Source of the DNA: a virus
Length of the DNA stretch: 32,116 nucleotides
IMG/VR virus record: IMGVR_UViG_3300004369_000075
Coordinates: 1-32,116 of that record
Reading direction: 5' to 3' (one strand)
In this document: positions 1 through 32,116 of the stretch, in pieces
Numbering within the stretch: position 1 is the first letter of the stretch
How the letters are laid out: each line of letters opens with the position of its first letter
Notes under the pieces: generated by a model
What the model was told of the DNA's origin: nothing
What the model saw: the letters and a program-made list of their open reading frames with translations, nothing else
The model's database searches: none
Made by a program: the position numbers and the translations under genes

Positions 1-724
1 TCCTTCCGAAAAACTTCACGTAAATGGTAGTGCAATAATATCCGGCAACCTTGGTGTTGGAACTACTAGTCCAGATGGTAAATTACATATAGATGGTATT
101 TCGGATAGCGTTAGTGGTTTAGTTTTAGAAGCTTCAGGTACTGGAGATAACAGATCTATTGATTTTCAAAATACGGCAGGAGCTTTAAGAATTGGTTTAG
201 AATATGACAACGCTAATATAAACTTAGATATTGTTGATAGAAATAGATCTAAACTTGTTACGTTTAGAGAAGGTGGCAACGTTGGTATTGGAACTACTAG
301 TCCAAGCGCTAAATTAAACGTAGTTGGTGGAGATGCTGATTTTGATTCTGATAACTTTGTAATTAGAAACAATTATTCTGGAAATTTTGGAGGAAGAGTT
401 GTAGCTCATTTTAGGCAAGGATCAGATTTAATAAGGTTTGGTGACGTAGAAGATTATAACACGTCTGCTAGTCTAGATATAGATTATTTGAATCAAACAG
501 CTAGTTTCAGAAGAATGAAATTAGGCGTTGATGTTGCGTCTCCAGCCGCTACATTAGACGTTGATGGAGGTATTAAAATGGGTAATGACAGCTCCACCGC
601 CTCTGCTTCAAAAGCTGGAACACTAAGATATTACACGTCTGGAAACAATAGTTACGTAGATATGTGTATGCAAACAGGGGCTTCAACATACGCTTGGGTT
701 AATATAGTTACAAACACTTGGTAA
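1..724 (+). CDS. Phage tail fibre/receptor-binding protein, C-terminal part (5' end outside window)
   Basis: The frame is open from base 2 of the window to the TAA at 722-724, so this is the last ~240 residues of a longer gene; ATG 488 is internal. The translation contains the fibre repeat N-x-G-(V/I)-G-T-T-S-P-x-(A/G)-K-L-(H/N)-(I/V)-x-G twice (bases ~44-100 and ~275-330) and a degenerate copy, ASPAATLDVDGG, near base 540. This repeat is typical of long trimeric fibres, where it marks beta-structured shaft segments. The end, AGTLRYYTSGNNSYVDMCMQ to AWVNIVTNTW, resembles the short C-terminal caps of marine phage fibres. No intramolecular chaperone (peptidase S74-type) domain follows. Its role is likely host recognition. 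The family call is firm; the receptor cannot be inferred. Confidence 0.85.
   Translation, partial: PSEKLHVNGSAIISGNLGVGTTSPDGKLHIDGISDSVSGLVLEASGTGDNRSIDFQNTAGALRIGLEYDNANINLDIVDRNRSKLVTFREGGNVGIGTTSPSAKLNVVGGDADFDSDNFVIRNNYSGNFGGRVVAHFRQGSDLIRFGDVEDYNTSASLDIDYLNQTASFRRMKLGVDVASPAATLDVDGGIKMGNDSSTASASKAGTLRYYTSGNNSYVDMCMQTGASTYAWVNIVTNTW
44..304 (+). repeat. 30-bp near-identical direct repeat inside fibre gene
   Basis: Bases 44-73 and 275-304 match over 30 nt with two differences; the identical core GGAACTACTAGTCCA lies at 59-73 and 290-304. Both copies encode the GxGTTSP fibre repeat. Nucleotide identity is higher than the protein repeat requires, which points to recent duplication or gene conversion. 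Recombination between copies would delete 231 bp in frame. Confidence 0.8.
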
Positions 725-725
725 T

Positions 726-1160
726 ATGGCAAAGATAATAACAGCAGATAATTTTCCAGGACAAAAAATGATGCTATGGCATTATTTTTATCACAGTAGT
801 ACTAGTCAAATGGTTATATACCCTACAGGTGTGACAACTAATACAACCTATCCATATGGTAAAATGCCAATGCCTTTTGATGGCAAAGCAACAAAGGCAA
901 TGATAATAAATAGTCCGTATAGTTCATATACATCCGGTCCTACTGGAAGTTCGGCAACTTTTTACGTGTATAAAAATGGATCACAACTTGATTCTGATAC
1001 ACAGACTTATACAGTGGATCCAATTATTGGTGCGCCTTATGAAAAACTAACATTTACTTTAGATGCTTCTTTTTCAGCTGGTGATTATTTAGAATTTAGA
1101 TTTCAATCTAATGGACTTTGGAGATACTGTAACTCAATTTTTGAATTTGAAATAACATAA
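726..1160 (+). CDS. Small beta-rich tail-associated protein, function unknown
   Basis: This 144-aa protein starts one base after the fibre stop (TAAtATGG), so it is probably translationally coupled to it. The sequence is rich in Thr, Ser, Tyr and Phe. Alternating hydrophobic stretches such as SATFYVYKNGSQLDSD, KLTFTLDASFSAGDYLEF and CNSIFEFEIT look like strands of a beta-sandwich or jelly roll. The F-(S)-A-G-D-Y-(L)-x-(F) segment near residue 120 is common in small beta-sandwich proteins of marine phages. There is no signal peptide or membrane segment. Its place directly behind the fibre suggests a fibre tip, fibre cap or capsid decoration protein. I cannot name a family with certainty. Confidence 0.75.
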   Translation: MAKIITADNFPGQKMMLWHYFYHSSTSQMVIYPTGVTTNTTYPYGKMPMPFDGKATKAMIINSPYSSYTSGPTGSSATFYVYKNGSQLDSDTQTYTVDPIIGAPYEKLTFTLDASFSAGDYLEFRFQSNGLWRYCNSIFEFEIT

Positions 1161-1172
1161 TAAATAAAAAAA

Positions 1173-1508
1173 ATGGCAAACACTTACGCTTGGACAATAA
1201 ATAACCTAGATGTCCACCCAACAGAAAATGATTTAACAAATGTAGTTTATAACATACATTGGACTTACACAGCTACATCAGATCAATTAGACCCAGAGGG
1301 AAATCCTTATAAAACTAATTTTATTGGAACCTCTATAGTTGCACCACCGAGCTCTGAGGACTTTACGCCTTTTGAAGATTTAACAGAGTCTCAAGTTGTA
1401 GGTTGGTTATCTGAAGATACTAGTATAATTAATATACAAGAAAGCGCAGATAACGCCCTTAATGATCTAATAAATCCAACGTCAGTAACTAAAGACGTTC
1501 CTTGGTAA
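1173..1508 (+). CDS. Small conserved phage protein of tail-fibre region (DUF7936-like?)
   Basis: This protein is 111 aa and starts at ATGGC after the leader AATAAATAAAAAAA, which has no Shine-Dalgarno sequence. It begins MANTYAWTINNLDVHPTEND and continues with VVYNIHWTYTAT. The middle has FTPFEDLTESQVVGWL and the end is LINPTSVTKDVPW. I recognise this pattern (Y-x-W-x-I near the N-terminus, HW in the first third, F-x-P-(Y/F)-x-x-L-T-x-x-x-V-x-x-W, and a terminal NPxxVTxxxPW) from short proteins near tail-fibre genes of marine phages, which I recall as DUF7936. That database assignment is from memory. Its function is unknown; a tail-fibre-associated or assembly role is inferred from position. 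Confidence 0.75.
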   Translation: MANTYAWTINNLDVHPTENDLTNVVYNIHWTYTATSDQLDPEGNPYKTNFIGTSIVAPPSSEDFTPFEDLTESQVVGWLSEDTSIINIQESADNALNDLINPTSVTKDVPW

Positions 1509-1511
1509 TTA

Positions 1512-1537
1512 AAGTAATACGTAAATACGTAATACTT
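1512..1537 (+). repeat. Imperfect inverted repeat (AAGTAATACGT/ACGTAATACTT)
   Basis: Arms of 11 nt at 1512-1522 and 1527-1537 are complementary except for one position and flank a 4-nt spacer (AAAT). With a one-base bulge the pairing extends to TTAA on both sides. The site lies in the 60-nt gap between the fibre module and the packaging module. No T-run follows closely, so it is not a typical intrinsic terminator. It could be an operator or an RNA processing hairpin. Confidence 0.45.
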
Positions 1538-1568
1538 AACTATATGTAAAACAATTAAATTTAATACA

Positions 1569-1811
1569 ATGGCAAAGAAAATTAAAAAAGACGAATTAAC
1601 TAAGCTTCAAGATTTAGTAAAAAACTACAATCAACATCAATTAAAACTAGGTGAACTAGAAGTTGAAAAACACGGATTGCTGCATAGTATATCTAATGTA
1701 CAACAAGATCTTCAAAAGTTTCAAGATGAACTAAGAGGAACTTACGGGGATGTTAGCATTGATATCAATGATGGTAAAATTGCAAAAAATGAGCCTAGTA
1801 AGGAAGATTAG
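1569..1811 (+). CDS. Small coiled-coil phage protein, function unknown
   Basis: This is an 80-aa, highly charged protein beginning MAKKIKKDELTKLQDLVKNY. Residues ~8-58 form a continuous heptad-like helix with regularly spaced Leu, Val and Ile (TKLQDLVKNYNQHQLKLGEL and following), so it is probably a coiled coil. The tail of the protein reads ELRGTYGDVSIDINDGKI. Small coiled-coil proteins ending in a G-x-(V)-(S/T)-(I/V)-(D)-(I/L) strand like this are common in marine phages near structural or packaging genes, without known function. It is the first gene after the inverted repeat at 1512-1537 and overlaps the next start at 1789 by 23 nt. I see no catalytic motif. Confidence 0.75.
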   Translation: MAKKIKKDELTKLQDLVKNYNQHQLKLGELEVEKHGLLHSISNVQQDLQKFQDELRGTYGDVSIDINDGKIAKNEPSKED

Positions 1812-2007
1812 TATAGGAAGAGACTATAAAAATGATGCCATGCACTATTCTGTTGGGCAGGAGGTGTATGGCGGTCATATTATAGATAATATAATAGAAG
1901 AAGAAGATAAGTACTCTATATATATTAGAAAAAATAATGAGATATTGCCGTGGAAAGATTTTAATAAAAACATGGCAATTGCGGTTGAATATGATTTAGA
2001 ATATTAA
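1789..2007 (+). CDS. Conserved small phage protein (KISIGxDYKN family), function unknown
   Basis: I chose ATG 1789, giving 72 aa, over the in-frame ATG at 1750. The protein then begins MSLVRKISIGRDYKNDAMHY, and similar phage proteins known to me start just before the RK-(I/V)-SIG-x-D-x-K-N-A-M-x-Y motif. The earlier start would also overlap the upstream gene by 62 nt. Residues 20-72 read VGQEVYGGHIIDNIIEEED, then a short strand segment and a PWKDFNKN-MAIAVEYDLEY ending. The ending resembles the conserved (I/V)-x-P-W-K-x-(F) tail of small proteins found before the terminase in Bacteroidota-type phages. The stop overlaps the next start (TAATG at 2005-2009). Its function is unknown; a packaging or assembly role is a guess from position. 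Confidence 0.7.
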   Translation: MSLVRKISIGRDYKNDAMHYSVGQEVYGGHIIDNIIEEEDKYSIYIRKNNEILPWKDFNKNMAIAVEYDLEY

Positions 2008-2597
2008 TGAATGCTTTATTTAATTTTATAGTTGAACCAAAAACTGGTAGAACTACAGCTGTAAAAAAAGTTGAAGACTCTGAATTAATATTGAACACTG
2101 AATTACAAAATCATCACTATGTTAGCAGGTTAGGTATTGTAAAATCACTACCGCTTGCTTATACTACTAAAATAGAAGTTGGTGATGAAATATTGGTGCA
2201 TCACAATGTATTTAGAAGATTTTACGATATTAGAGCTAAAGAGAAGAATAGCCGCAGCTTTTTAAATGAAAACGAATTTATAGTTCAACCTGATCAAATA
2301 TTTGCTTACAAAAGAAACGGCGAATGGAACTGTGTTAATGGGTTTTGCTTTGTAAAGCCTATAAAAGAAACCGAAAAGTTTTCAATTAACAAAGAAAAAG
2401 AGGGTGTTGGAATTGTAAAGTATACAGACGGCATTGTTGAAAAAAATTCTTTAGTTGGTTTTAAACCAGGATTAGAATATGAATTCTTTATTGAAAAAGA
2501 AAGATTATACCGTATACCAAGCAATTTAATTTTAATGAAATATGAATATCAAGGAGACGAAGAAGAATATAATCCAAGCTGGACACAAAGCAGTTGA
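2007..2597 (+). CDS. Putative phage co-chaperonin with two GroES-like domains
   Basis: This 196-aa protein starts by TAATG overlap with the previous gene. Residues ~25-80 contain RLGIVKSLP followed by KIEVGDEILVHHNVFRRFYD, the pattern of a GroES beta-barrel: a G-x-V strand, then V-G-D-x-(V/I)-x-(V/F). Residues ~110-180 repeat the same order: NGFCFVKPIKE, GVGIVKYTDG, LVGFKPGLEYEFFIEKERLY and RIPSNLIL. The second set resembles the (V)-(L)-V-x-(P)-(I), G-x-(V), (V)-x-(F) and I-x-x-x-x-(I/L) strands of Cpn10. Phage GroES substitutes such as T4 gp31 help host GroEL fold the capsid protein. A similar role fits a gene upstream of TerL, portal and MCP. The mobile loop cannot be assigned with certainty. 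The fold call is by pattern and the function is inferred. Confidence 0.6.
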   Translation: MNALFNFIVEPKTGRTTAVKKVEDSELILNTELQNHHYVSRLGIVKSLPLAYTTKIEVGDEILVHHNVFRRFYDIRAKEKNSRSFLNENEFIVQPDQIFAYKRNGEWNCVNGFCFVKPIKETEKFSINKEKEGVGIVKYTDGIVEKNSLVGFKPGLEYEFFIEKERLYRIPSNLILMKYEYQGDEEEYNPSWTQSS

Positions 2598-2817
2598 TGA
2601 ATTAATTAAAGTAGCAGAGGAAAAAATTATCACAAATACAGAAGACGATGTTTCCGCTGATAGACTTAAAAATGCAGCAGCAACTAAAAAGCTTGCAATA
2701 TTTGATGCTTTTGAAATCTTAAACAGAATACAAGAAGAAGAAGCAATCCTTGAAAACAAACCTAAGGAAGAAAAGAAAGAGGCTTTTAAAGGTTTTGCTG
2801 AAAGAAGATCTAAGTAA
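2542..2817 (+). CDS. Small helical protein before TerL, possible small terminase subunit
   Basis: This 91-aa, almost all-helical protein overlaps the end of the GroES-like gene by 56 nt and the TerL start by TAATG. It begins MNIKETKKNIIQAGHKAVDE and has a conserved-looking block DRLKNAAATKKLAIFDAFEI, followed by an acidic then basic tail ending FKGFAERRSK. The start cannot be much later, because KKNIIQAGHKAVDELI looks like part of the domain. Small terminases are typically short helical proteins encoded just before TerL, which is the main argument for the call. No helix-turn-helix is evident. It may instead be an unrelated conserved phage protein. Confidence 0.55.
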   Translation: MNIKETKKNIIQAGHKAVDELIKVAEEKIITNTEDDVSADRLKNAAATKKLAIFDAFEILNRIQEEEAILENKPKEEKKEAFKGFAERRSK

Positions 2818-5027
2818 TGTACGAACAAACTTTATATAAGGTTATTGAACCTATAAAAAATACTACCGTACATAGATTAAATAAAGGTAAGAAGTGGCAA
2901 TATGGCTACAATAAAGAGCACGATGTTGTTGTTATAAGCAAGACTGGTCAAATTGGAGACATATATGAGATCCAAGGATTGCGTATAGCATTGCCTAAGG
3001 CTCCGAAAGATATGATTAAGGGTAATAATAAGTGGGAAGCAGAAGAGTACCCTAATGAGCTTAAAAACATTAAAAGTATATTTGATTGGAAAACATATCC
3101 AGATGAATTTAAAGAAAAGTGGGAAACGTATATCGACGAAGAGTTCAGAAGACGCGAAGAAGGCTATTGGTTCTATAATAGAAGTGTGGCTACTTACCTT
3201 ACTGGCACTCACTATATGTACCTGCAGTGGACAAAAATTGATGTCGGAAGACCAGACTTTAGGGAAGCAAACAGATTGTTTTTCATATTTTGGGAGGCTT
3301 GCAAAGCAGACTCAAGATGTTACGGAATGTGCTATCTTAAAAACCGACGTTCTGGATTCTCTTTTATGTCATCAGCTGAAACCGTTAATCTTGCAACAAT
3401 ATCAAGCGATGCCCGATTTGGGATTTTATCAAAAACAGGTAGTGACGCTAAAAAAATGTTCACAGATAAGGTTGTACCAATATCAGTTAACTATCCATTC
3501 TTCTTCAAGCCAATACAAGACGGTATGGACAGACCGAAAACTGAGCTTGCTTACAGGGTACCCGCTTCAAAACTTACTAGAAAATCAATACAGTCATCTG
3601 AACAAAGAGAACAGTTAGAAGGCTTAGATACAACTATTGACTGGAAAAACACCGGGGATAATAGCTACGATGGTGAAAAGTTAAAACTGCTGGTGCATGA
3701 TGAAAGTGGCAAATGGGAACGTCCTGACAATATATTAAATAACTGGCGTGTAACAAAAACAACATTAAGATTAGGTTCTAGGATTATAGGTAAATGTATG
3801 ATGGGGTCAACATCTAACGCTTTGGATAAAGGCGGTGAAAACTTTAAAAAACTTTATTATGCTTCAGATGTTACCAAACGAAACCGCAATGGACAGACTG
3901 CTTCGGGATTATATAGTTTGTTCATACCTATGGAATGGAACTACGAAGGATTCATTGATTCTTATGGGCTACCTGTATTCGACACTCCGTCAGAACCTGC
4001 TGAAGGGCCATATGGAGAAACAATAGATGTTGGCGTTATAGAGCATTGGCAAAACGAAGCAGACGGTTTAAAAAATGATCAAGACGCTTTAAATGAATAC
4101 TACAGGCAGTTTCCTAGAACAGAGGAGCATGCCTTTAGGGACGAAACTAAAAACAGTATATTTAATTTAACAAAAATATACGAGCAGATTGATTATAATG
4201 AAGATCTACGTAATACTAATGTAGTAAGCACAGGCAGTTTTAGCTGGGCAAATGGTATTAAAGATTCAAAAGTAATATTTACGCCAAACCCAAACGGAAG
4301 ATTTAAAATAACTTGGGTGCCTAATGCAGAATTGCAAAATAGGCAAATAATAAAAAATGGTGTGAAATATCCAGGCAATGAACATATTGGCGCTTTTGGT
4401 TGTGACTCATATGATATATCTGGAACAACAGATGGCAAAGGTTCAAAGGGATCGTTGCATGGGCTAACAACATTTAGCATGGAGGACCACCCACCGCATA
4501 CATTTTTTTTAGAATATATAGCTAGACCACAAACAGCTGAAATATTCTTTGAAGATGTTTTAATGGCTTGCGTATTTTACGGTATGCCTTTGCTTGCTGA
4601 AAATAACAAACCTAGACTTTTGTATTATTTTAAAAGAAGAGGTTATCGAGGTTACTCAATGAATAGACCTGATAGGTTGTGGAATAAATTATCAACAGCT
4701 GAAAAAGAAATAGGTGGTATACCTAACTCAAGTGAGGATATAAAACAAGCTCACGCAGCGGCTATTGAGTCTTATATAGATAAATATGTGGGAGTAACTA
4801 GTGATGGTGAATATGGTAATATGTATTTTAACTCAACATTAAATGATTGGGCTAGATTTGATATAAATAAAAGAACTCAATTTGATGCTGCTATAAGTTC
4901 TGGTTTAGCCATAATGGCTTGTAATAGGCATTTATATAGACCTGTAGCTGAAATACAAAAACAAAAACTAAATTTAAGTATCGCTAAATATACTAATAGC
5001 GGACCAATATCAAAAATAATAAAATAA
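2817..5027 (+). CDS. terL: Terminase large subunit (packaging ATPase/nuclease)
   Basis: This 736-aa protein is in the range of large TerL proteins. In the ATPase half, CYLKNRRSGFSFMSSAET (near residues 172-189) takes the place of the Walker A region in the K-x-R-R-x-G-F-(S/T) form seen in crAss-like and T4-type terminases. KLKLLVHDESGKW (~289-300) is Walker B with its catalytic Asp-Glu. CMMGSTSN (~326-333) is the coupling motif. In the nuclease half, GAFGCDSYDISG (~521-532), FEDVLMACVFYGMPLLAENN (~577-597) and FDAAISSGLAIMA (near 690) supply the three acidic metal-binding positions of the RNase H-like fold. It translocates DNA into proheads and cuts concatemers. The start is coupled to the gene before, and the portal follows after 2 nt. 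Confidence 0.92.
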   Translation: MYEQTLYKVIEPIKNTTVHRLNKGKKWQYGYNKEHDVVVISKTGQIGDIYEIQGLRIALPKAPKDMIKGNNKWEAEEYPNELKNIKSIFDWKTYPDEFKEKWETYIDEEFRRREEGYWFYNRSVATYLTGTHYMYLQWTKIDVGRPDFREANRLFFIFWEACKADSRCYGMCYLKNRRSGFSFMSSAETVNLATISSDARFGILSKTGSDAKKMFTDKVVPISVNYPFFFKPIQDGMDRPKTELAYRVPASKLTRKSIQSSEQREQLEGLDTTIDWKNTGDNSYDGEKLKLLVHDESGKWERPDNILNNWRVTKTTLRLGSRIIGKCMMGSTSNALDKGGENFKKLYYASDVTKRNRNGQTASGLYSLFIPMEWNYEGFIDSYGLPVFDTPSEPAEGPYGETIDVGVIEHWQNEADGLKNDQDALNEYYRQFPRTEEHAFRDETKNSIFNLTKIYEQIDYNEDLRNTNVVSTGSFSWANGIKDSKVIFTPNPNGRFKITWVPNAELQNRQIIKNGVKYPGNEHIGAFGCDSYDISGTTDGKGSKGSLHGLTTFSMEDHPPHTFFLEYIARPQTAEIFFEDVLMACVFYGMPLLAENNKPRLLYYFKRRGYRGYSMNRPDRLWNKLSTAEKEIGGIPNSSEDIKQAHAAAIESYIDKYVGVTSDGEYGNMYFNSTLNDWARFDINKRTQFDAAISSGLAIMACNRHLYRPVAEIQKQKLNLSIAKYTNSGPISKIIK

Positions 5028-5029
5028 AT

Positions 5030-7456
5030 ATGGCTGAGTCAGTTATAAAAGATTTTTTCCCTAGTCAAGTAGCTAGTGATGCTGAAAAAATGTCAGCTGA
5101 GTACGGATTGAAGGTAGGTAGAGCTATTCAAGATGAATGGTTTAAAATGGACACTGGTACGACTAGATATAAAACAAATCAGCATGCTTTCCATCGGTTA
5201 AGATTATATGCGCGCGGAGAACAAAGCATACAAAAATATAAAGATGAGTTATCTATAAATGGGGACTTATCATATTTAAACTTAGATTGGAAGCCTGTAC
5301 CTATTATACCAAAGTTTGTAGATATAGTTGTTAATGGTATTTCAGAAAGGTCATTTGATATAAAAGCATATACTCAGGATCCATACGGCGTTAGTAAACG
5401 TACAAAATACATGGAATCCATCATACGCGATATGCAAACTCAAGAGCTAAACGAAATAGCTTTAGAAGCTTTTGGTGTTAACTTATTTGAAAATAACCCA
5501 GAAGAGCTGCCTGATACTAAGGAAGAACTAGAGTTGCATATGCAGCTTAGCTATAAGCAAGCAGTAGAAATTGCCGAAGAGCAAGCTATTAATACATTAT
5601 TAGCGGGTAACAGATATGATCTTACTAAAAAGCGTGTTACTTATGATTTAACAACAATAGGTATTGCCGCTGTAAAAAATACATTTAATCAATCTGAGGG
5701 CGTTAAAGTTGAGTATGTTGATCCCGCTAATCTAGTATACTCTTATACTGAATCACCTTATTTTGAAGATATATATTATGTTGGTGAAGTTAAGTTAGTT
5801 CCTTTAAACGAACTTAAAAAACAATTTCCTGATCTTACTAATGATCAACTGGAAAGAATTAGTAAAACTGCATATACAAGCAATGGCTTTTATGACAGAA
5901 CTTTAACTAATTACAATGAGGCTGATTCTAATACTGTTCAAGTATTGTATTTTAATTACAAAACTTACATGAACGAAGTATATAAGGTAAAAGAAACAGC
6001 TACAGGAGCTACAAAGATATTAGTGCGTGATGATCAGTTTGATCCGCCCGTTGAAGTTTTAGAGCAGCAATTTGGCAAACTATCTAGATCATTAGAGGTG
6101 TTATACGAGGGTGTATTAATATTAGGCACTGATATATTACTTAAATGGGAAATGGCTAAGAATATGATGCGCCCTAAAAGTGATTATACTAAAGTTAAAA
6201 TGAACTATAGTATTGTTGCTCCAAGAATGTATAAAGGTAAGATTGAATCACTTGTAAGCCGTATAACTGGTTTTGCTGATATGATTCAGCTTACACATTT
6301 AAAGCTACAACAGGTAATGTCAAGAATGGTACCAGATGGTGTTTATCTTGACGCTGATGGTTTAGCTGAAATTGATTTAGGCAACGGAACAAACTATAAT
6401 CCACAAGAAGCTTTAAATATGTTCTTCCAAACAGGTTCTGTAATTGGTAGATCATTTACACAAGAAGGTGATATGAACCCTGGCAAGGTGCCAATTCAAG
6501 AAATCACAAGTGGCTCTGGCGGTAATAAGCTTGCTGCTTTAATAAATACATACAATTACTACTTACAAATGATCCGCGACGTAACGGGTCTTAATGAAGC
6601 TAGAGATGGTAGTACACCTGATTCAAGAGCTTTAGTAGGAGTTCAAAAAATGGCGGCTGCAAATTCAAATACAGCAACACGTCATATATTAAACGCTGGT
6701 TTATTTATAACTGCTGAATTAGCCGAGTGTTTATCGCTGAGAATATCTGATATATTAGAGTTCTCACCAACAGCTGATGCTTTTATACAAAAGATTGGCG
6801 GACATAATGTTGCAACGTTACAAGAAATGAGCGAGCTGCATTTATATGACTTTGGAATATTTATTGAACTAGCGCCAGATGAAGAAGAAAAAGCGATGCT
6901 TGAAAATAATATTCAAACAGCATTGTCAGCTGGGCTTATTGATTTAGACGACGCCATAGATTTACGTGATATTAAAAATATAAAATTAGCTAATCAATTA
7001 TTAAAGATTAGACGCAAACGTAAATTAGAACGTGATCAATTAATGCAACAGCAAAATATACAAGCACAAGCAGAAGCTAACGCTCAAACACAACAAGTTG
7101 CAGCACAGATGGAGGTGCAAAAGCAAAATGCTATTACTTCACAAAAAATGCAGCTTGAACAAACAAAAGCAGAATTAGAAATGCAAAAGCTTCAGCAAGA
7201 GAAAATGGCTAAGATGGAATTAATGAAGTTGGAGTTTGAAATGAATATGCAATTAAAGACTGCTGAAGTTGAAACGTATAAAGCCAGAGAGGCTTATAAA
7301 GAAGACAGGAAAGACGATAGAACAAAACTACAAGCCACTCAGCAAAGTGAGCTTATAGAACAAAGAAAGAACAATACACCGCCAAAAAGCTTTGAATCTT
7401 CAGGCAATGATATAATTGGAGGTGGATTTGACTTAGGTTCTTTTGAACCCAAGTAA
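5030..7456 (+). CDS. Portal protein
   Basis: This 808-aa protein lies directly behind TerL. It has the portal arrangement: an N-terminal helical wing (YARGEQSIQKYKDEL near residue 61, followed by GDLSYLNLDWKPVPIIPKF), a central region with VEYVDPANLVYSYTESPYFE near residue 230, and a long helical stem/crown (LQQVMSRMVPDGVYLDADGL, then RDVTGLNEARDG near 520). The sequence strongly resembles portals of environmental Bacteroidota podoviruses. Residues ~664-770 form a Gln/Glu/Lys/Met-rich coiled coil, and the protein ends in a Gly/Phe tail, GGGFDLGSFEPK. It forms the dodecameric vertex through which DNA enters and leaves and to which the tail connector binds. Its length is at the upper end for portals because of the C-terminal coil. 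Confidence 0.9.
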   Translation: MAESVIKDFFPSQVASDAEKMSAEYGLKVGRAIQDEWFKMDTGTTRYKTNQHAFHRLRLYARGEQSIQKYKDELSINGDLSYLNLDWKPVPIIPKFVDIVVNGISERSFDIKAYTQDPYGVSKRTKYMESIIRDMQTQELNEIALEAFGVNLFENNPEELPDTKEELELHMQLSYKQAVEIAEEQAINTLLAGNRYDLTKKRVTYDLTTIGIAAVKNTFNQSEGVKVEYVDPANLVYSYTESPYFEDIYYVGEVKLVPLNELKKQFPDLTNDQLERISKTAYTSNGFYDRTLTNYNEADSNTVQVLYFNYKTYMNEVYKVKETATGATKILVRDDQFDPPVEVLEQQFGKLSRSLEVLYEGVLILGTDILLKWEMAKNMMRPKSDYTKVKMNYSIVAPRMYKGKIESLVSRITGFADMIQLTHLKLQQVMSRMVPDGVYLDADGLAEIDLGNGTNYNPQEALNMFFQTGSVIGRSFTQEGDMNPGKVPIQEITSGSGGNKLAALINTYNYYLQMIRDVTGLNEARDGSTPDSRALVGVQKMAAANSNTATRHILNAGLFITAELAECLSLRISDILEFSPTADAFIQKIGGHNVATLQEMSELHLYDFGIFIELAPDEEEKAMLENNIQTALSAGLIDLDDAIDLRDIKNIKLANQLLKIRRKRKLERDQLMQQQNIQAQAEANAQTQQVAAQMEVQKQNAITSQKMQLEQTKAELEMQKLQQEKMAKMELMKLEFEMNMQLKTAEVETYKAREAYKEDRKDDRTKLQATQQSELIEQRKNNTPPKSFESSGNDIIGGGFDLGSFEPK

Positions 7457-7488
7457 TAATAAGTAAAGTAATTATATAATATTTTATC

Positions 7489-8724
7489 ATGGAAAACCAA
7501 GAAAACGAGGCTATTGAAAATGTAGCTACAGAAACCAATGCACAGCCCGTTGAAGAAACAGGCAAGCTAAAAGTAAAACGTCCAAAACAATTTGCTCAAC
7601 AAAATACAGAAGATGACGTTATTAAAATTGATTTAAGAGAAAACAAAGAAGAAGATGCCGTTCAAGAACAAAGCACAGATGCAGGCAATGATATTGTCGA
7701 GCAACCCCAAAACGAGGGAGGTAGCGAAGAAGTGGTTGAAGAAGTACGGGACACCGAACAAAATGAAGAGCAACCCGTTCAAAATGAAGAGCAATCCGTT
7801 CTTGAAGAAATAATTGAAGAAGAAGTACAAGAGCAAACAGAACAGTTAACAGAAGATGTAGCTGAAGCAATTGCAGAGCAAAAAGAAACAGGTATTGAAC
7901 TTCCAGAAAATATTCAAAAGGTTGTAGACTTTATGAATGAAACAGGAGGTACACTTGAAGATTATGTGCGCTTAAATCAAGATTACTCTCAACTAAATGA
8001 AACTCAATTATTAAGAGAGTATTATGAAAATACAAGACCTCATCTTGATAAAGAAGAAATTGACTTCTTAATGGAAGATAGTTTTTCATATGATGAAGAT
8101 CTTGATGACGAAAGAGATATACGTAAAAAGAAAATAGCTTATAAAGAAGAGCTAGCAAAGGCTAAAAGCCATTTAGATGGGTTAAAGTCTAAATATTACG
8201 AAGAAATTAAAGCTGGATCAAGATTAAATCCTGAACAGCAAAAAGCGGTTGAATTTTTTAATCGCTATAATAAAGAAAATGCGGAAGCATCTAAAATAGC
8301 TGAAAAGCAAAAGCAAATATTTTTAAACCAAACCAATAATGTTTTTTCAAATGATTTCAAAGGTTTTGATTATCAAGTAGGAGACAAAAAATATAGGTTT
8401 AATATTAAAAATACTAGCGAGATTAAAGAAACCCAAAGTGACATTAATAATTTTGTCAAGAAGTTCTTGAACGATAAAAATGAAATGTCAGACGCCAAGG
8501 GTTATCACAAATCATTATTTACAGCTATGAATGCCGATAAAATAGCACAACACTTTTATGAGCAAGGTAAAGCCGACGCTATAAAAGAAAGTATGGCTAG
8601 AACGAAGAATGTTAATATGGACGCGAGAGGTGTGCATGAAAAAGTTACGTCTTCAAATGGCTGGACGGTTAGATCTATTGATGGGCAAGATACTTCTAAA
8701 TTAAAAATTAAACTTAGAAAATAA
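7489..8724 (+). CDS. Probable prohead scaffolding protein
   Basis: This is a 411-aa, strongly acidic protein between portal and MCP, the usual place for a scaffold. Residues ~1-135 are low-complexity and rich in Glu, Gln, Asn and Val, with a small internal duplication (EEQPVQNEEQSVLEE). Residues ~140-290 are helical and charged (for example IQKVVDFMNETGGTLEDYVR and KKKIAYKEELAKAKSHLDGL), consistent with coiled-coil rods. The C-terminus is basic, GQDTSKLKIKLRK. Scaffolds commonly bind capsid protein through a short basic C-terminal element. No protease motif is seen, so scaffold removal by a protease encoded here is not supported. The assignment rests on position and composition more than on sequence similarity. 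Confidence 0.75.
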   Translation: MENQENEAIENVATETNAQPVEETGKLKVKRPKQFAQQNTEDDVIKIDLRENKEEDAVQEQSTDAGNDIVEQPQNEGGSEEVVEEVRDTEQNEEQPVQNEEQSVLEEIIEEEVQEQTEQLTEDVAEAIAEQKETGIELPENIQKVVDFMNETGGTLEDYVRLNQDYSQLNETQLLREYYENTRPHLDKEEIDFLMEDSFSYDEDLDDERDIRKKKIAYKEELAKAKSHLDGLKSKYYEEIKAGSRLNPEQQKAVEFFNRYNKENAEASKIAEKQKQIFLNQTNNVFSNDFKGFDYQVGDKKYRFNIKNTSEIKETQSDINNFVKKFLNDKNEMSDAKGYHKSLFTAMNADKIAQHFYEQGKADAIKESMARTKNVNMDARGVHEKVTSSNGWTVRSIDGQDTSKLKIKLRK

Positions 8725-8743
8725 CAAACTAAATTAAAAAATT

Positions 8744-10264
8744 ATGCCTATAGCAATCGGTCCTAATGGACCAACAGGAGTAACCCCTAGACCAGTTAGA
8801 GAATTGGCGTGGGACAATTATTTGAATATTGATGATCTTACATTTGATCAGCAATTTTTACCAGAAGTATACGAAAAAGAAATTGAAAGATTTGGTAATC
8901 GTACAATCTCTGGATTTTTAAGAATGGTAGGAGCTGAGATGCCAATGGCTTCAGACGTAGTAACTTGGGTAGAGCAAGGGCGTTTGCATATTGCTTACAC
9001 AGATGTTTCAACAGATACAACCGCTGATAATACTATTATCACAATGTCATCTACTGATCACTTAGTATCTGCTGGTAATACAATTGTATTAGCATCTAAT
9101 GATGGACTTACAACTCAAAAGCTTTATGTAACTAGCGTTTCTGGAGCAACACTTAATGTTGTAGCCTATGGAGCTTCTGCATCTGGTGCTGTAACAATTG
9201 ACAGTGCTGGCACAGCTAACCTTAACTTATTCGTATATGGTTCTGAATATGGTAAAGGTTCTCAAACAGTCGGATCTTCAATTGAAGCTAATTCTACTTT
9301 CTTTAGTAACAAACCAATCATTTTACGTGACAAGTATTCAGTATATGGATCTAACGTTGCTCAAATTGGATGGATTGAAGTAACTACAGAAGCTGGAACA
9401 GGTGGATACTTATGGTATTTAAAATCTGAGCACGAATCTAGACTACGTTTCCAAGATTATCTTGAAATGTCTATGGTAGAAGCTGAGAAATCAACATTAG
9501 CTGACGGTATTACTGATAGACCTATTACACCTGCAGGTACTTATTCTGGAACTACAGGAGCAATTGCAGGGTCTCAAATCACAGGTACTGAAGGTTTATT
9601 TGCCGCTATCGAAAGTAGAGGTAATGTATTCACAGGTCTTGATTTAGGAAATGGAGCTTATCAAGCCCCTATATACACTCCTTCAGTACCTAACGCGTCA
9701 GCTGCTGTAGATTATGTGCAAAATAACGGTCTTGCTGAATTTGATTCAATCTTGCAAGAACTTGACAAGCAAGGAGCTATCGAGGAAAATATGCTTTTCT
9801 TAGATCGTGCTACTGCTTTAGGATTTGATAATATGCTAGCTAGTCTTAACGCTCCTTACGGAGGCGGTACTTCTTACGGTGTATTTGAAAACTCTGAAGA
9901 TATGGCTCTTAACTTAGGATTTAACGGTTTCCGTAGAGGATCTTATGATTTCTACAAAACTGACTGGAAATACTTAAACGATTCCGCTACTCGTGGACTT
10001 GTTGGAGATGTTGAAGGTGTATTAGTTCCTGCTGGAGTTTCAACAGTATACGATCAACAATTAGGATCTAATATCCAACGTCCATTCTTACACGTTCGTT
10101 ACCGAGCTTCTGAAGCTGACGACCGTAGAATGAAATCTTGGATTACTGGATCTGTTGGTGGAAACTACACTAGCGACGAAGATGCAATGAATGTACACTT
10201 CTTATCAGAGCGTGCACTTTGTGTTCAAGGAGCTAACAACTTTGTGATCTTTAAAGCATCATAA
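8744..10264 (+). CDS. Major capsid protein (HK97-fold expected)
   Basis: This 506-aa protein follows the scaffold and is the last gene before a strong terminator. It begins MPIAIGPNGPTGVTPRPVRE and continues WDNYLNIDDLTFDQQFLPEVYEKE and GNRTISGFLRMVGAEMPMAS, an N-terminal arm and spine-helix layout. Residues ~95-161 form a Thr/Ser/Gly-rich beta insert (SAGNTIVLASNDGLTTQKLY and following), which is likely an added surface domain. Aromatic beta segments GGYLWYLKSEHESRLRFQDY and the C-terminal HFLSERALCVQGANNFVIF fit the core. Codon choice differs from neighbours: CGT is frequent for Arg and GGT/GCT/CTT are common, as in highly expressed genes. It builds the icosahedral shell. HK97 fold is assumed from tailed-phage biology. 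Confidence 0.88.
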   Translation: MPIAIGPNGPTGVTPRPVRELAWDNYLNIDDLTFDQQFLPEVYEKEIERFGNRTISGFLRMVGAEMPMASDVVTWVEQGRLHIAYTDVSTDTTADNTIITMSSTDHLVSAGNTIVLASNDGLTTQKLYVTSVSGATLNVVAYGASASGAVTIDSAGTANLNLFVYGSEYGKGSQTVGSSIEANSTFFSNKPIILRDKYSVYGSNVAQIGWIEVTTEAGTGGYLWYLKSEHESRLRFQDYLEMSMVEAEKSTLADGITDRPITPAGTYSGTTGAIAGSQITGTEGLFAAIESRGNVFTGLDLGNGAYQAPIYTPSVPNASAAVDYVQNNGLAEFDSILQELDKQGAIEENMLFLDRATALGFDNMLASLNAPYGGGTSYGVFENSEDMALNLGFNGFRRGSYDFYKTDWKYLNDSATRGLVGDVEGVLVPAGVSTVYDQQLGSNIQRPFLHVRYRASEADDRRMKSWITGSVGGNYTSDEDAMNVHFLSERALCVQGANNFVIFKAS

Positions 10265-10273
10265 ATTACATAA

Positions 10274-10322
10274 GTAAGGTTTGCCCCTGATATAACTTCA
10301 GGGGTAAATTCTTACCTTTTTT
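10274..10322 (+). terminator. Strong intrinsic terminator after MCP
   Basis: The perfect core CCCCTGA (10284-10290) pairs with TCAGGGG (10298-10304) around a 7-nt loop. Pairing continues outward through G-T, TTT/AAA and GTAAG/CTTAC (10274-10278 with 10311-10315), with one bulged T. The stem is ~17 bp in total. Six T follow at 10317-10322. This is the most G+C-rich hairpin in the gaps of this region and is a textbook rho-independent terminator. Confidence 0.9.
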
Positions 10323-10346
10323 ACACTTATTTAATTATATTATATC

Positions 10347-11168
10347 ATGGCAAAAAAAGCTATAAAAGCAGAAGAAACAATTGAGGTTGCACCTCAGCCA
10401 ACTGTTGCAAAAAATGCACCAGTTCAAAAAAAACCAGAGTGGGAATATAGAGATAGACTTTATACATTAAAAAATAACAAAAAACCACTAACATACGTAA
10501 TACCTTCCAGGCATTCTGGAAAAAATCAATTACTTTGGTTTGATCAAGAAAAGGGATACCAAAGATCATTAAGATATGTTACCAATCAAGCTACTCCATT
10601 TATAGATGAACAGCAAGGAATGGTAACTTTGGGACGTATTGTATTTAAAGACGGAGCGTTAAGAGTGCCTAAAGAAGATGTAGGTCTTCAAAAGCTATTG
10701 TCTTTATATCATCCTTATAAGGATAAAATATATGAAGAATACAATCCTGTAGAAATATCTATTAATGAAACTGAACGAATAGAGCTTGAAATTGAGGCAT
10801 TGCTTATTGCAAAACAAATGGATATTAATGAAGCAGAAGCAGTATTAAGAGTTGAGCAAGGAAGTGCCGTAGATAAATTAAGTTCTTCTGAATTAAAAAG
10901 AGATCTTTTAATATTTGCTAAAAAGAAACCAGCTTTATTTATTGAGCTTGCGAATGATGACAATGTCGAATTACGTAACATCGGAATCAAGGCAACTCAA
11001 GCGGGTATTATTAAGTTGTCAAAAGACCAAAGAACCTTTACATATGGTGATGGTAATAGAAAACTTATGACAGTTCCTTTTGACGAACACCCATATTCTG
11101 CACTTGCAGCATTCTTTAAAACAGATGAAGGAATGGAAGTGCTAAAACATGTAACAAAAAAGATGTAA
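10347..11168 (+). CDS. Conserved phage protein after MCP, function unknown
   Basis: This 273-aa protein follows the MCP terminator. Residues 1-30 are an Ala/Lys/Pro-rich flexible arm. Residues ~33-120 contain EWEYRDRLYTLKNNKKPLTY, VIPSRHSGKNQLLWFDQEKG and VTLGRIVFKDGALRVPKED, a beta-rich domain I associate with a protein conserved next to the capsid gene in marine and Bacteroidota-type phages. Residues ~125-200 are helical (ISINETERIELEIEALLIAK). The C-terminal part (FTYGDGNRKLMTVPFDEHPY, then a helix) may be a second small domain. Position between MCP and connector genes suggests a head or neck component, for example a head-completion or vertex protein. Nothing in the sequence proves this. 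Confidence 0.75.
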   Translation: MAKKAIKAEETIEVAPQPTVAKNAPVQKKPEWEYRDRLYTLKNNKKPLTYVIPSRHSGKNQLLWFDQEKGYQRSLRYVTNQATPFIDEQQGMVTLGRIVFKDGALRVPKEDVGLQKLLSLYHPYKDKIYEEYNPVEISINETERIELEIEALLIAKQMDINEAEAVLRVEQGSAVDKLSSSELKRDLLIFAKKKPALFIELANDDNVELRNIGIKATQAGIIKLSKDQRTFTYGDGNRKLMTVPFDEHPYSALAAFFKTDEGMEVLKHVTKKM

Positions 11169-11172
11169 GTTA

Positions 11173-11218
11173 CCATTATAGTAGTTAGGCTGCCTTAATG
11201 GTGGCCTACTTACTATAA
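11173..11218 (+). promoter_or_regulatory. Intergenic RNA hairpin(s) without T-run
   Basis: Bases 11176-11190 pair with 11204-11218 over 15 positions with one mismatch and one G-T pair; the core is TAGGC/GCCTA. A competing pair CCATTA (11173-11178) with TAATGG (11196-11201) uses overlapping bases, so both cannot form fully. No run of T follows. It may be an RNA stability or processing element, or a weak or attenuator-like terminator. Confidence 0.5.
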
Positions 11219-11231
11219 ATATTATAAACAA

Positions 11232-11969
11232 ATGGCAGTAAACGTAGATACAGTTTATCAAAAAGTATTAGCAATACTAAACAAAGAGCAGCGTGGATAT
11301 GTTACTCCTCAAGAATTTAATTTATTTGCTAACCAAGCACAGTTAGATTTATTTGAGCAGTATTTCTATGACATCAATCAATTTGGTAGAGTACACGGTA
11401 ATGATACCGAGTATTCCGATATGCTTAATATATTAAATGAAAAAATTAATATATTTGAGACAACTGTACCCTTGACTTATGATTCAGCTGCTTTAATACC
11501 TCACTTTAATTTACCTACAAATCTATATAGATTAGGTACCATTATATATTCTAATACTACAACAGACGGCTTTGGCGTTACCACAACGGAGCAAATAGAA
11601 GCTGAAAGAGTTAATAAAAATGAAATTCTATATATTAACTCATCTCCACTAACAAGACCTATAAATACACGTCCTATATTCACATCTGACTCAAATGGAG
11701 TTAATGTTTATGGATCAACGGAATTAACTACCGCTGTTACGTGTAATTATATTAGAAGACCAGCAACCCCAAATTGGGCTTATCAAATTGTTTTTGGAGA
11801 GCCATTGTATGATGCAGCAAACTCAGTTAATTTCGAATTGCATGAATCTGATGAAACAGAGCTTGTTACAAAAATATTAGAATCAGCTGGATTGTTAATT
11901 AAAGATATTAGTTTCTATCAAGTTGGTGATAAAGAAGAAATGGAAACCGTACAACAAGAAAAACAATAA
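11232..11969 (+). CDS. Probable head-tail connector (ring) protein
   Basis: This 245-aa protein begins MAVNVDTVYQKVLAILNKEQ and RGYVTPQEFNLFANQAQLDL, a helical N-terminus conserved in many environmental Bacteroidota-type phages. This is followed by ETTVPLTYDSAALIPHFNLP and a beta-rich stretch (YRLGTIIYSNTTTDGF, VTCNYIRRPATPNWAYQIVF). It ends in helices (HESDETELVTKILESAGLLI). An N-terminal helix pair, a central beta-sheet domain and a terminal helix are the layout of short-tail adaptor or ring proteins. The next gene also looks like an adaptor and starts 3 nt downstream. The name connector is therefore from layout and order; I do not see diagnostic residues. Confidence 0.65.
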   Translation: MAVNVDTVYQKVLAILNKEQRGYVTPQEFNLFANQAQLDLFEQYFYDINQFGRVHGNDTEYSDMLNILNEKINIFETTVPLTYDSAALIPHFNLPTNLYRLGTIIYSNTTTDGFGVTTTEQIEAERVNKNEILYINSSPLTRPINTRPIFTSDSNGVNVYGSTELTTAVTCNYIRRPATPNWAYQIVFGEPLYDAANSVNFELHESDETELVTKILESAGLLIKDISFYQVGDKEEMETVQQEKQ

Positions 11970-11972
11970 TAG

Positions 11973-12884
11973 ATGAGCTTAATAACCCAAACAAACGAAC
12001 AATATTACGAGGGACCAGATGGAATTTGGAATAGCTTAGACGAGAATTACGGTGATTATCAATTTGTTTCTGTAAAAGATATTATAAATAACTTTATTAT
12101 TGCTTACGTTGGCGAGGATAAAATTATAAGCAAAATAAAAAGAACAGATATTGCATTTCACGCACAAAGAGGCGTGCAAGAACTGAGCTTTGATACTTTG
12201 CATTCTGTTAACGCTCAGGAGATTGAAATTGGGCCACAGCTTTATATGGTTTTACCTCAAGATTATGTTAACTATGTTAAGGTTACGTGGACAGACAATG
12301 GAGGAATTGAGCATGTAATATACCCTGCTAGAAAAACAAGTGATCCGCCGTCTATATTACAAGATAGCAATTACGAATATACATTTGATAATAACGGTGA
12401 AATACTTTATGCCCAAGATTCTGTAACAGCAGATAGATTTAGAACAAGCGGCCGTAGTCCAGAGGACCCAATGTCTGAGGCGGCTGCGGCTGATAAAATA
12501 TACGAACAAAACCTAGGTAGACGTTACGGTATTGATCCACAGTACGCTCAATCAAATGGAACATTTTTTATAGACCAAATTAGGGGGCTAATTAGATTTA
12601 GCTCTAATATGGTTAATAAAATTGTTACTCTTAAATATATAAGTGATGGGCTGCATGTTAAAGACGAGGATATGCGTATACATAAGTTTGCCGAAGAAGC
12701 AATGTACAAATATATTGCTCACGCTATATTAGCAACTAGAGCAAATACGCCTGAATATATGATAGCGCGTTTTAAAAGAGAAGCCGCTACAGCAAAGCGC
12801 AATGCTAAATTAAGACTTTCAAATATAAAATTAGAGGAAATCACGCAAGTATTACGTGGCAAGTCTAAGCAAATAAAACACTAA
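11973..12884 (+). CDS. Adaptor/tail tubular protein A-like connector
   Basis: This 303-aa protein starts 3 nt after the previous stop. Residues ~45-75 (KIKRTDIAFHAQRGVQELSF) form helices. LYMVLPQDYVNYVKVTWTDN (~87-106) is the hallmark (I/L)-P-x-D-Y-V-x-(Y/F)-V-x-(V/L) segment of T7 gp11-like adaptors. Later come FFIDQIRGLIRFSS (near 194) and IVTLKYISDG (near 214), and a helical end, EDMRIHKFAEEAMYKYIAHA. The same strand-helix order occurs in short-tail gatekeeper proteins that sit under the portal. Residues ~150-185 (GRSPEDPMSEAAAADKIYEQ) form a polar insertion that may be a loop. It probably joins portal and nozzle. The nozzle-like gene begins 3 nt later. Confidence 0.72.
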   Translation: MSLITQTNEQYYEGPDGIWNSLDENYGDYQFVSVKDIINNFIIAYVGEDKIISKIKRTDIAFHAQRGVQELSFDTLHSVNAQEIEIGPQLYMVLPQDYVNYVKVTWTDNGGIEHVIYPARKTSDPPSILQDSNYEYTFDNNGEILYAQDSVTADRFRTSGRSPEDPMSEAAAADKIYEQNLGRRYGIDPQYAQSNGTFFIDQIRGLIRFSSNMVNKIVTLKYISDGLHVKDEDMRIHKFAEEAMYKYIAHAILATRANTPEYMIARFKREAATAKRNAKLRLSNIKLEEITQVLRGKSKQIKH

Positions 12885-12887
12885 TAT

Positions 12888-15800
12888 ATGCCAGAATTTA
12901 TCCATAGCTTCCAGCGCGGAAGAATGAATAAAGATCTTGATGAGCGTTTAATACCAAACGGCGAATACCGTGACGCATTAAACTTAGATATTGCAAACTC
13001 AGAAGGGTCTAATGTCGGTACTTTACAAAATGTAAAAGGTAATGTTGAATTAAGAGATAAGACATCTACTGATTTATGGCAGGATAATTACATTGAAGAT
13101 TTAAGTAATCCTGTATGTATAGGCTCAATAAGACACGATATAAAAGAAACTATATATTGGTTTATTGCTTCTGACAATGCAAGTGTAATTGCAGAATATA
13201 ACCAAACAACAGGTATTATTAAACCTGTGCTTGTTGATAAAAACGGTATATTAAACTTTTCAGAACAATACTTAATTACAGGTATAAATATATTAGATAA
13301 GTTTTTATTTTGGACAGATGATCAAACTGAACCAAAAAAGATTAATATTGATAAATTTAAACGCGGTTCTGTAGACTTTGATACTCACACAAAAATTCCT
13401 ATTTGGACACCATTTAATAATGATGAAACTGTTCCTAGTTATGTCCAAGTAACTCTCCCTACAACGCAACCTGATTTTACAGAGGAAGATATAACTGTTA
13501 TTAAAAAGTCGCCATTAACGGCACCTACTTTGGATATGGCTGCATCACCTTTTGGTGAAAATATAGCCGGTACGGGTATAACGCCCGTATATGCAGAAGC
13601 GCCAGATCCCGCTGGAACAGGCACCGAAAACTTTACATATATTCCTGACACTATAAATGACCCATTAATCTATGAGTCATTGCCTACATATGGCGAATAT
13701 TTACAAAACACAGATCCCGCTTTGGGCGGCGACCCTGATTATTATGAAGATTCAAATTTACCAAACAATTGGGATGGTATTGTTGAATTTGATTTACAAA
13801 CTATATATGATCAATTTGCAAATAATGGCGGTCCTGTTTGGGAAATAGGTGACATAATAGTTCTTGAAGGAAGTGAAGTTGACGACGCTAATGAAACCTT
13901 TGAGTATCAAGTAAGAATAAAAATAACTTCAATATCAAACTTACAAATATCCGGAGAAATACAGGCTATTTCATCTAATATATTAAGATTTACAGAATCA
14001 AATGGGGACCCTAGATATATACAATGGTCAATCTTGCTTGAAGAGGAAAAACCTATGTTCGAGTACCTTTTTCCAAGATTTGCATATAGATGGAAATATA
14101 TAGATAACGAATATTCTACCTTTTCTCCGTTTTCTGATGTTGCATTTATTGGTAATGAATTTAAATACGTGTCATCAGATGGTTATAATATTGGAATGAC
14201 CAATAATATAAGGAAATTAATTATTCAAAATTTAGAATGGGGTACAGAAGAGGTTTCTGAAATTGAAATACTATATAAAGAATCTAATAATACAACTGTA
14301 TATAGCGTTGAAACAATTAAGAAAAAAGATTACTCTCCATATGAAGGTACAGAAGTATTGCCTACTGTGTTTAGAATTAATTCAGAAATAATTGGCAGCG
14401 TTATACAAGCAAATCAGCTTTTAAGGCCCTGGGATAATGTGCCTCGTTTAGCTAAGTCGCAAGAAATAATAGCAAATAGAATAGTATATGGAAATTATCT
14501 GCAAAATTATACTGTAGACAAAAATATTTCATTAACAACAAGTTATATTCCAACTCCTCATAAAAGTGAAACTTTTGAAGCACTAAATACCAGTGATGGA
14601 GATATACCTAATCCTTATTTAAGAATGCCAGAGGGTTCTTTAAAAACAATAAGAACGTATCAAGCTGGTGTAATTTTTAAGGACCAATATGGCAGGGAGA
14701 CTCCGGTTGTAACGTCTTCTAATGCTTCTATCCAAATACCTATAGAAGAGTCAGATAATGTTAATAAGTTATCTATAACGCCTGTAGGAACACCTCCGGA
14801 TTGGGCTACACATTATAAGTTTTTTGTAAAAGAAACAGCTAACGAATATTACAACTTAGCCCTTGACAGGTTTTATCCTGCTGAAGACGGAAATGTTTGG
14901 TTATCATTTCCATCATCTGAAAGAAATAAGGTTGATGAAGAAACGTATTTAATATTAAAAAAGCAACACGATAATGATGTAGCCGTAGATGATTTAAATA
15001 GATACAAAATATTAGCAATAGAAAATGAAGCTCCAGAATTTATTGCCACTTTTTCTAATAATGTAGCAAGCATGCCCGCTACAATTGTAAGTGGCTTTGA
15101 GCCTAATTTTATAACTTTGGTATTTACATCAAGCTCCGCTAATACAAGTTTTGAAAATAATTTAAACGCGGAATCTTACTTGCAAATAATTAAAGGAAGC
15201 TCTACCGATCAATATCAAATTGCATCAGGTTTTGTTCAAAATAATGGAACCTCTTTTACAGTAACATTACAAGAGCCTTTAGGTCAAGATGCAGCGTTTT
15301 TAACAGGGCAATCAGGCAGTGTTACCATAAACTTATTTTCAAAAAAAATAGAAAGAAAACCGGAGTTTGAAGGTAGATTTTTTGCTAAAATAAATAGGGA
15401 TTTTGCTTTTGATACAAATATTATAGCTTCATTTAAAGCTTTAGAGCCTCAATACGCTATTGAGCACGCATGGAACCGCTCATTTCCAGACCGCCCTGAT
15501 TCTCCAAATAAGATAACAGACGGGGGTACAACTACACATCACGAAATAGGCAATTACTTTATTGACCCAGGTGAAGATAGGCATCCAAGAGATTGCCCAG
15601 AGGGGTATAGGACGTGGGACGATAATACTGTTGGTGATCGTGTTAGTCATTTATCCTCTGCTTTTGGTAGACCCAGGACAAACGGAAGATTTATAGGAAT
15701 GTCTTTAGTTGGGGCACAACAAGGGCTTAATGACCCTGCGTGGGGTGTGCATGGTGGGTTAGGTTTTGCGCAAAATGTGGCAGCAGGATCTTTAGTCAGA

Positions 15801-18425
15801 ATAGTTATGTATGACGGTAAAAAAACAGAGCCTTATCAAGTAAAGTCGGTTAAAAAGCTACTTTCAGCAAGGGGTGCTAAAAAATGGAATGCAAATCCAT
15901 TTGATTCAAATTCTTGTAACGACGCTGACAGCGATCGTTATGGTAATTATAAATTTACTGTAGGTTGTGAATTTACAAAACCGGTTGATGAAACTTTTGT
16001 GGGGAATGGGTCTATAGGAGCTATGCGGCTTATTAAAGGCTATGAATTAGTTAGAGAAATTGTAAGCGAAAATAACAAGCTATTAACAAGCAGCAACCCC
16101 GCTATATTTGAAACAGAGCCAAAAGAAGCTGTAGATTTAGATATTTATAATGAAGCCTCTAATAACTTACCTATAAATACATTTGGTACAGAACAAATAT
16201 TGCAAGATTATTTTAATTGTTATTCTTATGGCAATGGGGTTGAATCTAATAGAATAAGAGACGACTACAATGCGCCTACCATAGATAAAGGGCCAAAAGT
16301 ATCGGCACCTCTTGATGAGCCTTATGCCCAAGAGCGTAGAGGTAGTGGTATGATATTTTCGCAAATATATAACTCTACGTCAGGAATAAATAGACTTAAT
16401 CAGTTTATACAAGCTGAGCCAATAACAAAAGATCTTAACCCAATATATGGTACAATACAAAAGTTGCATGCTAGAGATACTGATGCTATCGTATTATGCG
16501 AAGATAAATGCTTAAGAATATTAGCTAATAAAGATGCTTTATATAATGCTGACGGCAATGTTAATTTAACAGGTAATAACGCTGTTTTAGGGCAAGCTGT
16601 ACCTTATGCTGGTGAATATGGTATATCTAAAAATCCAGAATCATTTGCCTCATATGCATTTAGAGCTTATTTTTCTGATAAAAACAGAGGAGCAGTTATA
16701 AGATTGTCAGCAGACGGTATTACTAATATTGCGGAAAAAGGTATGTCGGATTTCTTTGCTGATAACCTAAGATCGTCAACTAAAATATTAGGTAGTTATG
16801 ATGATGATAAAGATTTATACAATATAACATTGGATAATCTATCACAGCAATGGGTTAATGAGTTTAGCTCAAGCCAAGATTATCAATTAAATCCTGATTG
16901 TAACGTTGATCAAAGCGGAAGAGCGCAAACAACTGTATCGTTTAAAGAATCTGTTGATGGTTGGACTGGTCGTAAAAGTTTTATACCAGAAAGTGGGGTT
17001 AGTTTAAATAACATATATTATACATTTAAAGAAGGTAGAATATATCAACATAATTTAAATTATTTATCTAATAACTTTTACAGAGTCCAATATGACAGTT
17101 CATTTAATGTATTCATTAATGAAATGCCCCAAGTTGTAAAAGGGTTTAGCGCTATAAATTACACCGGTACGCAGTCAAGAAGATTTGAATATTTATACAA
17201 TGCAGAATGGTACTCTATAGCTGAAATAAACTTTAATACAACTATACCTACTGCGGTTCAACAAAAGCAACCCGGGTGGTACGTAAACTATGTTAAAACT
17301 GATCTTGAAGGAGGCGAAGTTAAAGAATTTGAAAAGAAAGAAGGCAAGTGGTTTAATTATATAAAAGCATTAGAAATATTTAATGATTGCGAAGAAATAC
17401 CTGATGGTATTGGTAACCCGGATATAATAGAATCAGATCCTCAAGATTATATATTAACAGTAACTATTGATGAAGACTGCAGTGGAAGCGGAGGGGTTAC
17501 TCCTGATACAATACAAGCTTTTGTAAATATATGGACAGAAGTTAAACCAGATAGTTTACCAGACTTAAACATTGTTAGTGAAACTTCTGCACAAGATGTT
17601 AAGTGTGCTATTGAAAATTATTACAATAATTATAATCAAAATTATGGCAATTTAACAAATGAAGCAACAGCTTTTTCATATGTTTTAGCAGACGGATTAC
17701 AAGTCGGCACACAAATGTACCATAGCCAAACAGGGACTCCTATTTCAACTTCTGGAGCTTATTTATTTGTTGGGGCAGGCGAGCAAATGTCTGACTTAAC
17801 AGTTAGTCACGCCGGGTTAGACGCTAATAATACCACTGTTGTTCCGTCTACGTATTACGTAATGATATTAGGTAGTAATGGGCAAATAGCTTCTTGGACA
17901 CAATACAATACGCTATCTACTTGTGATGTTGTTCAGCCTCCTGAAGAATATGGATGGGTATTTGGTAAATATATAAGCAACGAGTCTCCTTCAGATCCTA
18001 CTATACCTGTTATTACGCCTTATTTAGCGGAGCCAACCGATACAAGCCAAGAAATAGTTTGTAAGCACAAAACAGCTGTAGAGCAGTTTAATAATAGCGC
18101 TCTGCCGCAGTGCCCAAACCAAAATACTTGTAAAACCTCAGGCTCTAATTCAGTAAAATGGAGATGGTATGGACCTAATCAAGGAGGAACTGAAACTATA
18201 CAGCTTGGAACAATTATAAGAGACAGTAATGGTAACCCTCATACTTTTGCTCAGGCAGGGGTTTATAATGCTGGACAAGGCCCTGGCGTTGGTTACATTC
18301 CTTCAATGACATATTGGCCAGACATAACCACAATGCCAGACGATTGGTATGTAGTAATAACTAATAACTCCGGAGAAGTTATTGTATTTCAAAGAATTAA
18401 TGAACTAAGTAACTCGTGTCCTTAA
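12888..18425 (+). CDS. Giant tail-nozzle/stabilisation-like protein with duplicated C-terminal domain
   Basis: This protein is 1845 aa, more than twice the length of T7 gp12. It begins MPEFIHSFQRGRMNKDLDER and LIPNGEYRDALNLDIANSEG, the conserved N-terminus of nozzle/stabilisation proteins in many environmental podoviruses. GTEEVSEIEILYKESNNTTV and AKSQEIIANRIVYGNYLQNY belong to the same core. The body is almost all beta, with propeller- or barrel-like segments (YFSDKNRGAVIRLSADGITN near 1260). Residues ~1570-1680 and ~1725-1845 are two related domains, each ending YVx(I)...(N)xLSxxC. The position directly after the adaptor supports a tail-tube or nozzle role. The extra C-terminal copies could be fibre docking or surface-binding domains; that is inference. 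Confidence 0.78.
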   Translation: MPEFIHSFQRGRMNKDLDERLIPNGEYRDALNLDIANSEGSNVGTLQNVKGNVELRDKTSTDLWQDNYIEDLSNPVCIGSIRHDIKETIYWFIASDNASVIAEYNQTTGIIKPVLVDKNGILNFSEQYLITGINILDKFLFWTDDQTEPKKINIDKFKRGSVDFDTHTKIPIWTPFNNDETVPSYVQVTLPTTQPDFTEEDITVIKKSPLTAPTLDMAASPFGENIAGTGITPVYAEAPDPAGTGTENFTYIPDTINDPLIYESLPTYGEYLQNTDPALGGDPDYYEDSNLPNNWDGIVEFDLQTIYDQFANNGGPVWEIGDIIVLEGSEVDDANETFEYQVRIKITSISNLQISGEIQAISSNILRFTESNGDPRYIQWSILLEEEKPMFEYLFPRFAYRWKYIDNEYSTFSPFSDVAFIGNEFKYVSSDGYNIGMTNNIRKLIIQNLEWGTEEVSEIEILYKESNNTTVYSVETIKKKDYSPYEGTEVLPTVFRINSEIIGSVIQANQLLRPWDNVPRLAKSQEIIANRIVYGNYLQNYTVDKNISLTTSYIPTPHKSETFEALNTSDGDIPNPYLRMPEGSLKTIRTYQAGVIFKDQYGRETPVVTSSNASIQIPIEESDNVNKLSITPVGTPPDWATHYKFFVKETANEYYNLALDRFYPAEDGNVWLSFPSSERNKVDEETYLILKKQHDNDVAVDDLNRYKILAIENEAPEFIATFSNNVASMPATIVSGFEPNFITLVFTSSSANTSFENNLNAESYLQIIKGSSTDQYQIASGFVQNNGTSFTVTLQEPLGQDAAFLTGQSGSVTINLFSKKIERKPEFEGRFFAKINRDFAFDTNIIASFKALEPQYAIEHAWNRSFPDRPDSPNKITDGGTTTHHEIGNYFIDPGEDRHPRDCPEGYRTWDDNTVGDRVSHLSSAFGRPRTNGRFIGMSLVGAQQGLNDPAWGVHGGLGFAQNVAAGSLVRIVMYDGKKTEPYQVKSVKKLLSARGAKKWNANPFDSNSCNDADSDRYGNYKFTVGCEFTKPVDETFVGNGSIGAMRLIKGYELVREIVSENNKLLTSSNPAIFETEPKEAVDLDIYNEASNNLPINTFGTEQILQDYFNCYSYGNGVESNRIRDDYNAPTIDKGPKVSAPLDEPYAQERRGSGMIFSQIYNSTSGINRLNQFIQAEPITKDLNPIYGTIQKLHARDTDAIVLCEDKCLRILANKDALYNADGNVNLTGNNAVLGQAVPYAGEYGISKNPESFASYAFRAYFSDKNRGAVIRLSADGITNIAEKGMSDFFADNLRSSTKILGSYDDDKDLYNITLDNLSQQWVNEFSSSQDYQLNPDCNVDQSGRAQTTVSFKESVDGWTGRKSFIPESGVSLNNIYYTFKEGRIYQHNLNYLSNNFYRVQYDSSFNVFINEMPQVVKGFSAINYTGTQSRRFEYLYNAEWYSIAEINFNTTIPTAVQQKQPGWYVNYVKTDLEGGEVKEFEKKEGKWFNYIKALEIFNDCEEIPDGIGNPDIIESDPQDYILTVTIDEDCSGSGGVTPDTIQAFVNIWTEVKPDSLPDLNIVSETSAQDVKCAIENYYNNYNQNYGNLTNEATAFSYVLADGLQVGTQMYHSQTGTPISTSGAYLFVGAGEQMSDLTVSHAGLDANNTTVVPSTYYVMILGSNGQIASWTQYNTLSTCDVVQPPEEYGWVFGKYISNESPSDPTIPVITPYLAEPTDTSQEIVCKHKTAVEQFNNSALPQCPNQNTCKTSGSNSVKWRWYGPNQGGTETIQLGTIIRDSNGNPHTFAQAGVYNAGQGPGVGYIPSMTYWPDITTMPDDWYVVITNNSGEVIVFQRINELSNSCP

Positions 18426-18446
18426 TTAAATATATATATATAAAAT

Positions 18447-20006
18447 ATGCCAACTATAAATAACTATACGTTTTCACCTGTTTCATTTCAAGTAGAAGAA
18501 CAAGATGACATAATAGACTCAATTGGTCAAAATTTTGCTACTATAACAATTTACCCTAATGATGGGTTTACCGTGGCAGCTAGCGATTTTTCAGCTAGCG
18601 GGTATAATGAAAGTTACATAGATAGTGTGGAGTTTGTGCAAAGCGGAAGCAATGTTATTTGCAATATATTTTTTGTAGCAGGAATTACCATGCCCTCCGC
18701 TAATGTAGACCTGACGCTTTGCATAACTGGTCAAGGAGTAGAAAATGAAATTACTATAGACGGCTTTTTTTCAGCCAATGTAGGGTCAAATGTAACTGGC
18801 AGTCCCCACGAGGTAGATACTCCATTTTCTAATTCAGGATCACAAGGTGAAATTGAAACGCTATTTACTAAAAGTTATACAGCAGCTTCGGGATATTATT
18901 TAACTACAACAGGATTACAAGTTGTACAAGGGACCCAAAGTAATTACAATATAATTCAAACCCCAACCTATGATTCTAATAATAGATTAACAAGCATAAG
19001 CTATGATGTCAATTATATATATCCAAACGAAAGCATATCTGGAGATAGACTTGCTATAGCTCGTATGATTGCTAGTGAAATTTACAATCCTGTACCTAAA
19101 ATTATAGGATATAATTTTGATACTAGTTTAATAAGCAAATTTGGCGAAGAAAGAGTTTTAACGGTATATGGTGACGAAGGAGCAGAAGTTACTGCTATTA
19201 TAAATGACGGCACAAGTAGCACTACCTTAATAAACGCACTAGATATTCCTGCAAGTGGTGAGCTTCAAGCGTCATATGTATTTCCAGAAAGAATAAAAGG
19301 ATCTCCTACTTTTACATATACAATAACACTAAGTGGAGATCTTCAATCGCCTTTTGGATTAGCTAATCCATTTACTGTAGAACAAAGACAAGATATACTT
19401 GTTAGATTCTTAGATACAAAAACTATTCCAGTTAGTGGGTGGAACCAAATTAATAAAGAAGTTTTACCTTTAAGTATAAATACAACTTTAAATCCTATAA
19501 ATACACCGGCTGGGATATTTTTAGTAGAGATAGATTGTGATATAACAGCGTCTTCAGGAACGATAGCTCCTGCTCGAGATTTATTGCTGTCGGACTTTTC
19601 TAATACTTCTGTAATTGAGCAGATAGTTGACGGAGCCACCACCAACTCTACAACATTAGTTTTAGATAGCACTACGGGTATTGCAGCAGGTGATAAGTTT
19701 AATAATACCACAGGAGACCCTAATCAAGACGCAATAGTTCTTTTACCAGCTCCTTACAATTTCACTGTTTCTTCTGTTGATAGTTCAACTAATTTAACTA
19801 TTTCGCCTGCAATGAGCGCGGTTGATAATTTTCCTATAACATTTATAAGAAACAAAGGAACATTCTTTACAATAAATGAAAACAGTGTTACACAGGTTAA
19901 TAGCACTACAGTAAATATAACAGCAACATTAATTGTTTCTAGGTACGGGAATGAAAGTATTGATTTTACTTTAAATCTTGACAATATAATAACACACACA
20001 CCATAA
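18447..20006 (+). CDS. Beta-rich virion protein, function unknown
   Basis: This 519-aa protein starts after a (TA)n stretch in the 21-nt gap. It is rich in Thr, Ser, Asn, Ile and Val and poor in Lys, and has the alternating pattern of successive Ig-like or beta-sandwich domains. The segments include ATITIYPNDGFTVAASDFSA near residue 30, RVLTVYGDEGAEVTAIINDG near 235 and STTVNITATLIVSRYGNES near the end. There is no membrane segment and no enzyme motif. Its place between the nozzle-like gene and small tail proteins suggests a tail appendage or fibre-attachment protein. The stop overlaps the next start (TAATG at 20004-20008). Confidence 0.7.
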   Translation: MPTINNYTFSPVSFQVEEQDDIIDSIGQNFATITIYPNDGFTVAASDFSASGYNESYIDSVEFVQSGSNVICNIFFVAGITMPSANVDLTLCITGQGVENEITIDGFFSANVGSNVTGSPHEVDTPFSNSGSQGEIETLFTKSYTAASGYYLTTTGLQVVQGTQSNYNIIQTPTYDSNNRLTSISYDVNYIYPNESISGDRLAIARMIASEIYNPVPKIIGYNFDTSLISKFGEERVLTVYGDEGAEVTAIINDGTSSTTLINALDIPASGELQASYVFPERIKGSPTFTYTITLSGDLQSPFGLANPFTVEQRQDILVRFLDTKTIPVSGWNQINKEVLPLSINTTLNPINTPAGIFLVEIDCDITASSGTIAPARDLLLSDFSNTSVIEQIVDGATTNSTTLVLDSTTGIAAGDKFNNTTGDPNQDAIVLLPAPYNFTVSSVDSSTNLTISPAMSAVDNFPITFIRNKGTFFTINENSVTQVNSTTVNITATLIVSRYGNESIDFTLNLDNIITHTP

Positions 20007-20329
20007 TGGCAAATATAACATTAACATTTACAAACCCATTACCCGTTACAGTTCAAACTGGAGATATAGCTTGGTATTTAAATACAACTACTAACCAAAC
20101 AGTTGAAATGGGGCCAATAACGTCTATTAATGGCTTAACAATAATAGTCGATGCAGCCACAGGTGTTCAACCGCCAACGGCTAATGATTTTGTATTTTAC
20201 GTAAAAGATCCTGTGGGTAGAGTAGGACAGCTAAAGGGCTATTATGCAGAAATACAATTTAGGAATAATACAACAAAATATGCAGAACTATTTTCAGTAG
20301 GTACAGAAATATTTGAAAGTAGCCAATAA
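20006..20329 (+). CDS. Small conserved virion-associated protein
   Basis: This 107-aa protein is translationally coupled to the gene before (TAATG). It begins MANITLTFTNPLPVTVQTGD, has IAWYLNTTTNQTVEMGPITS and ends YAELFSVGTEIFESSQ. I recognise the ending A-E-L-F-(S)-V-G-(T/S)-E-I-F-E-S-S-(K/Q) from small proteins in tail gene clusters of environmental phages, function unknown. The composition is beta-rich. It may be a tail or decoration subunit. Confidence 0.7.
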   Translation: MANITLTFTNPLPVTVQTGDIAWYLNTTTNQTVEMGPITSINGLTIIVDAATGVQPPTANDFVFYVKDPVGRVGQLKGYYAEIQFRNNTTKYAELFSVGTEIFESSQ

Positions 20330-20346
20330 CATGTAATAATAATTAT

Positions 20347-20910
20347 ATGTCTAAAAATAAAATTAAATTTAATAATAATAAACTAAGTAGTTATACTAAA
20401 AGCCTTGAAGATCTTCAAAACGTAATGATAGAAAATAATCATTTAGAAAACGTTTTTGGCGATGGTAAAAATTTAGTTAATAACGAAATATTTAGAATAG
20501 AGAACGAGTTTTCTGACCAGTTGTATATGCGTAAAATGTATATGCCAAAAGAATGCGTTGTTGTAAGTGCAATACACCATACGGAGCATTTTTGGTTTTT
20601 ATTAAAAGGCAGAATATTAGTTACAACAGATGGAGAGCAAGTTGAGCATATAGCGCCTTGCTATCAAAAGTCTATGAAAGGTGCTAAAAGATTAATACTA
20701 TCACTAGAGGACACATTGTTTATAAATGTACATAAAAATCCTACAAATACAAAAGATATGAAAGAGGTAGAAAAATCTTTGTACTCTATAACAATGGAAG
20801 AATATATTAAAAAAGAAAAAGAATATGGCAGGAATAGCAACAGCCGCAATGATTGGAGGCGCCGTAAAAGGTTTGACTGGAATCGCTTCTGGTATAATTG
20901 GTTCAGGTAA
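20347..20910 (+). CDS. Cupin-like protein in the tail/ejection module, with overprinted C-terminus
   Basis: In this 187-aa protein, residues ~58-130 read LYMRKMYMPKECVVVSAIHH, TEHFWFLLKGRILVTTDGEQ, VEHIAPCYQKSMKGAKRLIL and LEDTLFINVHKN. That is the strand order of a small cupin barrel: a G-x-I-H-x-(T)-E-H segment, then (L)-x-G-x-(I)-x-V, then (E)-D-T-x-(F)-x-x-(V)-H. HxxEH and the late His could bind a metal. Similar cupins occur in structural clusters of environmental podoviruses without proven activity. Residues ~160-187 (NSNSRNDWRRRKRFDWNRFW and the last six) lie in an 86-nt overlap with the next gene. This Arg/Trp-rich tail is therefore made by overprinting. The cupin fold is likely; substrate and role are unknown. 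Confidence 0.72.
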   Translation: MSKNKIKFNNNKLSSYTKSLEDLQNVMIENNHLENVFGDGKNLVNNEIFRIENEFSDQLYMRKMYMPKECVVVSAIHHTEHFWFLLKGRILVTTDGEQVEHIAPCYQKSMKGAKRLILSLEDTLFINVHKNPTNTKDMKEVEKSLYSITMEEYIKKEKEYGRNSNSRNDWRRRKRFDWNRFWYNWFR

Positions 20911-21493
20911 AAGGAAACGCGAGCAAAGAGCAGCTCAGGCGGAGTTTAACCGAAGAATGGCCGAGTACCAAAATCTTGATACTAGCAACTTATACAGAAA
21001 TTTAGAAAATACATATGAAGACTTAACTGTTAATCAACAGCAAGCCGACTATACCCGTAGGCAACAAGAAAGAGGTTTTGCTTCAACTATGCAAGGGCTG
21101 CAGGGTGCTGCCGGCGGATCAGGTATTGCGGCATTAGCGCAATCACTAGCTGGGGAGCAAGCTCAAGCGGCAGAAAGAGCAGCTGTATCTATTGGTAGAC
21201 AAGAAAGCCAAAACCAAATGTTGGCGGCGGGACAAGCAGCTACTAACCAAATGGCTGAAATACGTGGCGAGGAGCAGTCAAGAAATTTAAAAAGACAGCA
21301 AACTGAAACATTATTAGGCATGTCACAACAACGTTTAGGAGCAGCTAACCAAGCTAGGCAACAAGCTACTCAATCTATATTAGGCGGGGTTGGAAATTTA
21401 GTAGGAGCGGCAGCGCCTGGTATTGGAAATGTTATGGGAGGCGGTGACTTTTTCTCAGGACAAGCAATGAGCGGTGGTGGAATAACACCTTAA
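20825..21493 (+). CDS. Putative internal virion (ejection) protein, T7 gp14-like in position
   Basis: This 222-aa protein has an Ala/Gly/Ile-rich N-terminus (residues 2-26, MAGIATAAMIGGAVKGLTGI then ASGIIG) able to form a membrane helix or glycine-zipper segment. A long Gln/Ala/Arg-rich helix with NLENTYEDLTVNQQQADYTR near residues 60-80 follows. The C-terminus is Gly-rich (GGVGNLVGAAAPGIG, then GGDFFSGQAMSGGGITP). The order membrane-active N-terminus, alanine/glutamine coil, glycine tail is shared by podovirus internal proteins that enter the host envelope during ejection. It is the first of three genes of rising size, as in T7 14-15-16. The start overlaps the cupin gene by 86 nt; an in-frame ATG at 20849 would shorten but not remove this overlap. 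Confidence 0.68.
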   Translation: MAGIATAAMIGGAVKGLTGIASGIIGSGKRKREQRAAQAEFNRRMAEYQNLDTSNLYRNLENTYEDLTVNQQQADYTRRQQERGFASTMQGLQGAAGGSGIAALAQSLAGEQAQAAERAAVSIGRQESQNQMLAAGQAATNQMAEIRGEEQSRNLKRQQTETLLGMSQQRLGAANQARQQATQSILGGVGNLVGAAAPGIGNVMGGGDFFSGQAMSGGGITP

Positions 21494-21502
21494 GATAAAA
21501 TT

Positions 21503-22843
21503 ATGGCAAATATAAACTTAATAAGAGGAGCAGCAATAGCGGCACCAAAATATTTAGACGCGGGTCAAGCAATTGGCGCAGGTATAAAGCAAACTATGTC
21601 TGGTATAAGCCCGTCGACTTTAGCCAACTTAGCTTCAATGAAAAATACTGACGCTGCGGTTAAAAATTATATAGATGGCTTAAACACTGAAATGGATTTG
21701 GTTGATTTTTCTGAATCTGAGAAAAACTCAATTAAAAGTTATTTATTTAGCCAAAAGCAAAGATATGCTCAGTTAGCTACAGAGCTTACTCAAACTGATG
21801 CAATGAGTCCTTATTATTTAGAACTCAAAAATGAAATGGACAGCATCAGACAATCTTTTGTAAATTTAAAAGACCAAACAGATAAATTTAAAGAGCGTAA
21901 AATACAATATTTAGATGACCTTGAAAACGGAAGACTATCTAAAGGTAATAAAGCAGAAGACTACAATATAGCGGGTAGCGTTTATGGAGGGGGAGCATTG
22001 CTAATTGACCCAGATGGCGGTATTAATGTTGTTACAGATGGAGGGCAAGGCTTAGTGAGATATGCAGATGTTAAAGATCCTAAGCTTAAAGATTTTAAAA
22101 CCGCTGACGAAATACTTGAGCAGAACAATAAGTTATACAATGCCGGCGTGCCATTAGACGCTTCTAAAGAAGCTTTATTAAGAAACCAGCTAAAGAGTAA
22201 GCTTTCGCAAGATGGCTCATTAGAATCAATCGTTGAAGATGGTCTTATTAATAACCAAAGATTAAATGTTGATTTAGACGCTTATGCTACGAGAGAAGAA
22301 GCTATTGATGACGTTGCTGAAATACTACTACAAGGTTACAGAGATAGCGCAGCCGCTGGAGCTGAAGAAAAACGGATTAGAAGAGGTGAAAATAAACCAA
22401 AAGGCGGCAGCGACACTATTACTAATCCTGAAGGCACATATTTAGGATATGGCAGAAACACTGAAGTTGACAAGAAAAACTTTAAAGCTCAATATGATGC
22501 TGTGCAAAAAAGAGCGGCTCTTGGAGACCCTGAAGGCTTAACATTGCTTGATAAAGACGGTAATGTTCTTGTAGAGGGAAGTAAATCAGAAGAAAAATCT
22601 ATAAAGTGGTATTCAAGCGCGGATTCAAAAAAATACCAAGGTAGAGTTCCGAGGGGAGGGGTTTCAGAATGGCTAATAAGACCTTATAGATGGCAAAGAG
22701 ATGATGGAGCTACAATGACTGGAGTACAATGGAGGGACCGCGACGGGAATTGGCAACAGCTTCAGCCCGGTGATTTTGAAAAAGAACTTAACGGAACAGC
22801 AGGCGTAAGCACTAAGACTAATGATAAGCCTAATATGGGTTAA
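21503..22843 (+). CDS. Putative internal virion (ejection) protein 2
   Basis: In this 446-aa protein, residues 1-130 are helical, with SIKSYLFSQKQRYAQLATEL and IRQSFVNLKDQTDKFKERKI. A Gly-rich turn region follows (AGSVYGGGALLIDPDGGINV near 155). Helices of AKEALLRNQLKSKLSQDGSL type and EAIDDVAEILLQGYRDSAAA occupy ~215-285. The end is Trp- and Gly-rich, with WLIRPYRWQRDDGATMTGVQ and WRDRDGNWQQLQPGDFEKEL. No enzymatic motif is visible. It sits between the gp14-like gene and the giant gene, matching the location of T7 gene 15. It is probably a virion component packaged with the DNA. Confidence 0.65.
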   Translation: MANINLIRGAAIAAPKYLDAGQAIGAGIKQTMSGISPSTLANLASMKNTDAAVKNYIDGLNTEMDLVDFSESEKNSIKSYLFSQKQRYAQLATELTQTDAMSPYYLELKNEMDSIRQSFVNLKDQTDKFKERKIQYLDDLENGRLSKGNKAEDYNIAGSVYGGGALLIDPDGGINVVTDGGQGLVRYADVKDPKLKDFKTADEILEQNNKLYNAGVPLDASKEALLRNQLKSKLSQDGSLESIVEDGLINNQRLNVDLDAYATREEAIDDVAEILLQGYRDSAAAGAEEKRIRRGENKPKGGSDTITNPEGTYLGYGRNTEVDKKNFKAQYDAVQKRAALGDPEGLTLLDKDGNVLVEGSKSEEKSIKWYSSADSKKYQGRVPRGGVSEWLIRPYRWQRDDGATMTGVQWRDRDGNWQQLQPGDFEKELNGTAGVSTKTNDKPNMG

Positions 22844-22862
22844 TATTATAAAATAAAATAAC

Positions 22863-25800
22863 ATGCCAGATAACAAAATACTAAAAAATATTTGGAACCA
22901 CCTATCTTCTAAAGAATTAACTTCATCTGATTTTAATACTTGGAAAAACAATATAGAAAATAGCGATGAAATTAAAAACAACGTTTGGAATTACCTAAGC
23001 GATAATGAATTGACCACATCTAGTTTTGATGATTGGTCTAAAAATGTTTTTAGTTCACTGGGAAACCAAAAAGACCCTGCAAAGGAGACTGCGAATGTGG
23101 GGTCGGTAAATCAAGCAGTCGATACGGATTCCAACTTGGGAAATGGTTCTTTGGGATCACAAAAATATGATGAGGCTACACAAATAACCAAAGATGAAAT
23201 TAATTTGATAAACAAGGAAGTTAGTCAAATAAGTTTTGAGCCTATAATTGAAAGTGTTTATACGCCAGGCGGCTATATGGGCTTTGGTGGTGGTTATAAA
23301 GAAGTAAAAAAGCAACCGTATAAAGAATATTTAGATCAAGCTAAAAAATCGCTAGAAAAAAACAAAAAAGAAGGCGAGGAAGTTACACAAGAAAAAATTG
23401 AAGACTACGCTCGCTTTTTAATAAAGCAAGAAAAAGAATTTGATATTCTAAAAAAGAAAAATAAAGATTATTTAAAAGAACTATCAGATGAAGAGCGAAT
23501 AGCTATTGGTCAAGAAAAAGCTGAGTTATATATTAAGCAACAATATGAAATAGAGGAAGACTTAGAGGCTATAACTCTTGCTGCTGAAAAATATAATAAT
23601 AGTGCTAATGTAAAGAATTTAGATAATTGGGGTAAAATTTTATCTGATCCAAATGCTATTGTTGATGTTACATATGCCCGCGAAAACAATGAGCCATTAG
23701 TGCAGCTAAAAGATGGTAGGGTTGTGCCGGAAGCTTTTATTGAAGCATACAATGAAGCTTATGCAAAGCACGAGGCTCACGTTGCTTTTATGAAAAAAGC
23801 AGTCAAAGATTACGAGGATAAAGTTAAATCCCAGCCGGAGCTAGAGAAGGACGTAGACTTCTTAAAAAGAAATTATGATAGATTAGATAAGCTATCTCAA
23901 ATAGCTTATGATTCAGTTGCTGAGGCTGGTATAGGCCAGTTAAATTTCTTTTTAGATGTTTCTGAAATGATAACAGGTGAACCAGCTTCCATGGGATCTG
24001 TGATTAATAAAGAAAACATAAATGCTGTTAGAAAAGAAATGCAGCGCAAAGCTAGGGAGGATTATGCACATAGTGTAAAATTTGAAGATGCTTTTGATAG
24101 TGCTGAAAATTTTGGCGAATGGGCTACTGAAAGTTTAGCTGGACAGACTGGTACATTAGCTCAGTTAGCATCAGGTAATTATATTGGCCTAACTTCCATA
24201 GGTATGAGCTCTTATGGACGTACTATATCTGATATAGAAATTGCAGATGAAGAAAATGGGACAGAAACCTCTAATTTAAACAAAAGATTAACAGCTCTTG
24301 GTTATAGTGCAGCAGAAGTAGGGCTCGGAGCTTTACCAACTATGCGTATACTTAGTAAGTCATCAAAAGCGTTTGGTGATATGAGTATAAGAAACTTTAG
24401 TAAAGGAGTTGGTAATTATGTTTCTAAAAATTGGAAGGCATTACCAGATGCTCTTATTACTGAAGCCGTTTCTGAAGGCGCTACGAGCTTTGTACAAAAT
24501 GGTCTAGACATAATAGGGGGCAGAAGAGACATCCAGAATATTTGGGAGGGAGTTTTAGAAGCTTCTGTAACCGGCGGAATGTTTGGTGTTACCCTAGGCA
24601 GTATGCCACTCCTAAAAGGTATGGGGTTAGCCGCTTTTTCAGATTACAACAAGTATGAGCAATTTAGAGATAATGCTGAAACTATTGGTATTTTGAATAA
24701 AGAGATTGATGGCATGGACAAAAGAACCAAAGCCTATAAAGATCGTGTAAAATTAATAAATGATTTAACAGCCACAAACTCTGATATATTAAATACAATA
24801 GAAGCTAATATTGAAAATAACTTATCGCCTGAAGGGTTTAGATTATATCAACAAGCAACCACTGAGCAAGAACAAATAAGAGCTCAAGCAGAGCAAATAC
24901 AGAACAATAATAACCTTTCGCAAAAAGAAAAAAATACAGCTTTAGATAAATTAAAACAAAGGTTTGATTATTTGCAAGCAGGAAGGAACATATACAAAAA
25001 AGATTTTGGTAATATATTTAATATAGAAACCGAGAGTGTTCAAAATAAATATACCGATTTAGCCGAAAAAGAATTATTAAGAGATAATATAACTGATCCT
25101 AATAAAATAAAAAAGAAAGCGCAGGAGTTATACAGCATAGATAAAATAAAGGATAGAAACCAAAAAGCTATCGATGCCATAAAGAAATTGAAAGCCGCTG
25201 GGATTATTAACAATTATAATTATACAGAATCTAATACCGAGCTTTTAGAATTACTTAAAGACGATTTAGACTTACAGGTTGAGTCTGGATCATTATCTCA
25301 AAATCAGGCAAAAGAAATATATCGTGACGCAAAAAGAAAAATTTCAGATGGTAAGCTTAATGGGTTTAATTTAACTAATATTGAAAATAATAAAATTAAA
25401 TCATACAATATATATGTTTCACAAGAAAACGCTTTAAAAAACGGCAGAACAGAAACAGCTATTCATGAATTAGGCCATTCAATATTTATAGAAAGCTTAG
25501 GTACTAACCCTGATGCGTACAATGGACTAGCTAACGATATACTAAACTATCTTAATAAAAACAATAAATCAGCTTATAATAGAATAGTTGCACAAACAAC
25601 AGGGCAGAGCGCTGATGAAATTTTAACAAACTTTTTAGAAGAAGTTTCTTCAGGTAGACTAGAACTAGAAGCTGCCGCAAACAAAGGCTTTGTAGCCACT
25701 TTAGCTTTAAAATTAAGAAATATTTTTTCAGACGTAACAAATACCCCTGATGTTTTCACTTTTAAAGGTGTTACAGATGCTGCTACTTTTCTAACAGAAT

Positions 25801-28800
25801 TAGGCAATAAGCTAGCTACTGGAACTTTAAGTGTTAAAGATGTTAAAACAATACAACAAGAAGGTATAGCTGGTAAAAAACTAAAAGATTTAAAGGAAGC
25901 AAAGGCTGAATTATTTAAATCAGAGCAAGCTGATATTCAATCTGCATTAAACGCTTTAGAAGATCGATTAATGGATAACTCTATTGATTATGATACCTAC
26001 GAGCGTGAAGTTGAAAAACTTGAAAAACAATTTGAAGTTGCTGAAAAGAAAGCCGCGGTTGAAAAGGCTAAACCTAAAAGAAAAGAAAAGAAAACAGACG
26101 AAAACTTAAAACAAGCCACCGCTAGATCTAAAAAAATACTTGATAAAATAGGCAATGATCGTAATGGTTATAACCCTAACAATCCTAAAATTGTTGAGGT
26201 GCTATCTGGTATGATAGAGTCTAAATCTAAGGTATTTAGAACCTCAGGCGGTACAATTAGAAATTTAACAAACTTGCCTGGGTTTGAAATGGAAAATATG
26301 GTCGCTGAAACCATAGCAGGTATGGTTCCGTTAATCAATAGTTTTAATCCTAAAAAGAATGATTCTTTATTTGGGTATTTAAATGCTCAACTTGCTAATA
26401 AAATGCGAGGAGCTTTAAAATCTGGAAGAGTTACAGATCAAAAATTTACTGAAGATGTATCAACAGCAAAAGGCGTTATAGCTGAAGAAACTACAACTAA
26501 GCAACCAGAAAAGCCTAAGTATGTTAAAATTATGGATGCAGATGTGTTCGATACTAAAGTTATCAATGCTATCTCTGACAAAATGGTTTCCACGGTACGT
26601 ATACTTAAAAATAAACTTATTGCTGCCTTAGGCAAAAACCAAAATACATCTCCGTTAATTGCTGAGATATTGTCTGATATTTCAACGCAAGCGGACATTG
26701 ATATTAAAAAAGCAATGGGTGGTAAAAAAGATGGTGCTTTAAGAAAATTCTTGCTTAAAAATAAACAAGCAATAATTGAAAATTCTACCACCACATTCTT
26801 AATGGGTAAAGATCAAGGTGATCAAGTATTAGGAGGATTACCTATTGCAATACAAAAACAAGTTGATGGTAAGTTTTTATCATATCCTGATTGGGTTGGC
26901 AAAAAAATAGATCGCGAAACAACAGAAAAAAGAGGCGCAACTGCTGGAAACCAAATAGTACGCCGTGTGCCAGCTAATAGAATTTCTGATGCTGATTATC
27001 TATCTTTCTTTTTGCAACCAACAGGTAACCCTATACGAGGTCGTAAGGAAGCATTAGCTAAGGAATTATCAGGAGAACTAGGATTAGAGTTATTTGTTGA
27101 GGCTGTTGAATCAGGCAGTGGACCTATATTCGATGCTTTTGAAGGCAACAGAGAACGAATGGGCGAAGTACTTGGTGATTACTATGCTGGAGAAGTTATT
27201 AAACAAGCCGAGCGCGGTATGGTTAAATTTAGCTTATCTCAAGATATAATAATAGAAACATTTAAAGAACTTTCTGGCAGAACAGAATCTCAAACTACTA
27301 AAAATTTAAATACATTATATAAAAAATACCCTAAGCTAAGAGATCAAATAGAGGAAGAGATTGTTAAACCATATAAAAATTTATGGAAAAGAATTAATGA
27401 GCTTGTAGAATTATCAAAAGATAATGATAAAAAGTTAAACAGAGGTAAAGCTTATGAAATAGCTTTCAGCGAAATGCTAAATAAGGTTGGAGGTAAAATT
27501 AATAATGTTAAAGTAGAAAAAGATGGTGTTGATGTAACATTTCAAATTGGTAAAGACGTAATAAAGCTAGAAACTAAATTAGATACCGATGCTAAATTTG
27601 GCAGTCCTCAAGTTTTTGGTATTTATGATTTTATATTAAACGGCACACCAATTAATTTTGAATGGGCTACAAAAGAGCAAAATAATCTTTTAAATGAAGG
27701 ATTAAAAAGTATGCTTCCGGCGTTTAAAGCTTATGTAAATAAACTTAAAGAATTAAATGGCGTTGTACAAGAAGACGGCAGCATATTAATATCCGAGCAA
27801 GCAATGGATCCTTTATATAAAAAGGATCAAAGTCAAGCGCTATTTGAAAAAACAAGAACCTACATAGACTTACCCTGGGATATAGTAAATAGCTGGTATG
27901 CTCAAAATAATAATGATATTATAAATATATTAGAAATAGGTGCATTTAATTTAAAAGAAAACCCTGGCCCATATTCAGCATATTTGCCAGAATTTGCTAC
28001 ATATACAGACGGAGTAATGGACAAGGGTATACAAGCCCGTGGCGTATTTTATTCATCCGGAAAAGGAGAAACTAAAAAAATAAAATTTGGATTTGTATTT
28101 GAAATTAAAAATGCCGCTTTTAAAGATAAATTAACAAAAAAAGGTGGTAAACAAATAAATACAGAGCTTGGCTTAGAAACATTTCTAGGTGTTAAAACAA
28201 AACCAATAAGAGAAGGAAAACTAGAAAAAGGAGCTAAAAGACTTTCAGCTAGCCTTACTTCTACCTCTGATATTAATGTTGTTGCGGATAGACAATATAA
28301 AGGGCAATTTAATTATGACTTTGAAATAAACGGTATTGACTATGACGGAACAGGGTTTGGATTTAATATGGTTGATCAAGCATTTGATAACACTGACCTA
28401 TATATAAATGCAATGTCTGAAATTACTGGTGCAAAAAATGTTAAAACTAGCAAATACCAATATTTTGTATTTGGCGAAAGTGACAGCGGCAGCACAGAAG
28501 TAATAGGCAGAGAAAGTGCTGTATGGGATGGCAAAAAATATGTTTTTCCAGAATCCGACGTAAAACAATCATTAAACGTATTTGGGTCGTTAGCTAATAA
28601 TTTTGTTAAGCAAGCTAAAGAAGGTAAATTAGATGGTATAGTTTTTACAGGTAAGGAGGCTAGCCGTAGAAAGCTTTATAGTGCAATAACTATTAAATTT
28701 GCAAATCAACTAGGTTGGAATTATAAAATAATATCACGCAGAGAAGCTGCAGGTGGAGATATATATGTTTTAGGTAAATCAAAATTCAAAGAAATACCTA

Positions 28801-31667
28801 TAGAAAGAATAAAATTATCACAACAAGCATCAGATAATACGCTATTTTTAGGCGCTGTATTAAATCCAGTGGTCAATATGAAAAAATTTGATCCTTATGA
28901 AATGGCTGATATTATTGCTTCTGAATTATTTAGAGATTCAAAAAAATATAGAAACAGACAGAAATTTGAGTATCTTTATAAAAACCTTACAAAAGAAGAG
29001 CAATATCAAGTTCAAAAAGAAATGCGCAAAAAGAACTTAACTCCTTTTGGAAGAGGTATAAGCGTTTGGGATTTTGATGACACGCTAGCCACCACGAAAA
29101 GTAATGTATTATATACTTTGCCTGGAGGTATAACAGGTAAGCTTAATGCAGAAGAATTTGCAAAACGTGGTGATGAGCTTTTACAGCAAGGCGCTGAATT
29201 TGACTTTAGTGAATTTGAAAAAGTAATGAAAGGAGCTAAAGGGCCTATGTTTGAAAAAGCCCTGGAACGCAATAAGCGATTTGGCAATGAAAGCGTTTTT
29301 ATATTAACCGCTAGACCCGCTAATTCGGCAACTGCTATACACGAGTTTTTGAAAGGTATTGGCCTTGATATTAAGCTAGAAAATATTGTAGGCTTAGGCA
29401 ATAGCACCGCGCAAGCAAAAGCTGACTGGGTTAAAGGTATGGTTGCCGAGGGTTATAATGATTTTTACTTTGCTGATGATGCTTATAAAAATGTTAAAGC
29501 TGTACAACAAGTTTTAGAAGTTGCTGATGTAAAAAGCAAAGTGCAACAGGCTGCTATTAAATTTAGTCAAACGGCTGATCCTAAAATATTAGACAAAGAA
29601 TTTAACTTAATGCTCGAGCGCACTAAAGGCGTTAAAGCAGGTGCGGTTATATCACCGTCAAGAGCTGAGCAACTAGGCAAGGGTAAAGGTAGATTAGATT
29701 TATTCTTGCCGCCTAATGCTGAAGACTTCCAAGGATTACTTTATAAGTTCTTAGGTAAAGGCAAACAGGGTGATGCTGATATGAAGTTTTTTAAAGAAAA
29801 CTTATTTGATCCGTTCAATCGTGCTGAAAATGCAATGAGTACGTTTAGACAACAATTAGCGGATAACTTAAAAATATTAAAGAGAGAGCTTGGTAATATT
29901 GATGAGGATATTGATGCTGAAACAATAAAGAAAATAGAAGCCATAGGCTTTACTCCTGATCAAGCCGTCCGTGTATTTGTGTGGAATAGACTAGGTGAAG
30001 ATATACCTGATTTAACAAAACAAGAAAAAGCTAAAATACTTAGTGTAGTTAGGAGAGATGCAAGTTTAATGCGATACGCTAGAGAGTTAATGAAAATTAC
30101 TGAGCAATTTGGAGGTTATCCTCCACCATCTAAAACTTGGTTTGCTGGTAATTCAACTAGTGATCTTTATCAATATGCTAATGAAAATGTTAGAGCTAAA
30201 TATTTAGAGCAATGGCAAGCTAATGCTGATGCAATCTTTAGTCCAAAAAATATGACTAAGATACAGGCTTTATACGGTAAAGATTTTGCTAAAAACCTAA
30301 AAGAAGTATTACGCAGAATGAAGTCCGGTAGTAACAGGCCATTAAACCTAAATGACACAGGTAGTAAAATGCTTGACTACATTAACGGATCAGTTGGTAC
30401 TATAATGTTCTTAAATATGCGTTCTGCGGTGCTTCAGACTATTTCAGCGGTTAACTTTTTAAACTGGCATGATAATAATATATTTAAGGCAGGAGCAACT
30501 TTAGCTAACCCTAAAAACTTTGTTAAAACATTTATGGAAATTATGAATTCTGATTTCCTAAAACAAAGACGTAATGGTTTAGAAATAAATGTATCTGAAG
30601 CTGAAATTGCAAATGCAGTAGAACAAAGTAAAAATAAGGCAAAAGCAATATTTAGTAAAATAATTAAATTTGGATATAAGCCTACGCAATTTGCAGATAG
30701 CTTTGCTATTGCAGCGGGTGGTACTTCGTTTTTAATTAATAGAACTAATACATATGTAAAAACCGGTATGTCTTATGCTGAAGCAAGAGAGCAAGCGTTT
30801 ACAGATTTTAGAGCAATAGCAGAGGAGAACCAGCAGTCATCAAGAACAGATAGAACATCTAATATACAAGCAAGTAATTTAGGGCGTTTAGTATTTGCAT
30901 TTAACAATACGCCTTTCCAGATGACTCGTTTGTTTAAGAAGGCTACATTAGACTTAGTAAACGGCAGAGGCGATATTAAAACTAATATTAGTAAAATGCT
31001 TTATTACGGGGCAATACAAAATGTTATATTCTTTTCACTGCAGCAGGCATTTATGGCTATGCTATTTGGAGCCGACGAAGATGATAGAGAAGATCTAGAC
31101 GACAGAAGTGAAAGACTATTAAATTCTACTATAGATTCAATTTTAAGAGGATCTGGACTTCCTGGGGCGGTTATAAGCACAGCTAAGAATGTTATAATGG
31201 AATACGCTGCTCAAGAGGCTAAGGGTGATTGGAGAGCTGATCATGGCAAAACATTAATACAAGCATTAAACTTTTCGCCACCCCTTGGATCAAAAGCATC
31301 AAGAATATATAGTGCTTTGAAAGGTAAGAAATATGAAGAAACAAGTTTTGATGCGTTACGTAATCAGAGTAAAATAATTTCTGCTATTACAAATATACCT
31401 GTTGATAGAACAATTACTAAGATTGACAACCTTCGTGTTGCTACTAGCGAGCCAATTGAAACATGGAAACGATTAGCATTATTTGCAGGATGGGATCAAT
31501 GGTCACTTGGAATCTATGACGACTTAAAAGCTATTGAGGATAAAGAAAAAGGTAAAGAAAAGAAAAAATCACGCAGCGAAATAATGAAAGAAGTATGGCG
31601 CAAGCGTAAGGAAGAAGATAAGAAACACAGAGATAGTATTATAAATACATTTAGAAAGAAAAAATAA
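22863..31667 (+). CDS. Giant multi-domain (polyvalent-type) virion/ejection protein with peptidase, nuclease-like and HAD domains
   Basis: This protein is 2934 aa, more than twice T7 gp16. Domains in order: a 31-residue tandem repeat (W11/W42, F24/F55, W27/W58); helices; a hydrophobic Gly-rich region at ~540-580 (WEGVLEASVTGGMFGVTLGS); a zinc peptidase motif HELGH (868-872) with Glu 926/927 as possible third ligand; a helical part with FNPKKNDSLFGYLNAQLANK (near 1161); a PD-(D/E)XK-like pattern with E1532, D1557 and E1570-T-K1572; a mixed domain at ~1800-1980; a HAD domain (DFDDT 2070-2074, T2149, DD 2205-2206); and a helical C-terminus from ~2235 (FLPPNAEDFQGLLYKFLGKG, SNRPLNLNDTGSKMLDYING, FNNTPFQMTRLFKKATLDLV) of a type conserved in large marine phage proteins. 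This fits polyvalent proteins injected with DNA. Activities are predictions from motifs. Confidence 0.8.
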   Translation: MPDNKILKNIWNHLSSKELTSSDFNTWKNNIENSDEIKNNVWNYLSDNELTTSSFDDWSKNVFSSLGNQKDPAKETANVGSVNQAVDTDSNLGNGSLGSQKYDEATQITKDEINLINKEVSQISFEPIIESVYTPGGYMGFGGGYKEVKKQPYKEYLDQAKKSLEKNKKEGEEVTQEKIEDYARFLIKQEKEFDILKKKNKDYLKELSDEERIAIGQEKAELYIKQQYEIEEDLEAITLAAEKYNNSANVKNLDNWGKILSDPNAIVDVTYARENNEPLVQLKDGRVVPEAFIEAYNEAYAKHEAHVAFMKKAVKDYEDKVKSQPELEKDVDFLKRNYDRLDKLSQIAYDSVAEAGIGQLNFFLDVSEMITGEPASMGSVINKENINAVRKEMQRKAREDYAHSVKFEDAFDSAENFGEWATESLAGQTGTLAQLASGNYIGLTSIGMSSYGRTISDIEIADEENGTETSNLNKRLTALGYSAAEVGLGALPTMRILSKSSKAFGDMSIRNFSKGVGNYVSKNWKALPDALITEAVSEGATSFVQNGLDIIGGRRDIQNIWEGVLEASVTGGMFGVTLGSMPLLKGMGLAAFSDYNKYEQFRDNAETIGILNKEIDGMDKRTKAYKDRVKLINDLTATNSDILNTIEANIENNLSPEGFRLYQQATTEQEQIRAQAEQIQNNNNLSQKEKNTALDKLKQRFDYLQAGRNIYKKDFGNIFNIETESVQNKYTDLAEKELLRDNITDPNKIKKKAQELYSIDKIKDRNQKAIDAIKKLKAAGIINNYNYTESNTELLELLKDDLDLQVESGSLSQNQAKEIYRDAKRKISDGKLNGFNLTNIENNKIKSYNIYVSQENALKNGRTETAIHELGHSIFIESLGTNPDAYNGLANDILNYLNKNNKSAYNRIVAQTTGQSADEILTNFLEEVSSGRLELEAAANKGFVATLALKLRNIFSDVTNTPDVFTFKGVTDAATFLTELGNKLATGTLSVKDVKTIQQEGIAGKKLKDLKEAKAELFKSEQADIQSALNALEDRLMDNSIDYDTYEREVEKLEKQFEVAEKKAAVEKAKPKRKEKKTDENLKQATARSKKILDKIGNDRNGYNPNNPKIVEVLSGMIESKSKVFRTSGGTIRNLTNLPGFEMENMVAETIAGMVPLINSFNPKKNDSLFGYLNAQLANKMRGALKSGRVTDQKFTEDVSTAKGVIAEETTTKQPEKPKYVKIMDADVFDTKVINAISDKMVSTVRILKNKLIAALGKNQNTSPLIAEILSDISTQADIDIKKAMGGKKDGALRKFLLKNKQAIIENSTTTFLMGKDQGDQVLGGLPIAIQKQVDGKFLSYPDWVGKKIDRETTEKRGATAGNQIVRRVPANRISDADYLSFFLQPTGNPIRGRKEALAKELSGELGLELFVEAVESGSGPIFDAFEGNRERMGEVLGDYYAGEVIKQAERGMVKFSLSQDIIIETFKELSGRTESQTTKNLNTLYKKYPKLRDQIEEEIVKPYKNLWKRINELVELSKDNDKKLNRGKAYEIAFSEMLNKVGGKINNVKVEKDGVDVTFQIGKDVIKLETKLDTDAKFGSPQVFGIYDFILNGTPINFEWATKEQNNLLNEGLKSMLPAFKAYVNKLKELNGVVQEDGSILISEQAMDPLYKKDQSQALFEKTRTYIDLPWDIVNSWYAQNNNDIINILEIGAFNLKENPGPYSAYLPEFATYTDGVMDKGIQARGVFYSSGKGETKKIKFGFVFEIKNAAFKDKLTKKGGKQINTELGLETFLGVKTKPIREGKLEKGAKRLSASLTSTSDINVVADRQYKGQFNYDFEINGIDYDGTGFGFNMVDQAFDNTDLYINAMSEITGAKNVKTSKYQYFVFGESDSGSTEVIGRESAVWDGKKYVFPESDVKQSLNVFGSLANNFVKQAKEGKLDGIVFTGKEASRRKLYSAITIKFANQLGWNYKIISRREAAGGDIYVLGKSKFKEIPIERIKLSQQASDNTLFLGAVLNPVVNMKKFDPYEMADIIASELFRDSKKYRNRQKFEYLYKNLTKEEQYQVQKEMRKKNLTPFGRGISVWDFDDTLATTKSNVLYTLPGGITGKLNAEEFAKRGDELLQQGAEFDFSEFEKVMKGAKGPMFEKALERNKRFGNESVFILTARPANSATAIHEFLKGIGLDIKLENIVGLGNSTAQAKADWVKGMVAEGYNDFYFADDAYKNVKAVQQVLEVADVKSKVQQAAIKFSQTADPKILDKEFNLMLERTKGVKAGAVISPSRAEQLGKGKGRLDLFLPPNAEDFQGLLYKFLGKGKQGDADMKFFKENLFDPFNRAENAMSTFRQQLADNLKILKRELGNIDEDIDAETIKKIEAIGFTPDQAVRVFVWNRLGEDIPDLTKQEKAKILSVVRRDASLMRYARELMKITEQFGGYPPPSKTWFAGNSTSDLYQYANENVRAKYLEQWQANADAIFSPKNMTKIQALYGKDFAKNLKEVLRRMKSGSNRPLNLNDTGSKMLDYINGSVGTIMFLNMRSAVLQTISAVNFLNWHDNNIFKAGATLANPKNFVKTFMEIMNSDFLKQRRNGLEINVSEAEIANAVEQSKNKAKAIFSKIIKFGYKPTQFADSFAIAAGGTSFLINRTNTYVKTGMSYAEAREQAFTDFRAIAEENQQSSRTDRTSNIQASNLGRLVFAFNNTPFQMTRLFKKATLDLVNGRGDIKTNISKMLYYGAIQNVIFFSLQQAFMAMLFGADEDDREDLDDRSERLLNSTIDSILRGSGLPGAVISTAKNVIMEYAAQEAKGDWRADHGKTLIQALNFSPPLGSKASRIYSALKGKKYEETSFDALRNQSKIISAITNIPVDRTITKIDNLRVATSEPIETWKRLALFAGWDQWSLGIYDDLKAIEDKEKGKEKKKSRSEIMKEVWRKRKEEDKKHRDSIINTFRKKK

Positions 31668-31671
31668 AGTT

Positions 31672-31830
31672 ATGAAAAAAGGAATCGGACCAAAAGGATT
31701 AGGCGTAAGTCCTTTAAAACTGAAAGATGCATGCTACCGTAAAGCTAAGGCAAAGTATGATGTATTTCCGTCCGCTTACGCTTCTGGGTATATCGCTAAA
31801 TGTAGAAAGAAAAAAGGCAATATAGGATAA
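31672..31830 (+). CDS. 52-aa basic protein (FPSAYAS motif), function unknown
   Basis: The gene has ATG at 31672 and TAA at 31828-31830. The 52-aa product is Lys-rich: it begins MKKGIGPKGLGVSPLKLKDA and contains CYRKAKAKYDVFPSAYASGY followed by IAKCRKKKGNIG. The motif (K)-x-(K)-(F/Y)-x-V-(F/Y)-P-S-A-Y-A-S-x-x-(I/L)-x-K is known to me from short proteins or domains in diverse marine phages and giant viruses, recalled as DUF5872; that name is from memory. Two Cys residues flank the motif. Its net positive charge suggests nucleic-acid or virion-core binding, but no function is established. It starts 4 nt after the giant gene and its stop overlaps the next start. Confidence 0.8.
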   Translation: MKKGIGPKGLGVSPLKLKDACYRKAKAKYDVFPSAYASGYIAKCRKKKGNIG

Positions 31831-32116
31831 TGGGGTTTAAATTAAGATACAGAAACGTAGAAAAAGGGTATGACCCTATAAACGAAGTTGATGATCCCGG
31901 CTACAAAAGGGTTGAGGTTCGGCGCGGAGACAAAATGATTATTAAAGAAAAATATATTGACGATACAGGTCGACGTAGGAAATTAAAAACCAAATACAAA
32001 GGGTATCAACATATATATTCAGATAAGCCTAATGTTGTTGTAAGTAAAAAGTTTACAGCTAAAGGCGGAGGACAGGGTTATCAAAAAGAAGATTATTTTG
32101 ATGGCTCAGAAAATTC
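31830..32116 (+). CDS. Unknown basic protein (3' end outside window)
   Basis: The frame starts with ATG at 31830, overlapping the previous stop (TAATG), and is open to the window end, giving at least 95 residues. The visible part begins MGFKLRYRNVEKGYDPINEV and is basic and rich in Tyr, Lys and Asp (RRGDKMIIKEKYIDDTGRRR, YSDKPNVVVSKKFTAKGGGQ). I see no known motif, signal peptide or membrane segment. Coupling to the 52-aa gene is the only context clue. Confidence 0.6.
   Translation, partial: MGFKLRYRNVEKGYDPINEVDDPGYKRVEVRRGDKMIIKEKYIDDTGRRRKLKTKYKGYQHIYSDKPNVVVSKKFTAKGGGQGYQKEDYFDGSEN

What the first reader, a model, noticed from the sequence alone, without database searches (positions are those of the whole stretch)
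22863..31667. 2934-residue virion protein combining metallopeptidase, nuclease-like and HAD modules
A single uninterrupted gene of 8.8 kb sits at the end of what looks like a gp14-gp15-gp16-type ejection module. It carries motifs for at least three unrelated enzyme folds plus a long helical C-terminus. This is the architecture of polyvalent proteins, which are thought to enter the cell with phage DNA and act early against host functions. The specific combination and order (zincin, helical, PD-(D/E)XK-like, mixed domain, HAD, helical) may not be described for a Bacteroidota-type podovirus. Motifs are seen directly; co-injection and function are inferred.
Basis: partly seen in the sequence, partly recalled or inferred. 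Interest (0 to 1): 0.75.

Follow-up and report, generated by a model that had tools for sequence, protein, structure and literature searches.

The report
Giant injected phage protein with sigma module
This marine phage gene encodes one 2,934-residue protein, very probably carried in the virus particle, that strings together a protease, an RNA-polymerase-binding (sigma-factor-like) module, a nuclease and a phosphatase, and hundreds of uncultured viruses carry versions with interchangeable parts.

Summary
Window 22863-31667 is one intact 2934-codon gene at the end of a head-tail operon with the same gene order as Cellulophaga phage phi38:1, whose positional homologue (phi40:1 gp101) is recorded as found in virions by MS/MS. 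At least 437 relatives of its C-terminus exist in IMG/VR; 80 complete giants were compared, including this one. The C-terminus folds like many phage 'large polyvalent proteins'. (1) The 'helical' stretch after the peptidase holds a sigma-70 region-2-like domain (73/80): most profile hits in the PDB are sigma factors, and hhalign scores 31.8 against shuffled 7.7 +/- 1.1. (2) The HAD has one insertion slot; in 11/72 relatives it holds a P-loop kinase, a nested kinase-phosphatase. Best explanation: an ejected polyvalent effector that binds host RNA polymerase and processes nucleic-acid ends, perhaps cut by its own peptidase. Injection, processing and activity are inferred. New variant of a known kind.

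The parts
22863..31667 (+). whole giant gene, 2934 aa, polyvalent-type protein
   Evidence: single open frame; 80 complete giants compared
22890..23147 (+). aa 10-95, N-terminal region with two copies of a W-x-x-L-T-x-x-x-F-x-x-W type repeat
   Evidence: HMM found in 17 of 80 giants
23850..24698 (+). aa 330-612, ejection-protein core shared with phi38:1 gp101 and the elemo giant
   Evidence: HMM in 40 of 80 giants and in phi38:1 and elemo; blastp to gp101 over aa 290-616, 25% identity
25407..25844 (+). aa 849-994, zincin metallopeptidase-like domain
   Evidence: HMM in 76 of 80; E869, H872 and E919 invariant in 55 rows
25464..25478 (+). HELGH (HExxH) zinc motif, aa 868-872
26115..26444 (+). 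aa 1085-1194, sigma-70 region-2-like domain
   Evidence: VIA rows all sigma factors; profile vs PDB; hhalign with shuffled controls; 73 of 80 giants
26493..27098 (+). aa 1211-1412, conserved region after the sigma-like domain, no known fold
   Evidence: 75 of 80 as part of the wider profile; no PDB relative
27318..27791 (+). aa 1486-1643, PD-(D/E)XK nuclease-like cassette (E1532, D1557, E1570, K1572)
   Evidence: catalytic pattern invariant in 9 of 9; strand order in model; Pfam Hjc in one relative at E 0.011
27840..28337 (+). aa 1660-1825, cassette of unknown fold, shared only with L006
28464..28775 (+). aa 1868-1971, possible GNAT-like acyltransferase domain, tentative; unique to this protein
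   Evidence: strand-helix order; many GNAT rows in Foldseek at E about 0.5-1.3
29052..29633 (+). aa 2064-2257, HAD phosphatase domain
   Evidence: 80 of 80; PHROG 415 polynucleotide kinase E 1.4e-5; fold rows HAD phosphatases including T4 Pnkp
29124..29141 (+). insertion slot in the HAD after motif I (aa about 2088-2093), empty here, a P-loop kinase in 11 relatives
29580..31664 (+). aa 2240-2934, helical C-terminal domain of polyvalent type
   Evidence: model; BFVD fold matches; conserved in all relatives
20825..21493 (+). putative small ejection-module gene (gp14-like position)
   Evidence: weak match to phi38:1 gp099, whose phi40:1 counterpart is MS/MS detected
21503..22843 (+). putative second ejection-module gene (position of phi38:1 gp100)
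   Evidence: position only; no sequence match at E 1e-3

Best explanation
The gene encodes a large polyvalent protein packed in the virion of a phage of Flavobacteriia-type hosts and delivered with the ejection proteins ahead of or with the DNA. The N-terminal half carries the ejection core shared with phi38:1 gp101; the helical C-terminus is a domain common to phage polyvalent proteins, probably for packaging or ejection. Between them sits effector cargo with a fixed backbone (zincin, then sigma-2-like domain, then HAD phosphatase) and swappable cassettes (nuclease, possible acyltransferase; a kinase inside the HAD in relatives). In the cell the zincin may cut the polyprotein and release modules; the sigma-2-like domain would bind host RNA polymerase at the clamp helices, either recruiting polymerase to the incoming DNA or displacing host sigma; the HAD would process nucleic-acid ends or a nucleotide signal. 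Shown here: gene, domains, conservation, order, synteny. Inferred: injection, self-processing, polymerase binding, enzyme activity.
For: MS/MS-annotated syntenic homologue in phi40:1; conserved head-tail synteny; C-terminal fold shared with annotated polyvalent proteins; zincin, nuclease and HAD catalytic residues invariant across divergent relatives; sigma-2-like domain by profile, fold and shuffled controls with fixed order in 71 of 71; a separate sigma factor in 8 of 9 long relatives and no beta'-type polymerase (control positive), which fits dependence on host polymerase.
Against: No direct virion or infection data for this family. The sigma-like domain lacks the Trp-Trp dyad of region 2.4 and no region 4 was found, so it cannot be a normal sigma factor. 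Single sequences score weakly (Sigma70_r2 best E 0.0046 in 5 of 57 members). The zincin model lacked a clear sheet, probably because the segment was cut at aa 838. Processing has no evidence at all.
Confidence: 0.55

Rival explanations
1. Mainly a structural ejection protein: the enzyme-like domains serve packing, or act only in virion maturation (the zincin as a processing peptidase, as proposed for P1 DdrB), with no activity in the host.
For: Homologue is a virion component; Iyer et al. discuss pre-packaging cleavage of P1 DdrB; phi38:1 gp101 itself has no detectable zincin, sigma-like or HAD domain.
Against: Catalytic residues are kept while surrounding sequence diverges; cassettes and kinase inserts swap between relatives, as expected of effectors rather than structure.
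Confidence: 0.25
2. The HAD (with kinase in some relatives) is an end-healing enzyme of the Pnkp type that repairs DNA or tRNA cut by host defences at entry.
For: PHROG 415 and 505 polynucleotide kinase matches; T4 Pnkp among the best folds; nested P-loop kinase in 11 relatives.
Against: No RNA ligase found in 16 relatives (PF09414, control positive; PF09511 control silent). Many unrelated HADs score as well as Pnkp. The kinase also resembles zeta toxin.
Confidence: 0.35
3. The sigma resemblance is a common three-helix arrangement and has nothing to do with RNA polymerase.
For: VIA Z scores of 5.6-8.1 are in the range of chance for helical folds; the Trp-Trp dyad is missing; single-sequence hits are insignificant.
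Against: Profile hits in the PDB are mostly sigma factors while neighbouring domains give none; hhalign 31.8 against shuffled maximum 10.4.
Confidence: 0.2

Closest known systems
Phage large polyvalent proteins (Iyer et al. 2017, PMC5512222)
   Same: Giant phage protein, zincin plus unrelated enzyme domains, shared helical C-terminal fold, expected to be packaged.
   Different: Sigma-2-like domain and HAD (with nested kinase) are not mentioned in the main text of that paper (supplements not read).
Cellulophaga phage phi38:1/phi40:1 gp101 (Pervagoviridae)
   Same: Same genomic position, shared aa 290-616 core, MS/MS-annotated virion protein.
   Different: gp101 is 1691 aa and no zincin, sigma-like, nuclease or HAD domain was detected in it.
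Flavobacterium phage elemo giant 'structural protein' (3694 aa)
   Same: Same position, ejection core and a zincin-type motif.
   Different: No sigma-like or HAD domain detected.
crAss001 cargo proteins (PMC10172136)
   Same: Cargo carried in the virion of a related head-tail lineage; weak muzzle C-terminal match in the window.
   Different: crAss001 carries RNA polymerase-related proteins as cargo; no beta'-type polymerase was found in relatives here.
T4 polynucleotide kinase-phosphatase
   Same: HAD phosphatase fold and, in relatives, a P-loop kinase in the same polypeptide.
   Different: In these relatives the kinase is nested inside the HAD between motifs I and II; in T4 Pnkp the domains follow one another (own knowledge). 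The window's copy has no kinase.

Membership tests
Phage polyvalent protein | two or more unrelated enzymatic domains in one polypeptide | tested here: met
   zincin, nuclease and HAD signatures
Phage polyvalent protein | shared polyvalent-associated domains | tested here: met
   C-terminal fold matches annotated polyvalent proteins; no Pfam LPD domain by sequence
Phage polyvalent protein | injected with the DNA | not testable with these tools
   only a homologue's virion presence is recorded
Zincin metallopeptidase | HExxH plus third-ligand Glu in the next helix | tested here: met
Zincin metallopeptidase | three-stranded sheet beside the HExxH helix | tested here: inconclusive
   segment began at aa 838 and the model shows helices but no clear sheet
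Sigma-70 factor | region 2 homology | tested here: met
Sigma-70 factor | region 2.4 Trp-Trp dyad for -10 melting | tested here: not met
   alignment columns aa 1175-1176
Sigma-70 factor | region 4 helix-turn-helix | tested here: inconclusive
   no hit for the following region
PD-(D/E)XK nuclease | E, D and ExK catalytic residues in order | tested here: met
   invariant in 9 of 9
PD-(D/E)XK nuclease | alpha-beta-beta-beta-alpha-beta core | tested here: inconclusive
   secondary structure fits; no structural match listed
HAD phosphatase | motifs I-IV | tested here: met
   invariant in 51 rows
HAD phosphatase | Rossmannoid HAD fold | tested here: met
   HAD phosphatases fill the fold rows for this region, Z up to 8.6
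Polynucleotide kinase-phosphatase (Pnkp) | kinase and phosphatase in one protein | tested here: not met
   window HAD has no kinase; 11 of 72 relatives do
Pervagoviridae-like / crAss-related podovirus | homologous head-tail genes in the same order as phi38:1 | tested here: met
   GroES-like to the tail genes and giant align in order; TerL 38%, portal 38%, MCP 34% identical. Formal family placement not tested.

The most novel reading that the evidence does not exclude
An uncultured and widespread phage family delivers a sigma-factor-derived RNA-polymerase-binding domain inside its virion, fused to a protease and a phosphatase, so that host polymerase is seized at the moment of entry, before any phage gene is expressed. 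I found no report of a virion-delivered sigma domain in the literature searched.
Probability: 0.4. Interest if true: 0.85.

Novelty: new variant of a known kind. Interest (0 to 1): 0.64.

Why it matters
How phages that lack their own virion polymerase take over transcription at entry is open for most Bacteroidota phages. A sigma-2-like module fixed between a peptidase and a phosphatase in 71 of 80 giants suggests that polymerase capture can be part of the ejected cargo. The HAD slot and the cassette region give a natural series of swaps (empty, kinase, nuclease) through which polyvalent effectors could be compared within one family.

Tried and rejected
Whole-protein Pfam and PDB scans of the window protein found nothing useful. 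A cassette-based scan (A3) returned only the already known contig of L006. Genome contigs gave no relative. The C-terminal domain has no PDB fold: the best Foldseek rows are LeuT transporters with TM about 0.1, rejected as chance helical similarity. The post-sigma region gave only insignificant HipA_C hits. Matches of the coiled coil at aa 1003-1074 to RNA polymerase beta' clamp helices were not used, because SMC and flagellar coils match equally well. A T7-type polymerase search had a silent control and proves nothing; likewise PF09511. Reading the L024 and L069 inserts by eye as ART and GNAT was not confirmed by Pfam. Direct kinship of the giant's sigma-like domain with the phages' own sigma factors was weak. 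A single-sequence PDB search with the L040 segment gave no sigma hit, so the sigma case rests on profiles.

Full report
OBSERVATION. The gene 22863-31667 is one open frame of 2934 codons with an ATG start. The window is a 32,116-bp IMG/VR viral fragment. The genes before it are a GroES-like co-chaperonin, TerL, portal, a scaffold-position gene, the major capsid protein, connector-type proteins and a muzzle-like tail protein, then smaller genes and two putative ejection-module genes. The same order, ending in a giant gene, is found in Cellulophaga phage phi38:1, in elemo phages of Flavobacterium and in the metagenomic genome MW202828. By TerL the nearest are MW202828 (63%), elemo (46%) and phi38:1 (38%), so a Bacteroidota host is likely.

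VIRION EVIDENCE. Residues 290-616 match phi38:1 gp101 (25% identity, E 5e-13). An HMM of aa 330-612 also finds the elemo giant. This is homology evidence only; the window's own protein has not been seen in a particle.

RELATIVES. There was none in 84,980 bacterial and archaeal genomes and none in the INPHARED phages, so the family appears lytic and uncultured as far as these collections show. BFVD holds close relatives only as 'uncultured virus' and 'Virus NIOZ-UU157'. I compared 80 complete giants (including this one), mostly 2270-3730 aa; one, L047, is a shorter 1391-aa frame.

ARCHITECTURE. HMM counts over the 80: HAD 80, zincin 76, sigma-like plus following region 75 (73 with a sigma-only profile), ejection core 40, N-terminal repeat 17, nuclease 9, the aa 1660-1825 cassette 2, and the aa 1825-1990 cassette only here. 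In all 71 with the three backbone domains the order is zincin, sigma-like, HAD. The stretch between sigma-like and HAD is a cassette region. The HAD has a second slot after motif I: empty in 56 of 72 representatives, a P-loop kinase in 11 (AAA_33 over its cut-off), other inserts in L024 and L069, and three with a variant DxDET motif. The window's HAD is the empty form.

ENZYME DOMAINS. Zincin: E869, H872 and E919 are invariant in a 55-row alignment. Nuclease: E1532, D1557, E1570 and K1572 are four of five invariant columns in nine sequences, and the model shows three strands followed by a helix as in the PD-(D/E)XK core. HAD: motifs I-IV are invariant in 51 rows, and the fold rows are HAD phosphatases including T4 Pnkp. 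The possible GNAT rests on a low-confidence part of the model.

SIGMA-LIKE DOMAIN. The structure model of aa 838-1995 gave, for aa ~1085-1194, sigma factors as matches: T4 gp55, SigE, sigma-28, sigma-S and SigA (Z 5.6-8.1, which alone could be a common helical arrangement). A 57-member profile searched against 177,635 PDB sequences returned sigma factors as most of its 18 hits, best E 6e-4. Profiles of the neighbouring domains returned none. hhalign against E. coli RpoD, RpoS and FliA plus eight phage sigma factors scored 31.8 (P 4e-5); sixty column-shuffled controls gave 7.7 +/- 1.1 (maximum 10.4), and other domains of the same proteins gave 11-14. The match covers regions 2.2-2.4. The core aromatic (Y1172, aromatic in 57/57) is kept but the Trp-Trp dyad is not, so binding polymerase is more likely than normal promoter melting. 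Eight of nine long relatives also encode a separate, full-length sigma factor of about 250 aa. No beta'-type polymerase was found in nine relatives.

C-TERMINUS. Residues ~2240-2934 are helical, conserved in all relatives compared (these were selected by that region) and match, by predicted fold, many phage proteins named as polyvalent. There is no solved relative.

MECHANISM. Shown: domains, conservation, order, synteny. Inferred: packing, ejection, self-cleavage, polymerase binding, end processing. The HAD as an RNA-repair enzyme is weakened by the absence of a detectable RNA ligase in 16 relatives, several of them fragments.

KNOWN VERSUS NEW. Polyvalent proteins are known (PMC5512222). A text search of that paper for 'sigma', 'phosphatase' and 'polynucleotide kinase' found none, and literature searches found no virion-delivered sigma domain. 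The library holds only open-access papers and supplements were not read, so absence is not proof.

Noticed in passing
L091-L098 (relatives' contigs): Eight of nine long relatives carry a separate 250-256 aa phage sigma factor with region 2 and a region-4-like C-terminus.
   Followed up: partly
L024:10034-10396 and L069:10055-10387: Two relatives have other inserts in the HAD slot; by eye one looks ART-like and one GNAT-like, not confirmed by Pfam.
   Followed up: partly
L003:12401-12727; also ends of the giants in L004, L005 and others: Tandem Cys/His motifs (CxxxxxxGxxC...CxxH) at the extreme C-terminus of some giants, absent from the window's.
   Followed up: no
window 2-724: Open-ended ORF with repeated VGTTSPxxKLHV-type motifs, typical of tail fibres.
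   Followed up: no
window 20347-20910 and 20825-21493: A cupin-like protein (PHROG short tail fibre/adhesin) overlaps the next gene by 86 bases.
   Followed up: no
L007, L008, L009, L076, L082: Giants without an intact HExxH motif; some keep a variant (EAGH/EVGH).
   Followed up: partly
L087:741-12320 (-): The MW202828 giant, annotated 'reticulocyte binding/rhoptry protein', is a polyvalent-type protein with two HEFGH motifs; the annotation looks wrong.
   Followed up: partly

Follow-up and report, generated by a model that had tools for sequence, protein, structure and literature searches.

Self-processing by a zincin-like peptidase was proposed for phage polyvalent proteins in 2017 (Iyer et al. 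2017; PMC5512222), and since that description it has been a question whether the peptidases of these proteins cut their own chains. The same article presents P1 DdrB, a peptidase-bearing polyvalent protein, as cleaved before packaging, and the N4 vRNAP, a giant injected protein with an MPTase domain, as packaged uncut. In SPN3US, according to another account (PMC10052503), the head protease is encoded by a separate gene and uses one short motif repeatedly, with several internal sites in one ejected protein; for gp54, a cut after E-124 is reported. Here, we describe a giant phage protein in which a short peptide recurs at the seams between modules.

The window, i.e., the whole stretch of DNA analysed (32,116 nucleotides), is the entire IMG/VR record IMGVR_UViG_3300004369_000075, and its source is a marine bacterial virus, a podovirus-like phage. 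The podovirus-like structural block codes for TerL (phrog_6681), the portal (phrog_6547), a head protein (phrog_13704), a virion protein of 1,845 aa and a GroES-like protein. TerL shares 63% identity with that of an uncultured Manatee Spring podovirus and 46% with those of cultured Flavobacterium elemo phages. The GroES-like co-chaperonin (2007-2597; phrog_13932, E 1.7e-16) is located directly upstream of the terminase genes, and a cpn10 gene precedes TerL in one elemo phage too. Two ORFs (20347-20910 and 20825-21493) share 86 bases in different frames; phrog_12032, a match of the first, stands for families of short tail fibres. The 15 window ORFs that were scanned included no recognisable prohead protease, and a 411-aa ORF (7489-8724) had no match. 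The last gene of the structural block is an ORF of 2,934 aa (22863..31667, + strand, as for all features below), and a giant ORF follows the structural genes likewise in the elemo phages and the Manatee Spring podovirus.

The N-terminal part of this giant (residues 290-616; 23730..24710) is weakly like Cellulophaga phi38:1 gp101 (tblastn, 25.6%), and the Flavobacterium phage elemoB matches the giant over a stretch overlapping these residues (blastp, 25%). It is followed by a putative zincin-like metallopeptidase domain (residues 738-983; 25074..25811) and by module M (residues 1080-1452; 26100..27218), which profile search and blastp found to be common to L002, L033, L044 and others (L numbers denote loci of the comparison set). 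A variable cargo zone (residues 1461-1982; 27243..28808) contains a nuclease-like PD-(D/E)XK pattern followed by an acetyltransferase-like part. Both were recognised by eye; the zone had no Pfam or PHROG match in the profile search and no relatives in IMG/VR, and its residues 1817-1984 are missing from L002. The HAD or polynucleotide-kinase-type part (residues 2063-2231; 29049..29555) matches phrog_415 (E 1.4e-5), and a fold search with this stretch returned weak HAD-phosphatase neighbours, among others. The conserved C-terminal part (residues 2240-2934; 29580..31664) has 10 IMG/VR relatives and is present in 85 of the 90 giants assembled below. Genome contigs and named phages yielded no HAD part, and named phages no C-terminal part. 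Pfam gave no meaningful match for the window giant (one below its cut-off, E 0.79) and nothing at E 0.01 for six further giants.

An earlier note on this DNA had pointed to short K-(F/L)-S motifs at domain borders of the giant, together with an internal HELGH, and had suggested that the motifs are protease processing sites or a linker used in domain shuffling and, with the HELGH peptidase, that the giant may be a self-processing polyprotein. Both features were found where it had placed them, the HELGH at residues 868-872 (nt 25464-25478) with E919 as the third ligand. Seam peptide 1, VKFSLSQ (residues 1454-1460; 27222..27242), begins next to module M, with K1455 (nt 27225) adjoining the C-terminal end of the module; 3 of 4 homologues end at this position. 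Seam peptide 2, IKLSQQA (residues 1983-1989; 28809..28829; K1984 at nt 28812), lies 79 aa ahead of the HAD core as set by phrog_415 (residue 2063). Three of four homologues begin at K1984, which directly precedes the residue (1985) from which the window protein is again 72% identical to L002. Seam peptide 3, IKFSQTA (residues 2232-2238; 29556..29576; K2233 at nt 29559), is immediately C-terminal to the HAD part, and 49 of 55 homologues continue across it. The window by itself is insufficient for the finding, because K[FL]S is unenriched in the giant (4 vs 2.5 expected, P 0.23), [IV]K[FL]S (3 vs 0.3 expected, P 0.004) was picked after the sites had been seen, and the motif pairs rank unremarkably in a blind scan for similar 7-mers, where 359, 3,582 and 55,511 pairs equal or outscore them. 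Judging from sequence comparison, the pattern gains significance solely with relatives, which also reveal a motif wider than K-(F/L)-S.

IMG/VR was scanned with two parts of the giant: the C-terminal part found 10 loci, and the HAD part found 183 related stretches, of which 80 were kept. The comparison set comprised 90 ORFs of at least 1,000 aa with HAD or C-terminal similarity, the window included, and was thinned to 56 with <60% overall identity; both parts are present in 80 of the 90. Among the 56, none was found to belong to a cultured phage. Reading of the HAD flanks gave a generalised motif, [hydrophobic]-[K/Q/R..]-[F/Y/L]-S-[K/R/Q..]-[T/S..], with examples such as LQFSKT N-terminal and VQFSK C-terminal to the HAD part. 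The 56 giants have 2.7 occurrences of [KQ]FS[KR] per 10,000 residues, whereas 315 further ORFs (at least 200 aa) from the same loci have 0.5. Further, outside the HAD and C-terminal parts, FSK (77 vs 28 expected) and QFS (45 vs 12 expected) rank among the most over-represented tripeptides. Conservation at the seams extends no further than about -2 and +5 relative to the F, a range partly fixed by the pattern used to pick the sites. Substrates of T4/phiKZ-type prohead proteases are cleaved after glutamate; the seam logo, with no conserved Glu from -6 to +6, departs from that rule.

The motif can bracket an additional module. Within residues 2266-2770 of L050, a module of ~440 aa is flanked by KYSKK and KYSKKL; next comes another copy of a HAD-like tail, which ends in RYSKT. 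In L069 (4574-12619) and L071 (4553-12451), an ART-like domain with an FHGG start is inserted within the HAD part, and the insertion points carry no seam peptide, matching what would be expected if seams are cut. The giant of L077 is split at 8740, just past a seam peptide, and was considered as natural evidence and not counted; the split is probably an assembly error because a single base there differs from the otherwise matching L078 and the L077 ORF has a further early end downstream.

The earlier note had proposed that breakpoints of domain gain or loss among homologues should fall on the motifs. To score this, we used homologues covering one side of a site only, with a step of at least 5 as the mark; some sites were unscorable. 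For [KQ]FS[KR], 69% of 42 scored sites reached the mark vs 16-17% at random places in the same proteins, and 57% of 28 vs 14% did so when sites near the HAD end were removed. Among nine control patterns (four without P values), one was clearly raised, namely [IV]K[FL]A (43% vs 14%, 14 sites). The exact pattern [IV]K[FL]S in the 55 other proteins reached 37.5% of 16 sites vs 11.7%; with HAD-adjacent sites excluded, 0 of 10 reached step 5, and the step fraction was raised (0.34 vs 0.16, P 0.01). The expectation was thus borne out for the generalised motif but only weakly for the exact pattern. Directly after module M, K-F-[S/A] occurs in 5 of 6 fully aligned proteins (the window protein, L002, L033, L044 and L060; not L076). 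In its generalised form, the motif is a recurrent peptide of putative cleavage type at domain borders.

Conservation acts on the peptide and not on the DNA. At 49 sites matching [ILVMAF][KQERSAN]FS[KR], the coding 18-mers differed in 49 of 49, and the serines were encoded by both AGY and TCN codons at near background rates; in the window, the seam serine codons are AGC, TCA and AGT. This makes a DNA-level recombination site unlikely, as the codons vary freely. We then compared four motif positions among the post-HAD site, the last site ahead of the HAD part and earlier sites of each protein. Matches within the same protein exceeded those between proteins in each of three site comparisons (2.0 vs 1.1, n=21; 2.2 vs 1.3, n=33; 2.05 vs 1.28, n=20), and the observed value was reached by 0 of 20,000 permutations each time. 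Pooling of 108 sites from 37 proteins gave 2.14 within vs 1.23 between, of 4 positions. Controls with another residue in place of serine ([FY] pattern) were flat in three runs; [LIV]S had a small effect (0.97 vs 0.72, P 0.0065), which the existence of LS variants may explain. On the N-terminal side of the HEXXH, the motif pattern itself had no within-protein effect, with 7 sites only. The permutations behind these P values take no account of kinship, for which repeats at lower similarity are a partial remedy; the concerted variation persisted at N-terminal similarity <40, 25 and 15% (at 15%, P 4.5e-4 or below). We read this concerted variation as selection by one recogniser per phage, and several sites with one recogniser may be best explained as protease sites freeing cargo modules. 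Of the two uses suggested in the earlier note, processing is therefore the one favoured by concerted variation of the sites, and a linker acting at the DNA level is disfavoured because of the mixed serine codon boxes and the 49 different 18-mers.

As the giants carry a putative peptidase of their own, we considered it as the cutter. All but two of the 51 complete non-redundant giants (49) contain HEXXH; the two without any HExxH are L053, which also has no good motif, and L084, which has kept three motif sites. Regions could be aligned for 40 of 53 peptidases and 33 of 48 HAD parts. H868, E869, H872 and E919 are invariant in 40 of 40 aligned giants, where HExxH was a selection criterion and E919 was not. 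AlphaFold gave a mean pLDDT of 92 for residues 738-983, and the best structural neighbours of this model were zincin metalloproteases (Z 6 to 6.7, graded middling); Foldseek alone found no neighbour of the peptidase model at E under 0.001. Motif variants track the C-terminal part when the peptidase is removed (partial correlation 0.37, P 5e-4) and showed no co-variation with the peptidase when the C-terminal part is removed (0.08, P 0.11), the latter being weak evidence because the peptidase alignment is near saturation. The HELGH domain as the cutter is thus unproven, with no specific tie to the motif and one apparent counter-example, L084. Tentatively, the embedded HEXXH domain may be taken as the first candidate for the cutting enzyme, with a host protease or a separate phage protease as the second.

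Similar seams were also found in barely related giants, namely the ART-PolyVal proteins of Firmicutes. These proteins were matched in 18 of 295 genomes from the order of an Intestinibacillus-titled genome, and in none of 345 genomes from the phylum of a Syntrophobacteraceae genome. Seam-like peptides occur at the end of or ahead of the ART part (DIRYSI, DIRYST, DIRYSR, DIRYSK, ARFSL and AKFST). The viral contig L230 (3,296 aa) has EVRFSLKDSEG ahead of the ART part, PDIRFSMKGSE past it and TKLSLKGSE further on. Nine ORFs of at least 1200 aa with at least one loose match were counted, match-free ORFs of 1,289 aa and 1,228 aa being omitted, and the count (12 vs 3.3) is biased upward because ORFs were chosen for having a loose match. 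HEXXH is present in 5 of these 9, plus L230. When ten ART proteins were compared with the 56 giants, two matched weakly (E about 1e-5 and 1e-4), in both cases away from the seams; the ten are interrelated through common parts, and the sample is small and partly selected.

On balance, we consider it somewhat probable that the seam peptide is the recognition site of one protease which cuts the giant polyvalent protein between its modules. The N-terminal and C-terminal parts would package or eject the giant, and cutting, during virion maturation or after injection, would free the nuclease-like, acetyltransferase-like and HAD cargo enzymes from them. Three steps of this reading are inferred: that the recognised site is cut, at what stage, and by which enzyme. 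This reading is suggested by sites at homology breaks, peptide-level conservation, concerted variation, low-confidence linkers and a near-universal putative peptidase. It is weakened by the motifs of L084 without HEXXH, the tracking of the C-terminal part by the variants, the lack of a recurrent FS motif in elemoB and in the Manatee giant, the 0 of 10 for the exact pattern, the raised control [IV]K[FL]A and the uncut packaging of the N4 vRNAP, as given in PMC5512222.

The best surviving alternative, in our view unlikely, is that the peptide binds or is handled and is never cut, serving as a docking site for portal, scaffold or chaperone, or as a start of unfolding for tail passage. Modules would then go through the narrow tail one after another, and concerted variation would follow the partner. 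Indeed, concerted variation requires a recogniser and not a cut, the variants follow the C-terminal part more closely than they follow the peptidase, and crassvirus cargo proteins are believed to be ejected in a partly unfolded state (PMC10172136). Nevertheless, such handling leaves unexplained why sites flank a cargo module on both sides in L050 and L230, and why a conserved putative peptidase is near-universal. We regard it as improbable that the peptide is an inert linker, a functionless relic of module exchange copied along with the modules. Coincidence of the sites with homology breaks would fit such a relic, as would the L050 insert with its second, motif-bearing HAD-like tail copy; on the other hand, serine codon boxes agree in just 60 of 119 same-protein site pairs (50% expected) though the peptides match, so that the seams of one protein were not recently copied from each other. 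A linker is further disfavoured because the post-HAD motif is kept between HAD and C-terminal parts that are nearly always together (80 of 90), where exchange is rare, as the homologues continuing across K2233 indicate.

Still less probable is that the motif closes each domain as its last strand or helix and is retained because the fold needs it. Post-HAD sites do stand at a fixed place, with a DSSP helix extending to residue 2237 in the window protein, but in the AlphaFold model of residues 1960-2330 pLDDT falls below 50 at 1960-2011 and exactly at 2229-2239, i.e., at seams 2 and 3, and sites after unrelated modules co-vary within one protein. Chance occurrence of three look-alike tripeptides in 2,934 aa would agree with the unenriched K[FL]S and unremarkable pair ranks of the window, yet we consider it highly improbable, given that L002, L033, L044 and L006 have motifs that match at the seam of module M or of the HAD part.

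If the seam peptide is indeed a processing site, its being predictable from sequence would give exact places to look for cut ends. In proteins where few domains can be recognised, it marks where modules meet; stretches between two seams offer a route to new phage effectors, and the seams would reveal how injected cargo is put together and exchanged by phages. A wider proposal, which we put forward as doubtful, is that a common processing code exists in the giants of phages that are hardly related to each other, namely Firmicutes prophages and marine podoviruses related to phages of Flavobacteriia. Under this code, each exchangeable module would be flanked by a co-evolving seam peptide private to the phage, and the peptidase embedded in the chain would cut there, turning one injected polyprotein into several effectors. 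If this were true, new cargo would become usable once bracketed by the phage's own peptide variant.

Compared with SPN3US, no prohead protease was recognised among the window ORFs scanned, and the seams have no conserved Glu. By description, the giant resembles the N4-like virion RNA polymerase, a giant injected protein with a peptidase domain (PMC5512222); for the window giant, injection and the peptidase are both putative. The elemo phages and the Manatee Spring podovirus likewise have a giant with HEXXH as the last structural gene, and of the elemoB and Manatee giants elemoB alone aligned to the window giant, over the N-terminal part only. The elemoB giant has HEXXH and no recurrent FS motif; phi38:1 gp101 has neither; in the Manatee giant (L234, 741-12320; 3,859 aa), HEFGH occurs twice and LS-type look-alikes take the place of FS motifs. 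The elemo giants are annotated as structural protein, and the three compared giants are annotated with the same length. Phage C75C1 encodes an ART-bearing giant without HEXXH, with TKFS and NKFS look-alikes at 675 and 679. P1 DdrB shares HELGH with the window giant, at 872 in DdrB, but has a single KRFS at 756 and scattered look-alikes in place of a recurrent seam motif; P1 DarA and Hdf have no recurrent motif. No published seam motif was found in the accessible polyvalent-protein literature, including the available portions of PMC5512222. Like the polyvalent proteins described there, the window giant joins unlike domains in one polypeptide (an HExxH...E domain and a PHROG polynucleotide-kinase-type HAD in one ORF), with a putative zincin-like peptidase inside and exchange of modules. 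The idea of self-processing itself dates from 2017, and what appears to be new is a recognisable, co-varying seam peptide in polyvalent proteins.
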